DNA of 64,000 bases from Bacteroidota bacterium. Its GTDB lineage: Bacteria > Bacteroidota > Bacteroidia > NS11-12g > UBA9320. The position numbers and the translations under genes are program-made. The notes beneath the pieces were generated by a model that was given only the letters and a program-made list of their open reading frames with translations, had not been told where the DNA came from and did no database searches. Location: NCBI GenBank assembly GCA_013359235.1, contig JABWCE010000013.1:1-64000 (forward strand), read 5' to 3'. Below, in pieces: positions 1 to 64,000 of the stretch (the first letter of the stretch is position 1; every line of letters begins with the position of its first letter).

Positions 1-2454
<2,454 letters not shown>

Positions 2455-2478
2455 TTTAATTTTTATTTACTTCCAATA

Positions 2479-2490
2479 TGTCAAAGAACT
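2479..2490 (-). promoter_or_regulatory. boxA-like antitermination site in 16S-23S spacer
   Basis: On the minus strand this reads AAGTTCTTTGACA, close to the boxA of E. coli rRNA operons (core GCTCTTTAACA). A second copy of the same core lies in the 16S leader at 4438-4447. One boxA before 16S and one before 23S is the known arrangement for NusB/S10-dependent antitermination. The call rests on sequence likeness and position. Confidence 0.6.
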
Positions 2491-2492
2491 TT

Positions 2493-2510
2493 ATCCCGAT
2501 TTTTCGGGAT
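2493..2510. repeat. short hairpin ATCCCGA-tttt-TCGGGAT in the rRNA spacer
   Basis: A perfect 7-bp inverted repeat with a 4-base loop lies between boxA and tRNA-Ala. Its arm shares the TCCCG/CGGGA core found at five variable helix tips of the adjacent 23S gene. It is not followed by a T-run in the direction of transcription, so it is unlikely to be a terminator. Confidence 0.6.
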
Positions 2511-2512
2511 TG

Positions 2513-2586
2513 TGGAGAATAACGGATTCGAACCGTTGACCCCCTGCGTGCAAGGCAGGTGCTCTAGCCAGCTGAGCTAATTCCCC
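2513..2586 (-). tRNA. tRNA-Ala (anticodon TGC)
   Basis: On the minus strand a 74-base cloverleaf folds with acceptor GGGGAAT/ATTCTCC, an anticodon stem-loop CCTGC-CTTGCAC-GCAGG giving anticodon TGC, and a TTCGAAT T-loop. The acceptor carries the G3:U70 wobble pair, the classical alanine identity element. The 3' CCA is not encoded. It sits in the 16S-23S spacer, the usual place for this tRNA. Confidence 0.97.
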
Positions 2587-2607
2587 AATACGAGTATAAA
2601 TAATATG

Positions 2608-2681
2608 TAGTCCCGAGCAGACTTGAACTGCTGACCCCTACATTATCAGTGTAGTGCTCTAACCAACTGAGCTACGGGACT
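2608..2681 (-). tRNA. tRNA-Ile (anticodon GAT)
   Basis: On the minus strand a 74-base cloverleaf folds with acceptor AGTCCCG/CGGGACT, anticodon loop CTGATAA (anticodon GAT) and T-loop TTCAAGT. The 3' CCA is not encoded. It is 21 bases upstream of tRNA-Ala in transcription order, giving the common 16S-Ile-Ala-23S layout. Confidence 0.97.
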
Positions 2682-2796
2682 ATTGATACGATTTTTGATT
2701 TACGATTAATATCATAATTCATTTTCGCAAATCAATTTTCCGTAAACTCTTTGGTAAGTACCATGAGCTCGTTTGGGATAATTAAAAAGAACGATA

Positions 2797-2821
2797 ATTG
2801 AAGTAACAGAAATAGCGAGTT
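2797..2821 (-). other. 3' arm of a pre-16S processing stem
   Basis: The plus-strand blocks ATTGAAG and GAAATAGCGAGTT just beyond the 16S 3' end are complementary to the 16S leader at 4417-4435 (AACCCGCTATTTC and CTTCAAT). In the transcript the two flanks would pair and bring the ends of pre-16S together, as in RNase III-processed stalks. One arm has a 5-base bulge. The enzyme is inferred. Confidence 0.6.
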
Positions 2822-2835
2822 TATAGTCTTGCTCC

Positions 2836-4361
<1,526 letters not shown>

Positions 4362-4416
4362 AAAAAAGTTTTGTTGAAAATTCTCAAGAACTAATTTCTA
4401 TCTTTTAATAGATAGG

Positions 4417-4435
4417 AACCCGCTATTTCTTCAAT
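4417..4435 (-). other. 5' arm of a pre-16S processing stem
   Basis: This arm is complementary to 2797-2821 beyond the 16S 3' end; see that entry. Together they would close the pre-16S stalk. Confidence 0.6.
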
Positions 4436-4437
4436 AC

Positions 4438-4447
4438 TTCAAAGAAC
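4438..4447 (-). promoter_or_regulatory. boxA-like antitermination site in 16S leader
   Basis: On the minus strand this reads GTTCTTTGAA, matching the copy in the 16S-23S spacer and resembling E. coli boxA. It lies between the proximal promoter and the 16S gene, as expected for an rRNA antitermination signal. Confidence 0.6.
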
Positions 4448-4497
4448 TTTATTTATTCTCTTATCGAATAAAATTCAAATTTTTATTTTAGGGAGTG

Positions 4498-4528
4498 CAA
4501 AAATAGTACTATTTTTTAGAGTGACAAA
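4498..4528 (-). promoter_or_regulatory. rRNA promoter, proximal
   Basis: On the minus strand, TTTG (4525-4528), a 19-base spacer and TATTTTTG (4498-4505) match the Bacteroidota primary sigma consensus TTTG-N19-TAnnTTTG exactly. Transcription would begin near 4491, about 130 bases before mature 16S. Confidence 0.85.
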
Positions 4529-4605
4529 ATTATTTTTATTATTTTTTAAATAATTTTTCGCCTCCCTTTCTCCATCTCAATAATTCAATTTCTAAAACGC
4601 GGGTG

Positions 4606-4636
4606 CAAAAGTACTATTCTTATTTAATTTGTCAAA
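4606..4636 (-). promoter_or_regulatory. rRNA promoter, distal
   Basis: On the minus strand, TTTG (4633-4636), a 19-base spacer and TACTTTTG (4606-4613) again match the consensus exactly. The spacing is identical to that of the proximal promoter. The bases after the -7 box are also alike (GCACCC here, GCACTCCC there), which suggests a duplicated promoter. Confidence 0.85.
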
Positions 4637-4734
4637 TCTATTTTAAGTTTTTTTTATTATTTGCAGTAAATACCTGATTTAAAGTATGTTTTTTTATTTT
4701 ACTTATGAATTTTATATTAATTTGTTATAAAAAT

Positions 4735-6168
4735 TTAATTAAAAATAAATTTCCCTCGATGAATTTCTTCTTCATTTGTTGTTTTTATTTTATAAAAATA
4801 CATTCCTAAACCAATATTTTCTTTTTTAATTTCTGCTTTATTTGATAAAAATGCTGTTTTATTTTTTAATTTTCCGTTTATATCATAAATTTCGAGATAG
4901 AATTGAGTGTAATTTTGACCTGCTTCTATCAAATTGAAAGAAATTTTTTCATTTGATGGATTAGGATAAACTATAAATTTATTACTTTTTACTTTAGAAA
5001 TATTGTTTGGTTTGTATTCAATTTCTAATTTATCTATTAGCAATTTACTTCCCAACCCTTGATATGATGGGTTTTTATCAATATCTGAAGCAGAAAATGC
5101 TATATTTATAGTATCTGCTTTAGGTTTATCTTTGTATAATAATGGAATTTCGAAATAAGTAAAAGTGTTGGTTGGTAATAGCTTAAATATTGTGTCTTCT
5201 AACAACATCAAAGAATCTCCTTGGCTATCCCAACGATAAAGAAATAATCCACCGATTGCAGTATCTGGTCCATTTGGGATATATTTATAATATCCTTTAA
5301 CTTTTGATGGATTTAGAGAAACCGCAAGCCCTCCTGTTGGATATTTTGAATCTCCTATTCTTCCATTTGTTATAAAACCCATTATATTACCAAAGTTCAT
5401 TTTAACATTTTCAATTTGCAAAGCATAACTACCACTAAATTTATCAATAGTTCTTGTTATCATAGGCTTTTCTGTGGTCATAAAATTGAATGAAAGCCAA
5501 TTATCAGGGTCAATACTTGTAATTGATTTCCAGTTTTCAAAATTTCCATTTGGAAAATTACCATTAAAACCTATAAATTTAATGCTATCAATATATATGT
5601 AACTACCTGCCTTTTTTTCTGAATCGAAATTTGAACTTGTAATTACTAAAGCCATAGTATCTGAATTTCCGCTTCTGAACCAATTTATGGGTATAGTAAC
5701 TTTGATAAAAGTTAATTGTGTGCCAATAAATGTAAATCTTGAAATTGCAATTGTTGTATCATTTCTTTTGAAAAAAGCTACAAATGCTCCTGTATCACCA
5801 ATCATTTCGCTGTATTTAGCAAAAAACGAAATTGAATCAGGTCTGCCTACAATTGGGTATCCTCCTTTAATTGTTTGATTTCCAGGATTGCCTAAAATCA
5901 ACATACCTGATATTGGTTCATTTTCGCCTGCTACAGTCTCAATTTTTATTGAATAATTGCCCGATACTTTTTCGCTTGATTTGGTTACCGGTATTTTTAA
6001 ATTTTGCATAAATGCCTGGCTATTAGAAGTAGTATATATTTGAGGTTCATTATATAAAAATTTATTTGACCAGTTTTCAAAATCTCCATTGGGTATTGAT
6101 TGGCTTTGTGAATTGTTAATTAACAAAATTGCAAAAACAAAAACCCACATATATTTCATTGTTTTCAT
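4735..6168 (-). CDS. secreted protein with two repeated modules and a T9SS sorting domain
   Basis: This 477-residue protein has a signal peptide (the first ~23 residues, ending NNSQSQ) and two similar modules of about 180-200 residues. Each opens with a near-identical motif, IPNGDFENW and FPNGNFENW, and looks like a beta-rich sandwich. The last ~80 residues begin VYPNPSNEK and end with short beta-strands (MYFYKI, GKFIFN). That is the usual type A C-terminal signal, read by the type IX secretion system at the outer membrane and removed when the protein is anchored or released. No catalytic motif is visible, so the modules may bind ligands. An in-frame extension to 6216 exists, but a TATATTTG promoter box lies inside it, so the start at 6168 is preferred. 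Confidence 0.85.
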   Translation of the reverse strand: MKTMKYMWVFVFAILLINNSQSQSIPNGDFENWSNKFLYNEPQIYTTSNSQAFMQNLKIPVTKSSEKVSGNYSIKIETVAGENEPISGMLILGNPGNQTIKGGYPIVGRPDSISFFAKYSEMIGDTGAFVAFFKRNDTTIAISRFTFIGTQLTFIKVTIPINWFRSGNSDTMALVITSSNFDSEKKAGSYIYIDSIKFIGFNGNFPNGNFENWKSITSIDPDNWLSFNFMTTEKPMITRTIDKFSGSYALQIENVKMNFGNIMGFITNGRIGDSKYPTGGLAVSLNPSKVKGYYKYIPNGPDTAIGGLFLYRWDSQGDSLMLLEDTIFKLLPTNTFTYFEIPLLYKDKPKADTINIAFSASDIDKNPSYQGLGSKLLIDKLEIEYKPNNISKVKSNKFIVYPNPSNEKISFNLIEAGQNYTQFYLEIYDINGKLKNKTAFLSNKAEIKKENIGLGMYFYKIKTTNEEEIHRGKFIFN

Positions 6169-6192
6169 GTAAAAATTTTTAAAAGTTGATAT

Positions 6193-6200
6193 CAAATATA
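6193..6200 (-). promoter_or_regulatory. -7 box (TATATTTG) for the T9SS cargo gene
   Basis: On the minus strand TATATTTG matches TAnnTTTG and ends 24 bases before the ATG at 6168. No clear TTTG -33 element is seen. The box lies within the longer reading frame and so argues for the shorter start. Confidence 0.55.
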
Positions 6201-6250
6201 ATTTTTTTTTTAACATTTTAATTAAAAAATTTTTAAAAATGAATAAACTT

Positions 6251-6258
6251 TATATTTG
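6251..6258 (+). promoter_or_regulatory. -7 box (TATATTTG) for the LTxxQ protein gene
   Basis: TATATTTG matches TAnnTTTG and ends 32 bases before the ATG at 6291. It is divergent from the box at 6193-6200. The -33 element is not obvious. Confidence 0.5.
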
Positions 6259-6290
6259 AATTGTCAAACTGATAATTATTTTGATTTATC

Positions 6291-7067
6291 ATGAAAAAGA
6301 AATTATTAATTCTAACTGTTTTAATTGCAATTTTTGAATTTTCTTCTATTGCTCAAAAAAGACCTACAACAAACAAAAACAAAATGATTTTGGGCTTTTC
6401 AGAAGAACTTAATCTAACTTCTGAACAAATTGAACAAATAAAGAAAATTCAATCAGAAAATGTTGAAAAAAACAAAATTTTAAAAGAAAAGCAAAAGCAA
6501 ATTAATGAAGAATTAATGGTAAATAATGTAGAAATGCGTCATAAAATTAAGGATGTTTTGACTACAGAACAGTTTGAAAAACTAAAAAATCTTATTAAAG
6601 ATTCATTGAAAAATAAGCGTGAATTAAGAAAAAAAACAGCAATGGAATTGAAAGAATACAATGAAAAAAATATAAAACCTGTTATTTCATTAAAGAGAAA
6701 AGATTTTGACAAATTGCTGAATGAAACTGAAAAGAAAATAATAGGAGAATATATTGCTAAACACAAGGCATTGAAAGAATCTAAATTTAAAGATTCAAAC
6801 CCCGAAATATTAAAAGAACGTAGAAAAGCATTGCAAAAAGAAACTTCAATTGCTTTAAAACCAATAATTAAAAAGCATAAGGACGAGCTTGAAAAAATTT
6901 TGAACGATTTAAAACCACAATATGAAAAATGGCAAGCCGATATTAAAGAAATTAAAACCAAAAATGGTAACACAGAATATGCCAAACAAAACGAAAGAAA
7001 GCATGAGCAAAATTTTAATAAGAAAAATGCAGCAATAAAATTTTTGCTATATGATTTTGAAGAATAA
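6291..7067 (+). CDS. periplasmic LTxxQ-motif (Spy/CpxP-like) protein
   Basis: This 258-residue protein has a signal peptide (first ~21 residues, ending SSIAQ) followed by highly charged, almost wholly helical sequence. Two LTxxQ motifs are visible, LTSEQ at residues 42-46 and LTTEQ at 90-94. In the Spy/CpxP family these mark periplasmic helical proteins that act as chaperones or stress sensors. The C-terminal half has a second helical module, and the protein ends in FLLYDFEE. The membrane-anchored protein at 7991-8953 has the same plan and a related ending (FLLINVKP), so the two are probably paralogues. The gene lies 30 bases upstream of an ECF sigma-factor gene, suggesting a shared envelope-stress circuit. 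The length is well above that of Spy (about 160), so the exact family is uncertain. Confidence 0.7.
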   Translation: MKKKLLILTVLIAIFEFSSIAQKRPTTNKNKMILGFSEELNLTSEQIEQIKKIQSENVEKNKILKEKQKQINEELMVNNVEMRHKIKDVLTTEQFEKLKNLIKDSLKNKRELRKKTAMELKEYNEKNIKPVISLKRKDFDKLLNETEKKIIGEYIAKHKALKESKFKDSNPEILKERRKALQKETSIALKPIIKKHKDELEKILNDLKPQYEKWQADIKEIKTKNGNTEYAKQNERKHEQNFNKKNAAIKFLLYDFEE

Positions 7068-7097
7068 GAAGTTTAATTTTTAATTTGAAGAGATTGT

Positions 7098-7670
7098 TTG
7101 AAAAACCTGAGCGATGAGAATTTGATAGAACTCATAAGGCAAAGAAGCCATCAGGCTTTCAAAATTTTTATAGAGAGATACGAGAAAAAAGTGGCTAATA
7201 CAGTTATAAATATGTTGGGAAACGGAGATGTGGCAGATGATGTAGGGCAAGAGGTTTTTATAAGATTTTATAATAATATTAACCAGTTCAAGGGAAAATC
7301 ATCAATTGGAACATATCTTACAAGAATTGCAATAAATTTAAGCATTAACGAACTAAAAAGACAACAAATAAAAAAATCGAGGTTTGTGTTTTGGGGCAAT
7401 AATAGTGAGGAGGAGGATGAAAAATTTAATAAGATTGCCGACCCTACAATTTTTACCGAAAGAGTAGAAAATGCAGATATTGTAAACAAAGCTCTTCAAA
7501 AATTAGAGCCAAAACTCAAAACCGTAGTTGTTTTAAGGTTTATAGAAGGATACGACACACGCGAAACTTCCGAAATTCTCGAAATTCCGCAGGGCACAGT
7601 ACTTTCGAGGTTAAGCAGAGGCTTACAAAAATTAAAAGAAATATTATTAAAAGAAGGATACGAAATATAA
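7098..7670 (+). CDS. ECF-type RNA polymerase sigma factor
   Basis: This 190-residue protein has the two domains of extracytoplasmic-function sigma factors. Region 2 includes the DVADDVGQEVFIRFY core-binding segment and the -10-reading stretch near TYLTRIAINLSINELKR. Region 4 has a helix-turn-helix around ETSEILEIPQGTVLSRL near the C-terminus. It would direct RNA polymerase to a set of stress promoters. The start is a TTG at 7098: an in-frame stop lies just upstream at 7086 and there is no nearby ATG. The next three genes follow with gaps or overlaps of a few bases, so they form one operon whose products are mostly envelope proteins. Confidence 0.93.
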   Translation: MKNLSDENLIELIRQRSHQAFKIFIERYEKKVANTVINMLGNGDVADDVGQEVFIRFYNNINQFKGKSSIGTYLTRIAINLSINELKRQQIKKSRFVFWGNNSEEEDEKFNKIADPTIFTERVENADIVNKALQKLEPKLKTVVVLRFIEGYDTRETSEILEIPQGTVLSRLSRGLQKLKEILLKEGYEI

Positions 7671-7685
7671 AAATTATTGAAAAAT

Positions 7686-7994
7686 ATGTCAAAAAAAATT
7701 ACAGAAGAAGACGTTAAAAGATTATTGAAACAAAACAATAATAAAGAGTTTAAATCATTTTTCAGCACCAGAGTTTTGGCAAAAATTGAAAATTACGAAA
7801 ACATACCCTTATTTGGGATATGGGTTGCTAATAGAATTTTTCTCAAACAATATTTTATTGCTGCTTGTGTGATTTTTTTGGTTATGTTCAGCATAAGTAT
7901 ATTGCAAGACGGCAGTATAAGTATTGATAATTTACTAGGGTTAGGTAAATTTTCGGAAGAGGATATTATAAATTATACAAATCCGCTAATATGA
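7686..7994 (+). CDS. small single-pass membrane protein, possible anti-sigma factor
   Basis: This 102-residue protein has a cytoplasmic-type N-terminus of ~54 residues, one transmembrane segment (about residues 55-73, YFIAACVIFLVMFSISIL) and a short outside tail. It lies directly after the ECF sigma gene, where anti-sigma factors usually sit. The topology (short soluble N-terminus, one membrane span) fits that role. No zinc-binding HxxxCxxC motif is present, so it is not a classical ZAS-type anti-sigma factor. ATG 7686 is preferred over an in-frame TTG at 7677. The stop overlaps the next start by 4 bases (ATGA), suggesting translational coupling. The function is inferred from position only. 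Confidence 0.6.
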   Translation: MSKKITEEDVKRLLKQNNNKEFKSFFSTRVLAKIENYENIPLFGIWVANRIFLKQYFIAACVIFLVMFSISILQDGSISIDNLLGLGKFSEEDIINYTNPLI

Positions 7995-8953
7995 AACTCA
8001 ACACATTCATTTTGTTTTTGCTTATTTTTGGACTTGGTTTTGGTGCAGGATTTATTTTTTCGGGACGTTTAACTAATAAAAAAATTGCCGAAGTAAAACG
8101 AAGACAAACACCGGCAGGTTTTAAAGATGAAATATATAAATACATAAAACCCGATGATGCTCAAAAAAAATATCTCGACTCTGTAATTGCCGATTACATT
8201 CCAAAAATTAAAAAAGAAAACGAAATAAGGCAGGAGTATCAGAAAATGCTTAGAGACTCAATGTTTGCACAAATACAAATGATGCTTGATAATAAACAAA
8301 AAAATAAATTTAAAAAGTATAAAGAAACAGTTTTAACAAGCAAAGATGATAGAAAAATAAATAAAAATGATACCTTAGATTTTGTACAAAAAAGAAAGAA
8401 AAAATATGAAAAATTTAAAGAAAATCTTACAATAGAACAACAACAAAGGCTTGATAGTGCAATAGAAAGAAGAAAAAGAGATTTACAAAATCCCGAACTA
8501 AAACGCCAGATATGGCAATACACAAAACAAAATATTTTACCGGTTATGCAAAAATACAGGCTTCAATTTGAAGAAGAACTGAGTGATGATGAAAAAGAAA
8601 TAATAAAAAATCTTGTAGCAAAAAGAAAGGAATACAGATCCGAAATTATTCAATCGCAATTAGAAGATGAATCAATAAATAAAAATTCACAACTCAAAGA
8701 ATTTTATCTTGAAGCAAGAACCGAACTTATGCCAATTTACAATAATCACAAAACATCATTAGAAAAAATTGCAACAGAGCTTGCTCCATACCGCCAAACA
8801 TGGGAAAAAGATATTAATGAAATAAAATCAAAATACATAGAAAATTTTAAACCTTCTACTCAAAAACCACAAAAGGTCAAAGAAAAAAACATAATTGATT
8901 TTTTGTTAATAAATGTTAAACCTTTGCAAAAAAAGAGAAGATTGAACAGATAA
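7991..8953 (+). CDS. membrane-anchored LTxxQ/Spy-like helical protein
   Basis: This 320-residue protein has an N-terminal membrane segment (about residues 5-24, glycine-rich) that probably remains as an anchor, followed by a long, charged, helical periplasmic part. LTIEQ at residues 146-150 matches the LTxxQ signature of Spy/CpxP-type proteins. Two helical modules are visible, and the ending (FLLINVKP near residue 305) matches the secreted protein at 6291-7067. It overlaps the preceding membrane protein by 4 bases and is followed after 1 base by the serine hydrolase gene. A sensor or chaperone that reports periplasmic state to the sigma/anti-sigma pair is a reasonable inference, not shown by the sequence. 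Confidence 0.65.
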   Translation: MKLNTFILFLLIFGLGFGAGFIFSGRLTNKKIAEVKRRQTPAGFKDEIYKYIKPDDAQKKYLDSVIADYIPKIKKENEIRQEYQKMLRDSMFAQIQMMLDNKQKNKFKKYKETVLTSKDDRKINKNDTLDFVQKRKKKYEKFKENLTIEQQQRLDSAIERRKRDLQNPELKRQIWQYTKQNILPVMQKYRLQFEEELSDDEKEIIKNLVAKRKEYRSEIIQSQLEDESINKNSQLKEFYLEARTELMPIYNNHKTSLEKIATELAPYRQTWEKDINEIKSKYIENFKPSTQKPQKVKEKNIIDFLLINVKPLQKKRRLNR

Positions 8954-8954
8954 A

Positions 8955-10271
8955 ATGAAATTGAAATTTTTACGCATTTTTTTAACATTTATTTTAACTA
9001 CATTGTCATTTTATATTGATGCACAATCACTTTATTTTCCGCCAACGGGCAATAATGTTTGGGACACAATATCGCCAACAAGACTTGGTTGGTGCAACTC
9101 TAAAATAGATACATTTTTAAATTTTTTAGAGAAAAAAAACACAAAAGCATTTGTGTTGCTTAAAGATGGAAAAATAGTTATTGAAAAATATTTTGGAAAT
9201 TTTAAACAAGACAGCATTTGGTACTGGGCTTCCGCCGGCAAAACTCTTACTTCATTTGCAGTAGGTATTGCTCAGCAAGAAGGATATTTAAAAATAAGCG
9301 ATACAAGTTCAAAATATTTAGGGAAAAACTGGACTAATTGTACTGAAACACAAGAAAGTAAAATTACAATTAAACACCAACTTACTATGTCAAGCGGGCT
9401 TGATGATGGAGTAACTGACCCATATTGTACCGATAAATTGTGCTTAAAATATAAAGCTGATGCAGGTACTCGCTGGGCATACCACAATGCCCCATATACA
9501 TTGCTCGATAAGGTAATTGAAAGCTCGACCGGAAAAAATCTAAATATTTATTTGAGTCAAAAATTACTTACACCAACGGGAATGACAGGGTTATTTATAA
9601 AATCAGGTTATAACAATATTTTTATTAGCACAGCTCGTACAATGGCGAGGTTTGGTTTGCTTATTTTGAACAAAGGCACATGGAATGGCAATAAACTGAT
9701 GACAGATACAAATTATTTTACTGCTATGACTAATACATCTCAAAATATGAATTTATCTTATGGTTATTTATGGTGGCTAAACGGTAAAGGAAAGTTTATG
9801 GTTCCCGGATTGCAATATGTATTTAATTACAACTTGTTTCCAAATGCCCCAAATGATATGATAGCAGCATTAGGCAAAAACGGTCAATTTATAAATATAG
9901 TACCAAGCCAAAATATTGTTTTGTTAAGAATGGGAAATATACCCGCAAGCAGCGAAGTTCCTATAAGTTTTAATGATACAATATGGCAAAAAATCAATAA
10001 TTTTAAATGTAAAACTGGCGAAATAAATTCAATCTCAAAAACTGAAGTTACAGTTTACCCCAATCCATTTACCACAAAACCAAAAATTATTTATAATAGT
10101 AAAAATGCCAATTTCAAGTTGGTTTCGGCTGTTGGGTTGGTAATTTATGAAGGTAAGAATATCGAAAATTTTGACTTTGATAGTTTAAAAAACGGCATAT
10201 ATTTTATTAGTTGTACAGATTATAATTCAAATAAAACTACTAATATTAAGATAATTAAGAATAAATTTTAA
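8955..10271 (+). CDS. T9SS-exported serine hydrolase of the beta-lactamase/DD-peptidase fold
   Basis: This 438-residue protein has a signal peptide (first ~23 residues). The SxxK nucleophile motif is S93-A-G-K96 and the YxN motif is Y176-H-N178, as in class C beta-lactamases, DD-peptidases and related esterases. The last ~75 residues begin VYPNPF and form a type A T9SS sorting domain, so the enzyme is expected at the cell surface or outside. The family covers peptidases, esterases and lactamases, and the substrate cannot be told here. Drug resistance should not be inferred. The gene begins 1 base after the LTxxQ membrane protein, so it belongs to the ECF sigma operon. Confidence 0.85.
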   Translation: MKLKFLRIFLTFILTTLSFYIDAQSLYFPPTGNNVWDTISPTRLGWCNSKIDTFLNFLEKKNTKAFVLLKDGKIVIEKYFGNFKQDSIWYWASAGKTLTSFAVGIAQQEGYLKISDTSSKYLGKNWTNCTETQESKITIKHQLTMSSGLDDGVTDPYCTDKLCLKYKADAGTRWAYHNAPYTLLDKVIESSTGKNLNIYLSQKLLTPTGMTGLFIKSGYNNIFISTARTMARFGLLILNKGTWNGNKLMTDTNYFTAMTNTSQNMNLSYGYLWWLNGKGKFMVPGLQYVFNYNLFPNAPNDMIAALGKNGQFINIVPSQNIVLLRMGNIPASSEVPISFNDTIWQKINNFKCKTGEINSISKTEVTVYPNPFTTKPKIIYNSKNANFKLVSAVGLVIYEGKNIENFDFDSLKNGIYFISCTDYNSNKTTNIKIIKNKF

Positions 10272-10339
10272 CTTTTTTAAATGATTTGAGAATAATTTAA
10301 AATATTGTTTTGTCAAAGAAGTAATAAAAAATTACAGAT

Positions 10340-10588
10340 ATGAAAACAATTAAATTAATCACAGTAGCATTATTTCTAAGCTTTAGTATTTCAGGATTTT
10401 CACAAATCATCGTAAAAGTAAAACCAGCAGTAGTTGTACGCAAACCTACAGTGGTTGTTTACTCATCTCCAAAACCAAAAGTTGTAAAACACACAACAAT
10501 TAAACCATGCTATCGTTATGTAAAAGGTCATTGGGCTAGGGTTCATGGTCACAGAGTTTGGATAAAAGGCAGATATGTAAGAATTTAA
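10340..10588 (+). CDS. small basic secreted protein with GHW/GRY repeat
   Basis: This 82-residue protein has a clear signal peptide (first ~21 residues, ending SGFSQ). The mature part of ~60 residues is rich in Val, Lys, Arg and aromatic residues. Its end carries two similar segments, YVKGHW and WIKGRY, that resemble the tyrosine/tryptophan-glycine repeats (YxWxxGxW type) of small periplasmic or outer-membrane proteins. One cysteine remains after processing. The role is unknown. It stands between the sigma operon and a lipoprotein gene, on the same strand, with short gaps. Confidence 0.75.
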   Translation: MKTIKLITVALFLSFSISGFSQIIVKVKPAVVVRKPTVVVYSSPKPKVVKHTTIKPCYRYVKGHWARVHGHRVWIKGRYVRI

Positions 10589-10619
10589 TTTATGTTTAAC
10601 CAATTAATAATTTAGAAAA

Positions 10620-11489
10620 ATGAAAAAGTTAAAAGTATTATCAGCATTGATTGTGTGTTTAAGTATGTTTATGTATTCATGCAAAAAAGAAAATTTGACA
10701 AGTTCAAATTCAATTATTTCTGCCGAAGATAATGCAACTGCCGAAAGTGAATTTTCATCAACTTTTGATCTTGGCGATGATGTAGCTACAAACGAAGGAA
10801 GACTAAAAAAGGGCGGTTCAACAATATTGCCAAACGGAGCAATAATAACAATAACCGATAGCTTATTCAGCGATGGCGATGGCAAAGAATTCAGTATTGA
10901 TTTTGGTCCATTAGGCAGTACACCACCATTAGGTATGCTATGTGGCGATGGTAGATACAGGGCAGGCAAAGTGCATTTTACATTATCTGAATCATATTTA
11001 AATATTGGAGCCATTTTAACCATTAATATAAATGAAACCGATAATTATTACGGAGGCAATGGCACTCAAATGACCCAAATTTCGGGAACAAAAATAATTA
11101 CCCGTACCAAAGAAAACCAATTATCAATAGTGGTTAATAATGGAAAAGCTAAAAACGAAAAAGGCACAGTTCTTTGGTCTTCGGTAAGAACAATAACACG
11201 TACTTTTGACGCAGGACCTGGCTTTTTAGGTGATGTTTTTGAAATGACAGGCACTGCTTTGGGAAGCAACAGAAAAAACGAACAGTTCAAAATCACAATT
11301 GACGAGGCTTTGAAAAAGAAAATACAAGTAGGCTGCGCTAATACTTTTGTTAAAGGAAAACTAACATTAAAAAACCTTGATACAGATGACCAAATAAGTG
11401 TAGATTATGACCCATACAACAACGAAGCGTGTGACCGCACTGCCAAAGCAACATACAAGGGAAAAGATTATTTCTTTGAAGTAAGATAG
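10620..11489 (+). CDS. lipoprotein of unknown function
   Basis: This 289-residue protein has a lipoprotein signal peptide; the lipobox is MYSC with the lipidated cysteine at residue 21, followed by KKEN. The mature part is beta-rich, with a disordered Ser/Thr/Glu-rich linker (about residues 28-50) and no motif I recognise. Two later cysteines could form a disulfide. It is followed by a hairpin terminator at 11510-11547. It is probably an envelope lipoprotein, and nothing in its neighbourhood fixes a function. Confidence 0.8.
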   Translation: MKKLKVLSALIVCLSMFMYSCKKENLTSSNSIISAEDNATAESEFSSTFDLGDDVATNEGRLKKGGSTILPNGAIITITDSLFSDGDGKEFSIDFGPLGSTPPLGMLCGDGRYRAGKVHFTLSESYLNIGAILTININETDNYYGGNGTQMTQISGTKIITRTKENQLSIVVNNGKAKNEKGTVLWSSVRTITRTFDAGPGFLGDVFEMTGTALGSNRKNEQFKITIDEALKKKIQVGCANTFVKGKLTLKNLDTDDQISVDYDPYNNEACDRTAKATYKGKDYFFEVR

Positions 11490-11509
11490 AAATTGTTTGT
11501 ATTCATTTT

Positions 11510-11547
11510 AAAAAGGAGTTCGGCTAAAACCGGGCTCTTTTTTTTTA
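11510..11547 (+). terminator. rho-independent terminator
   Basis: AAAAAGGAGTTCGG, the loop CTAAAA and CCGGGCTC followed by a run of nine to ten T form an imperfect GC-containing hairpin with a T-tract, 20 bases after the lipoprotein stop. The flanking A and T runs mean it may also serve the convergent methyltransferase gene. Confidence 0.75.
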
Positions 11548-11585
11548 ATCAAATTTAGCATCTATATGCAAATAAAAATTAGGTT

Positions 11586-12281
11586 TTATACCCTTTCAGC
11601 AATAGTACAACATGATTTTAATTGCACTTTATGCCCCATCATTTCAACTTGATGTTCGTTGATAATAATTTTATTTATATCGGTAAAATTGTTTTTTTCG
11701 AGTATCGAAATCCAATCATCAACTTCATATAAATTTGTCCAATAACGAGTATAAGGCAGCTTATTTAAACAATCTTTGAGTCTGAAACAAGCGTAAAACT
11801 TACCGCCAGGTTTCAATACCCTGAATATTTCCTGAAGATTTTCCTCTGCATTTTCCCAAAAATAAATAAGATTTATACAAAAAATCTTATCAAACTTTTT
11901 AGATTCAAATGGCATTGCATTACTTGAACAATAATACAAATCCAACTTGTTATCTTCAATTAAATCTTCGTTGTATTCTCTTGCTATTTTTACCATTGGT
12001 TCTGAGTAATCAACTCCAGAAACCTTTATATTTTTATTTTTTTTAAACAATTTTTCGAAAAATCGTCCATTGGCAAAACCAATTTCAAGAATTTCTTCGC
12101 CATCTTTTATTTCAAGTATGTCAATAATGTTTTTATACAATTTATCATTTGCTTTATTCATCAATTTGCCAAATTTTTCAGCTTTACTTCCAAATGGCTG
12201 TGTCAACTGTTTTGCAATAAATCTGGAATTGGGAATTAATCCAACCCACAAAAGCATTTTTTTTAACAAATTCTGTTTCAT
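11586..12281 (-). CDS. class I SAM-dependent methyltransferase
   Basis: This 231-residue protein has the SAM-binding motif I at about residues 64-73 (ILEIGFANGRF), an acidic loop after strand 2 (VSGVDYSEPM) and later motifs (FDKIFCINLIYFW, VLKPGGKFYACF) typical of the Methyltransf_11 group. Such enzymes transfer methyl from S-adenosylmethionine to small molecules, often quinones or lipids; the acceptor cannot be told. An N-terminal helix (KKMLLWVGLIPNSRF) may contact membrane or substrate. It stands alone on the minus strand between plus-strand genes. Confidence 0.85.
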   Translation of the reverse strand: MKQNLLKKMLLWVGLIPNSRFIAKQLTQPFGSKAEKFGKLMNKANDKLYKNIIDILEIKDGEEILEIGFANGRFFEKLFKKNKNIKVSGVDYSEPMVKIAREYNEDLIEDNKLDLYYCSSNAMPFESKKFDKIFCINLIYFWENAEENLQEIFRVLKPGGKFYACFRLKDCLNKLPYTRYWTNLYEVDDWISILEKNNFTDINKIIINEHQVEMMGHKVQLKSCCTIAERV

Positions 12282-12474
12282 TTATTATTTACAAGTTGAG
12301 CTTTGTTGTATTGTGTTGAAAAATTGAATACACGTTTTCTGTAAGTTTTGAATTATATTGGCTTTTTGTTTTTAAATAATAAATAAAGGCGATATTTTTA
12401 AATGCAAAATAAATAAGAAAATTTCAATCATATAAAATTTTGTTTATTTTTAATTAAATTGCATCTTTTTAGCT

Positions 12475-15400
12475 ATGTGCTTACTTACAAAAAACCAAAT
12501 TTTAAAATTCATTTTATGTTTTATAACATTTGTTTTCATTACTTTTTTGGCAAAATCGCAGGAATTTTCAGGTTTGGAAGCATTAAAATTTGACAATAAT
12601 GCTGAATTTGTAAGAGTTAATCAAAAAACAGGAAATATTAATTACTTAAAGTTCAAAACACCTTTAAATATTGAAGAAAACAACAGAATTTATTTTTTAA
12701 GAAAACTTTACAACCTTAGCGAAAGTTACAGTATTTCTCGTATAAATTTTTTAAATGATGAACTTGGATTTGAACATATAAGATATCAGATATATTTCAA
12801 AAACATACCAATTTTGGGTTCAGTAATTATATTTCACTACAAAGAAAAATTACTACACTCAATAAACGGAGAGATTTATAAGATTGAACAATCAAATATT
12901 CAATTACCATTAAATGAAGAAAAATGTTTTGAAAAAGCTTTAGAAATTATAGGAGCAAAATCATACAAATGGCAATTTGAAGAGGAAGAAATTTTAATCA
13001 AACAAATAAAAAACGATTCTTTGGCAAGTTGGTTTCCCAAAGCCGAACTTGTTTTTTGCCCAAAAGACTTGAATTTTGATAATAAAGAATTTATATTTTC
13101 ATATAAATTTAAAATTTACTCTGACGAACCTTTAACTGCCGAAAACATTTACATTGATGCCATTACAAATGACGTTGTAGCAAGAGAAAATCTTATCCAT
13201 ACAACAGATGTACCAGGCACAGCTATAACCAAATATAGCGGAACAAAAGCAATAGTTACTGACAGCACTGCACCTTTTAATTACAGACTTAGAGAAAACT
13301 CACGTGGAAACGGAATTTACACTTTAAATCTTAAAAAGGGTACAAATTATGGATTGGCAGTAGATTTTCTTGACTCAAACAATGTATGGAACAACATTAA
13401 TGCTAATAAAGATGAAGTAGCAACCGATGCTCACTGGGGTGCCGAAATGACTTATGATTATTATTTAAATGTGCATAACCGAAAAAGTTACGATAACAAT
13501 AATGCACGTATTTACAGCTATGTACACTATTCAAACAATTACGACAATGCCTTTTGGAATGGAGTGAGTATGACTTATGGCGATGGAAACACTTTTAAAC
13601 CATTAACCTCAATTGATGTTTGTGGACATGAAGTAAGCCATGCTGTAACATCAAACAGTGCCAATTTAGTTTACAGTTACGAATCGGGAGCATTGAATGA
13701 ATCTTTCAGTGATATTTTTGGAAATTCAATAGAACGATACGCAAGACCTTCTCAATACTCATGGCTTATTGGCGAAGACATAACAACAAGTGGAACTGGA
13801 CTTAGAAATATGCAAAACCCAAAAGCTAAAAATCATCCCAGATGTTACAAAAGTACAAATTGGTATTCGGGAGCGGGTGATAATGGTGGAGTACATACAA
13901 ACAGCGGTGTACAAAACTGGTGGTATTATTTGATTACCGAAGGCGATACAGGCAAAAATGATTTATCAAACTATTATTCAGTTGATAGTCTTGGTATTTT
14001 TAAAGCTGAAAAAATTGCTTATAGAAATCTCACAGTATATCTTACTCCTTCATCAAAGTATGCCGATGCCCGATTTTACTCAATAAGAGCAGCCGTTGAC
14101 CTATTTGGTAATTGCAGTAAAGAAGTAATTGCAGTAACAAATGCATGGTATGCTTGTAATGTAGGTCCAAAATACGACAGTGGATTTGTTAAAGCAGATT
14201 TTAAGGCTGATACAATTATTTGCAATACTTCTCAAATTGTAAATTTTGAAAATTTGAGTTCAAATGCCATTGCTTATAAATGGGATTTTGGAGATGGTAG
14301 CAATTCAGTAGTTTTTAACCCCAAACACAATTATTCAGCATTTGGTAATTACTCTGTAAAACTTGTAGCCTACAGTTGTTTTCAAAATAAAACTGATAGT
14401 ATTACACGTTCAAATTATATAAAAGTAGATTCGTCTTTTGATATTTGTAATGCTGTATTAATGCCACAATCTGGCAAAGACAGTATTAGCAAATGCAATT
14501 CGTTTGTTTATGATGATGGCGGAGAAAACATATACAAACAAAATGTTAAAACTGTTTTAAAAATTTACGTTCCGGGGGCAGATTCAATTGTTTTAAAATT
14601 TTTCGATTTTGATTATGAAAAAAATTACGACAGTTTATACCTGTACAACGGTCCATATCCCGGAGGTATAAAAATAGGTGGTTTTACCGGAAATACTATA
14701 CCATTTGCAGGTAAAAATTACAAAATTGCCGGAAATTTGATAACACTCGTTCATAAATCTGACCCAATGGTTACAGGGCGTGGTTTTAAAATGTATTATC
14801 AAGCATATAAGCAACCTGTAAAAATCACAGCATTTAAAGATACAACTATTTGCAGAGGAAATCAGGTTAATCTATATGCAACCGGTACGGGTGGATATCA
14901 AGGTGATTTTTCATTTCTGTGGAAATACATTTCTCACAACGATTCAATTTCTGTCACGCCTGATACTACTACTATTTATAAAGTTTCGCTAACTGATGTA
15001 TGCACAAAATCTGTAGATTCTACAATTGTAACAATTACCGTTAAAGATTCATTAAAACTAAGCGTTTCAAAAGATACGACAATTTGTATAGGTCAATCAG
15101 TAATTATTGGGGCAAACGGAAATGGTGGAGAAAGTGCCGGATATAGCTACACTTGGGATAACGGGCTTGGGGTAGGTAATAGTCATATTGTATCGCCTGC
15201 TGTTTCTACAAAATATATGGTTGTACTTACTGATGGTTGTACAGTAAAAAATGATACAGCTTATATAAATATTACAGTGCGAAACAAACTTGGTTTAAAC
15301 CTTTGGAGTAACGACACATTGATTTGTTTTAATAAATCATCAGTAATAAACGCCACCGAATGGGGAGGTTTGAGTACGGGATATAATATTACATGGAATA

Positions 15401-17001
15401 ATGCCTTGGGTACCGGAAATTCAAAAACTATTAATTTAACAAACAATACATGGATAAAAGCTACTTTAACCGATGGTTGTAATGTAATTCCGGCTTCAGA
15501 TTCTGTTTTGATAGTTGTAAGACCTGAACTAAAAATTTCATTAAACAATGACACTACAATCTGTACAGGAACTTCGGTAAACTTGCTACCTTATGTTTTT
15601 GGGGGCGATACTTTAAACTATAAATTTACATGGAACAATGGTCTTTCTGCTATAAAAAACCAAACTGTTTCACCAAACTCTTCAACAAAATATTCAGTTA
15701 CATTATCCGACAATTGTTCTGACATTGCTACAGATTCAATTACCGTTACACTTTTAGCCCCATTAAAATTATCAAATTTAAAAGATACTTTAATTTGCTA
15801 TGGAGGCAAAGCTAATTTTAATCCTATTGCATCAGGTGGTAAACCTCTTCAATATCAGTTTTTGTGGGACAATGGTCTCGGAACACTGCAAAATCAAATT
15901 GTATCGCCATTGGCAAACACAAAATACAAATTAATTTTAAAAGATAATTGTACTGTAATTTACGACTCAGCTTTTGTAAATGTAATTGTTCGAAATCCTT
16001 TGAAACTTACTTCAAACCTTAGTAAAGATACTATTTGTACTGGCGATTCGTCTTTGCTTACATTTAATATTACAGGCGGAATTACTTCACAGTACAAATC
16101 CTATTTAAACGGAGTTCAAACATTTTTAAATTCAATTTATTTAAAACCTAATTCTGCTACAATATATAAAATCAAAATTACTGACAATTGCTCAAACAAC
16201 GATAGCACTTCATACCCAATTACTTTAAACTCATTGCCCATTGTTGATTTTACGGCTGATAAAACAGAAATATGTCGTTTGGATGAAGTTCAATTTACCA
16301 ATAACTCATCAAATGCGGTAAGCTACGAGTGGATTTTTGGCACAGGTGATAGAAATACTGTACTTTCACCAAAATATCAATACAAAATTTCAGGTTTATT
16401 TGATGTAACACTGACATGTGTTTCAAATCAAGGGTGTAAAAACTCAATTAAAAAAACATCTTTTATAAAAGTAATAGAACTTCCTGTAAGCGATTTTAAT
16501 TACACGCCTACCGAAATAACTCTTGCCGATCCAACAGTAATCTTTAACAACAATTCAAGCAATTACACAAATTTTGAATGGGATTTTGGTGATTTGGCAA
16601 CAAATTCAAGCGATGCCAACCCAATACATACTTACTCAGATAAGGGAGTTTACAAAGTAAAATTAATAAGTTTTAATTCTTTAGGATGTAGTGATACGAT
16701 AATTAAAGATATTTTTATTGAAGATGTGTATTATCTATGGGTGCCAAATGCTTTTACACCTAATAATGACGGCATAAACGATTCACTCGAAATAGTTTCT
16801 AAAGGAATTTTAACTTCGGTTGTAAAAGTATTTAATCGCTGGGGCGAATTGGTATATGAAACCAATCTAAACTCTACCCCATTCTATGGAAAAGACAACT
16901 CGGGAAAACCTTTGATGAGAGGAAGTTATTTGGTAATTATTGAATTAAGAGATTTTACTAAACGATTTCATAATGTAAGAAAGGTTATTCAAATGCTTTA
17001 A
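12475..17001 (+). CDS. secreted M4 (thermolysin-like) metalloprotease with CUB, PKD and CHU_C modules
   Basis: This 1508-residue protein has a signal peptide (first ~29 residues), then a propeptide (about 40-225) and an M4 zinc protease domain. The zinc site is H385-E386-x-x-H389 with third ligand E409 in NESFSD, and the catalytic His is H474 in GGVHTNSG. Downstream are a PKD module (WDFGDGS near 603), a CUB-like domain (about 668-780) and six similar repeats of ~75-85 residues (about 780-1255), most starting IC.G and containing WNNGLG. Two more PKD modules follow, and the last ~90 residues contain PNAFTPNNDGIND, the hallmark of the gliding-associated CHU_C (T9SS type B) signal. It is likely a surface or secreted protease. 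Its stop codon overlaps that of the next minus-strand gene. Confidence 0.93.
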   Translation: MCLLTKNQILKFILCFITFVFITFLAKSQEFSGLEALKFDNNAEFVRVNQKTGNINYLKFKTPLNIEENNRIYFLRKLYNLSESYSISRINFLNDELGFEHIRYQIYFKNIPILGSVIIFHYKEKLLHSINGEIYKIEQSNIQLPLNEEKCFEKALEIIGAKSYKWQFEEEEILIKQIKNDSLASWFPKAELVFCPKDLNFDNKEFIFSYKFKIYSDEPLTAENIYIDAITNDVVARENLIHTTDVPGTAITKYSGTKAIVTDSTAPFNYRLRENSRGNGIYTLNLKKGTNYGLAVDFLDSNNVWNNINANKDEVATDAHWGAEMTYDYYLNVHNRKSYDNNNARIYSYVHYSNNYDNAFWNGVSMTYGDGNTFKPLTSIDVCGHEVSHAVTSNSANLVYSYESGALNESFSDIFGNSIERYARPSQYSWLIGEDITTSGTGLRNMQNPKAKNHPRCYKSTNWYSGAGDNGGVHTNSGVQNWWYYLITEGDTGKNDLSNYYSVDSLGIFKAEKIAYRNLTVYLTPSSKYADARFYSIRAAVDLFGNCSKEVIAVTNAWYACNVGPKYDSGFVKADFKADTIICNTSQIVNFENLSSNAIAYKWDFGDGSNSVVFNPKHNYSAFGNYSVKLVAYSCFQNKTDSITRSNYIKVDSSFDICNAVLMPQSGKDSISKCNSFVYDDGGENIYKQNVKTVLKIYVPGADSIVLKFFDFDYEKNYDSLYLYNGPYPGGIKIGGFTGNTIPFAGKNYKIAGNLITLVHKSDPMVTGRGFKMYYQAYKQPVKITAFKDTTICRGNQVNLYATGTGGYQGDFSFLWKYISHNDSISVTPDTTTIYKVSLTDVCTKSVDSTIVTITVKDSLKLSVSKDTTICIGQSVIIGANGNGGESAGYSYTWDNGLGVGNSHIVSPAVSTKYMVVLTDGCTVKNDTAYINITVRNKLGLNLWSNDTLICFNKSSVINATEWGGLSTGYNITWNNALGTGNSKTINLTNNTWIKATLTDGCNVIPASDSVLIVVRPELKISLNNDTTICTGTSVNLLPYVFGGDTLNYKFTWNNGLSAIKNQTVSPNSSTKYSVTLSDNCSDIATDSITVTLLAPLKLSNLKDTLICYGGKANFNPIASGGKPLQYQFLWDNGLGTLQNQIVSPLANTKYKLILKDNCTVIYDSAFVNVIVRNPLKLTSNLSKDTICTGDSSLLTFNITGGITSQYKSYLNGVQTFLNSIYLKPNSATIYKIKITDNCSNNDSTSYPITLNSLPIVDFTADKTEICRLDEVQFTNNSSNAVSYEWIFGTGDRNTVLSPKYQYKISGLFDVTLTCVSNQGCKNSIKKTSFIKVIELPVSDFNYTPTEITLADPTVIFNNNSSNYTNFEWDFGDLATNSSDANPIHTYSDKGVYKVKLISFNSLGCSDTIIKDIFIEDVYYLWVPNAFTPNNDGINDSLEIVSKGILTSVVKVFNRWGELVYETNLNSTPFYGKDNSGKPLMRGSYLVIIELRDFTKRFHNVRKVIQML

Positions 17002-17849
17002 ATTTCTATTGAAGGAAAAGATAAGAGAATTTTATTTAAAATCTTATTTCTTTCTACCTCTCTTTTTTTCTCTGCCAGTTTATATGATTTAATTACTCCG
17101 CCTTTGTAGTACCTGTTAAACCAAGGAAAAACTACAAGCACCCCATCAACAATATTGTATTTTAAACTTACATTCAAAAACAAAGCATAAAATGCACTTG
17201 TTATCAAAAAAGCATTTGCACTTTCTTTGTAATACCCGCACCACAATTGCCCTAAGCCTGGCACAATACTCATCCACTCAACCTTAGTAGGATTATATTT
17301 TCGGTTTATTTTTTTAATTTTTAGAAACATATCATCAAGCAATTTTAATTGATTTTCATTCAAACCTTCAATTTTTCGGAAATGTTCCTTAGATGACTTG
17401 TACCTACCCGTTTTAAAATCGAGTACAGCCATTATAAGATGAAATTTGTCTCTTTGTCCATTATTTAAAGAGTTTTCGTCAATTCCATACATTTCAGAAT
17501 ATGCAAAAATTGTATCGTTTGATAGGTAATAATTTAAGGCACACCTGAAAATTATATCGTTTTTTTTAGATTTTTCTTGTTCACTATTAAAAGAGCTGTT
17601 GTAATAAAGTGCAGCCTTTCTGAAATCGCCTTTACGGTTGTAAGCATCTGCAATTAAAATGTTTAACTGTGTAAAATTTTTGTTTTCATTGTCAAAAAAA
17701 ATTATCCTTTCACACAATTCTATACAATCATCGTAATTTTCTTTTTCAAAATGTTCAAAAGCCAGAGAAATGTATTTATCAAAGTTTTCTTGAGCAAAAA
17801 CTGTAACAGATGCTAAATAAAATATAATAATTATTAAGATTTTTTTCAC
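16998..17849 (-). CDS. TPR-like protein with C-terminal membrane segments
   Basis: This 283-residue protein has a signal peptide (about 19 residues, ending TVFAQ), then tetratricopeptide-like helical pairs (about residues 25-180, for example FDKYISLAFEHFEKENYDDC), and a C-terminal hydrophobic part (about 200-250) with GLGQLWCGYY and one or two membrane spans. It is the last gene of a three-gene minus-strand operon after yidD, and its start lies next to the yidD stop. The link with YidD suggests a role near membrane-protein insertion or the cell envelope, but this is only context. I do not recognise a named family with certainty. Confidence 0.7.
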   Translation of the reverse strand: MKKILIIIIFYLASVTVFAQENFDKYISLAFEHFEKENYDDCIELCERIIFFDNENKNFTQLNILIADAYNRKGDFRKAALYYNSSFNSEQEKSKKNDIIFRCALNYYLSNDTIFAYSEMYGIDENSLNNGQRDKFHLIMAVLDFKTGRYKSSKEHFRKIEGLNENQLKLLDDMFLKIKKINRKYNPTKVEWMSIVPGLGQLWCGYYKESANAFLITSAFYALFLNVSLKYNIVDGVLVVFPWFNRYYKGGVIKSYKLAEKKREVERNKILNKILLSFPSIEI

Positions 17850-18232
17850 TGAACAGGGTCTAAAAACAAATTATTTACGGGGTCGTATTCATAATTTTCG
17901 CTGCTCATCGGGTTGCATCTCGAAAAACGATCCCAAAAATCAATCAAACCATGAATTAATCCATGTTTTTTTATACTTTGAAAAGCATATTCTGAACATG
18001 ATGGACTAAACCTGCACGATTGTGCATCTTGCGAAGAAATAAAACTCTTATAAAAATAAAAGAACGCCCTGATAGTAGTCATTCCGTCACGAGGTGTTTC
18101 GTTTAGAAAAATGAAATTCATTTTTGAATATGCAATAGTGTCATTGCATTTTAAACTATTGTTTAAACTCTGCGAAAACAAACAGGGCTTAATTAATAGT
18201 GTAATTATACATATTATCGTTGCCCTTTTCAT
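17846..18232 (-). CDS. yidD: YidD-family membrane protein insertion factor with N-terminal extension
   Basis: This 128-residue protein ends in a YidD domain: the signature CRFSPSCSEYA is followed by GLIHGLIDFWDRFSRCNPM, with the conserved cysteines and the late RC.P motif. YidD aids insertion of inner-membrane proteins by the YidC/Sec route. Unlike the short E. coli protein (about 85 residues), this one has an N-terminal signal-like hydrophobic segment (ATIICIITLLIKPCLFSQS). I chose ATG 18232, which overlaps the upstream gene by 44 bases. A longer frame to 18346 exists but would overlap much more and has no signal character. It overlaps the downstream TPR gene by 4 bases. Confidence 0.85.
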   Translation of the reverse strand: MKRATIICIITLLIKPCLFSQSLNNSLKCNDTIAYSKMNFIFLNETPRDGMTTIRAFFYFYKSFISSQDAQSCRFSPSCSEYAFQSIKKHGLIHGLIDFWDRFSRCNPMSSENYEYDPVNNLFLDPVQ

Positions 18233-18866
18233 TAACTTCAATATTTTTAAATTCTGTAATTTGAGTAAATGTTTTGTTTTTATTATAAATAAACGAAACA
18301 ACTCTGCCCGGTACTGCAAGTTTTTTAACAAGAGTATAATTTTCAAAAAATTGTTTCGAAATTACATTGCCTTTAACATCATAGGTTAAAACGCCAAAAA
18401 GTTTTTTGTCTTTTGTAGAAACCTTTATTTTTCCTTTCTTTTTCCTAAGTTTTTTTGGTGGAACCCATGTTGTAATCACAAGACTGTCTTGCTTTTCGGT
18501 TTTTTCTACTGCAAAAGGGGTTTCTCTAAGCCCATAGTAATCGAGTTTACCGGTAAGACAGAGATTAAATACCGAAAAATCCAATAATTCTCTAATTGAA
18601 TTAGTTTTTGATTGTTTTCCATCTTTTATCGTAATGTATGTAGAATCAGTAATTACAATTATTGCTTTTTCGGGAAAAGTAATATCATACACAGCTTTGC
18701 GAAAATTCAAATCGTAATAAAGCGTACCTTTTGTAAGATTATATTTTCCATCAATATTTTTTTCTTTAATTGTTACGTTTGCTCTCAATCTGTAATGCTG
18801 TTGTGAAAAAGCCTTAAAAGAAATGAAAACCAATAAGAAAATAAAAAATTTAACGCCTGATTTCAT
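18189..18866 (-). CDS. secreted protein, LolA-like outer-membrane lipoprotein carrier fold (tentative)
   Basis: This 225-residue protein has a signal peptide (first ~21 residues, ending KAFSQ). The mature part alternates short beta-strands (GTLYYDLNFRKAVYDITF, AIIVITDSTYITI), a pattern like LolA-type carriers in which a half-barrel binds a lipid. A basic segment lies near the middle (PPKKLRKKKGKIKV). No catalytic motif is seen. It is the first gene of the operon with yidD and a TPR protein. The LolA comparison is from pattern only and needs profile support; otherwise treat it as an unknown periplasmic protein. Confidence 0.6.
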   Translation of the reverse strand: MKSGVKFFIFLLVFISFKAFSQQHYRLRANVTIKEKNIDGKYNLTKGTLYYDLNFRKAVYDITFPEKAIIVITDSTYITIKDGKQSKTNSIRELLDFSVFNLCLTGKLDYYGLRETPFAVEKTEKQDSLVITTWVPPKKLRKKKGKIKVSTKDKKLFGVLTYDVKGNVISKQFFENYTLVKKLAVPGRVVSFIYNKNKTFTQITEFKNIEVNEKGNDNMYNYTIN

Positions 18867-18878
18867 CTAAATGCTTTG

Positions 18879-18886
18879 CAAACATA
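18879..18886 (-). promoter_or_regulatory. -7 box (TATGTTTG) for the LolA-like/yidD operon
   Basis: On the minus strand TATGTTTG matches TAnnTTTG, 12 bases before the ATG at 18866. A TTTG lies 16 bases further upstream, slightly short of the usual spacing. Confidence 0.55.
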
Positions 18887-19116
18887 GTGCAATTAACCAA
18901 TTCAAATATAAAACTCAATTAATTTAATTTTAAAACATTGATTGCCTTTAATAATTATTAATTTAATTATTTGCATAATTAATTTTTAAAATAAAAAACC
19001 ATTTTAATTAACTGTATTGATATTTCTAGTAGTTGCAAGGTTATTAATGTTAAAAAAAATCATAAATCAAATTTTAAAAACAATTTTGTATCAATTTATC
19101 TTGCTTAATTTTTGAT

Positions 19117-19124
19117 TTACTTTG
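19117..19124 (+). promoter_or_regulatory. -7-like box (TTACTTTG) for the aminotransferase operon
   Basis: TTACTTTG differs from TAnnTTTG at one position and is followed by CA, as often seen. It ends 18 bases before the ATG at 19143. No -33 element at the usual distance is clear. Confidence 0.45.
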
Positions 19125-19142
19125 CATTATTAAAAACTAATA

Positions 19143-20300
19143 ATGACTTTGATTCCCCAAATACAATCAAAATTACCAAACACAGGTACTACTATTTTTA
19201 CACAAATGAGTGCCCTTGCAAAGCAATTCAATGCTATAAACCTTTCGCAGGGTTTTCCTGATTTTGAATGTTCTGACGAGTTGAAAGATGCAATTTATGA
19301 GGCAGTGAAAAACGGTTACAACCAATATGCACCAATGCCTGGAATACAACCATTGAGAGAAATAATATCAGAAAAAATATTCAATATTTACAAAAGAAAA
19401 TACAACCCTGATACAGAAATTACAATAGTTCCGGGTGGTACAATAGGAATTTTTACAGCCATTAATACCGTAGTAAACAAAGGCGATGAAGTAATAATAA
19501 TAGAACCTGCTTACGATAGCTATCTTCCGGCTGTACAAATGTGTGGCGGTAAGCCTGTTTTCAGCAGTTTAAGCTATCCTGATTTTAAAATTAACTGGGA
19601 CGAAATAAAAACTTTAATAAACCCCAGAACTAAACTGTTGATTATAAATTCACCTCAAAATCCGGGGACTTCTGTCATTTCAAAAGAAGATTTAGAAATG
19701 CTCGACAAGATTACTGCCGGAACCGGCATTTTTATTATAAGTGACGAAGTGTATGAACATATAATTTTTGATAATGTTACACATCAAAGTTTGATATTGA
19801 ATGACAATCTTGCTTCACGAAGTTTTATAGTTTCATCACTTGGCAAAACATATCATGTTACAGGCTGGAAAACAGGCTATGTAATTGCTCCTGAACCTAT
19901 GAGCCAAGAATTTAGAAAAATTTACCAATACAATGCTTTTTGTTCTTTTGCACCGGCACAATGGGCTTTTTACAAAATGTTATCAATCCCACGAACTTAT
20001 AAAGGTGTATCAAAATTTTATGAAGAAAAGCGAAACTTTATGGAAAAATTACTAAAAAACTCAAAATTTAAGGTTTTGCATTCGGCAGGTTCGTATTTTC
20101 AATTGCTTGATTTTTCCGAAATTTCAACAATAAGTGATTTTGATTTTGCCGTTTGGCTTACAAAAGAACACAAAGTAGCCACAATACCGCTTTCATCATT
20201 CTATCACAACAAAAAAGATGATAAACTTATAAGAATTTGTTTTGCCAAAAGGAATGAAACCCTTGAAAAAGCAGCCGAAATTTTAAACTCTATAAAATGA
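19143..20300 (+). CDS. PLP-dependent methionine/glutamine aminotransferase (YbdL/MtnE type)
   Basis: This 385-residue fold-type I aminotransferase has the N-terminal NLSQGFPDF motif, a substrate-binding NSPQNPGT, SDEVYEHI with the PLP-ring aspartate, and the PLP lysine K235 in SLGKTYH. The opening residues and overall length match the methionine aminotransferase group (YbdL), which makes methionine from 4-methylthio-2-oxobutanoate using glutamine or other donors. Its last 4 bases overlap the start of an omega-amidase gene. In methionine salvage the amidase removes the alpha-ketoglutaramate formed when glutamine donates the amino group, so the pair supports a salvage role. Confidence 0.88.
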   Translation: MTLIPQIQSKLPNTGTTIFTQMSALAKQFNAINLSQGFPDFECSDELKDAIYEAVKNGYNQYAPMPGIQPLREIISEKIFNIYKRKYNPDTEITIVPGGTIGIFTAINTVVNKGDEVIIIEPAYDSYLPAVQMCGGKPVFSSLSYPDFKINWDEIKTLINPRTKLLIINSPQNPGTSVISKEDLEMLDKITAGTGIFIISDEVYEHIIFDNVTHQSLILNDNLASRSFIVSSLGKTYHVTGWKTGYVIAPEPMSQEFRKIYQYNAFCSFAPAQWAFYKMLSIPRTYKGVSKFYEEKRNFMEKLLKNSKFKVLHSAGSYFQLLDFSEISTISDFDFAVWLTKEHKVATIPLSSFYHNKKDDKLIRICFAKRNETLEKAAEILNSIK

Positions 20301-21094
20301 TTAACGAACACAAAAACGAACTGTTTGTTGTTACTGTTCAGCCCGATATTGTTTGGGAAAATATAGAACAAAATATAAAAAATTACTCAATTTTGATTGA
20401 TGAAATTTGTGAAGTGCATCCAATCATAGATTTGATTATTTTGCCCGAAATGTTTACAACAGGATTTACAGTAAATCCATTTGAAATTGCCGAAAATATG
20501 GATGGAATTACAATAAACTGGATGAAAGAAATAGCAATACAAAACAAATTGGCTATTTGCGGCAGTTTGATAATTACCGAAAATTCAAAATATTATAACC
20601 GATTTATTTTTGTTAAGCCTGATGGCTCTGTTGATTTTTATGATAAACGGCATTTGTTTTCTTATGCCGGCGAACATCAAAGCTTTTCGAATGGAGTAAA
20701 AAAAGTTTTGATAAATTACAAGGGATGGAAAATTAATCCTTATATATGTTACGACCTTCGTTTCCCGGTTTGGTGCAGAAATACCGATGATGTTGAATTG
20801 ATGATTTTTGTAGCAAACTGGCCCAATAAGAGAATATCCCACTGGGAAAAACTACTTCCGGCAAGGGCAATAGAAAACCAATGTTTTGTAATTGGTGTAA
20901 ACCGCGTAGGTATTGATTTTAACAATCTTGAATACACAGGCAAAAGTTGTATTTTTGATGCATTGGGCAATGAAATACTAAACATGCAAAACAGAGAAGG
21001 TTTTGATTTTGCAATTTTAAAAAAATCAGAAATTGTACATATTAAAACATCAATGCCATTTGGCAAAGACAATGATACTTTTGAAATTTTATAA
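20297..21094 (+). CDS. carbon-nitrogen hydrolase, omega-amidase (YafV/Nit2-like)
   Basis: This 265-residue nitrilase-superfamily enzyme has the Glu-Lys-Cys triad at E51 (LPEMFTTGF), K117 (YDKRHLF) and C151 (ICYDLRFP). The length and the motif sequence fit YafV/Nit2 omega-amidases, which hydrolyse alpha-ketoglutaramate or alpha-ketosuccinamate to the keto acid and ammonia. The ATG overlaps the aminotransferase stop by 4 bases, which points to coupled translation and a shared pathway. No signal peptide is present, so it is cytoplasmic. Confidence 0.9.
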   Translation: MINEHKNELFVVTVQPDIVWENIEQNIKNYSILIDEICEVHPIIDLIILPEMFTTGFTVNPFEIAENMDGITINWMKEIAIQNKLAICGSLIITENSKYYNRFIFVKPDGSVDFYDKRHLFSYAGEHQSFSNGVKKVLINYKGWKINPYICYDLRFPVWCRNTDDVELMIFVANWPNKRISHWEKLLPARAIENQCFVIGVNRVGIDFNNLEYTGKSCIFDALGNEILNMQNREGFDFAILKKSEIVHIKTSMPFGKDNDTFEIL

Positions 21095-21167
21095 GTATTA
21101 GAAATACTTTTTATCTAAAATATATTCTCTTTTATCTTTCAAAATGATTTTTGCAATTAATTGAAAT

Positions 21168-21175
21168 TTACTTTG
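21168..21175 (+). promoter_or_regulatory. -7-like box (TTACTTTG) abutting the S9 peptidase start
   Basis: TTACTTTG (one mismatch to TAnnTTTG) ends 5 bases before ATG 21181, so the message would be leaderless or nearly so. The box lies inside an in-frame upstream extension starting at TTG 21151 and argues against it. Confidence 0.5.
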
Positions 21176-21180
21176 CACAC

Positions 21181-23073
21181 ATGATTAATAAAATATCAAA
21201 AATCACATCAATAACATTTATTTTAATAATGATTTCATTAAACACGCAGGCTCAAAAGAAAATACCATTAAAAGACTTTTTTAAAAACCCAAAAAAAACA
21301 TCATATCAAATTTCGCCTGACGGCAAATACATTTCGTTTCTGGCACCTTACAAAAAACGTATGAATATTTTTGTGCAGCCTGTAAACGAAGAAAAAGCAA
21401 AAAGAATTACTTCTGTAACCGACCGCGATCTCGGAGGATATTTCTGGAAATCGTCATCACAAATTGTATTTTTAAAAGACAAAGATGGAGACGAAAATTA
21501 TCATTTGTTTGCAGTAGATATTAATGGCCAAAATGTGAAAGATTTAACCCCTTTTGATGGAGTAAAGGCTGATATTATTGATGACCTTGAAGACAACGAC
21601 AACGAAATGATTATACAGATGAATAAAGAAAACAAAGAATTGTTTGATGTTTATAGAATAAATATAAATGATGGAAAATTAGAGAAAATTGCTCAAAATC
21701 CCGGAAATATTACAGGCTGGCTTACCGACCACGAAGGAAAACTAAGAATTGCCGTAACTACTGATGGGGTAAACACAAGTTTACTATACAGAGCCACCGA
21801 AGCAGATACCTTTAAAAATGTAATTACTACTAATTTTAAAGAATCATTAAGCCCATTGTTTTTTGATTTTGACAATAAAATGCTATTTGCAAATTCGAAT
21901 ATTGGACGTGATAAATCTGCAATTGTAAAAATTGACCCAGAAACAGCCAAAGAAATTACTTTGATTTTTGAGCATCCCGAAGTAGATGCCGACAATCTGT
22001 TTTATTCGCATCACCGCAAAGTTTTGACTGCAGTGAGTTTTACAACTTGGAAAAAATACCGCAAATTTTTAGATGCCAGAACTGAAATGATTTTTAGAAA
22101 CCTTGAAACTTTGCTGCCTGGTTACGAAATTTCATTGAGTTCATCAACAAAAGACGAAGAAACATACATTGTAAGAACTTACAGCGACCGCACATTAGGT
22201 GCATATTACCTTTATACATTTTCTTCAAATACATTGAAACCAATTACAGAGGTTAGTCCATGGCTAAAAGAAGAAAATCTTGCAGTGATGAAACCTATAA
22301 CTTTTGAATCAAGAGACGGGTTATTGATAAATGGTTATCTAACCTTACCAGTAGGCGTTGATCCTAAAAATTTACCTGTAGTAATTAACCCACATGGAGG
22401 ACCGTGGCATAGAGATGTGTGGACTTTTAACCCCGAAGTGCAGTTTCTGGCAAACAGAGGATATGCTGTATTGCAAATAAATTTCAGAGGTTCAACAGGC
22501 TATGGTAAAGATTTTTGGCAAGCTTCGTTTAAACAATGGGGAAAAAATATGCAAAATGATATAACCGATGGAGTGAATTGGTTGATAAAACAAGGCATAG
22601 CCGACCCTAAAAGAATAGCAATATACGGAGCCAGTTACGGAGGATACGCTACCCTTGCAGGAATTACATTCACACCCGATTTGTACGCTTGTGCAATAGA
22701 TTATGTAGGAGTTTCAAATCTGCTTACTTTTTTAAAAACAATTCCACCATATTGGAAACCATATCTTGAAATGATGTATGAAATGATAGGAAACATAAAC
22801 AATGAGTATTATATGCTTAAAGAAGCGTCACCCATTTTTTATGTTGACAAAATCAAATGTCCGCTTTTTGTTGCTCAGGGAGCCAAAGACCCAAGAGTGA
22901 ACATAAACGAAAGCAATCAGATAGTGGATGCCCTTAAAAAGCGTGGAATTAAAGTAAAATACATGGTTAAAGAAAACGAAGGACATGGTTTTAGCAACGA
23001 AGAAAATCAGTTTGATTTTTACCGTGCTATGGAGAAATTTCTGAAAAAACACATGAAACCTAAAAAAGGATAA
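21181..23073 (+). CDS. secreted S9 prolyl-oligopeptidase family serine peptidase
   Basis: This 630-residue protein has a signal peptide (about 24 residues, ending LNTQAQ), an N-terminal beta-propeller (WD-like strands, about 25-370) and an alpha/beta-hydrolase domain. The catalytic residues are S485 in GASYGGY, D570 in GAKDPR and H602 in EGHGF. This is the layout of acylaminoacyl-peptidases and dipeptidyl-peptidases acting on short peptides in the periplasm. The start at 21181 gives a proper signal peptide; a TTG at 21151 would place ten extra residues over the promoter. It is followed after 5 bases by a TolC gene, and the two may share an mRNA. Confidence 0.92.
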   Translation: MINKISKITSITFILIMISLNTQAQKKIPLKDFFKNPKKTSYQISPDGKYISFLAPYKKRMNIFVQPVNEEKAKRITSVTDRDLGGYFWKSSSQIVFLKDKDGDENYHLFAVDINGQNVKDLTPFDGVKADIIDDLEDNDNEMIIQMNKENKELFDVYRININDGKLEKIAQNPGNITGWLTDHEGKLRIAVTTDGVNTSLLYRATEADTFKNVITTNFKESLSPLFFDFDNKMLFANSNIGRDKSAIVKIDPETAKEITLIFEHPEVDADNLFYSHHRKVLTAVSFTTWKKYRKFLDARTEMIFRNLETLLPGYEISLSSSTKDEETYIVRTYSDRTLGAYYLYTFSSNTLKPITEVSPWLKEENLAVMKPITFESRDGLLINGYLTLPVGVDPKNLPVVINPHGGPWHRDVWTFNPEVQFLANRGYAVLQINFRGSTGYGKDFWQASFKQWGKNMQNDITDGVNWLIKQGIADPKRIAIYGASYGGYATLAGITFTPDLYACAIDYVGVSNLLTFLKTIPPYWKPYLEMMYEMIGNINNEYYMLKEASPIFYVDKIKCPLFVAQGAKDPRVNINESNQIVDALKKRGIKVKYMVKENEGHGFSNEENQFDFYRAMEKFLKKHMKPKKG

Positions 23074-23078
23074 GAAAA

Positions 23079-24491
23079 ATGAAAAATTTCAGCATTTTTT
23101 TAGCATTTTTATTCTTTTATGTTTACTCAAAGGCACAATCAGAATGGTCGTTAAAAAGATGTATAGAACATGCCCTTCAAAACAATATTTCAATTAAAAA
23201 AGGAAAACTAAACAACATTCAAAATAGAATAAATCTGGAGCAAAGTAAAGAAGCTCTTTATCCTTCATTATCGGCAAATGTTACTCAAAGTTATAATTGG
23301 GGACGAAATATCAATCCGGTAAACAACACATACATCGAGCAAGCTGTGAGAAGCAACCAGTTTGGAGTAGGCACATACATTACTTTGTTTAATGGATTAC
23401 AAAATATCAATACCGTTAAGCAAAATCAAATAAATATTGAAGCTGGCTCAAAAGAACTTGAAGTAATTGAAAATAATATTTCTCTACAGGTTGCCACCCA
23501 ATTCCTTCAAATTTTGCTTTTTGCCGAAAGTGTTAAAATAGCACAAAACACAATTGAATCAACCAAAAAACAATTGGAAACAAGCCGCATTCAATACGAT
23601 GCAGGTAATTTGGCAAAAAATTTTGTAATGGAACTTGAAGCAAAACTTTCGTCTGACAATTTAGAACTTGTAAACTCGCAGAATAATTATAATCTTGCTC
23701 TTATTACACTTGCAAACCTATTGCAGATTGAAAACCCTGAAAACTTCAGAATTGAAAAACCAGAAGTAAAAATTCCTGATGAAATAATTGAAGAAAGTAT
23801 TGAGTCAATTTATCAAAAAGCATCAACTACACGTCCTGAAATTGAACTATCAAAACTCAGATATAAATCATCGCAAATACAAAAACAAATTGCCAAAGGA
23901 GGCTATTACCCCACTCTATCGCTAAATGCCAATCTCGGCACATTGGTTTCAAATAATTTTAAGGAATATTACAACCCACAAACTCAATATATACCTTTCG
24001 GAATTGTACAAAACACAAACGAAACAGTGCTTATTCCGAATGTAACTTACGAAACCCGTAAACGCAATTTTTCAAAACAATTGAATGACAACCTTGGTAA
24101 ATCAATAATGTTAAATTTAAGCATTCCAATTTATTCAAACGGTAGAAACAAAAACACTGTAAAACAAGCCGAAATACTCTCAGAAAACAGTAAACTTGAT
24201 TTACAACAAATGCAAAATGAACTTTATTCATCAATTTCTGTATCAATGGCAAACTACAAAGCATCTCTTGCAAAATACAAAGCTTTAGAAGATGCTTTTG
24301 TTTCGCAAAAAAACAATAACGATTTTAATAAGCAGAGATACGAATCGGGAACAATTTCTAGCTCAGATTTTATACTTTCTCAAAAAAACTACGATGCGGC
24401 ATTATCAAGGCTTGCCCAAGGAAAATACGAACTTGTTTTCCGCAAAATACTACTCGATTTTTACAGAGGAAAACAACTTGAAATAAACTAA
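23079..24491 (+). CDS. TolC-family outer-membrane efflux protein
   Basis: This 470-residue protein has a signal peptide (about 19 residues, ending YSKAQ) and the repeated coiled-coil and strand plan of TolC: an opening WSLKRCIEHALQNNISI, and alpha-barrel segments such as ETSRIQYDAGNLAKNFVMELEAKLSSDN. A second TolC repeat covers the C-terminal half. It would form the outer-membrane duct of an efflux or type I export pump. The next gene, 8 bases downstream, encodes the periplasmic adaptor. No inner-membrane pump gene follows. Confidence 0.93.
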   Translation: MKNFSIFLAFLFFYVYSKAQSEWSLKRCIEHALQNNISIKKGKLNNIQNRINLEQSKEALYPSLSANVTQSYNWGRNINPVNNTYIEQAVRSNQFGVGTYITLFNGLQNINTVKQNQINIEAGSKELEVIENNISLQVATQFLQILLFAESVKIAQNTIESTKKQLETSRIQYDAGNLAKNFVMELEAKLSSDNLELVNSQNNYNLALITLANLLQIENPENFRIEKPEVKIPDEIIEESIESIYQKASTTRPEIELSKLRYKSSQIQKQIAKGGYYPTLSLNANLGTLVSNNFKEYYNPQTQYIPFGIVQNTNETVLIPNVTYETRKRNFSKQLNDNLGKSIMLNLSIPIYSNGRNKNTVKQAEILSENSKLDLQQMQNELYSSISVSMANYKASLAKYKALEDAFVSQKNNNDFNKQRYESGTISSSDFILSQKNYDAALSRLAQGKYELVFRKILLDFYRGKQLEIN

Positions 24492-24499
24492 GACAAAAT

Positions 24500-25777
24500 A
24501 TGAAAAAGAAAATCATTATCATTTCAACTATTTTATTATTGCTAGTAATTTTAGTTTTAATATTTAAAGATAAAGGAAACAAAGTGCTAAAAGTTTCGGT
24601 TGCAAAAGCCGAAAAACGAACGATTATTGAGGTTATTAGTGCCAATGGCAAAGTACAACCCGAAACAGAAGTATCAATAAGTACTGATGTTTCGGGCGAA
24701 ATTATTGAAATATTTGTTCACGAAGGAGATACAGTAAAAGAAGGGCAAATTTTACTAAAAATAAAACCAGATATTTATATTTCGGCTGTTGATAGGGCAA
24801 ATGCAATACTCAACTCGGCTACTGCTTCAAAAAAAATTGATGAAGTGTTGCTCATTCAAGCACAATCAAGGCTCGACGAAGCAGCGGCTGCCTTCAATAG
24901 AGCAAAAGATTTATATTCAAAAAAAGTTATAAGTACGGCTGAATTTGAAAAAACTCAAACAGCATATAAGGTAGCTTTAGCTGATGTAGAACAAATAAAA
25001 GAAAAAATAAAATCATCAGAATATTCAATAGACAATGCAAGTGCAAGTTTGAAAGAAGCACGCCAAAATCTTGACCGAACTATAATTACAGCACCTACAG
25101 ACGGAGTAGTTTCAAAAATAAATAATAAAAAAGGCGAAAGAGTAGTTGGTACAGCACAAATGCAAGGGACAGAAATTATGAGAATTTCAAATTTTAGTAA
25201 TGTAGAAGTAAGAGTTGATATAAATGAAAACGACATATTGAAAATTCATAAAAACGACTCGGCAATTATCGAAATTGATGCTTACAATGAAAGAAAATTC
25301 AAAGGGATAGTTACACAAATTGCAAAATCATCAAACAAAGCCTCATCAGCCTTGAGTACTGACCAAGTTACTACTTTCGAAGTAAAAATTAGAATTTTGA
25401 AAAATTCATATACTGATTTGCTTGCAAAGCATTCAATTCCGTTTTTACCCGGTTTATCTGCCAATGTTGATATACAAACAAATCGCGGAAATGAACTTGT
25501 ATCACTTCCCATAGAGTGTGTAACTACTCGGACGAACACAAAAAATAATATAAATTCTGAACAAGAAGAAGTAGTTTTTCTTATAAAAAAAGATAAAGTA
25601 GTAAAACAAAAAGTTAAAACAGGAATTCAAGATAATTCATATATTCAAATAATTTCAGGAATAAAAATTGGTGAACAAGCCGTAAGCGGTCCATACAATG
25701 TGCTTTCAACAACACTTGACAATGATAGAAAGGTAAAAGTAGTAGAAAAAGAAAAATTATTTGAAAGTAATAACTAA
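24500..25777 (+). CDS. HlyD/MacA-like periplasmic adaptor (membrane fusion protein)
   Basis: This 425-residue protein has an N-terminal membrane anchor (about residues 4-22), a lipoyl-like half (VSISTDVSGEIIEIFVHEGDTVKEG), a coiled-coil hairpin (about 100-185), the second lipoyl half (APTDGVVSKINNKKGERVVG), then beta-barrel and membrane-proximal domains. The layout is that of MacA-type adaptors that link an inner-membrane ABC or RND pump to TolC. The usual macB-type genes are absent here: the next gene is purB on the far side of a repeat-rich spacer. The partner pump must be encoded elsewhere or has been lost. Confidence 0.9.
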   Translation: MKKKIIIISTILLLLVILVLIFKDKGNKVLKVSVAKAEKRTIIEVISANGKVQPETEVSISTDVSGEIIEIFVHEGDTVKEGQILLKIKPDIYISAVDRANAILNSATASKKIDEVLLIQAQSRLDEAAAAFNRAKDLYSKKVISTAEFEKTQTAYKVALADVEQIKEKIKSSEYSIDNASASLKEARQNLDRTIITAPTDGVVSKINNKKGERVVGTAQMQGTEIMRISNFSNVEVRVDINENDILKIHKNDSAIIEIDAYNERKFKGIVTQIAKSSNKASSALSTDQVTTFEVKIRILKNSYTDLLAKHSIPFLPGLSANVDIQTNRGNELVSLPIECVTTRTNTKNNINSEQEEVVFLIKKDKVVKQKVKTGIQDNSYIQIISGIKIGEQAVSGPYNVLSTTLDNDRKVKVVEKEKLFESNN

Positions 25778-26102
25778 TTTTTTAAAATGTTTTATCAACT
25801 GTTTTAATTATCGGCAGGGGTCTTCACCTGCCGATATAATTTATTAAAGCAAATTATTACTATTAATTTTAAATTTAAAAAAAACAATATATAGTTTGTA
25901 TTTATGTCGCTCCTTCGAAGCTTATTATATTAAACTTTTTAATCAAAATATTAATATTTTGCTCCTACCGAGCAAAGATTTGGTCTTATATTATTGGCAA
26001 GTGTCCTTATATAATCGGCAGGTGTCCTCAACTGCTAAAATACTTGATTTTATAAATCTATAAAATTAAACAACTAAAATTACCTTATCTTTGCAATGGC
26101 AA
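25778..26102. repeat. intergenic cluster of short palindromic repeats
   Basis: This 325-base spacer has no credible gene. It holds a perfect 10-bp hairpin with arms 25809-25818 (TATCGGCAGG) and 25827-25836. Two related, partly degraded copies follow, at 25991-26009 (TTGGCAAGTGTCCTTA) and 26013-26036 (ATCGGCAGGTGTCCTCAACTGC). A second family appears at 25909-25921 (GCTCCTTCGAAGC) and 25958-25976 (TTTGCTC, 5-base loop, GAGCAAA). The units look like small dispersed REP- or MITE-like elements. The first hairpin lacks a T-tract, so it is a doubtful terminator. Confidence 0.7.
26086..26093 (+). promoter_or_regulatory. -7 box (TATCTTTG) just upstream of purB
   Basis: TATCTTTG matches TAnnTTTG exactly and is followed by CA. 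It ends 9 bases before ATG 26103, predicting a leader of only a few bases. The upstream TTG at 26091 lies inside the box. No -33 TTTG at standard spacing is clear. Confidence 0.6.
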
Positions 26103-27443
26103 ATGCAAAAGAGCGAATTATCTTCTATCAGCCCTGTTGACGGTCGCTACCGCAAAGTCACAAAAGATTTGGCAAAATACTTTTCTGAATACGGTCTTAT
26201 AAAATACCGAGTACAAGTTGAAATTGAATATTTCATTTTGCTATTTAAAACATTGCCCGAACTTGCTGAAATTAATATCGAAAACCATCGTAAAACTCTT
26301 GAAAATATTTACATTAATTTTAGCGAAAGAGATGCACTTCAAATAAAAGATACCGAAAAAACAACTAATCATGATGTAAAATCAGTTGAGTATTTTGTGA
26401 AACAAAAAATACAAGATGCAGGACTTGAAAAATATATTGAATTTGTACATTTCGGGCTTACATCGCAAGATATAAACAACACTGCCATTCCGCTTTCGTT
26501 TAAAGAAGGAAACGAAAATGTAATTTTTCCAGCAATTGACAGTGTTATTTTAAAACTGCAAAATCTTGCAAGCGACTGGAACAATATTACAATGCTTGCC
26601 CGCACACATGGACAGCCAGCTTCGCCTACAAAACTTGGTAAAGAAATTAGTGTTTTTACAAATCGTCTTATGCAACAAATAGGACTTTTTAAAACCATTC
26701 CATACAGTGCTAAATTTGGAGGAGCTACCGGAAATTTGAATGCTCATTTTATCGCATATCCTGAAATAAACTGGCATAATTTTGCTCAAAATTATGTTGA
26801 AAAACTAGGTTTACATAGGTCCTTTCCTACAACTCAAATTGAACATTACGATAATCTTGCGGCACAATTTGATTCATTTAAGCGTATAAATACAATTCTT
26901 ATAGATCTTTGCCGCGATATATGGACTTACATTTCATTTGATTATTTTAAACAAAAAATAAAAGAAGGCGAAGTAGGAAGTTCGGCAATGCCACACAAAG
27001 TAAATCCTATAGATTTTGAAAATGCTGAAGGAAACCTAATGCTGGCTAATAGTATTTTTGAGTTTTTGGCAGCAAAACTCCCAATATCACGCTTGCAACG
27101 CGACCTTACAGATTCTACAGTATTGAGAAATGTTGGAGTTCCGCTTGCACATTCGCTTATAGCATACAAATCAATTTTGAGAGGGTTGGAAAAAATTATT
27201 GTTAACAATGAAAAAATAAATGCCGACCTAGATGAAAATTGGGCTGTTGTAGCCGAAGCCATACAAACAATATTAAGACGCGAAAAAATTGAAAAACCTT
27301 ATGAACTTTTAAAAGAACTTACGCGAACCAACGAAAAAATAACAAAAGATAAAATCAAAAATTTCATTCAAAACCTAAAAATAAGTCCTGAAATCAAAGA
27401 AGAACTGCTGAACATTTCACCTTTTAATTTTGTTGGTAAATAA
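26103..27443 (+). CDS. purB: adenylosuccinate lyase
   Basis: This 446-residue member of the fumarase/aspartase superfamily opens with LSSISPVDGRY, as PurB does, and has the superfamily signature GSSAMPHKVNPIDFENAEGN with the mobile catalytic serine loop. The histidine motifs TTNHDVKSVEYF and ARTHGQPASPT are present. It acts twice in purine synthesis, releasing fumarate from SAICAR and from adenylosuccinate. ATG 26103 is chosen because the promoter box overlaps the longer frame. The CoA-binding-protein gene follows after 3 bases. Confidence 0.96.
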   Translation: MQKSELSSISPVDGRYRKVTKDLAKYFSEYGLIKYRVQVEIEYFILLFKTLPELAEINIENHRKTLENIYINFSERDALQIKDTEKTTNHDVKSVEYFVKQKIQDAGLEKYIEFVHFGLTSQDINNTAIPLSFKEGNENVIFPAIDSVILKLQNLASDWNNITMLARTHGQPASPTKLGKEISVFTNRLMQQIGLFKTIPYSAKFGGATGNLNAHFIAYPEINWHNFAQNYVEKLGLHRSFPTTQIEHYDNLAAQFDSFKRINTILIDLCRDIWTYISFDYFKQKIKEGEVGSSAMPHKVNPIDFENAEGNLMLANSIFEFLAAKLPISRLQRDLTDSTVLRNVGVPLAHSLIAYKSILRGLEKIIVNNEKINADLDENWAVVAEAIQTILRREKIEKPYELLKELTRTNEKITKDKIKNFIQNLKISPEIKEELLNISPFNFVGK

Positions 27444-27446
27444 ATT

Positions 27447-27815
27447 ATGCAAAAACCAACTATAATACTTGGCGCCTCTACAAATCCCGAAAGATACTCG
27501 TATATTGCTACCGAATTTTTACAACAAAAAAAACATCCTGTATATCCTGTTGGAATTAAGAAGGGAGAAATATTGGGAAATCCAATTTTAAATGATTTTG
27601 AAACCCTGAAACATAAAAATATTCATACAATAACATTATATCTTAATGAACAAAATCAAAAACAATGGTATGATAAAATTCTGGATATAAAACCTGTAAG
27701 AGTAATTTTTAATCCCGGGTCAGAAAATCAGGAATTAGAAAACATACTAAATCATAACCATATTGAAACTGTAAATGCTTGTACTCTCGTATTGCTTAGA
27801 ACAGGGCAGTATTAA
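27447..27815 (+). CDS. CoA-binding domain protein (YccU-like)
   Basis: This 122-residue single Rossmann domain opens with IILGASTNPERYSYIA, matches the CoA_binding_2 family, and has the late motifs VRVIFNPGSEN and VNACTLVLL. E. coli YccU is similar in size. Its physiological role is not known; nucleotide or CoA binding is expected from the fold. It follows purB after 3 bases and is convergent with the glycosyltransferase gene 20 bases away. Confidence 0.85.
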   Translation: MQKPTIILGASTNPERYSYIATEFLQQKKHPVYPVGIKKGEILGNPILNDFETLKHKNIHTITLYLNEQNQKQWYDKILDIKPVRVIFNPGSENQELENILNHNHIETVNACTLVLLRTGQY

Positions 27816-27835
27816 TAAGTTCACAAATTCATAAA

Positions 27836-28951
27836 CTACCATTTAAGTTTTTTTGTCATAATTGCTACAAAACCTATAGTTAAAAAATATAAAGCTGCAA
27901 ATACATCAAACAACCAAAAAAGACCGAAAATTTTGGCAATCCTAAGTTTTTTCATTGAGTTGTAAAAAATTATTGCTTGTATTATAAACCTGAAAGCAAA
28001 AATTGCGATTATGTAATAGAGATAATCACGACAAAAAACTAACGATAATGCTAAAAATATATAAAATAAAATATGTGAAATATTAAACATACCAAGTTGA
28101 AATTTATGCTTGGCTTTATAGAATTTTCCTGTAAAAATATGACGGCGTTTTTGTGCAAACCAAGCACTTATATTAGTTTTGGGTAATGATTCAACAATAG
28201 AATCACGATTGTAAATAACCGCTACATTGCTACTGTTTGCCGTTTCGTTTACAAACAAATCATCATCACCCGCCATTAGATGAATATGACTTGCAAAACC
28301 CTTAACCTTAAAAAACAATGATTTTCTGTAAGCTAAATTTCTACCAACGCCCATGTAAGCATTGCCTTTTAAGGCATAAGAAAAGTATTGTAATGCTGTG
28401 TAAAAAGTCTCCCATCTGATGAAAAGATTAAGTAATGAAATTTTTCTTTTGTATCTTGAATAACCTAAAACTATTTCTTTGTCGGAGGTCATGCCGTTTG
28501 CCATTTCTCTTATCCAATTCTCTGTTAACGGACGGCAATCTGCATCAGTAAATAGTAACCATTCATGAGTTGCAGCTTTTATTCCTAAAGTAATAGCCAT
28601 TTTTTTTCCTTTCTGGTATTTTTCTTCAACTTTTACATCAACAAGCCTGAGCTTAGGCTCAGTTTTCATAAGGTTTTCGACAAATTCAGATGTTTCGTCC
28701 CATGAACCGTCATTTACTACCAATACTTCAAAAACAGGATATTTCTGACCCAAAATTGACGGTAAAAACTCTCTGAGATTTTTTTCTTCGTTTTTTGCTG
28801 AAATTATTACACTAACCGGAGGCAAATCACTGTTTTGAATATTCAAAGGTTTATCAAAAGCAAATTTTGAAAACACAAACAAATAGTAAACTGACTGTAC
28901 AATTACACATAATACTAATAATCCTAATAATGCCCAAATAATGATGTTCAT
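27836..28951 (-). CDS. membrane-bound family 2 glycosyltransferase
   Basis: This 371-residue protein has an N-terminal membrane segment (about 3-28), a GT-A domain with SVIISAKNEEKNL, D81 in VVNDGSWDE and the metal-binding D136-A-D138, and a later QKRRH motif like the QxxRW of processive enzymes. Three or four membrane spans follow near the C-terminus. Such enzymes add sugars to lipid carriers or lipids at the inner membrane; donor and acceptor are unknown. A TAAATTTG box ends 7 bases before the ATG. It lies 79 bases after the MFS gene on the same strand. Confidence 0.87.
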   Translation of the reverse strand: MNIIIWALLGLLVLCVIVQSVYYLFVFSKFAFDKPLNIQNSDLPPVSVIISAKNEEKNLREFLPSILGQKYPVFEVLVVNDGSWDETSEFVENLMKTEPKLRLVDVKVEEKYQKGKKMAITLGIKAATHEWLLFTDADCRPLTENWIREMANGMTSDKEIVLGYSRYKRKISLLNLFIRWETFYTALQYFSYALKGNAYMGVGRNLAYRKSLFFKVKGFASHIHLMAGDDDLFVNETANSSNVAVIYNRDSIVESLPKTNISAWFAQKRRHIFTGKFYKAKHKFQLGMFNISHILFYIFLALSLVFCRDYLYYIIAIFAFRFIIQAIIFYNSMKKLRIAKIFGLFWLFDVFAALYFLTIGFVAIMTKKLKW

Positions 28952-28958
28952 TGCTGTG

Positions 28959-28966
28959 CAAATTTA
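28959..28966 (-). promoter_or_regulatory. -7 box (TAAATTTG) for the glycosyltransferase
   Basis: On the minus strand TAAATTTG matches TAnnTTTG and ends 7 bases before ATG 28951. Transcription would begin at or next to the start codon. No -33 match is clear. Confidence 0.55.
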
Positions 28967-29030
28967 TCTTAAGTTGAAACCAGATAATGAAAAAGATTTC
29001 AACCCTTATGTTTAAAAACAATTACAGATA

Positions 29031-30209
29031 CTACTTTTTTGCAAGTGGGGTTTTAATAAAAACTGCAAAATACACCACAACCAATACGGCTGCAAATGCA
29101 GTAATGGTAAATGTTGTAACTGCCCCAAAAGCAAACCAAAGATAACCTGCAAAACTACTTGCCAACATAGCACATATACTCTGAAAACCAGAAAAAGTGC
29201 CAATTGCAGTAGCTACATCTTTTTTAGGAATTATATTGCTAATCCAAGCTTTGCTTATGCCTTCGGTACAAGCTGAATATATTCCGTAAAACATAAAGAA
29301 AAAAAAACTAAGATATATATTGTGTGAATGGGAAATAAACAAATACACCGTTGCAAAAAAAAGCAAACCTGCAATAAATATCTTTTTCAACCCGATTTTG
29401 TCTGCTAAAATACCTGCCGGATAAGCGACAAGCGAGTAAACGAGGTTATAAAAAATATAAGCCGAAATTATTAGCAAATCATTAAAACCCTGTTGTTTTA
29501 AAAATAAAAGTAAAAATACATCAGAACTGTTAAACAGTGCAAAAACAAGCAACCCCGAAACCAACTTTTTGTATTCGGTAGAGCTTTCTGTCCAGTATTT
29601 AAAAAAATACAAAATAGAGTTTGAAGACTTTTTATTAATTGCTTCAGTTTTTTTTTCTTTTAAATAAAATGAAAGTAAAATAGTTAAAAAACCAGGTATG
29701 AAGGCTATAAAAAAGAGATAAGTATATTTTTGTGGGTAAAAATAAAGAAAAATTAATGCTGAAATTGGTCCTAAAACAGCCCCGAAAGTATCCATAGAGC
29801 GATGAAAACCAAAAACACGGGCTTTGTTTTCATAATCGGTTTCGGCTGATAACATTGCATCTCTTGCACCTGTTCTTATCCCTTTTCCAAGTTTATCAAA
29901 AGTGCGGACTATAAAAACCCAAAGTGGAATTACCGAAACTGCCATCAATGGTTTTGAAACTGCACTCAACATATATCCAAGTTGTACAAAAGGTAATCTT
30001 TTTGATGTGGAGTCTGAAAGTTTTCCAAAATAACCTTTGCTTAACCCTGCCACTGCTTCGGCAATTCCTTCCAATACTCCTATTAAAAATATTGAAAAAC
30101 CTATTTCTCTCAAATATATAGGCATAATTGGGTAAAGCATTTCACTTGCCATATCGGTAAACAAACTGATAAATGACAAAATCCAGACTGTACGAGTTAT
30201 TAACTTCAT
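29031..30209 (-). CDS. major facilitator superfamily transporter
   Basis: This 392-residue protein has about twelve hydrophobic segments and the first cytoplasmic-loop pattern GLSKGYFGKLSDSTSKR, which fits motif A of the superfamily. It begins TVWILSFISLFTDMASEMLYPIMPIYL, a start seen in a group of MFS proteins often annotated as multidrug or unknown transporters. The substrate cannot be told. The start at ATG 30209 is preferred; a longer frame to 30233 spans the TATTTTTG box at 30219-30226. Confidence 0.88.
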   Translation of the reverse strand: MKLITRTVWILSFISLFTDMASEMLYPIMPIYLREIGFSIFLIGVLEGIAEAVAGLSKGYFGKLSDSTSKRLPFVQLGYMLSAVSKPLMAVSVIPLWVFIVRTFDKLGKGIRTGARDAMLSAETDYENKARVFGFHRSMDTFGAVLGPISALIFLYFYPQKYTYLFFIAFIPGFLTILLSFYLKEKKTEAINKKSSNSILYFFKYWTESSTEYKKLVSGLLVFALFNSSDVFLLLFLKQQGFNDLLIISAYIFYNLVYSLVAYPAGILADKIGLKKIFIAGLLFFATVYLFISHSHNIYLSFFFFMFYGIYSACTEGISKAWISNIIPKKDVATAIGTFSGFQSICAMLASSFAGYLWFAFGAVTTFTITAFAAVLVVVYFAVFIKTPLAKK

Positions 30210-30218
30210 ATTTTTTGT

Positions 30219-30226
30219 CAAAAATA
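30219..30226 (-). promoter_or_regulatory. -7 box (TATTTTTG) for the MFS gene
   Basis: On the minus strand TATTTTTG matches TAnnTTTG and ends 9 bases before ATG 30209, giving a near-leaderless message. It lies inside the longer frame. Confidence 0.5.
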
Positions 30227-30296
30227 ATAGCAATTACACAAATGCAGTTTAAGTTTTAATAATGTTAATACAAATGCTTTTTTCTATTAAAAATAC

Positions 30297-30304
30297 TAAA
30301 TTTG
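30297..30304 (+). promoter_or_regulatory. -7 box (TAAATTTG) for the PorE-like gene
   Basis: TAAATTTG followed by C matches TAnnTTTG exactly, 22 bases before ATG 30327. It is divergent from the MFS promoter. Confidence 0.55.
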
Positions 30305-30326
30305 CTTTCCTAAAATATAATACAAA

Positions 30327-33062
30327 ATGAAAAAAATTTTATTTACCCTCAGTTTATCTATGTTTATTGTCTTATCTTACTCTCAATCGGGCGATAAGTA
30401 TTTTAAAGACAAAGATTATCAACGTGCTTCTTTTGCTTTTGAACGTGAAGCACCCGCCAATCCATCACTTTACTTAAATCTTGCAAAATCTTATTTTGCT
30501 TTGCAAAATTTTGAAAAAGCAATTGAATCACTTGAACTTTATAAAACAAAGTATTCATCAGCCGATAAAGATTACACTGATAAGTTAATTGCTTTACTCA
30601 AAAGAGATGACGAAAAGGTAAAAGTTGAAAATTTGGGAGGAACAATAAACTCAACAAGTAGTGATTTTCTTCCGCGAATTCTTGCCGATGGAAAAACTCT
30701 TTACTTTTTATCAGATAAAGTTGGAGGTAAAGGAGGTGAAGATATATGGTACTCTACGCTGGATGCGTCAGGAAACTGGAGTACCCCAAAAAATTTATAT
30801 GGATTAAATTCAACAAGCCATGAAGGCATTTTGGCAATTTCGCCCGATGAAAAAGTTGCAATAGTTTTTGGAAATTTTTCAGGTTCATTTGGTGGAGGAG
30901 ATTTATTTTACTCAGTAAAAACTACTGATGGATGGACACCCCCATGTAACCTTGGAGGAGCAATAAATACAAAAAATTGGGAATCACTTTCATGCATAGG
31001 ACCAGATGGCAAAACACTAATATATTCAACAGATAAAGGAGATGGAAACCAAAGCGATATGTATGTTACATTTTTGAGTGAAAATGGTTGGAGCAAGCCA
31101 ATATCATTAGGTAATTTAAACTCTAAAAGCAATGAAAAATATCCGTTTCTGGCGGCTGACAGCAAAACATTGTATTTTTCAACTGATGGATTATTTGGAT
31201 TTGGCGGAACAGATATATTTGTTTCACGCCGTTTGGATGATAGCTGGACAAAATGGAGTGAACCTGTAAATCTCGGAAAATACATTAATACACTTGAAGA
31301 TGATGCTGATTTATCAATACCCGCTTCGGGAAAACTTGCATACATGGTTCGCCGCAATTCGCCCGAAGGATATGGAAATGCCGATATATATAAATTTCTT
31401 ATGCCTTATTCAATGAGACCTGAACAACTTTTTAAACTTTACGGCTATGTTTACAACGAAAAAGATTCATTTGCCGAAGTAAATATCAGATTTATTGATA
31501 TGGCCACAAATACCGAAGTTACTAAATCAACAAGTAGTGCCGAAAATGGATATTATCAGGCATCATTACCTTTAAATAAAAAATATCTTGCAGTAATTGA
31601 TATGAAAGGTTATTTATACTATTCAGAAATAATAGACCTTACAGACCCTGACAAATACCGCAAACGCTACACTTTTCAACAAAAAATAAAGGTTCAACGT
31701 GCAAGGCTTGATGAACTTAAAACAAAACTTGATGCAATGAATATAGAAATGGATAATCTTAATAAATCTGAATCTCAAAACCTGAGAGAGACTTTTGATA
31801 AGTATGAAAAACTCACAAATGAATACAACAAAGTACTTGAAGAAATTGAAAAACTTGTTTATCAGGCAAAATATGATTGGATGACAGAAAACGAAGAAGA
31901 CCTTTCTCTGCAAAAAGATTTCCATGTTAAACGTGCTATAATAGGAGCTACTTTTGAATTGAAAAACATTTTCTTCGAAACAGGTTCTGCAGTGCTTAAA
32001 GACGATTCAAAAGCAGAACTCGACAAACTTGTTGAAATACTAAAAAACAGCGATATTGTAATTGAACTTGGTGGGCATACAGATAGCATTGGATCTGATG
32101 AAGCAAACCAAAAACTTTCACAAGACAGAGTTGAATCTGTAAAAAAATACATTGTTGACAAAGGTATTAATACAAATAGAATAGTTGCCGTAGGGTATGG
32201 AGAAAAGATTCCGGTTGCTCCAAACTCAACTCCGGAGGGTCGTCAGCTAAATCGTCGTGTTGAAGTTAAAATATTAAAACTACATTCAGACAAAGAAGGT
32301 AAGGATGTAGTAACAGACGAAGATAAAAAGAAGAAAAACAAAGACCCCGAAAAAGTTGAAGTAAAAAAAGGCGAGATGCTTCCTATACTTCAAGCTGCTG
32401 CACGCAAAGGAGGTTTGCCATCGGGTAGTGATTGCAATAACGAAAGCTATGTTCCAAAATACACTTACAAACCAAGTAAACCTTACAAGCCCAGCAAATA
32501 CAAAACACCATGGGAAAATATGTTTAGCAAAGATAAATTGAGAAGAGAAGACAACATTTACAAAGGTTTTAATATTGGATTATTGAATCATAAATATAAA
32601 TCAATGGGCAATTCGCAAGGTGTGGATGTATTTTTTGTTAGTAAAAATTTATTTGAAAATCATTTTCAATACTTTTTTGCAAATGCTGATACCGTAAAAT
32701 TTGGAGCTGGATATACCGGAATTGGTGTAATTCAACTCAAACCTTTAATTTCACTACCTTTAAATCTTATTTATGGTTTAGATTTGAAGTTTTTTCCAAT
32801 TAAAGAAACAAACAATACTTATTATAATTTGAATATACCGGTAGGTGCAAGATTGATTTTCCCATACAAAGGTTTTGTTTTAGCTCCCGAAATAATTCAT
32901 AGCTTTGGTAATAAAAAACAAACCTCATTTCCTGTGATGGAAAACAGAACTTACAATAGTATAGGTGCTACTGCAAGATTCAAATTTATACATATTGGAT
33001 TATATGCAAACGCAGGCAAAGAAATAAGTTTTCTCGGCTATCGTTTAGGTTTAACTTTTTAA
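30327..33062 (+). CDS. PorE-like TPR/PD40/OmpA envelope protein with extra C-terminal domain
   Basis: This 911-residue protein has a signal peptide (about 20 residues), TPR-like helices (about 20-90), a beta-propeller of PD40 repeats (about 100-370, for example FLPRILADGKTLYFLSD), a carboxypeptidase-regulatory-like sandwich (about 375-445) and a coiled coil (about 450-520). An OmpA-type peptidoglycan-binding domain follows (about 530-645, GGHTDSIGSDEANQKLSQDR). This is the domain order of PorE, which ties the type IX secretion machine to the cell wall. After a linker comes a further ~180-residue beta-rich domain ending in YRLGLTF, which resembles a small outer-membrane barrel. PorE of P. gingivalis lacks such an extension as far as I recall. 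A perfect terminator follows. Confidence 0.85.
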   Translation: MKKILFTLSLSMFIVLSYSQSGDKYFKDKDYQRASFAFEREAPANPSLYLNLAKSYFALQNFEKAIESLELYKTKYSSADKDYTDKLIALLKRDDEKVKVENLGGTINSTSSDFLPRILADGKTLYFLSDKVGGKGGEDIWYSTLDASGNWSTPKNLYGLNSTSHEGILAISPDEKVAIVFGNFSGSFGGGDLFYSVKTTDGWTPPCNLGGAINTKNWESLSCIGPDGKTLIYSTDKGDGNQSDMYVTFLSENGWSKPISLGNLNSKSNEKYPFLAADSKTLYFSTDGLFGFGGTDIFVSRRLDDSWTKWSEPVNLGKYINTLEDDADLSIPASGKLAYMVRRNSPEGYGNADIYKFLMPYSMRPEQLFKLYGYVYNEKDSFAEVNIRFIDMATNTEVTKSTSSAENGYYQASLPLNKKYLAVIDMKGYLYYSEIIDLTDPDKYRKRYTFQQKIKVQRARLDELKTKLDAMNIEMDNLNKSESQNLRETFDKYEKLTNEYNKVLEEIEKLVYQAKYDWMTENEEDLSLQKDFHVKRAIIGATFELKNIFFETGSAVLKDDSKAELDKLVEILKNSDIVIELGGHTDSIGSDEANQKLSQDRVESVKKYIVDKGINTNRIVAVGYGEKIPVAPNSTPEGRQLNRRVEVKILKLHSDKEGKDVVTDEDKKKKNKDPEKVEVKKGEMLPILQAAARKGGLPSGSDCNNESYVPKYTYKPSKPYKPSKYKTPWENMFSKDKLRREDNIYKGFNIGLLNHKYKSMGNSQGVDVFFVSKNLFENHFQYFFANADTVKFGAGYTGIGVIQLKPLISLPLNLIYGLDLKFFPIKETNNTYYNLNIPVGARLIFPYKGFVLAPEIIHSFGNKKQTSFPVMENRTYNSIGATARFKFIHIGLYANAGKEISFLGYRLGLTF

Positions 33063-33079
33063 AATCAAAATTATTTAAT

Positions 33080-33115
33080 AAAAAAAGGCTGAAGAAATCT
33101 TCAGCCTTTTTTTTT
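33080..33115. terminator. bidirectional rho-independent terminator
   Basis: An A-run, then GGCTGAAG (33087-33094), loop AAAT, CTTCAGCC (33099-33106) and a run of T form a perfect hairpin. It lies between the convergent PorE-like gene and the gene ending at 33131 and works in both directions. Confidence 0.93.
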
Positions 33116-33130
33116 ATTGTGATTTAGAAG

Positions 33131-33634
33131 TTAATCACACATTACAGGACAAAATGATTCTGAATTTATACCATTTATATAAATATCTTTCCCGCTACCA
33201 TCAACATAATTACCGGCACTAAGCATCAAAAACATTACATTTTGCGGACTAATAGCCGCTGTAGAAGAAACGCTTGAATACAAGTTATCAGCTAATCCAA
33301 AACGATAGTTTATATAAGTTTGCCCAGGTTCTGCTTGCGATATAATTTTTGTTAACACAGCTATACTAATTTTACCGCCCTTGTTTCCATGTGCATTCAA
33401 TACATCAGGCGAACCCGGAGAATACTGCGACGAAAACTGATCATAATTTTGTTGATTAATAATATTAGTATCTAAATTATCAACATCTATTGGTGTTACA
33501 TTTCCTGTGGAGTCAACAATTTGAATACCTCCACTCGATGAACATTCAAAGGGTAAATTACCTGTGGCACATAAGCCATAAGTTAAAACCAATCCGGCTA
33601 TTAAGCCCAAAACAAAAATTAATAATGATTTCAT
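33131..33634 (-). CDS. membrane-anchored or secreted protein of unknown function
   Basis: This 167-residue protein has an N-terminal hydrophobic segment (about 3-22, LLIFVLGLIAGLVLTYGLC) that is either a signal peptide or an anchor. The rest is polar, rich in Ser, Asn, Gly and Ile, with cysteines near both ends of the mature part (C31 and the C-terminal CPVMCD). I recognise no family. It has one of the best promoters of the window (TTG, 19 bases, TAGGTTTG) and a strong terminator, so it forms a single-gene transcript that may be well expressed. Confidence 0.75.
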   Translation of the reverse strand: MKSLLIFVLGLIAGLVLTYGLCATGNLPFECSSSGGIQIVDSTGNVTPIDVDNLDTNIINQQNYDQFSSQYSPGSPDVLNAHGNKGGKISIAVLTKIISQAEPGQTYINYRFGLADNLYSSVSSTAAISPQNVMFLMLSAGNYVDGSGKDIYINGINSESFCPVMCD

Positions 33635-33957
33635 AACTGTAATTTTTTATAGTTTTTTAAAATATTTTTATTCAAACCTAAATAAAAAATTGTCATTTCC
33701 AATTATTTCTTAATTTCTTTTTCTTACACTATATGACACAACTCTTAATTTTCATTTAAAACAACATAGAAACCATGCATTTTTTACCTTAAAAAGTAAT
33801 AGCAACAAATTAAATACAATAATTTTTGTAAAATATAGCTTCTTATAATCAGCACTTTAAATTCTATGTGGAAAAAATGTGTTTCAAAATGTCATAAAGT
33901 GGAGATTTGTGTTTAATAATCACTTAATTTTACAGCGTAAATTCAATTTAAGATAAA
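33635..33957. promoter_or_regulatory. divergent control region, including possible MraZ boxes
   Basis: This 323-base spacer has no gene. The left part holds the minus-strand promoter of the unknown protein gene (33673-33702). The right part, before mraZ, carries GTG-containing direct repeats at 33867 (GTGG), 33878 (GTGT), 33898 (GTGG) and 33909 (GTGT), with mostly about 11-base steps. These resemble the GTGG/TGGG operator repeats bound by MraZ upstream of dcw clusters. A weak -7-like TAATTTTA lies at 33925-33932. The middle is plain AT-rich sequence. Confidence 0.5.
33673..33702 (-). promoter_or_regulatory. promoter of the unknown protein gene (TTG-N19-TAGGTTTG)
   Basis: On the minus strand TTG (33700-33702), a 19-base spacer and TAGGTTTG (33673-33680) match the Bacteroidota consensus. 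The spacing is the same as in the rRNA promoters. The ATG at 33634 lies 38 bases after the box. Confidence 0.75.
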
Positions 33958-34416
33958 ATGCCGAAATTTATTGGAGAATTTGACGGAAAAATTGATGCCA
34001 AGGGTAGAATAGTAATCCCCGTTGGACTAAAAAAACAACTTCCCGAAGATTCGTTCAATCATTTAGTAATTAACCGTGGATTTGATAAATGCCTTGTAAT
34101 TTATACCCGAAACGACTGGGAAACCGAAACTCAAAAACTTGAAGGGTTAGATTCTTTTAATAAACTCGACAGACAATTTATTAGAATATTTAATAACGGT
34201 GCAACTGAAATTGGGCTTGATACTGCAAACAGGGTATTAATTCCAAAAAAATTATCGCAATATGCTGAAATAGAAAGCGATGTAGTACTTTATGCTTATA
34301 ACAATAAAATAGAAGTATGGAGTAAGAAAAACTACGAATCTCAAATGGCAATAGACCCTGATGAGTTTTCGAAAATGGCAGAAACAGTAATGTCGAAAAA
34401 GAAAAATGACGAATAG
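33958..34416 (+). CDS. mraZ: MraZ transcriptional regulator
   Basis: This 152-residue protein has two AbrB/SpoVT-like half-domains, each with the DxxxR signature: DAKGRIVIP near residue 13 and DTANRVLIP near residue 82. MraZ forms ring oligomers that bind repeats upstream of its own gene and repress the dcw cluster. The gene opens the cluster as usual, and its stop overlaps the next start by 11 bases. Candidate operator repeats lie just upstream. Confidence 0.96.
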   Translation: MPKFIGEFDGKIDAKGRIVIPVGLKKQLPEDSFNHLVINRGFDKCLVIYTRNDWETETQKLEGLDSFNKLDRQFIRIFNNGATEIGLDTANRVLIPKKLSQYAEIESDVVLYAYNNKIEVWSKKNYESQMAIDPDEFSKMAETVMSKKKNDE

Positions 34417-35311
34417 CGAGTATCATATACCGGTTCTGCTTAAACAATGCATTGATGGTTTGAACATCAAACAGGGTGGCGTTTATGTTGATGCTACTTA
34501 TGGAGGCGGAGGTCATTCAAAAGAAATTTTAAAGAATTCAAAAGTCAAAAAAATATTTGCAATAGACCAAGACAGCGATGCTGTTTTAAACAAAGTTGAT
34601 GATGACAGATTGATTTTTATAAATCACAATTTCAGATACATGAAAAGATTTTTAAAATATTACAAATCATTGCCGGTTGATGGTGTATTGGCTGATTTGG
34701 GTATTTCATCATTTCAGGTAGATGAAAAAACAAAGGGTTTCTCATATCGCTTTGATGAAAAAATTGATATGAGAATGGACCGAGATTCAACAATAGATGC
34801 TACAAAAATTTTGAATGATTACGAGTTTGATAAACTAAACTTTATTTTTAAAAATTATGGAGAATTAAACAACTCGGCAAGTATTGCAAATTCAATAATC
34901 CAGTATCGCACATCAAAAAAAATTGAAAAAGTAAGTGATTTGCTAAATGCTATTAAGTCTTTAACCCCTAAAAAAGGCGATTATGCATTTTTTTCAAAAG
35001 TTTTTCAAGCAATCAGAATAGAAGTAAACAATGAAATAATAAATCTTGAATTGTTTCTTAAACAATGCGAAAAATCAATAAAGCCCAAAGGAAGACTTGT
35101 GATAATTTCATACCATTCTTTGGAAGACAGATGTGTTAAAAATTATATAAATACTGGAAATTTTGAAGGAATATCAGTAAAAGACAATTTCGGCAATTTG
35201 ATAAGACCATTTGAGCCTATTAATAAAAAAGTAATAATACCTGATGAAAGTGAAATTGCCACTAACCCAAGAGCAAGAAGCGCAAAATTGAGAATAGCAG
35301 AAAAAAACTAA
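34406..35311 (+). CDS. rsmH: 16S rRNA (cytosine-1402-N4)-methyltransferase
   Basis: This 301-residue SAM enzyme has the motif DATYGGGGHS at residues 29-38, VLADLGISSFQVD, and the C-terminal SYHSLEDR segment typical of RsmH (MraW). It methylates N4 of C1402 in the decoding centre of 16S rRNA. It overlaps mraZ by 11 bases and precedes ftsL by 2 bases, the standard dcw order. Confidence 0.97.
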   Translation: MTNSEYHIPVLLKQCIDGLNIKQGGVYVDATYGGGGHSKEILKNSKVKKIFAIDQDSDAVLNKVDDDRLIFINHNFRYMKRFLKYYKSLPVDGVLADLGISSFQVDEKTKGFSYRFDEKIDMRMDRDSTIDATKILNDYEFDKLNFIFKNYGELNNSASIANSIIQYRTSKKIEKVSDLLNAIKSLTPKKGDYAFFSKVFQAIRIEVNNEIINLELFLKQCEKSIKPKGRLVIISYHSLEDRCVKNYINTGNFEGISVKDNFGNLIRPFEPINKKVIIPDESEIATNPRARSAKLRIAEKN

Positions 35312-35313
35312 AT

Positions 35314-35631
35314 ATGAACAAAAACACTGAATATAATGAAAAATTGAAAAGTGAAAAGCATGCAATTTCGAGCCGCGAAAATCTAACCGGTATGCTTCCC
35401 TTTGTTCTTTTTATTGCATTCATACTTTTGCTTTACATATTTTTTTCACATCAAACCGATAAAAAAATCAGGAAAATTGAAAAACTAAACAAAGAAGTAA
35501 AAGAGCTTTACTCCGAAAACATTACTCTTCAAACCGAAATACTGAATAAAACACGTAGCTCAAGCCTTGAGCCATTAATGCTTAATTACGGTATAAAGCC
35601 CCCCGTAAAACAACCTATAATTATTAAATAA
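35314..35631 (+). CDS. ftsL: FtsL-like cell division protein
   Basis: This 105-residue bitopic protein has a cytoplasmic tail of ~25 residues, one membrane span (about 26-46), then a coiled-coil periplasmic segment (KKIRKIEKLNKEVKELYSEN). FtsL-type proteins are poorly conserved, and the call rests on this topology and on position between rsmH and ftsI. It would join FtsQ and other divisome proteins to activate septal wall synthesis. Confidence 0.85.
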   Translation: MNKNTEYNEKLKSEKHAISSRENLTGMLPFVLFIAFILLLYIFFSHQTDKKIRKIEKLNKEVKELYSENITLQTEILNKTRSSSLEPLMLNYGIKPPVKQPIIIK

Positions 35632-35635
35632 ATTA

Positions 35636-37741
35636 ATGGCAAATGTTAAAAAATCCATATTAATCAGAATTTTTATAAGTTATGGTGGTATTGTACTGCT
35701 TGCTTCATTTATTATTTGGAATATTCTTAAAATTCAATTTGCCGAAGGTAAAAAATGGAAATCAATAAACGATAGCCTTACAATAAAATACAAGGTAATA
35801 AATGCTGTGAGAGGAAATATTTACTCTGACAATAGCACATTGCTGGCTACATCAGTGCCTATATACGAGATAAGACTTGATCTTACGGTTGTAAATTCTG
35901 ATACATTCAAAAAGTATAAATATCAATTAGCCCAAAAACTTTCAGAAAAATTTGCCGACAAACCATTAAGCAAATACCTTATTGAACTAAACAAAGCAAA
36001 AAGAAATAACAATCGCTATTTCTTAATAAAAAACAAGCTTAGCTATCTTGATATAAAAGAAATGAAAAAATGGCCTATCATAAACAAAGGACGTTTTAAA
36101 GGGGGGCTGATAATTGAAGAAGAAAATTACAGAGTAATGCCATTTAAAAATTTATTGACTCGTACTTTAGGCTACACTATAGATGGAAAACAAAAACTGA
36201 AAGTTGGTATAGAGGGAGCATATAATACAGAATTAGCAGGCGTTACAGGCAGGAGACTTGTTAAAAAAACTGCTGGTGGATTTATTCCGATAAATGACGA
36301 AAACGAAGTTGAACCTACTGATGGAAAAGATATTTACACTACCATTGACATAAATATTCAAGATATTGTAAATAATTCACTGCTCAATGGATTAATTAAA
36401 CACAAAGCTCATCATGGTTGTGCTATTTTAATGGAAGTAAAAACAGGTGAAATTAAAGCAATTGCAAATTTAACTGTAAAAAATGATGGTACATATTCAG
36501 AAACTTTCAATTATGCTATTGGCGAAAGTTTTGAGCCAGGATCAACATTCAAACTCGTATCAGCACTTGCATTGATAGAAAAAAATAAAATAAAATTAGA
36601 TGATTCGGTTTTGATCAACTATGGCGAATTTAAAATTTTAGATAAAGTGATGTATGATGCCGAAGAATCAAGATTTAAAAAACAATCATTCGAGTTTGCT
36701 TTTGAACATTCTTCAAACGTAGGAATATCAACAGCAATACAAAAATATTTTGCAGAAAATCCCAAAGAATTTATTGATTATCTTAAAAAATTGAATATTC
36801 AAAACCGTACAGGAATTGAATTGCCCGGCGAAGCAAAACCTTTTGTAAAAGATTTTAAAAGCAAAACTTGGAGTAAAATATCATTGCCTTGGATTTCTAT
36901 TGGTTATGAAATAAAACTCACTCCATTACAAATACTCAATTTGTACAATGCAGTAGCAAACAACGGAGTAATGGTAAAACCATTTATAGTTAAAGCAATT
37001 GGCGAAAAAGGAGAAAAAATAAAAATTTTTAACACACAAATTATAAATCAAAAAATTACTGACGATGAAACTCTTAAAAAAATAAAGCACTTGTTAAAAA
37101 ATGTTGTTTTAACTGGCACTGCATCTGTTATAAAAAACAGCAACATTAAAATATCAGGGAAAACAGGTACAGCAAGAATATCAGATGGAAAAGGTTATAA
37201 AGAAAACGAGTATTATTCATCATTTGCTGGTTTTTTTCCTGAAGAAAATCCGGAATATTCTGTAATAGTTGTTGTAAACAATCCTAAAGAAAATGGTTAT
37301 TACGGTGGAATAGTAGCTGCCCCGATTGTAAAAGATTTAGCCGAAAAAATTTACGGTTATAAAATTAATTCAGGAAAAAACTTAAATGATTTTATTACTG
37401 CAAATTCAATTAAAACACTTGACTTTGCAGCAAAAAAAGATGTTTTAAAAAAATTCAATAATAAATATCTAAAAAAGAAAATAATTGAGGAAACTACTAA
37501 TGCTGATTGGTTATACATACCCTCTGATAGCACTGGAAATATAAATGCAAAACCCATTAAAGATGTAAAAAATCTCATGCCTGACTTAACTGGCATGTGT
37601 TTAAAAGATGTATTGTTCATTTTAGAAAATAAAAAAGTAAAGGTTCAGGTAACAGGTAAAGGAAAAGTTTTTTGGCAATCAATCAAACCTGGTGTAAATA
37701 TTGGTAAAGGCACAATATTAATTTTAAAAATGCAAGTTTAA
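35636..37741 (+). CDS. ftsI: penicillin-binding protein, septal transpeptidase (FtsI/PBP3 type) with PASTA domain
   Basis: This 701-residue protein has a membrane anchor (about 10-30), a dimerisation or pedestal domain, then a transpeptidase domain with S303-T-F-K306 (nucleophile), S359-S-N361 and K509-T-G511. The last ~60 residues form a PASTA domain (MPDLTGMCLKDVLFILE). It cross-links peptidoglycan at the septum together with FtsW, encoded downstream. It starts 4 bases after ftsL, and its stop overlaps murE by one base (TAATG). Confidence 0.96.
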   Translation: MANVKKSILIRIFISYGGIVLLASFIIWNILKIQFAEGKKWKSINDSLTIKYKVINAVRGNIYSDNSTLLATSVPIYEIRLDLTVVNSDTFKKYKYQLAQKLSEKFADKPLSKYLIELNKAKRNNNRYFLIKNKLSYLDIKEMKKWPIINKGRFKGGLIIEEENYRVMPFKNLLTRTLGYTIDGKQKLKVGIEGAYNTELAGVTGRRLVKKTAGGFIPINDENEVEPTDGKDIYTTIDINIQDIVNNSLLNGLIKHKAHHGCAILMEVKTGEIKAIANLTVKNDGTYSETFNYAIGESFEPGSTFKLVSALALIEKNKIKLDDSVLINYGEFKILDKVMYDAEESRFKKQSFEFAFEHSSNVGISTAIQKYFAENPKEFIDYLKKLNIQNRTGIELPGEAKPFVKDFKSKTWSKISLPWISIGYEIKLTPLQILNLYNAVANNGVMVKPFIVKAIGEKGEKIKIFNTQIINQKITDDETLKKIKHLLKNVVLTGTASVIKNSNIKISGKTGTARISDGKGYKENEYYSSFAGFFPEENPEYSVIVVVNNPKENGYYGGIVAAPIVKDLAEKIYGYKINSGKNLNDFITANSIKTLDFAAKKDVLKKFNNKYLKKKIIEETTNADWLYIPSDSTGNINAKPIKDVKNLMPDLTGMCLKDVLFILENKKVKVQVTGKGKVFWQSIKPGVNIGKGTILILKMQV

Positions 37742-39198
37742 TGAAATTGCTCGAAGACATAATTAGCGATATATCAGTTGTTTTTGATAAAAATTATTCA
37801 AATATTTCAATAAATCGTATAATTATTGATAGCAGGAATATACAAAAAGGTGATTTATACGTTGCTATATCTGGAACTTCAATAAATGGGCATGATTTTA
37901 TAAACGAGGCAATAAGCAAAGGTGCATCAGCAGTGGTTTGTGAGTATATTCCCAAAAACTGCTCTGTTGATTTTGTTTATATATTAACAGATAATTCAAG
38001 AAAAACACTTGGAAGATTAGCTTCAAATTTTTATCAAAATCCATCAAAAAAATTAAAATTAATAGGAGTAACAGGTACAAATGGCAAAACAACTGTTTGC
38101 ACACTTCTTTACAATCTTTTTATCTCATTAGGCTATAAATCGGCTTTAATATCTACTGTTCAAAATCAAATAAACGGCAGAGTTTTAAAAAGTTCGCATA
38201 CTACACCTGATGCTGTTTCATTAAATCAATTGCTAAATGACATGGTAAATGAAGGTTGTGAGTTTTGCTTTATGGAAGTAAGCAGCCACGCCGTTGAGCA
38301 ATTTCGTATAGAAGGACTTGAATATACAGGTGCTGTTTTTACTAATATTACACACGACCATTTAGACTATCACAAAACTTTTGAAAATTACTTAAAAGCT
38401 AAGAAGAGTTTTTTTGATAACCTGTCATATACTGCATTTGCTCTTACAAACAAAGATGATAAAAACGGCTCGGTAATGTTACAAAATACTTTGGCATCAA
38501 AGTACAGTTACAGCCTAAAGTCAATTTCAGATTTTAAAGCTAAAATAATTGAAAGCGATTTACAAGGTCTTCTGCTCAGTATTGACAATGTACAAGCATG
38601 GTTTAACCTAATTGGTAATTTTAATGCATATAATCTTATAGCTGTTTACGGAACAGCATTTTTGCTTGGTATTAACAAAAACGAAATAATAACAGCACTC
38701 ACAAAATGCACTGGGGCAAAAGGAAGATTTGAAGTTTTTAAGAGTAAAAACGGCATTATAGGGATAGTTGATTATGCCCATACACCCGATGCTCTTAAAA
38801 ATGTTCTTGAAACAATAAATAAAATTAGAACAAAAAACGAAACCTTGATTACCATTTTTGGTTGTGGCGGAAACCGCGACAAAGAAAAACGTGCTGTAAT
38901 GGGCGATATAGCTACACAAAACAGCGATAGAGTAATTATAACTAATGATAATCCGAGAAGTGAAAATCCTGATGAAATAATAAATCAAATAAAATCAGGC
39001 ATTAAACCACAACATTATAAAAAAATGATTGTGATTTCTAATAGAGAAGAAGCTATAAATGCAGCCGTTGGTTTTGCAAAAAAAGGGGACATAATACTAC
39101 TGGCTGGCAAGGGTCACGAGAACTATCAAGAAACAGGAAATGTAAAAATCCCTTTTGACGATACGGAAAAATTAAAATCAGCATTCGAAAAATTTTAA
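37741..39198 (+). CDS. murE: UDP-MurNAc-tripeptide synthetase (MurE), meso-DAP type
   Basis: This 485-residue Mur ligase has the ATP-binding GTNGKTT at residues 112-118. The substrate motif DNPR at 403-406 is the signature of enzymes that add meso-diaminopimelate rather than lysine, so a DAP-type peptidoglycan is expected. The HTTPDA motif, which binds the UDP-substrate side, is also present. It overlaps ftsI by one base and precedes mraY by 4 bases. Confidence 0.97.
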
Positions 39199-39202
39199 TA
39201 CC

Positions 39203-40459
39203 ATGTTTTACTATTTATTTGAATATCTTGATAAATATTACCAAATACCCGGAGCCGGTGCATTTAAGTTTATCACTTTCAGGGCAGGTTTGGCAATTAT
39301 ACTTTCACTTACCATTTCGTTGGTTTTTGGCAAAAAACTCATTGAATTATTGAGGAAAAAACAACTTGCCGAAACTATAAGACAACTTGGGCTTGAAGGT
39401 GAAGATGTAAAAAAAGGAACTCCTACAATGGGAGGTCTAATAATTATTGGAGCAACACTTATTCCGACATTACTTTTTGCAAGACTAGTAAATGTTTATG
39501 TAGTTTTAATGATTATTACTACAATATGGCTTGGTTTAATAGGCTTTGTAGATGATTATATTAAAATTTTTAGAAAGAATAAAGAAGGTTTAGCGGGTCG
39601 TTTTAAAATTGCAGGCCAGATTGGTATTGGCTTAATTGTTGGGTTAACCTTATATTTTCATAAAAGTGTACTTGTTCGCGAAACTTACTCTGAAAAAGAA
39701 GCTACACAAGAAATTATTAATACTTCTACTCAAAAAACTACTTTAAATGGCAAAACCATCTATCTAAAAGATGTAAAATCTACAACAACCACTATTCCTT
39801 TCTTCAAATCACACGAGTTTGATTATTCAAAAATTCTATTCTTTATGAGTGATGAAAAGGCAGAAAAATACACTTGGTTGGTTTATGTTCTTGTAGTAAT
39901 TTTTATTATAACAGCCGTTTCAAACGGTGCAAATATTACCGATGGAATTGATGGGCTTGCCGCCGGAAGTTCAGCCATTATAGGCTCAACTCTTGCCTTA
40001 CTTGCATTTCTATCAGGAAATCTCATTTTTTCTGATTATTTAAACATAATGTATTTGCCCAATCAGGGCGAACTTACAATATTTCTGGCATCGTTTGTTG
40101 GTGCAAGTATCGGCTTTTTATGGTATAACTCTTTTCCGGCACAAGTATTTATGGGCGATACCGGAAGCCTTTCAATAGGAGGTATTATAGCTGTAATTGC
40201 TATTATACTCCGCAAAGAACTTCTCATCCCAATTTTATGCGGAATTTTTCTAATTGAAAACCTAAGTGTAATACTTCAGGTGGGGTATTTTAAATATACT
40301 AAACGCCGTTTTGGCGAAGGTAAAAGAATTCTTAAAATGTCGCCTTTGCACCATCATTTTCAAAAATCAGGCATTGCCGAACCAAAAATAGTTTCAAGAT
40401 TTTGGATTGTAGGTATAATGCTGGCAATTCTAACAATTTTAACATTTAAAATAAGATAA
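39203..40459 (+). CDS. mraY: phospho-N-acetylmuramoyl-pentapeptide transferase
   Basis: This 418-residue polytopic protein has [30 protein letters not shown] (metal-binding aspartates) and the HHHF motif [10 protein letters not shown]. It transfers phospho-MurNAc-pentapeptide to undecaprenyl phosphate, forming lipid I. It is about 60 residues longer than E. coli MraY because of an insertion of about 70 residues (near residues 155-230) between membrane spans, rich in Thr, Lys and Glu. An enlarged loop at this position is common in this phylum. It lies between murE and murD. Confidence 0.97.
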
Positions 40460-40464
40460 AAAAC

Positions 40465-41808
40465 ATGGCTAAAAGATTGGTAATATTAGGTGCAGGAGAA
40501 AGTGGATGCGGCTCGGCTTTGCTGGGTATTGCCAAAGGCTTTGAAACTTATGTTAGTGATTTGGGAACAATTAAAACCATTTATAGCAATAAACTTAAAA
40601 ATGCAGGAATAGATTTTGAATGCGGAAAACATACCGAATCAAAAATTTTAAATGCTGATTTAATAATTAAAAGCCCAGGTATAAGTGATAAAACAGATTT
40701 AATTAAAAAAGCAAAATCATTAGGTATTGAAATTATTTCGGAAATTGAATTTGCTTCGCAATATACTTCTGCTAATCTTATAGGAATTACTGGTACAAAC
40801 GGCAAGACTACTACAACTTTGCTCACTTACCATATACTTAATAACAATGGCATAAGTGTAGGTTTGGCTGGCAATGTAGGTAAAAGTTTTGCTGCTCAGG
40901 TTGCTGAAAACAAATTTGAAAATTATGTATTAGAACTTAGCAGTTTTCAGCTTGATGGCATGTTTAAAACCAAAATAAAACATGCTGTTCTTACCAATAT
41001 CACTCCTGATCACCTTGACAGATATGAATACAAAATAGAAAATTATATAAATTCAAAATACAGAATTACACAAAACCAAACAGAAACCGACAGCTTTATT
41101 TACAATGATGACGATGAATTGACTATCAAAAATTTACATTTAAACAAAGGAAAAGCATCGGCTATTCCTTTCTCTATAAACCATGAGGTTCAGAACGGAG
41201 CCTTTTTGTATGGTAATGAAATAATCGTTCGACTTAACAATTTTAACAAAGAATTTATTATGCCAATCAATCAATTAACCATTAACGGAAAACACAACAT
41301 TTACAACAGCATGGCAGCAGCAATTGTTGCAAACTCGTATGAAATCAGAAAAGAATCTATTAGACAAAGCTTTTCTGATTTTAAAAATGTAGAACATCGA
41401 ATGGAATGGGTTGCAAGAATCAAAGGTGTTGATTTTATCAACGATTCAAAAGCAACTAATGTAAACTCTGCATGGTATGCATTAGAAAGTATGGACACTC
41501 CGGTAGTATGGATTGTAGGCGGTACTGACAAAGGCAATGATTACTCAATGCTACTGCCTCTTGTAAAAGACAAAGTAAGAGTAATTGTGTGTATGGGTAT
41601 TGACAATACCAAAATTCATCAGGCTTTTGGAAATGTTGTTGATTTTATTGTGAATACTGATAATGCCGAAGATGCAGTAAATGCAGCTTATCGTTTTGCC
41701 GAAAAGGGAGAAACGGTGTTATTATCACCCGCTTGTGCAAGTTTTGATTTGTTTAATGATTATCAAGACAGGGGCAATCAATTTAAAAAATATGTAAAAC
41801 AATTATAA
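40465..41808 (+). CDS. murD: UDP-MurNAc-L-alanine:D-glutamate ligase
   Basis: This 447-residue Mur ligase has an N-terminal nucleotide-binding start (LVILGAGESGCGSALLG), the ATP loop GTNGKTT at residues 110-116, NITPDHLDRY, and the C-terminal LLSPACASFDLFNDYQDRG segment typical of MurD. It adds D-glutamate to UDP-MurNAc-L-Ala in the cytoplasm. It starts 5 bases after mraY; ftsW follows after 44 bases. Confidence 0.97.
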   Translation: MAKRLVILGAGESGCGSALLGIAKGFETYVSDLGTIKTIYSNKLKNAGIDFECGKHTESKILNADLIIKSPGISDKTDLIKKAKSLGIEIISEIEFASQYTSANLIGITGTNGKTTTTLLTYHILNNNGISVGLAGNVGKSFAAQVAENKFENYVLELSSFQLDGMFKTKIKHAVLTNITPDHLDRYEYKIENYINSKYRITQNQTETDSFIYNDDDELTIKNLHLNKGKASAIPFSINHEVQNGAFLYGNEIIVRLNNFNKEFIMPINQLTINGKHNIYNSMAAAIVANSYEIRKESIRQSFSDFKNVEHRMEWVARIKGVDFINDSKATNVNSAWYALESMDTPVVWIVGGTDKGNDYSMLLPLVKDKVRVIVCMGIDNTKIHQAFGNVVDFIVNTDNAEDAVNAAYRFAEKGETVLLSPACASFDLFNDYQDRGNQFKKYVKQL

Positions 41809-41852
41809 TTTTTTTCGAATTGAAATAATTCTACTAAAATATTTGAGTTGAG

Positions 41853-43046
41853 ATGAGTTTAAGAAATTGGGCTGCAAAAAATTTACAGGGCGACATAGTA
41901 ATATGGATGATTGTACTTTTTATTTCAATTTTTGGAATGCTTGCAGTTTACAGTTCAACAGGTACACTTGCCTTTGTAAAACAAGGTGGCAATACCGAAT
42001 TTTATTTGCTAAAACAAGGGATTATGTTGATTTTGGGCTTATTTATAATGTGGTTGGCTCACTTGCTGGATTACAAATATTACTCAAGACTTTCTCAAAT
42101 TCTACTTTGGGTTTCTATACCATTACTCATTTACACTTTGCTTTTTGGCATTAATGTAAACGATGCCCGCCGGTGGATTTCAATTCCTCTGATAGGGTTG
42201 TCTTTTCAAACTTCTGATGTAGCAAAACTTGCATTAATCATGTATATTGCCCGCTTTTTATCGCGTAAACAAGAAAATATTAAAGATAAAAAAAATACTC
42301 TCTTCCCTATTTTAATTAGTATAATACTTGTTTGCGGGCTTATAGCTCCATCAAATCTGTCAACTGCACTCGTATTGTTTGCAACAAGTATTTTGCTATT
42401 ATTTATTGGTCGGATACCCGTATCATCAATATTAATACTTTGCTTAGCTGCAATACTGCTATTTAGTATTATGGTTTTTGCAATAATGCAGTTGCCTGGG
42501 CAAGGCAGAGTTCAAACATGGAAAACCAGAATAGAAAATTTCAGAGAAAAAGAAAACCCTGAAGCAAACTATCAGGCAGTACAAGCTAAAATTGCAATAG
42601 CACGGGGTGGAATCATAGGAGCAGGACCTGGAAAAAGTTCGCAAAAAAACTATCTTCCATCACCGTATGCCGATTTTATATTTGCTATAATAATCGAAGA
42701 ATACGGTCTTTTAGGAGCTTTAATACTTATTTTTTTATATCTTTTGTTTTTGTTTAGGTGTATTAAAATAGTTTTTAAAAGCCCGAAAGCATTTGGTGCA
42801 TTGCTGTCAGTGGGGCTGGCTTTTAGTCTTGTAATTCCGGCTTTGTTAAATATGGGGGTTGCAGTTAATATTTTTCCGGTTACTGGTTTACCACTTCCAT
42901 TAGTGAGTATGGGGGGTACTTCTACCATTTTTACAAGCCTTGCATTCGGTATAATATTAAGTGTGAGCCGTAATATTGAAATTGAAGAAAATAAAAGTAT
43001 TGAAAATGTCGAAGAAACAAAAGAAAAAGAAATTGAAAATAAATAA
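41853..43046 (+). CDS. ftsW: FtsW, lipid II polymerase of the divisome (SEDS family)
   Basis: This 397-residue protein has about ten membrane spans and the SEDS features ARRWISIP, AKIAIARGGIIGAGPGKSSQKNYLP and FPVTGLPLPLVSMGGTS. FtsW polymerises lipid II together with the septal PBP. The last 41 bases overlap the start of murG, an unusually long overlap, and the protein tail there is an acidic Glu/Lys stretch. Confidence 0.96.
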   Translation: MSLRNWAAKNLQGDIVIWMIVLFISIFGMLAVYSSTGTLAFVKQGGNTEFYLLKQGIMLILGLFIMWLAHLLDYKYYSRLSQILLWVSIPLLIYTLLFGINVNDARRWISIPLIGLSFQTSDVAKLALIMYIARFLSRKQENIKDKKNTLFPILISIILVCGLIAPSNLSTALVLFATSILLLFIGRIPVSSILILCLAAILLFSIMVFAIMQLPGQGRVQTWKTRIENFREKENPEANYQAVQAKIAIARGGIIGAGPGKSSQKNYLPSPYADFIFAIIIEEYGLLGALILIFLYLLFLFRCIKIVFKSPKAFGALLSVGLAFSLVIPALLNMGVAVNIFPVTGLPLPLVSMGGTSTIFTSLAFGIILSVSRNIEIEENKSIENVEETKEKEIENK

Positions 43047-44112
43047 AATTCTTATATCTGGTGGAGGAACCGGAGGGCATATTTTTCCGGCAATTGCAAT
43101 TGCAAACTCACTAAAAGAAAAATTGCCCGCCTGCACTATTGAATTTGTAGGAGCAAAAGGGCGAATGGAAATGGAAAAAATACCATCGGCAGGATATAAA
43201 ATTCATGGTTTGTGGATTACTGGTTTTCAACGTAACCTTTCATTAAAAAATTTAATATTCCCCTTAAAATTAATTTTTAGTATCATAAAATGTTATTTTA
43301 TTATTTTAAAATTTAAACCTGATGTAGTAATTGGAACCGGCGGTTTTGCCAGTGGTCCGCTTCTTAAAATGGCATGTTTGTTAAAAATTCCAACATTAAT
43401 ACAAGAACAAAACAGCTTTGCCGGTGTAACAAACAAACTTTTAGGCAAAAAAGTAAATACAATATGTATCGGTTTCGAAAATGCCGCAAGATACTTTCCA
43501 CCTTTCAAATGTGTTTTTACAGGCAATCCGGTTAGAAAAAGCATTATTTCGCTTCCCAATAAATCTAATGCTTTAAAAAATTTTGAACTTGACGAAAAAT
43601 ACAAAACTTTACTAATTATAGGTGGAAGTTTGGGTGCTAAATCTATAAATGAAGCAATTGAAAGCAACCTTGAAATTTTTAATGAAAACAAAATACAATT
43701 GCTTTGGCAAACAGGAAAAAACTATACCTGTCAAAATAAACCTAAATTGGGTAAAGTTTTAAAATTTATTGAAAACATGGACGATGCTTATTCAGCAGCC
43801 GATATTATAATTTCACGTGCCGGAGCTATAGCAATATCAGAACTGTGTTTGGTTGGAAAACCTGTAATTTTAGTTCCTTCGCCCAATGTAGCCGAAGACC
43901 ACCAAACCAAAAATGCTATGGCATTGGTTGAAAAAAACGCTGCAATTATTTTAAAAGATAATGACTTAAAAAACCAAATTTCAAATGAAATATTGATGCT
44001 TGTAAATGATGAAAATAAGCAAGCAAAACTGATTGACAATATTAAAAAATTTGCAAAACCCGAAGCTACTGATAGCATAGTATTTGAAATTTTAAAATTA
44101 TTAAAAAATTGA
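43006..44112 (+). CDS. murG: UDP-GlcNAc:lipid I N-acetylglucosaminyltransferase
   Basis: This 368-residue GT28 enzyme has the N-terminal ISGGGTGGHIFPAIAIA loop, the second glycine loop GTGGFASGPLL, and the donor-binding SRAGAIAISEL and VPSPNVAEDHQTKNA. It converts lipid I to lipid II on the inner face of the membrane. ATG 43006 is chosen and gives a Lys-rich N-terminus (SKKQKKKKLKINK) that may hold the enzyme at the membrane. It overlaps ftsW by 41 bases; the stop overlaps the murC start. Confidence 0.96.
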   Translation: MSKKQKKKKLKINKILISGGGTGGHIFPAIAIANSLKEKLPACTIEFVGAKGRMEMEKIPSAGYKIHGLWITGFQRNLSLKNLIFPLKLIFSIIKCYFIILKFKPDVVIGTGGFASGPLLKMACLLKIPTLIQEQNSFAGVTNKLLGKKVNTICIGFENAARYFPPFKCVFTGNPVRKSIISLPNKSNALKNFELDEKYKTLLIIGGSLGAKSINEAIESNLEIFNENKIQLLWQTGKNYTCQNKPKLGKVLKFIENMDDAYSAADIIISRAGAIAISELCLVGKPVILVPSPNVAEDHQTKNAMALVEKNAAIILKDNDLKNQISNEILMLVNDENKQAKLIDNIKKFAKPEATDSIVFEILKLLKN

Positions 44113-45485
44113 ACCTCCAAGACTTTAAATATTTCTACTTTGTAGGCATTGGTGGCATAGGTATGAGTGCTATTGCACGCTACCTGAATAATATGGGAAA
44201 ATACGTGTTTGGATACGATAGGGTAAAATCTAATTTGTGTACCGAACTTGAAAATGAAGGAATTAAAATATCATACATTGATGAAATTGAAAGTTCGTTC
44301 AGTTCTAAATTCACAAGACAAAATACACTTATTATTTATACTCCGGCAATACCTTCTAATAGTAAAATATTAAATTATCTGAATAATAACGACTATCAAG
44401 TTTTAAAAAGATCTCAAATTCTGGGTTTAATTACCCAAAACAGTCAAAACATATCGGTAGCAGGCACTCATGGCAAAACTACAACTTCTACACTCATTGC
44501 TCACTTGCTAACATTTGCACAAAAACCATGTGCAGCATTTCTTGGTGGAATAAGTGTAAACCTTAAAAGTAATTATTTTAATTCAAACACTAAAGATAAT
44601 TTTCCGCTTACTGTTACCGAAGCTGACGAATACGACAGGTCTTTTTTAACATTAAACCCTGATATAGCCGTAGTTACTTCTATGGATGCCGACCATCTTG
44701 ATATTTATGGAACGGCTTTAGAACTTGAAAAATCATTTTTTGAATTTATAAAAAAAATAAAAAAAGGAGGAAGCCTGATTATAAACCACAAGCTAAAAAC
44801 TATTAATGCTAAAGGAATAAAAATTGAAACTTATGGTATTGAGACAGGAACATTTCAAGCAAGAAATATTGGAATTGAAAAAAGCAAATTTGTTTTCGAT
44901 TATTTTGAAAACAACAAGTTTTGGAGCAAAATAGAACTCGGCATTCCCGGAATTCACAATGTAGAAAATGCTGTAGCAGCAATAGCTGTATGTACAAAAA
45001 TTGGTTTAGAAAAAGCAAAAATCATAGAAGGATTAAAAAAATTTAAAGGCGTAAAAAGAAGATTTGAATACATTTTGAATGATGAAAATTGTATCTTTAT
45101 TGATGATTATGCTCATCATCCAACCGAGATTGAATCATTAATAAAATCGGTAAAACTGCTTTATAATGGCAAAGAAATTACTGGTATTTTTCAGCCTCAT
45201 CTATACAGTAGAACAAGAGATTTTGCAAATGAATTTGCTACGAGCCTCAGCTTGCTCAATACCTGTATTTTGTTAGATATTTATCCGGCAAGAGAGTTGC
45301 CTATTGAAGGAGTAAATTCTGAAATTATTTACAAAAACTTAAAATCACCTAAAAAGTTTTTATGTAAAAATGAAAACATAGGCACTTTGTTGAAAGAAAT
45401 TAAACCTCAAGTATTGCTTACAATTGGGGCTGGTGATATTGATACTTTTATACCTCAAATTAAAAAAACATTAGAAAATGGCTAA
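44109..45485 (+). CDS. murC: UDP-MurNAc:L-alanine ligase
   Basis: This 458-residue Mur ligase has the N-terminal FVGIGGIGMSAIA, the ATP loop GTHGKTT at residues 119-125 (His in place of Asn, as typical for MurC), the EADEYDRSF motif and IDDYAHHPTEI. It adds the first residue, L-alanine, to UDP-MurNAc. The start is TTG 44109, overlapping the murG stop by 4 bases (TTGA). It overlaps ftsQ by 8 bases. Confidence 0.97.
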   Translation: MNLQDFKYFYFVGIGGIGMSAIARYLNNMGKYVFGYDRVKSNLCTELENEGIKISYIDEIESSFSSKFTRQNTLIIYTPAIPSNSKILNYLNNNDYQVLKRSQILGLITQNSQNISVAGTHGKTTTSTLIAHLLTFAQKPCAAFLGGISVNLKSNYFNSNTKDNFPLTVTEADEYDRSFLTLNPDIAVVTSMDADHLDIYGTALELEKSFFEFIKKIKKGGSLIINHKLKTINAKGIKIETYGIETGTFQARNIGIEKSKFVFDYFENNKFWSKIELGIPGIHNVENAVAAIAVCTKIGLEKAKIIEGLKKFKGVKRRFEYILNDENCIFIDDYAHHPTEIESLIKSVKLLYNGKEITGIFQPHLYSRTRDFANEFATSLSLLNTCILLDIYPARELPIEGVNSEIIYKNLKSPKKFLCKNENIGTLLKEIKPQVLLTIGAGDIDTFIPQIKKTLENG

Positions 45486-46215
45486 CATCAGGAAAATTGC
45501 AGGTTTTGTTTTTGTTTTTCTTATAGTAATTGGGGCAGTAACTGTTTACTATTTTTCATCAAAAAACGACTCAAAAGCCTTGTGTAGAGATGTAATTATT
45601 AAAATAAAATACAAAACCGAAAAACCCTTAATAAACGAAACCGATATTTATCGTTTTTTAAAAATTGCAGATAAAAAAAAGCATTTTATAAATAAACCTA
45701 CAAACAAAATAGAAATAAAAAAAATTGAATACACTCTGAGAAAAACACCACAAATCAAAAGTGCTGATGTGTATATTAACATTTCAAAAGAGTTAGTTTT
45801 AGAAATTGAACAAAGAACCCCACTTTTAAGAATATTGACAACTCAAGGAAATGGATATTTTTTATGCGATGATTTAAAAAAAATTCCACTTTCGTCGCAT
45901 TACTCGCCTTACATTACCCCCGTAAGCGGAAATGTGAACGCTAAAATGGACAAAAAACTATATGCTTTAGCTGTGTATGTGAATAATAATAGCTTTTGGA
46001 AAGACCAAATTCAGCAGTACTTTGTAAGTGAAAATGATGATATTTCATTTATACCTACAACAGGTGCACATGAAGTGATTATAGGAGATACAAATAATTT
46101 AGATGAAAAATTCAAAAAACTTGAAACTTTTTATCAGAATGGTTTAAATAAAATAGGATGGGAAAAATATAAAACAATTAATTTAAAATTTAAAGGACAA
46201 GTAATTTGCAAATAA
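45478..46215 (+). CDS. ftsQ: FtsQ-like cell division protein
   Basis: This 245-residue bitopic protein has a short basic N-terminus, one membrane span (about 8-27), then a POTRA-like segment (about 35-105) and a beta domain. Identification rests mainly on topology, size and position between murC and ftsA, because FtsQ is weakly conserved. It would recruit and regulate septal synthesis enzymes. Confidence 0.88.
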   Translation: MANIRKIAGFVFVFLIVIGAVTVYYFSSKNDSKALCRDVIIKIKYKTEKPLINETDIYRFLKIADKKKHFINKPTNKIEIKKIEYTLRKTPQIKSADVYINISKELVLEIEQRTPLLRILTTQGNGYFLCDDLKKIPLSSHYSPYITPVSGNVNAKMDKKLYALAVYVNNNSFWKDQIQQYFVSENDDISFIPTTGAHEVIIGDTNNLDEKFKKLETFYQNGLNKIGWEKYKTINLKFKGQVICK

Positions 46216-47522
46216 TGAATACCCAAAAAATAGTTGTCGGACTTGATATAGGAACCACTAAAATATGTGCAATAGTGGGTCGTGCAAATGAATATGGCAA
46301 AGTTGATATACTTGGAATTGGCAAAGTGCCTTCAAACGGTGGTGTTACCAGAGGTGTAGTATCAAACATTGACCGTACCGTAGCTGCAATATCAGAAGCC
46401 GTGAAAATGGCAGAAGATGTAGCAAATGTAAATATTAAAAATGTTCAGGTTGGAATAGCCGGAGCACATATCAGCAGCCTTCAACACAGAGGTATGCTTA
46501 TACGCAATGATTCCGAAAAAGAAATTAGCATATCAGACTTAAACAAACTTGAAGCCGATATGTATAAACTTGCAGTAAAACCAGGTGACAAAATACTTCA
46601 TGTTATCCCTCAAGATTATACTGTTGACGATGAACCAGGTTTTACCGAGCCTGTGGGTATGGCAGGTATTAAGTTAGAAGGTAATTTTCATATAATTACA
46701 GGACAGATTTCTGCTGCAAAAAATATTTACAAATGTGTTGAAAAAACAGGATTAAGAATAAGCGACCTCACATTAGAACCACTTGCTTCGGCTATGGCTG
46801 TACTCAGCCCCGAAGAAATGGAAGCAGGAATAGTATTGGTAGATATTGGTGGCGGAACTACTGATGTAGCTATTTTTCATGAAAATATAATACGACACAC
46901 AGCAATAATACCTTATGGCGGAAATATAATTACAGACGATATAAAAGAAGGATGTTTTGTTATGAAAAGCCATGCTGAAGCATTAAAAACAAAATTTGGA
47001 ATGGCTTTGGCTATGGAAGCTGCCGAAAATGAAATTATAACAATCCCCGGTTTAAAGGGAAGAGACCCAAAAGAAATTTCGGTAAAAAACCTCGCAAAAA
47101 TTATTCAAGCAAGAATGCAGGAAATACTTGAACTTGTATATTTCGAAATTAAATCGTCAGGTTTAGAGAAAAAACTTGCAGGAGGCATAGTACTTACAGG
47201 AGGTGGTGCATTATTAAAACACATTACTCATCTTGCTTCTTATGTAACAGGGCTTGACGCAAGAGTAGGACATCCAAACGAACACCTTGCAAAAGGAATG
47301 GTAGAAGAAGTAAATAGCCCTATTTATGCAACAGGTATAGGTCTTGTAATGAAAGGCATAAATGATGCTTATTTAAGTGAAAACAACATAAAAGAAGACC
47401 CTTCGCAAGTGGCTGAAAAAAAAGATAAAGATACTAAAATAAAAAAAGGATTTTCAATTTTTAATATGAAACTTATTAAAAAATGGCTTGCTGACGACAA
47501 AGATTTTAACGATTTTGATTAG
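46215..47522 (+). CDS. ftsA: FtsA, actin-like divisome anchor
   Basis: This 435-residue actin-fold protein has VVGLDIGTTKICAIVG (phosphate 1), VDIGGGTTDVAIF (phosphate 2) and GGIVLTGGGALLKHI (adenosine loop). Its C-terminus ends in a helix (MKLIKKWLADD) suited to membrane attachment. FtsA tethers FtsZ filaments. ATG 46215 overlaps the ftsQ stop by one base (TAATG); a TTG at 46206 is a less likely start. Confidence 0.96.
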   Translation: MNTQKIVVGLDIGTTKICAIVGRANEYGKVDILGIGKVPSNGGVTRGVVSNIDRTVAAISEAVKMAEDVANVNIKNVQVGIAGAHISSLQHRGMLIRNDSEKEISISDLNKLEADMYKLAVKPGDKILHVIPQDYTVDDEPGFTEPVGMAGIKLEGNFHIITGQISAAKNIYKCVEKTGLRISDLTLEPLASAMAVLSPEEMEAGIVLVDIGGGTTDVAIFHENIIRHTAIIPYGGNIITDDIKEGCFVMKSHAEALKTKFGMALAMEAAENEIITIPGLKGRDPKEISVKNLAKIIQARMQEILELVYFEIKSSGLEKKLAGGIVLTGGGALLKHITHLASYVTGLDARVGHPNEHLAKGMVEEVNSPIYATGIGLVMKGINDAYLSENNIKEDPSQVAEKKDKDTKIKKGFSIFNMKLIKKWLADDKDFNDFD

Positions 47523-47532
47523 AAAATAAATT

Positions 47533-48924
47533 ATGGCAAATTTTAAAGTAGAACTTCCAAAAGAAAGATCATCAATTATAAAGGTAATAGGTGTGGGCGG
47601 TGGCGGTGGCAACGCTGTAAACTATATGTATAAAGAAGGTATTACAGGGGTTGATTTTGTAATTTGCAATACCGATTGCCAGGCTTTGGAAACAAGTTCG
47701 GTACCCAATAAAATACAAATAGGAAACGAACTTACTAACGGACGTGGAGCGGGGTCGAATCCCGAAGTTGGTAAAAAAGCTGCCGAATGCAGTATTGATG
47801 AAATAGCTGATATTTTGGGAGTAAATACGCAAATGGTTTTTATAACCGCAGGAATGGGAGGCGGAACAGGAACAGGTGCTGCACCGGTAATTGCCAGAAT
47901 AGCAAAAGAAATGGGAATACTTACAGTAGGTATTGTAACATTGCCATTTAGTTTCGAAGGTTCTAAACGAATTTTAGCAGCCGAAAAAGGGATTATTGAA
48001 ATGAAAGAATCAGTTGATTCTCTTTTAGTAATTTCTAACGATAGAATTATTGAAATCTATGGAAAACTTCTGCTTTCTGAAGCATTTAATTATGCTGATA
48101 ATGTATTGGCAACAGCAGCAAAGGGTATAGCTGAAATAATTACAGTAGCAGGTAGTTTGAATGTAGATTTTGAAGATGTTAAAACTGCCATGCAAAACAG
48201 TGGAGTTGCTATACTTGGCAACGGAGTGGCAGAAGGCGAAGGAAGAGCCTTGATTGCCGCACAAGAAGCCTTAAACTCTCCTCTGCTTAATGATAATAAA
48301 ATTGAAGGTGCTCAAAATTTACTTATAAATATTACCAGTAAGAAGGGCGAAGGCGAACTTACAATGGATGAATATAGCCAAATTAATAATTTCTTTCAGG
48401 AACAGGCAGGTTTTGATGCAAATTTGAAATGTGGAGTTTGTTTTGATGAATCATTAGATGGAAAAATATCAGTAACTGTTATAGCTACAAGTTTTAACAG
48501 AACTGAAAATACTTTGAAAACCGAAGTGCCTGAAACACAATTTGAAAACAATTTTAAAGTAGAACAAACAGAAAAATCTGAAAAATTTTCTGAAAAAATT
48601 GAAACGGATGATGTAAAATATATGTCTTTGGAAGAAGATATTCCGTTTAAAAAGGAAGATATCAAAAGGGAAGTTAATAAAATAAAAAATCTTGAATATA
48701 CCTCAAGATTAAAAGAATTGAGAGAATTGAACCAAAAATCGAAGAGTGAAAACGGACGCGAAGAACTCGAAAATACTCCAGCTTATGAACGAAAGAACAT
48801 AAAGCTGGATGAGGTTTCACATTCATCAGAGTCCAACGTGTCAAGGTTTTCGCTGGTTGACGAACCCGAACGCAAACCCGAATTGAAATCAAACAATTCA
48901 TTTTTGCATGATAACGTTGATTAA
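47533..48924 (+). CDS. ftsZ: FtsZ, tubulin-like division GTPase
   Basis: This 463-residue protein has the GTPase domain with VGGGGGNAVNYM near residue 22 and the tubulin signature GGGTGTG at 109-115. A long acidic, variable linker (about 320-440) follows, and the end FLHDNVD is the short C-terminal peptide form seen in Bacteroidota. It forms the Z-ring. It is the last gene of the cluster and is followed by a terminator at 48968-48995. Confidence 0.98.
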   Translation: MANFKVELPKERSSIIKVIGVGGGGGNAVNYMYKEGITGVDFVICNTDCQALETSSVPNKIQIGNELTNGRGAGSNPEVGKKAAECSIDEIADILGVNTQMVFITAGMGGGTGTGAAPVIARIAKEMGILTVGIVTLPFSFEGSKRILAAEKGIIEMKESVDSLLVISNDRIIEIYGKLLLSEAFNYADNVLATAAKGIAEIITVAGSLNVDFEDVKTAMQNSGVAILGNGVAEGEGRALIAAQEALNSPLLNDNKIEGAQNLLINITSKKGEGELTMDEYSQINNFFQEQAGFDANLKCGVCFDESLDGKISVTVIATSFNRTENTLKTEVPETQFENNFKVEQTEKSEKFSEKIETDDVKYMSLEEDIPFKKEDIKREVNKIKNLEYTSRLKELRELNQKSKSENGREELENTPAYERKNIKLDEVSHSSESNVSRFSLVDEPERKPELKSNNSFLHDNVD

Positions 48925-48967
48925 GAAAGAGTAAATTTTTTTTTCATAGGCATTAGAATTTTAATCG

Positions 48968-48995
48968 AAAAGGGCGTTGCGAAACGTCCTTTTTT
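48968..48995. terminator. rho-independent terminator after ftsZ
   Basis: AAAAGGGCGTT, loop GCGA and AACGTCC followed by six T form a GC-rich hairpin with one G-T wobble pair. It ends the dcw cluster, and the A-run on the other side lets it serve the convergent mnmE gene as well. Confidence 0.88.
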
Positions 48996-49004
48996 CATTC
49001 ATCT

Positions 49005-50360
49005 TTATTTACCGATACAAAAACGGCTGAAAATATTGTCGAGCAAATCTTCGGTTGAAATTTCGCCTGTTATTTCAGAAAGATGGAACAATGCTTTTCT
49101 AATATCTAAAGCCAGCAAATCGGTAGAAATAGTACTGTTTATCCCATTTGTAATATCTTTTAAAGATTCTGAAGTTTTTACAAGTGCCTCATAATGCCTT
49201 ACATTGTTTATTAATGTTGTTGATTGATTGTTGAGTTGTGCTGCAAATTTTTCAAGTTTTTCTGTAAGCTCTTTTATTTCTTTGTTTTTTGCTGAAATAT
49301 AAACTACATCATAACCCAGTTTTTTAAGCTCTATTTTAACTTTCTTTATATCGCAAAGGTCAATTTTATTGGCTACTGCAATTATTTTTTTTTCGGTTTT
49401 TAATGAATTTATTTCATCTGTAATATTTTTCAAGTTTGAGATTTTTGCATCAAAAACATAAAGTATCAAATCAGCTTTTTTAATATTTTCAAACGTTTTG
49501 CCAATTCCAATATCTTCTATTTCGTTTGTAGATGTTCTAATACCCGCAGTATCTATAAATCTGAAAAGTACACCATTTACATTTATTGTTTCTTCGATTG
49601 AATCGCGTGTTGTACCTGCTATATTGCTTACAATAGCTCTTTCTTCGTTGAGCAAAGCATTAAGAACTGTACTTTTTCCTGCATTGGGTTTACCGGCAAG
49701 CACTGTAGCTACTCCTTTTTTCAATACATTACCGGTAGAAAAGCTTATTTTTAAACCATTTACAACTTTTTCTATTTCTTCGATTAGTAGCAAAAGTTCC
49801 TTGCGATTTGCAAATTCAACATCTTCTTCGCCAAAATCAAGTTCAAGTTCTATTAGCGAAGCAAAATCAATCAATGATTGCCTGAGGTTTTTAATTTTAT
49901 CAGAAAAAACACCCTTCATTTGCTGTATTGCAAGATTATGCGAAGCCTCACTATCGGCGGCTATTAAATCAGCAACAGCTTCGGCTTGTGCAAGGTCTAA
50001 TTTCCTGTTTAAAAACGCCCTCAAAGTAAATTCACCTGGTTTTGCAAGCCTTGCTCCGTTTTTTAATATTAATTCAATGATTTTTTGCTGTATAAATGGA
50101 GAGCCATGACATGAAATTTCAATAACATTTTCGCCTGTATATGATTTTGGTGCTTTAAAAATTGACAAAACCACTTCGTCAATTACTTTTCCATCCAAAC
50201 CTGTAATTTTACCAAAATGCAAAGTATGAGAAGGTTTATCGGTAATTTTTTTTGAAAATATTTTTTGAACAATATTTATTGCCTCACTGCCCGATAGCCT
50301 TATAACCCCGATTGCCCCAACTCCCACAGGAGTAGCAAGTGCCACTATTGTATTGTTCAT
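49005..50360 (-). CDS. mnmE: tRNA modification GTPase MnmE
   Basis: This 451-residue protein begins with TIVALATPVGVGAIGVIRLSG and has an N-terminal tetrahydrofolate-binding domain, a helical domain and an inserted G domain with P-loop GKPNAGKS (223-230) and DTAG (270-273). The essential C-terminal CIGK has its cysteine at residue 448. With MnmG it modifies wobble uridine 34 of several tRNAs. It is monocistronic or downstream of the LOG gene (27 bases apart, same strand). Confidence 0.97.
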   Translation of the reverse strand: MNNTIVALATPVGVGAIGVIRLSGSEAINIVQKIFSKKITDKPSHTLHFGKITGLDGKVIDEVVLSIFKAPKSYTGENVIEISCHGSPFIQQKIIELILKNGARLAKPGEFTLRAFLNRKLDLAQAEAVADLIAADSEASHNLAIQQMKGVFSDKIKNLRQSLIDFASLIELELDFGEEDVEFANRKELLLLIEEIEKVVNGLKISFSTGNVLKKGVATVLAGKPNAGKSTVLNALLNEERAIVSNIAGTTRDSIEETINVNGVLFRFIDTAGIRTSTNEIEDIGIGKTFENIKKADLILYVFDAKISNLKNITDEINSLKTEKKIIAVANKIDLCDIKKVKIELKKLGYDVVYISAKNKEIKELTEKLEKFAAQLNNQSTTLINNVRHYEALVKTSESLKDITNGINSTISTDLLALDIRKALFHLSEITGEISTEDLLDNIFSRFCIGK

Positions 50361-50387
50361 TATATTAAAATTGTATTACTATTAAAT

Positions 50388-51116
50388 TTAAAAATTTGGG
50401 CTTAAAGAATATTTGCTGTAAAAATCAATTATTTCTTCGGCTGCTTCATTAGCTGTATCAACAACTTTTAATAAAAAAATATCTTCAGTATCTGCGTTAT
50501 TTTCTTGGTCAATCAATACATTTTTAATCCAATCAATCAAACCATTCCAATAATCTTTACCTACAAGTACTATTGGAAATTTTTCAACTTTGCGGGTTTG
50601 AACAAGAGTGAGGGCTTCAAAAAGCTCGTCGAGTGTGCCAAAACCACCGGGCAATACTATAAAACCTTGAGCGTATTTCATAAACATTACTTTTCTAACA
50701 AAGAAAAATTTAAACTGAATTAATTTATCATAATCTATGAATTTGTTTGGAAATTGCTCAAAAGGCAAATTGATGTTTAATCCTACTGATTTACCGCCCG
50801 ATTCTGTTGCACCTTTATTAGCAGCTTCCATAATTCCAGGACCGCCTCCTGTAATTACACCTAAGCCAACTTTACTCAAAATTGATGCAATTTCGTGAGC
50901 TTGTTCATAATATTTTGTTCCTGGTTTAGTCCGTGCCGAACCAAAAATTGAAACACATGGGCCTATTCGGGCAAGTGTATCATAACCATCAACAAATTCA
51001 CTCATTATTTTAAATATGTTCCAACTGTCTGAGCTTTTTATTTCCGGCCATTTTTGCAATTCAAATGCTTTCTTTATTTTTTTATCAAGATGAAAATGAT
51101 TTTTGTTTTTTCTCAT
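50388..51116 (-). CDS. LOG-family nucleotide phosphoribohydrolase-like protein
   Basis: This 242-residue Rossmann protein has GGGPGIMEAANKGA and PGGFGTLDELFEAL, the two signatures of LOG (TIGR00730-type) proteins. Members release the base from cytokinin or other nucleoside monophosphates. The bacterial substrate here is unknown, so the old label lysine decarboxylase should not be used. It is head-to-head with a clear paralogue at 51228. ATG 51116 is preferred to a TTG at 51128. Confidence 0.9.
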   Translation of the reverse strand: MRKNKNHFHLDKKIKKAFELQKWPEIKSSDSWNIFKIMSEFVDGYDTLARIGPCVSIFGSARTKPGTKYYEQAHEIASILSKVGLGVITGGGPGIMEAANKGATESGGKSVGLNINLPFEQFPNKFIDYDKLIQFKFFFVRKVMFMKYAQGFIVLPGGFGTLDELFEALTLVQTRKVEKFPIVLVGKDYWNGLIDWIKNVLIDQENNADTEDIFLLKVVDTANEAAEEIIDFYSKYSLSPNF

Positions 51117-51227
51117 TTTTTTATGCAAATCAAGATAATAAGTGATTTATTTAAAAACAAATTGACAAATAATTTAAAATTTTTAAATATTGTATTTTCA
51201 ATAAGCATTTAGTTTTATTATTGTCTA

Positions 51228-51953
51228 ATGTCAAAATCTAAAGAAGTTATAAAATTTCTTGATGGACCACAATCAAGACTCAGTGATTTATGGTTTGTCA
51301 TAAAAATTACATTTCAATTTATTAAAGGGTTTAGAGTACTTCATTTTGTAGGACCATGTATAACCATATTTGGATCTGCCAGATTTAACTACGAAAATGA
51401 ATATTATAAGGCTACACAAGCTATTGCCGGCAAAATTGCACATTTGGGGTTTACAATAATGACAGGTGGCGGACCCGGAATTATGGAGGCTGCAAATCGT
51501 GGAGCAAAAGACGTTGGGGGAAAATCAGTTGGTTGTAATATTGAATTACCTTTTGAACAGAAACCTAACATTTACATGGATAAGGCTGTAGATATCAGAT
51601 ATTTTTTTGTGAGAAAAACATTACTTTTAAAATATTCTTATGGTTTTGTTGTAATGCCTGGTGGTTTTGGCACACTCGACGAACTATTTGAAGCATTAAC
51701 ATTGATACAAACAAATAAAATCAAAAAATTTCCAATTGCAATTTTCAGTCGGCATTATCATAATGAGCTAATCAAATATATTGATAAAATGTGCTTTGAG
51801 GGAACTATTTCTCCCGAAGATAAACATTTGTATTTAGTATCTGATGACGAAGATGAAATAGTTGAGCATATTAAAAATAATTCAATTAAGCCATTTGGTC
51901 TTAAAATAAAACGCAAAGCATGGAGATTGCTTGGTGAGTATAAATCTTCCTGA
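51228..51953 (+). CDS. LOG-family protein, paralogue of the divergent gene
   Basis: This 241-residue protein shares with its neighbour the segments GPC.(S/T)IFGSAR, TGGGPGIMEAAN.GA, GGKSVG.NI.LPFEQ and PGGFGTLDELFEALTL.QT. The C-terminal ~60 residues and the N-terminus differ. The same fold and active-site motifs imply a phosphoribohydrolase-type activity. The gene is divergent from the first copy across a 111-base spacer that holds at most weak -7-like boxes on both strands. Confidence 0.9.
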   Translation: MSKSKEVIKFLDGPQSRLSDLWFVIKITFQFIKGFRVLHFVGPCITIFGSARFNYENEYYKATQAIAGKIAHLGFTIMTGGGPGIMEAANRGAKDVGGKSVGCNIELPFEQKPNIYMDKAVDIRYFFVRKTLLLKYSYGFVVMPGGFGTLDELFEALTLIQTNKIKKFPIAIFSRHYHNELIKYIDKMCFEGTISPEDKHLYLVSDDEDEIVEHIKNNSIKPFGLKIKRKAWRLLGEYKSS

Positions 51954-52039
51954 TTTTTAAAATTAAATTTTTATTCACAATTAATTTAGTTCAACAATTG
52001 TAATGACAACCACTAATGATAATTTTATTGATAAAATAT

Positions 52040-52069
52040 TTTGCTTAAATATAACTTTGCACTTTAGAA
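52040..52069 (+). promoter_or_regulatory. promoter of the amidotransferase/NAD kinase operon (TTTG-N18-TAACTTTG)
   Basis: TTTG (52040-52043), an 18-base spacer and TAACTTTG (52062-52069) followed by CA match the Bacteroidota consensus. The TTG start codon at 52083 lies 13 bases after the box. Confidence 0.75.
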
Positions 52070-52082
52070 TTAAAATTGAAAT

Positions 52083-52664
52083 TTGCTATTATTAATAGAT
52101 AATTACGACTCTTTCACATACAATCTAAGCGATTATTTTTATCAATTGGAGCAAGAACAGTTAATTATAAGAAACGATGAAAAAGATGCCGAAGAACTAT
52201 CAGCATTTAATTTTTCTGGTATTGTTTTATCACCTGGACCCGGAACTCCTCAAAACTCTGGTAATTTAATGAAAATTATAGAATATTGGCATGAAAAAGT
52301 GCCTATATTAGGTATTTGTCTTGGTCATCAGGCTTTGGGTTGCTATTTTGGTGCAAAACTTATAAAAACACATTTTCCTATGCACGGCAAAATTTCGGAA
52401 ACTGAACTTAAAAAACACCCAATGTGGAACGATATACCCAATAAAATAAATGTTTGCAGATACCATTCTTTGGCAATAGATATAAGCAAATGCAATAATA
52501 TTACTCAAACTGCCGTTTGCAGTAATGACAATATAAATATGGCATTTGCTCATAAATACTTACCAATTTGGGGAATTCAGTTTCATCCCGAAGCAATTCT
52601 TACCGAATATGGTTTACAAATTTTAAAAAATTGGTTAAATGCTTTTATTTTGCATAAAAAATAA
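52083..52664 (+). CDS. class I glutamine amidotransferase, PabA/TrpG type
   Basis: This 193-residue protein has the opening LLLIDNYDSFTYNL, SPGPGTP, the nucleophile C79 in GICLGHQALG and the late FHPEAILTEYG with the catalytic His-Glu. It supplies ammonia from glutamine to an aminodeoxychorismate or anthranilate synthase. No synthase partner is adjacent, so folate versus tryptophan cannot be decided. The start is a TTG at 52083, fixed by the promoter just upstream and by the conserved first residues. The next gene starts 3 bases after its stop. Confidence 0.9.
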   Translation: MLLLIDNYDSFTYNLSDYFYQLEQEQLIIRNDEKDAEELSAFNFSGIVLSPGPGTPQNSGNLMKIIEYWHEKVPILGICLGHQALGCYFGAKLIKTHFPMHGKISETELKKHPMWNDIPNKINVCRYHSLAIDISKCNNITQTAVCSNDNINMAFAHKYLPIWGIQFHPEAILTEYGLQILKNWLNAFILHKK

Positions 52665-52667
52665 AAA

Positions 52668-53327
52668 GTGATAATAAAAAATCTAGCTGACAATCTCATA
52701 TATCCACTAAAATCTGCCGATACAGTTAGATTTGCACTTGAGTCATTTGAAATTTTAAAACAAGAAATTTTGCCTGTAATAGAAAGCGATGAACTTTTAG
52801 GTTTTGTTTTCAAAAATGATATTTTAAAAATAAACAGTAGTCGCAAAATCAGAAGTTTTGTAAGAATTGAAAGCAATTTTGTAGTAAACGAAAATTTTCA
52901 TTTTTTTGAAGCAATAAATATTTTTTACAGGTACAAAATTCCTTTTCTGATCACTGTAAACAACCAAAACCAATACACAGGAAATATTTCTATACAAAGC
53001 ATTTTAAATTATCTTGCATCAAGCTATACTTTGCAAGCCGAAGGAAGTGTTATCAACATAAAAGTTTTGTCGGGCAACTATTCGCTTAACGAACTAAATA
53101 GAATAATTGAAAGCGAAGACGCAAAAATTATAGGTTTAGAAATTTTTAAAATACCAGAAACAAGTTTGCTTATTTTAAATATAAAACTCAATACTTTGTA
53201 TATTGATAGAATTGTTTTTTCATTGCAGCGCTTTGGTTATGAAATTACCGATACATTTTTTAACCGAAGCATTGTAAACGATGTAGAAGACCGCTACCAG
53301 TCGCTTGTAAAGTTTCTGGAATTATAG
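52668..53327 (+). CDS. CBS-domain protein with C-terminal ACT-like region
   Basis: This 219-residue protein has an N-terminal pair of CBS-like modules (about 5-125; PLKSADTVRFALE and later ILPVIESDELLGFVFKNDIL). A further ~80 residues (about 135-215) have an ACT-like strand-helix pattern (SVINIKVLSGNYSLNELNRIIES). CBS pairs bind adenosine-type ligands and ACT domains bind amino acids, so it is likely a small-molecule sensor. CBS genes next to NAD kinase are common in Bacteroidota. The start is a GTG at 52668, 3 bases after the previous stop. Confidence 0.8.
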   Translation: MIIKNLADNLIYPLKSADTVRFALESFEILKQEILPVIESDELLGFVFKNDILKINSSRKIRSFVRIESNFVVNENFHFFEAINIFYRYKIPFLITVNNQNQYTGNISIQSILNYLASSYTLQAEGSVINIKVLSGNYSLNELNRIIESEDAKIIGLEIFKIPETSLLILNIKLNTLYIDRIVFSLQRFGYEITDTFFNRSIVNDVEDRYQSLVKFLEL

Positions 53328-53331
53328 AAAA

Positions 53332-54774
53332 GTGCTAAAAACAATTAAAATTAATACAACAATTTATCTAAGGTTATTATTAGTTTTATCATTTGTTTTT
53401 TCTTTCAAAATATCATTTTCGAAAAAAGACTATTACATTATTGTTGATTCGATAATTATAAACGGAAACAAACTCACTAAAGCTTATGTAATTCAAAACG
53501 AAATTCTGCTAAAACATAAAGAAATATATAAAAAATCTGAACTTAACGATTTGATATTGCAAAGCAAAAATTTGCTAATAAATACCAACCTATTCATTTT
53601 TTGCGACATTAGCTTTATTGAATATAAATACCAGCATATTTTCTTAAACATAAATGTAACCGAAAACTGGTATTTATGGCCCATTCCGAGTTTTGAACTT
53701 TCTGACAGAAATTTTAAACAATGGCAATTGATGGATTATAAACTTAACAGAACCAATTACGGGATGTATCTGTTCAAATACAATCTTAAAGGGAGGAACG
53801 AAACCTTAAAACTGGCTTTTATCAATGGTTACACACGCAAATACGCCTTGTATTTTTTAAAGCCTTATTTTTTTAAAAATTTAAAACTCGGTGCCGAATT
53901 TTCATCTTCATTTAAGCAAAACAAAGAAATTTGGTACATTACCAAAAACAATAAAATTCAATTTTACAAAAACTACGAAAAACCTATAATTCAACGTTGG
54001 GAAAACAATGTATCACTCATAGTAAGAAGAAATAATTTTATGACTGAAAAATGGGAAATTGAATATAATAATATAAAAATTGATAAAAAGATAATATATG
54101 ACAGCCTAAACAAAAACTTTTTGCTTGGAGGCAATAAGCAAAACGAAATATATATTAAACAAACCATGAATTATGAAAAAAGAAACAACAAATATTACCC
54201 ACTTACAGGTTTCTATTTAAAAAATGAACTAAAACTCGGCTCTATAAGTAGCGAAAACTCGGCAGAAATAATAAGTGAAACATTCGAGGCCGCATATTAT
54301 AGCCAAATTGCCAAAAGACTTTATTTATCAGGTTTTTTTAAGGGCAAATTAACTAATCAATTAATGTCATACATCCCGTATTACAATTTTAAAGCTTTGG
54401 GTTATACCGATTATGTAAGGGGCTATGAGCAATATGTAATAGACGGACATGCATTTTTATTGGCAAAAGCCAACATAAAGTTTGCTTTGATAAATCAATA
54501 TAAATTAAAAATTCCTTTTAAATTGAATAAAAAATACATTAGTTTGCCTATCGGAACTTATTTAAATTTGTTTACAGACTGGGGAAAAACATACAATAAC
54601 CAATGGCAGGAGAAATTTTACGGATTTAATAATACTTTGGCTAATAAAAATTTATTAGGATATGGCTGTGGTATAGATTTTTTGGCATTGAACGATAAAA
54701 TATTGAGAGTTGAATATTCGCAGAATATTTTGGAAGAAAAAAATATAAATCTTCATTTTAAAAAAGCATTTTAA
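53332..54774 (+). CDS. Omp85-superfamily outer-membrane protein with one POTRA domain
   Basis: This 480-residue protein has a signal-type hydrophobic N-terminus, one POTRA domain (about 35-115: IIVDSIIINGNKLTKAYVIQNEI), then a 16-strand-type beta-barrel region. The motif DYVRGYEQYV matches the conserved VRGY/F element of the Omp85 barrel lumen loop, and the chain ends in phenylalanine, as BAM substrates do. It is smaller than BamA (which has five POTRAs), so it is more likely a TamA- or TpsB-like or phylum-specific member. The start is GTG 53332, 4 bases after the CBS gene. Confidence 0.82.
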   Translation: MLKTIKINTTIYLRLLLVLSFVFSFKISFSKKDYYIIVDSIIINGNKLTKAYVIQNEILLKHKEIYKKSELNDLILQSKNLLINTNLFIFCDISFIEYKYQHIFLNINVTENWYLWPIPSFELSDRNFKQWQLMDYKLNRTNYGMYLFKYNLKGRNETLKLAFINGYTRKYALYFLKPYFFKNLKLGAEFSSSFKQNKEIWYITKNNKIQFYKNYEKPIIQRWENNVSLIVRRNNFMTEKWEIEYNNIKIDKKIIYDSLNKNFLLGGNKQNEIYIKQTMNYEKRNNKYYPLTGFYLKNELKLGSISSENSAEIISETFEAAYYSQIAKRLYLSGFFKGKLTNQLMSYIPYYNFKALGYTDYVRGYEQYVIDGHAFLLAKANIKFALINQYKLKIPFKLNKKYISLPIGTYLNLFTDWGKTYNNQWQEKFYGFNNTLANKNLLGYGCGIDFLALNDKILRVEYSQNILEEKNINLHFKKAF

Positions 54775-55659
54775 ATGAAAATAGGAATTTATGCTAGAGC
54801 ATTAAAAAACAAACAGGCAAATGAATGTTTGCAAAACCTTATGAAAAACCTCAGAAATAAGAATATTGAGATTTTTTTACATAAAAATGTTTCAGAATAC
54901 TTTTCAGATACAAAAACCACGGTTGATGAAAAATTTGAGGTATTTAACGAACAAAATATAACTCAAACCAAAATAGATTATTTGCTATGTATTGGCGGTG
55001 ATGGTACCATTTTAGATACTTTAGATATTGTAAGAGATACAGGTATCCCGGTTATGGGTTTTAATACCGGAAGGCTTGGCTATCTAACCACATCTAATAC
55101 CGAAAATATTGATAAAGTAATTGATGAACTTATTTTAAAATCATACAGAATTGATAAAAGAACCTTATTGAAACTTGAAGCAGACCAAGAGCTTTTCAGC
55201 GGGTTTCCTTATGCTTTAAATGATTTTGTAATTCATAAAAAAGACAGTACAAGCATGATTATAGTTCATACATATTTGAATGGTGAATTTATGAATTCGT
55301 ACTGGGCTGATGGACTTATTATAGCTACACCTACAGGCTCTTCGGCTTATTCGTTAAGTTGCGGTGGACCAATACTCATACCAAAATCTGCAAGTTTTGT
55401 AATTACACCTATTGCACCTCACAATTTGAGTGCAAGACCCGTAGTAATACCCGACAATACAGTTCTTACATTTGAAATTGAAGGAAGAGTGAAAAGCTAT
55501 TTGCTTAGCCTCGACAGCAAAAGTTGCTCAATAAAAAAAGGAACTCAAATAGCAGTACGAAAAGCTGATTTTGCTTTTAATTTGATAAGACTTGGTGACG
55601 AAAATTACCTTGATTCGCTAAGAAACAAAATGATGTGGGGCCAGGATATTAGAAATTAA
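54775..55659 (+). CDS. nadK: NAD kinase
   Basis: This 294-residue protein has the kinase motif GGDGT (about residues 74-78) in LLCIGGDGTILD, NTGRLGYL and TPTGSSAYSLSCGGPI, all typical of NAD kinase. It phosphorylates NAD to NADP in the cytoplasm. It follows the Omp85 gene without any gap. The stop overlaps, on the opposite strand, the stop of the response-regulator gene in a shared TTAA. Confidence 0.96.
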   Translation: MKIGIYARALKNKQANECLQNLMKNLRNKNIEIFLHKNVSEYFSDTKTTVDEKFEVFNEQNITQTKIDYLLCIGGDGTILDTLDIVRDTGIPVMGFNTGRLGYLTTSNTENIDKVIDELILKSYRIDKRTLLKLEADQELFSGFPYALNDFVIHKKDSTSMIIVHTYLNGEFMNSYWADGLIIATPTGSSAYSLSCGGPILIPKSASFVITPIAPHNLSARPVVIPDNTVLTFEIEGRVKSYLLSLDSKSCSIKKGTQIAVRKADFAFNLIRLGDENYLDSLRNKMMWGQDIRN

Positions 55660-56696
55660 TACAATAAATGTTTTAGCTTTTCGCGATTTATTATCGTAAT
55701 TTTTCCTTCTTTTATTTCAATTAATTTTTCTGATTTAAAATCGCTAATTGTTCTTATAAGCGACTCGGTTGCTATTCCTATATAACTTGCAAGTTCTTCG
55801 CGTTTTATTTCAAGCAGTGCATCGGTTTCAATATTTCTGAACTTTGAATCAATTTCAATCAAGGTTTTGGCTACTCTCTTTCTAAGATTTCCATAAGCCA
55901 TTATTACAAGTTTATCTTCTTTCTCTTTAATATTTTTAGCAATTGTTTTTATCAATGTATTTGCAACATTTATATCAGAAAAAATCAATTGCATAAATTC
56001 TTCCTTAGGCAAACCAATAACATCGGCATCTTCAATAACAATGGCTGTTTCGTCGTATATTCCATTTCCCAAAAGTGTAAGATATCCCATAAAATCATTT
56101 GCACCGTAAATATCTAAAATTAGTTCTTTGCCTTCTTCGCTAATTTTCACACATTTTACCTTGCCTTTCTTAATAAGATATACGCTTTTGGCATATTTTC
56201 CCTCTTTAAACAACACTTCTTTTTTGGCAAGTTTTTGGCTAATGCCAAATTCTTCAAAAATTTGGTTTATATCAATGCTTTCTTGATTATTTTGGATATC
56301 ACGTGTTTTTTCACTCAACTCGCTTCTTTTAAACCTTGACTCTATAGCATTGAGTAATTCTACATCTTCAAAGGGTTTGGTTATAAAATCGTCAGCTCCC
56401 ATTTCCATTCCTTTTCTAAAATCTGACCTTTCGGTTTTTGCTGTTAAAAAAATAAACGGAATATTTCTGGTAGAATCGCCTTTTCTGATTAGGTGGAGCA
56501 ATGCAAATCCATCCATTTCGGGCATCATAATATCGCAGATTATCATATCCGGATTTTTTTTTATTGCAATTTCGTAGCCTTTTTTTCCATTTTCGCAATT
56601 ATATGTTTTATACCCTGAAAGTTCTAAAATTTCGACTATATTTTCTCTTATATCATCGTGATCTTCTATAATTAATATAACTTTTTTGGTGTTCAT
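55656..56696 (-). CDS. receiver-CRP/FNR fusion response regulator
   Basis: This 346-residue protein has a receiver domain (1-122) with phosphoacceptor D55, T85 and K107, a linker, a cyclic-nucleotide-binding-type beta-roll (about 145-255: KEVLFKEGKYAKSVYLIKKGKV) and a CRP-type helix-turn-helix (about 290-335: REELASYIGIATESLIRTI). The recognition helix keeps the E-x-x-x-R pattern of the CRP/FNR family (E311, R315). The FNR iron-sulfur cysteine pattern is absent. Phosphorylation by the kinase encoded 7 bases upstream is the likely input. This receiver-cNMP-HTH fusion is less common than stand-alone CRP proteins. Confidence 0.92.
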   Translation of the reverse strand: MNTKKVILIIEDHDDIRENIVEILELSGYKTYNCENGKKGYEIAIKKNPDMIICDIMMPEMDGFALLHLIRKGDSTRNIPFIFLTAKTERSDFRKGMEMGADDFITKPFEDVELLNAIESRFKRSELSEKTRDIQNNQESIDINQIFEEFGISQKLAKKEVLFKEGKYAKSVYLIKKGKVKCVKISEEGKELILDIYGANDFMGYLTLLGNGIYDETAIVIEDADVIGLPKEEFMQLIFSDINVANTLIKTIAKNIKEKEDKLVIMAYGNLRKRVAKTLIEIDSKFRNIETDALLEIKREELASYIGIATESLIRTISDFKSEKLIEIKEGKITIINREKLKHLLY

Positions 56697-56703
56697 TTTT
56701 TTT

Positions 56704-58254
56704 TTAATTTTTTGGAATTGAAAAAATAACTCTTGTGCCTTCGTTCAATTTACTTTCAATTTTTATTTTTCCTTTTAATAAATCCAGATGGCGTTTTACA
56801 ATGTGCAAACCAAGACCTGTACCTTGTATGTTCACTGCATTTTTTGACCTGAAAAACGTTGTAAACAAATTCTCTTTGTCTTCATCCGGTATCCCTATTC
56901 CATTATCTTTTATTGTAATTGTAAGCATATCGGGCGTGTTTTCACAATTTATTTCAATTTTGCCATCAGGATATGAAAACTTAATGGCATTAGTCAGCAA
57001 ATTTATGCAAATATTTTTAAGGAGATTTTTATCTGTTTCTATTGTATGACTTCCTTTAAAAGTAAATTCAATGTTTTGTTCAGGTTTTTTTAAAATTTCA
57101 ACTTCGTCAATTGCATGATTAACAATTTCGGTAATGCTTTCTTCATTCAACTGTACATTTATTTTGTTTTCTTCAAGTTTGCCAAATGATAAAAAATCTT
57201 CAAGTATCTCGTTTAGATAGCGTACTGATTCTTTTATTTTTTTAATATGGATATCTCTTTTGCTTTGTTCATCAGAAAGTATGTAGCGTTGCAAAATATT
57301 AGCCGAAGAAAGTATGGTGCTAAGTGGAGTGCGAAACTCGTGTGATGCCATTGAAACAAAACTGCTTTTTATTTCACTCATTTCTTTTTCTTTTTCAAGG
57401 GCATCTTTTAGCTCAAGCTGAGATTTTTCAAGGTTTTGCATTACTTGCTTTAAATTGTTGGTTCGTTCATTCACTTTCTCTTCAAGTTCTTCATTTAATC
57501 TCGCAAGTTGGTCGGTCATTTGTTCAAGTGATTCATTTTTCTGGATAATTATTTTTTCGGAGTTTTTTCTTACAGTAATATCAATAATAAATGCTATTAC
57601 AAAAGTTTTATTTTGGTCATGGTAAGTACTTAGGCTTATTTCTACCGGAAAAACTGAACTGTCTTTTTTTACTCCCATTAAGTCACGCCCCGCCCCCATT
57701 TGCCTGTTTGACGGTGATTTTAAAAAATCCATTCTCATTTTAGGGTGCATATTTTTTTGACTCGCAGGTATAAGTATTTCTACAGGTTTGTTTTTTAGCT
57801 CTGTTTCGGTATATCCAAATAATACACATGCTTTGGGGTTTGCCATTATTATTCTGCCTCTGTCATCGGTAATTAAAATACCTTCGGTAGAGTATTCATA
57901 AAGTAGAAAAAAATGCTTTAAACTTTGTTTTATGTTGTAGTTTAAGTCTAAAATAAACAGCGATACAATAGTACTAATGAAAATAAGAAATAATGTTCCC
58001 CAGTAAATCATTCGGTCTTCATTTACAAGGTTTTGCTCTTTAAAAATTATTGGTAGCAAACCAAAAAGTAAACCAACTCCAAGTCCACTGTACAATGTAA
58101 TTTTCTTATTGTTAAAAACAAGACTTATAAAAATAAGATTGATAAATACAAGATTTAAGGTTTTAAAATCACCTGTAAGAGCACCTAAAAGCATTATAAG
58201 CGTAAAGGTTGATAATATTACGAAAGTTACAGAGTTTTTCTTAAAATCTGCCAT
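56704..58254 (-). CDS. PAS-domain sensor histidine kinase with FixL-like residues
   Basis: This 516-residue protein has about four membrane spans (about 10-105), a PAS domain (about 115-230), a coiled coil (240-295), a dimerisation domain with phosphorylated H305 in SMASHEFRTPLS, and an ATPase domain (NLLTNAIKFS, DNGIGIP, GTGLGLHI). In the PAS domain, H170 and R190 sit in the same places and at the same 20-residue spacing as the heme ligand and oxygen-contacting Arg of FixL. The segment GAGRDLMGVKKDSSVFPVE is close to FixL. Many non-heme PAS domains share part of this motif, so heme binding is a hypothesis. It forms an operon with the receiver-CRP regulator. Confidence 0.9.
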   Translation of the reverse strand: MADFKKNSVTFVILSTFTLIMLLGALTGDFKTLNLVFINLIFISLVFNNKKITLYSGLGVGLLFGLLPIIFKEQNLVNEDRMIYWGTLFLIFISTIVSLFILDLNYNIKQSLKHFFLLYEYSTEGILITDDRGRIIMANPKACVLFGYTETELKNKPVEILIPASQKNMHPKMRMDFLKSPSNRQMGAGRDLMGVKKDSSVFPVEISLSTYHDQNKTFVIAFIIDITVRKNSEKIIIQKNESLEQMTDQLARLNEELEEKVNERTNNLKQVMQNLEKSQLELKDALEKEKEMSEIKSSFVSMASHEFRTPLSTILSSANILQRYILSDEQSKRDIHIKKIKESVRYLNEILEDFLSFGKLEENKINVQLNEESITEIVNHAIDEVEILKKPEQNIEFTFKGSHTIETDKNLLKNICINLLTNAIKFSYPDGKIEINCENTPDMLTITIKDNGIGIPDEDKENLFTTFFRSKNAVNIQGTGLGLHIVKRHLDLLKGKIKIESKLNEGTRVIFSIPKN

Positions 58255-58357
58255 TTTATTCTTTTTCTTTTATCATTCAATTTTGCAATAAATAAATCAT
58301 TTCCAACTATCACTATATTTCTTTTTTATAAAATAAAATTAGTCAATATTTTGTTTT

Positions 58358-59437
58358 TTATCTTGAGAAAATAATAATAAATATCAAAGCAGAAACTAAA
58401 ATCATTAACAATAAATTTGTAATAATACGGCGGTGAAACAGAGGTTTTATACCATTCTCAAGCATATTTTCGGTAGTAAACAAAATTAATCCTTTTTGTT
58501 TTTTTAATTCACCCATTACACTATTGCACTCGTCAATACACGATGTACACATTATACATTCGCGTTGTATTCCGTTTCGTATGTCTATAGCCATTGGGCA
58601 TACTTTTATACATCTTAAACAATCAGTACATTCACCAATTTTAATTTTAGTTTGGTCATTTTCCAAAACTCCCCTTGGTTCGCCTCTTTTGTAATCGTAA
58701 GCTATAAGCAAAGTATCTTTGTCAAATAACACATTTTGCAAACGGCTGTACGGACAAAAATTTATACAAGCTTTTTGTCTTAAAAATGCAAAAATGCAGT
58801 AAATGATAATTGAAAAAATTATTACACCCGAAAGCCCTGTGATATGGTTTTGTATTGAACCATTTATAATAATAACTAATTCTCTGAAACCAATTATATA
58901 CGACAAAATAATGTTGGCAATGATAAATGATAAGATATAAAAAACTATTTGTTTTAATATTTTCAAAGTTTTTTCAACCAATTGAGGACTATACTTTTTG
59001 TTTTCATCTTTTTTTCTATCAAACAAATACTCTATTTTTCTGAAAAGCATTTCCATCAGTACCGTTTGCGGGCAAAACCATCCACAGAAAACCCTTCCAA
59101 AAACCGTTGTAAACAATAGTATAAACGCAGCAAAGAGTATTAATATCAAACCAAAATAATAAAACTCACCAGGCTCAAATACTTGTCCGTAAATTATGAA
59201 TTCTGATTTAAAAAAATTGAGTAAAATAAATGGCTTTCCCTTGTAATAAACAAAGGGTAAACATGCAAAAATTAAAAAAAATAAAAGGCTTACCCAAGTT
59301 CTTAATTTGTATAATTTACCATCAGGTTTTTCAACACACAGTTTGCCTTTTTCTATATTAGTTTCAAAAATGTTATTTTTAAAAAACAGCAAATACTTTT
59401 TGAGTGAAATACCATGTTTACCTGAAACTATGCCCAT
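58358..59437 (-). CDS. ccoG: CcoG/FixG-type cytochrome oxidase accessory protein, lacking the C-terminal domain
   Basis: This 359-residue polytopic protein has the CcoG signature C118-G-W-F-C122-PQTVLMEMLFR, then C224/C228 (CINFCPY) and two 4Fe-4S cysteine sets (C270-273-276-280 and C294-297-300-304). CcoG reduces and hands on copper for cbb3 oxidase assembly. The usual protein is about 460-480 residues with a periplasmic Ig-like C-terminal domain. This one stops right after the last membrane span, with no room downstream for the missing part. No ccoNOP genes are in the window. Confidence 0.9.
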   Translation of the reverse strand: MGIVSGKHGISLKKYLLFFKNNIFETNIEKGKLCVEKPDGKLYKLRTWVSLLFFLIFACLPFVYYKGKPFILLNFFKSEFIIYGQVFEPGEFYYFGLILILFAAFILLFTTVFGRVFCGWFCPQTVLMEMLFRKIEYLFDRKKDENKKYSPQLVEKTLKILKQIVFYILSFIIANIILSYIIGFRELVIIINGSIQNHITGLSGVIIFSIIIYCIFAFLRQKACINFCPYSRLQNVLFDKDTLLIAYDYKRGEPRGVLENDQTKIKIGECTDCLRCIKVCPMAIDIRNGIQRECIMCTSCIDECNSVMGELKKQKGLILFTTENMLENGIKPLFHRRIITNLLLMILVSALIFIIIFSR

Positions 59438-59509
59438 TTAAAAACTTGTAATTTTCTTTAATTTTTAAAGAAGCTAATTAACAGTAAAAAAATGAAAACT
59501 TATGAATAA

Positions 59510-60001
59510 TTAATTACCACTTTCAAGATCTTTTTTCCTATTCAAAAGTAGCTTTGCTTGCGAAATGAGAAACAAAATTATAATTATTTCGAGTACAATA
59601 AGGCTTAAAATAAGATAAAACAAAAAATTTGGTAAACCTGCAATTGTTCCATCATTAGGCGATGCTTGCAAACTATCTGCTTGTGCTGAAACGCTATATG
59701 AAACAAAGTTTATTGTAAGTAATAATATCAAACTTGTAATTTTGCTTTTTCCCGAACTTTTTCTTTGCTCATTTTTCCAATTATCTACAAATACATCGGT
59801 TGATTTTCTTATATGTCGTATTAATAACCATATTATTACAAGCAATAATAGCAATACTCCTATTAGAATGTATCCACCCACCAATCCCGAAATACTAAGG
59901 TTTATATTTGCTAAATTTGAGTTTTTTGAAAACAATAAAAATGGCATTAATATAATTAATGTTGTAATGAAAATTCTTATATCTGTTCTTCTGAAAATCA
60001 A
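59510..60001 (-). CDS. small polytopic membrane protein of unknown function
   Basis: This 163-residue protein has a hydrophobic N-terminus (about 8-25), a long membrane segment (about 37-63: GGYILIGVLLLLLVIIWLLI) followed by a basic loop, and hydrophobic segments at about 90-107 and 125-150. No cysteine or CxxCH heme site is present. Its place directly upstream of ccoG, and a span plus basic loop, recall the N-terminal part of Bacteroidota CcoP, but this is speculative. The start is a TTG at 60001, with a -7 box TACTTTTG at 60033-60040; M19 at 59947 is the first ATG. Confidence 0.6.
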   Translation of the reverse strand: MIFRRTDIRIFITTLIILMPFLLFSKNSNLANINLSISGLVGGYILIGVLLLLLVIIWLLIRHIRKSTDVFVDNWKNEQRKSSGKSKITSLILLLTINFVSYSVSAQADSLQASPNDGTIAGLPNFLFYLILSLIVLEIIIILFLISQAKLLLNRKKDLESGN

Positions 60002-60032
60002 ATTATTTGAATTTGAAACTTATTCCAAGAAG

Positions 60033-60040
60033 CAAAAGTA
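60033..60040 (-). promoter_or_regulatory. -7 box (TACTTTTG) for the membrane protein/ccoG pair
   Basis: On the minus strand TACTTTTG matches TAnnTTTG, 31 bases before the TTG start at 60001. The -33 element is unclear. Confidence 0.45.
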
Positions 60041-60128
60041 TTGTCATACAAATTTTTAATAAATGATGTTAGTCAGAAAGTTTAATGATATTGGTCAATA
60101 GCATGAATAGCACCTTGAGCAAAAAAAA

Positions 60129-60911
60129 TTAATTAAGGCACAAAACTTCAACACATTTTTTATTGTTAAAAACATCAATAAATGTGCTTATTTCGTTTTG
60201 GTTACGGTCTAAAATTATAAGAGAGCTATCGGTATTTGTAGCTTTTTGAGTAAAAGCTTTTATCATATCATCTTCACCATTTAAAGATGAAAGTGTATAA
60301 TTTATACCGGAATTTTCAAGTGTTGACTGTATTTTTGATATTAATTCTTTAGTTGCAAAGCCAGAAGTAGAATCGGTAAAATTAAAATGAATTGATGAAT
60401 TAAATTTCTTAGCAATATCAATAATTATTGGGTTTACCGGATTGTCGAACAACTCGTCAATATAAATATAGATATTTTTGAAATTGCAAATTTCAGAACC
60501 CTTTTGCACAACCCAAACAGGTACATCAACCATGTTTATTGTTTTTGCCAAAAAACTACCTGTAATATGCTGCACACCATGCACGCCGTGAGTTCCTATA
60601 AATAAAATATCTGATGATGTTTCTTCAACAGCATTTTTCATAGTATCAAAAAGTTCACCTTCTTTTGTAAGATAACTTATTTTTATTGATTTATTTTTTT
60701 CAATTTCGGATACCATTTGCTCAAGTCGGTTTTTAATTTCGCGATTTAAAAAACCTGAACCTATAATTTTTTTTGCACTTTTATCAATTTCCGAAACTTC
60801 AAAAATATGTAGCAATACAATTTCTGAATTTGTTAAAGTTGCAAGATTTACAGCACTCATCAGTGCTTTATCAGATGCTTCGGAAAAATCGGTTGCTACA
60901 AGAAATCGCAT
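60129..60911 (-). CDS. universal stress protein, tandem domains
   Basis: This 260-residue protein has a complete N-terminal Usp domain (1-140), opening FLVATDFSEASDKAL with the ATP-binding loop GTHGVHGVQHITGS. A second Usp-like domain (about 148-260) lacks the glycine loop and looks degenerate. Tandem Usp proteins are common in Bacteroidota and often respond to oxygen limitation or starvation. A TATTTTTG box lies 20 bases before the ATG (60932-60939). It adjoins the ccoG and kinase genes. Confidence 0.9.
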   Translation of the reverse strand: MRFLVATDFSEASDKALMSAVNLATLTNSEIVLLHIFEVSEIDKSAKKIIGSGFLNREIKNRLEQMVSEIEKNKSIKISYLTKEGELFDTMKNAVEETSSDILFIGTHGVHGVQHITGSFLAKTINMVDVPVWVVQKGSEICNFKNIYIYIDELFDNPVNPIIIDIAKKFNSSIHFNFTDSTSGFATKELISKIQSTLENSGINYTLSSLNGEDDMIKAFTQKATNTDSSLIILDRNQNEISTFIDVFNNKKCVEVLCLN

Positions 60912-60931
60912 TTTTTTTATTGATTAATTTT

Positions 60932-60939
60932 CAAAAATA
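60932..60939 (-). promoter_or_regulatory. -7 box (TATTTTTG) for the universal stress protein
   Basis: On the minus strand TATTTTTG matches TAnnTTTG, 20 bases before the ATG at 60911. No clear -33 match. Confidence 0.5.
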
Positions 60940-60999
60940 AGACATGAAATTTAATGTTTTAAATTTTACCTTAAAAAACTTCATATTTATTATTTGATT

Positions 61000-61007
61000 T
61001 ATCTTTG
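61000..61007 (+). promoter_or_regulatory. -7 box (TATCTTTG) for the PTPS-family gene
   Basis: TATCTTTG matches TAnnTTTG exactly and ends 12 bases before ATG 61020. An in-frame TTG at 61005 overlaps the box and is rejected as the start. Confidence 0.6.
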
Positions 61008-61019
61008 CCATTTAAAAAA

Positions 61020-61442
61020 ATGGAAAATAATAAGGGAGTGGTTTTTGTTACCCGAAAACTGCATTTTAATGCTGCTCACAGGCTTTATAACGACAACTGG
61101 AGCCAAGATAAAAACTATGAAATATATGGCAAATGCTCTAATAAAAACTGGCATGGGCATAATTTTGATTTATTTGTAACTGTAAAAGGAATACCAAACC
61201 CAGAAACTGGTTTTGTTATAAATTTTACAGAGTTAAAAGACATTGTGAATGATTTGATAGTTGAAAAATTAGACCATCTTAATCTAAACTTGGATGTTGA
61301 ATTTATGCAAGGTAAAATTACAACAATAGAAAACCTTGTGGTTGCAATATGGAATGAGCTTTTGCCTCATATAAAAGGTGTTGAATTACATTGCATCAAA
61401 ATTTTTGAAACCGAAAGGCAGTTTGTAGAATACTACGGTTAG
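61020..61442 (+). CDS. 6-pyruvoyl-tetrahydropterin synthase / QueD family enzyme
   Basis: This 140-residue protein has zinc ligands H20 (FNAAHRL), H45 and H47 (WHGHNFD) and catalytic C39, with the C-x5-HGH spacing of PTPS and QueD enzymes. QueD makes 6-carboxytetrahydropterin for queuosine and other deazapurines; PTPS makes a biopterin precursor. No que or fol genes adjoin, so the exact reaction is open, with QueD more likely in a bacterium. ATG 61020 is chosen because an upstream TTG lies in the promoter box. Confidence 0.87.
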   Translation: MENNKGVVFVTRKLHFNAAHRLYNDNWSQDKNYEIYGKCSNKNWHGHNFDLFVTVKGIPNPETGFVINFTELKDIVNDLIVEKLDHLNLNLDVEFMQGKITTIENLVVAIWNELLPHIKGVELHCIKIFETERQFVEYYG

Positions 61443-61449
61443 CTTTCTA

Positions 61450-64000
61450 TTATTTTACAATAGTCAAAGCCATATTTTCTTCAATTATTTCATTGTTGAA
61501 ACCTGTTAGTGTTATTTTACATGGGTAAGTTCCCATTTCAATTGTTCTGCCGTCAGACATTGTACCATTCCATGATTTATATGGTCCTTTGTATTGATAT
61601 ATTTTTTGATACAGCCTGTTATAAACTACAATTTCTATTTCTTTAAAAATTCTGCCTTTTATGTCGAATTCATCATTTATTCCATCTCCATTGGGCGAAA
61701 ATGCATTTGGTAAATACCATTCACATTCATCTCCAAAAATTGAAATTTTTACAGAATCTTTCAAGGTTTTGCAGCGGTGATTTACGTTTACAGCATACAT
61801 TCCTGTTTTGTTTACTTTTATTGTAGGTGTATTTTCGCCTGTATTCCAGCTATACGAGTTGGTATTAGTTTGAGTGGCATCAATGGTTATCTCTTTATCT
61901 TCGCAATATCTCTGCTCTGTACCCAAATCAATAACGGGTGCTTCTATAACAAATGTTGATTGAGAACTTGAATCTTTACAACCATCTTTTTCTATTAAAT
62001 ATTTGAAATTATAATTTCCAATAGTTAAAAATTTGAATGTAGGGCTAAGGGGCAAAAAATTTAAAAACCAAGTACCTCCGTTAGTAAAGGGCTGAAGCAA
62101 TGGACTTTCGCCAATGCAATACAAACTATTTAACCCTGTAAACGATGAATTTGGAATTGATTTTACTTTAAATTCTTTTTCTGTTTCAGTATAGCAACCC
62201 TTGTCGTTTTTTGTTTCAAGTTTTATTTTATATAATCCTATTGCGGGTTTTTGTATTGTTATATTCTTTTTGCTGTCAAAAAAACTTCCATTGACAAACC
62301 ATTTGTACGAAAGCACATTGCCTTGAGGGTCGGTGCTGTTGTTAATAGTATTTAAGTTCAAACCAAAACATACATCTTCTGATGTAAATTCTGAAGTTGG
62401 CAATGAAAATACGTTTAAGTTAAAATTTGATGTTCCTATACAACCGCGTTGGTCTGAAACCTTTAGTTTTACGGTGTAATTTCCATGCGTTCCGTAATGC
62501 TTATCAGGTTCAAAATCAACAGATGTTGAACCATCGCCAAAATTCCATTCGTATTTTTTTATACTTCCATTTGTAATATAGCTATTATTTACAAACTTTT
62601 GAGATATATTTTCACAAACATCATGTGCCGTAAATTGTGCAACCGGATTAGGATGTACCGTAATTTGTTTTGTGATGTTGCTAATACATTTCATACTCAC
62701 CACTTTTAGCGATACCTGATAAGTTCCGGCAGTGGTAAAAGCATACTTTACGGTATCTTTATCACTTGGTTTATAAATGCCGAAATTCCATTCAAAATAA
62801 TTCAAAGTATCATTCGATTTTGTTCTTATAAATCGTGTTTCTACCCCCGTACAAATGCTGTCATAAGTAAAATCAGCAAATGGTTCTTTAAATATTGTAA
62901 GGTTTTTAATTACTGTATCATTACAAGTATTGTAATGTGCATCAAGTATTAGTTTTATTTTGTAATTGCCAAAACTATTGAAAGATTTCATAGCTTTTTC
63001 GCCAGTAGCTTTGTCGCCTTCGGCTAAATCCCAATTTAAGGTGTATTTTAAGTTATTTGTATCCGGTAAATTTATTGATGAAAAAGCTATATTTTGCTTA
63101 GGGCAAGCGTTTTTAAATCCAAAATCAATTTTAGGCGATTCTAATATTTCAATTTGTTTTGTCACTTCATTAAGACAGCCCCTGTCATCAGTTGCCACAA
63201 GCCTTATATTATAAACACTCGGTGACGAAAATACTATATTTACAACTGAATCTGAACTGCTTAAACTCAATGGATTCGAATCCCATTTCAATGTGATTTT
63301 TCTTTTGAGTTTTGAATACGCCAACGAAGTAAAAGTAAATTTATTTCTGTCTAAACATTGCACATCAGGGTTTTCAATTTTAAAATCAACAATAGGTTTT
63401 TGCGAGATTGTAATTATAGTTGTATCGTAGTAGTATTTAAAACAATACTCTGTTCTAAGTATGACTTTATAAATATTATAACCCTTGAAAGTATGAGTTG
63501 GGTTGTTTTGAGTAGAACTATCGCCATCGCCAAATGTCCAGCGATATTTTATTGCTTGATAATTGTATGGATTTGTAAAATTGAGAGTAATTACACTATC
63601 AGTACTGCAATATCTGTCATTATATGGTTTTATAGTTGTACCTTTTGGTTTACCTGCGGGAGTTGTGTAACCTCTGCCCACTCCTACTGCCTGCCAGGCA
63701 TTGGTTACAGCTTCTATTTCACGAGTACATTGACCAAATATATCTTCGGCCGCTTTTATTGCATAAAATCTTGCATCATTAAATTTTGAATTTGTTGTTA
63801 AATAATATGTATTGTTTCTATAAGCAACTTTTGCCGCATTTACAAATCCGATGCTATCAACATTGTAAGTCATATTTGAATCATTTGTACCGGAGCCGCC
63901 TTTGCATAAGAGATAAAACCAAAAATTTTGAACACTGCTGTTGTAATGAACAATATCACCGGCATTCCAATATTTGCCACCATAGGTATCGGGACAACCA
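61450..64000 (-). CDS. M4 metalloprotease with PKD modules and CHU_C domain, start beyond window
   Basis: The frame stays open to the right edge, giving 849 visible residues, so the N-terminus, signal peptide and HExxH site are outside. The first visible ~90 residues match the C-terminal M4 half of the protease at 12475-17001, including the His of VHYNSSVQN and the TREIEAVTNAW segment. Several PKD or Ig-like modules follow (WTFGDGDSS, WNFGDGSTS among others), and the chain ends with PNAFSPNGDGINDEF, the CHU_C (T9SS type B) signal. A methionine at 63873 is internal to the M4 domain and is not the start. It is likely a surface protease paralogous to the first one. Confidence 0.9.
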   Translation of the reverse strand, partial: GCPDTYGGKYWNAGDIVHYNSSVQNFWFYLLCKGGSGTNDSNMTYNVDSIGFVNAAKVAYRNNTYYLTTNSKFNDARFYAIKAAEDIFGQCTREIEAVTNAWQAVGVGRGYTTPAGKPKGTTIKPYNDRYCSTDSVITLNFTNPYNYQAIKYRWTFGDGDSSTQNNPTHTFKGYNIYKVILRTEYCFKYYYDTTIITISQKPIVDFKIENPDVQCLDRNKFTFTSLAYSKLKRKITLKWDSNPLSLSSSDSVVNIVFSSPSVYNIRLVATDDRGCLNEVTKQIEILESPKIDFGFKNACPKQNIAFSSINLPDTNNLKYTLNWDLAEGDKATGEKAMKSFNSFGNYKIKLILDAHYNTCNDTVIKNLTIFKEPFADFTYDSICTGVETRFIRTKSNDTLNYFEWNFGIYKPSDKDTVKYAFTTAGTYQVSLKVVSMKCISNITKQITVHPNPVAQFTAHDVCENISQKFVNNSYITNGSIKKYEWNFGDGSTSVDFEPDKHYGTHGNYTVKLKVSDQRGCIGTSNFNLNVFSLPTSEFTSEDVCFGLNLNTINNSTDPQGNVLSYKWFVNGSFFDSKKNITIQKPAIGLYKIKLETKNDKGCYTETEKEFKVKSIPNSSFTGLNSLYCIGESPLLQPFTNGGTWFLNFLPLSPTFKFLTIGNYNFKYLIEKDGCKDSSSQSTFVIEAPVIDLGTEQRYCEDKEITIDATQTNTNSYSWNTGENTPTIKVNKTGMYAVNVNHRCKTLKDSVKISIFGDECEWYLPNAFSPNGDGINDEFDIKGRIFKEIEIVVYNRLYQKIYQYKGPYKSWNGTMSDGRTIEMGTYPCKITLTGFNNEIIEENMALTIVK

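Follow-up and report, generated by a model that had tools for sequence, protein, structure and literature searches.

A candidate FixL-like kinase and its receiver-CRP partner: a possible oxygen relay in Bacteroidota

Introduction

Among described systems, the closest to the locus analyzed here is the rhizobial FixL-FixJ-FixK cascade, in which the sensor (SmFixL) combines a membrane part with a heme PAS domain and a kinase, and residue R220 of FixL stabilises the bound O2. The same PAS subfamily, with its F-alpha His and its fold, occurs in DosP (EcDos), which differs from the kinase described below in being a c-di-GMP phosphodiesterase that uses Met as sixth heme ligand, whereas here the PAS domain drives a kinase. 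A third point of comparison is provided by FNR and the one-component oxygen regulators of the CRP family, with which our regulator shares a CRP-type output and a box resembling TGAT-N4-ATCA; it lacks a Cys cluster, and its input is a receiver rather than an Fe-S cluster or a cyclic nucleotide.

The locus lies in a contig of a Bacteroidota bacterium of the UBA9320 lineage (GCA_013359235.1, JABWCE010000013.1), of which the first 64,000 nucleotides were analyzed, hereafter called the window. With the rhizobial cascade it shares the membrane anchor, a PAS domain of the same subfamily in which His and Arg align with their FixL counterparts, the type of kinase, a receiver, an output of CRP/FNR type and a box of FixK/FNR type, together with the presence of cbb3 oxidase and FixGHI-type genes near the equivalent gene pairs of its relatives. 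It differs in that receiver and CRP output form one protein, with neither a LuxR-type output nor a separate FixK, in the absence of cbb3 oxidase from the genome, and in its bacteroidotal host. The literature that we searched says little about how oxygen controls respiration in Bacteroidota, and no published account of a kinase paired with a receiver-CRP protein was found in a search that covered few subscription papers. The pair offers a specific and testable candidate for such control.

By anatomy and context the system would work like FixL-FixJ-FixK, and we consider it fairly probable that it is a two-component relay for oxygen (or another gas) of the FixL kind, with a regulator that combines the roles of FixJ and FixK. 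We infer the following chain, including heme, ligand, sign of control, phosphotransfer and box binding. Anchored in the membrane, the kinase would bind heme b through H170 of its PAS domain; its activity would depend on a ligand (in the most likely case O2, with R190 holding it), and it would phosphorylate D55 of its receiver-CRP partner; and the CRP/FNR-type output of the latter would bind TGAY-N4-RTCA boxes. A single protein would in this way cover the tasks of FixJ (receiver) and FixK (CRP-type activator). Its likely targets in most Bacteroidota would be cbb3 oxidase, the oxidase assembly genes CcoG, CcoH and CcoI, and also HemN and universal stress proteins, while the clearest target remaining in this genome would be the operon to which the regulator itself belongs, reached through the tandem boxes (60064-60097).

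Results and Discussion

Layout of the locus

Table 1. Position of the genes, protein sites and putative regulatory boxes in the window
Feature	Coordinates	Strand	Basis
Response regulator, 346 aa	55656..56696	minus	Intact ORF and Pfam
Sensor histidine kinase, 516 aa	56704..58254	minus	Intact ORF and Pfam
FixL/DosP-type PAS domain of the kinase, aa 113-230	57565..57918	minus	Sequence, profile and predicted fold
R190 codon, counterpart of BjFixL R220 (distal Arg)	57685..57687	minus	Structural register
H170 codon, counterpart of BjFixL H200 (proximal heme ligand)	57745..57747	minus	Structural register
Shortened CcoG/RdxA/FixG homologue, 359 aa	58358..59437	minus	Domain scan and NCBIfam
CcoP membrane anchor (N-terminal part, lacking the cytochrome c domains), 163 aa	59510..60001	minus	CcoP profile
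FNR/FixK-type box TGACTAACATCA, upstream of the CcoP-anchor, CcoG, kinase and regulator genes	60064..60075	minus	Motif and conservation in sister species
FNR/FixK-type box TGACCAATATCA, 22 bp from the other box	60086..60097	minus	Motif and conservation in sister species
Universal stress protein, 260 aa	60129..60911	minus	Domain scan

A preliminary description of the window had placed a kinase and regulator pair at 55656-58254, where both open reading frames are indeed found intact on the minus strand, separated by 7 bp (table 1). On this strand the genes follow one another in the order universal stress protein, CcoP anchor, CcoG, kinase and regulator, the last meeting an NAD kinase gene that arrives on the opposite strand. 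Constraint is strong on both the kinase (pN/pS 0.15) and the regulator (pN/pS 0.10). Elsewhere in the window, two related LOG/lysine-decarboxylase-like genes (named by eye) lie back to back in opposite orientation, at 50388-51128 (minus) and 51228-51953 (plus).

The receiver-CRP regulator

The fusion of a receiver with a CRP/FNR module, also proposed in the preliminary description, is borne out by Pfam, which recognises Response_reg (receiver, residues 7-119), cNMP_binding (154-240) and HTH_Crp_2 (273-344). The receiver contains D12, D55, T85 and K107, D55 being the invariant phospho-acceptor Asp. Inspection of the regulator sequence revealed neither the Arg-Ser pair of the cAMP pocket nor a Cys cluster of FNR type, which excludes a CRP protein driven by cAMP or by an Fe-S cluster; since the output half has neither feature, phosphorylation is likely to be the input signal. 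Defined by its domains, the protein can be classed neither as FixJ nor as FixK: it has the receiver of the former, but cNMP_binding and HTH_Crp_2 replace the LuxR/GerE-type output, and it has the cNMP fold and Crp-type HTH of FixK and FNR, but its N-terminal receiver means that it does not stand alone. The model of the whole regulator is of moderate quality (pLDDT 82, pTM 0.41) and was kept out of the argument.

Distribution of the pair in Bacteroidota

Relatives with the same receiver-CRP architecture number at least 573 confirmed candidates, and the best 80 of these all belong to Bacteroidota as far as they are named. A kinase adjoins the receiver-CRP gene in 105 of 115 Bacteroidota loci examined, and such candidate pairs, with predicted binding sites, are present in the culturable genera Pedobacter, Mucilaginibacter, Chitinophaga and Flavobacterium. 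Genes related to cbb3 oxidase (CcoNO, CcoP, CcoG, CcoH or CcoI) lie within about 8 kb of the pair in 46 of the 115 loci, the oxidase itself in 30; by our own estimate, chance alone would place a cbb3 locus in a 17-kb stretch about 1% of the time or less (3-5 Mb genome, one locus). Universal stress proteins are found near the pair in 39 loci and HemN in 14 (one HemN confirmed by NCBIfam). Across 97 relatives the regulator and cbb3 oxidase are loosely associated, FixO being present in about 29 of the 43 genomes with the regulator and 16 of the 54 without it, by a hand count without correction for relatedness. At one locus (L042:9486-12112, genome G053) CcoP and CcoG lie beside the pair, yet CcoNO was not detected when this genome was searched for FixO.

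The idea that the FixL-FixJ-FixK relay has been shortened here to a single regulator, as first suggested from the DNA alone, is supported by the anatomy and by the context, namely the FixK-like box and the cbb3, CcoI, HemN and Usp neighbours of the relatives. The arrangement extends across the phylum and is not peculiar to this organism, and it need not reflect descent from FixJ and FixK. The regulator tree places the sequences of the window and of its sister species on a long stem within those of Chitinophagaceae, away from the other members of the genus and family to which they belong, a placement that suggests acquisition of the receiver-CRP regulator by transfer.

Putative binding boxes

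An unbiased count of dyads in 716 intergenic regions returned TGAC-N4-GTCA (57 vs 1.6 expected) and TGAT-N4-ATCA (98 vs 6.8 expected) as the top palindromes. Their combined form, TGAY-N4-RTCA, which belongs to the TGA-N6-TCA type of palindrome read by FixK/FNR proteins, is present upstream of 58 of 98 operons. The 64 kb of the window contain only three such sites, two of which are packed into the 127 bp that precede the gene of the 163-aa protein (Poisson chance about 7e-6); both are conserved blocks in the sister species, the rest of whose spacer has diverged. In the sampled part of the predicted regulon, sites also precede a small number of genes, among them that of a thioredoxin reductase.

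It may be asked whether these boxes belong instead to another protein of Crp/FNR type, which would control the operon of a genuine kinase and regulator from outside. Three other Crp-type regulators are encoded in this genome, and TGAY-N4-RTCA is also overrepresented in genomes that lack the receiver-CRP protein, as expected of a general Crp/FNR type of box; a genome-wide link between box number and regulator is unsupported for the same reason. This genome itself has no overall excess (77 sites vs 81 for the control). Since the box is common elsewhere and not in excess here, its assignment to the receiver-CRP regulator rests on position. Density in intergenic DNA reaches 3.0 per kb up to 2 kb from the regulator gene, against 1.3-1.6 per kb further out, 0.1 in coding DNA and about 0.05 per kb for three control dyads in intergenic DNA within the same 2 kb. 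Moreover, the HTH of the regulator carries an E...R pair of the kind usual in Crp-family proteins whose targets are TGA half-sites. Control of the operon by an outside protein consequently appears unlikely, and we favor binding of the tandem boxes by the receiver-CRP regulator.

The sensor kinase and its PAS domain

The N-terminus of the kinase has four predicted membrane segments (residues 7-30, 29-48, 52-72 and 81-108), followed by the PAS domain (about 113-231), a coiled coil, HisKA (296-362) and HATPase_c (408-515); the Pfam matches (PAS_9/PAS, HisKA, HATPase_c) include the kinase core of FixL-type kinases. Searched alone against the PDB, the PAS domain has FixL and DosP as top sequence matches (E about 1e-8). 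A profile built from 47 of its relatives retrieves all listed heme-PAS entries (FixL, DosP/EcDos and FG214) at E <= 5e-22, the best other PAS protein being one with a LOV domain (1e-9). FG214 (PDB entry 10jx) is likewise a heme-PAS protein (PMC13060918). The AlphaFold model of the domain is confident (pLDDT 94.7), and Foldseek places FixL, EcDos/DosP and FG214, all heme PAS, at ranks 1-30.

Superposition with VIA-align sets positions 24..141 of the PAS model on 153..270 of the BjFixL heme domain (114 residues aligned, 1.5 A). Because the offset of 129 is constant at both ends of the alignment, H170 is matched with H200 and R190 with R220, the exact register that had been proposed from the sequence. 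In the predicted model H170 lies where the F-alpha helix begins, and R190 occupies the G-beta position of the distal Arg of FixL. The predicted fold does not refute a pocket location for H170, as judged from its register with FixL H200 and not from the direction of its side chain. Within the pocket, I206 and L208 retain the hydrophobic pair L236/I238 of FixL. On sequence, the kinase is of the FixL kind in every testable feature: PAS subfamily, proximal His, distal Arg, HisKA and HATPase_c.

A PAS domain of FixL type is recognisable in 103 of the 107 kinases found in the relatives. Their sequences come in two flavours, one close to the wording of FixL (LMPEPDxSxHDxYI...IIGIGREV), present in Pedobacter, Mucilaginibacter and members of the window's own family, the other that of the window (R.MG.GRDL). 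Both His and Arg are kept in 66 of the 103. In the 29 of 95 His-bearing sensors without Arg, the position of FixL R220 is occupied by Met in 11 and by Leu in seven; the sensors at L043, L044, L059, L061, L074, L092, L100 and L110 have one or the other. The family thereby provides a set of naturally occurring variants of this position, with Arg, Met, Leu and other residues represented.

The resemblance to FixL could also be one of fold without heme, the domain sensing another small molecule or serving plain dimerisation, with His and Arg kept by descent. Besides the Arg-less sensors, eight of the 103 domains have no His, so that some family members may bind other ligands or none, and the pocket of our kinase departs from FixL at Q185 (I215 in FixL) and D176 (R206 in FixL). 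In the FixL/DosP cluster, the His is missing from about 40% of the members (PMC10468136). Against this, the His is invariant in the 47 aligned domains, down to 24% identity with that of the window, and, although this alignment excluded His-less members, 95 of all 103 sensors have the residue; it is unlikely to have been kept in this way if it served no function. Chance agreement of H and R is ruled out by profile, fold and conservation. A heme-free domain is therefore improbable, and because profile, fold, register and conservation agree, heme binding by the PAS domain, as the preliminary description had read it, is probable.

Probable loss of the oxidase and the Cco genes present

An aa3-type oxidase and a nitric oxide reductase of the cytochrome c type are encoded in the genome, which measures 2.65 Mb and is estimated by the tool used to be about 100% complete; neither cbb3 oxidase (CcoN/FixO) nor cytochrome bd was found in it, and FixO was also not found in the sister species. 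Two genes of cbb3 type are present at the locus. The 163-aa protein scores 49.5 bits with the N-terminal profile of CcoP (16.6 bits for the best unrelated ORF) and has a counterpart in the sister species (L039:5252-5731). CcoG covers positions 3-321 of a 435-position model, its final quarter being missing, scores 282 bits, below the NCBIfam cut-off of 316.7, and is equally short in the sister (357 aa). Both proteins are probably still in use, since their genes are open in two species at pN/pS 0.37-0.42, with synonymous change saturated. The proposal that CcoG and a universal stress protein next door fit a response to oxygen limitation is correct in that both adjoin the pair; the argument is weak here, as this genome lacks the oxidase that CcoG serves and its CcoG is short, and support for it comes from the relatives instead.

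The locus looks like the remains of a cbb3 region after loss of the oxidase, with the sensor relay as its most constrained part; the former presence of the oxidase is deduced from the remnants and from the relatives. A broader reading, to which we give a little less than an even chance, is that a heme-PAS/receiver-CRP oxygen relay general to Bacteroidota, serving cbb3 oxidase, heme synthesis and stress, has here outlived its oxidase together with the CcoP anchor and short CcoG, and has been repurposed. It would then be a case of a regulator persisting after its likely main target has gone.

That the PAS domain binds heme but responds instead to nitric oxide (or to CO or redox state), in the service of nitric oxide detoxification, is decidedly improbable: norB and norC are present (G000:C29), cbb3 and bd are absent, and heme-PAS proteins bind NO besides O2 (the FixL-NO structure 1dp8 is among the Foldseek matches), but the Arg of the R220 position is retained, the relatives' pairs neighbour cbb3, CcoI, HemN and Usp genes, no box was seen near norCB in the stretches read, and another Crp-type regulator could serve NO. 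In the stretches read, a symmetric box was found before neither the aa3 oxidase genes nor those of nitric oxide reductase.

Two further observations were made. At L018:242-2112 a Crp-type regulator lies beside a 406-aa polytopic membrane protein, NnrS-like by eye, and is a candidate nitric oxide regulator. The window contains a 6-pyruvoyl-tetrahydropterin synthase-like gene at 61005-61442, and a second gene of this type adjoins norB/norC (L002:974-3151).
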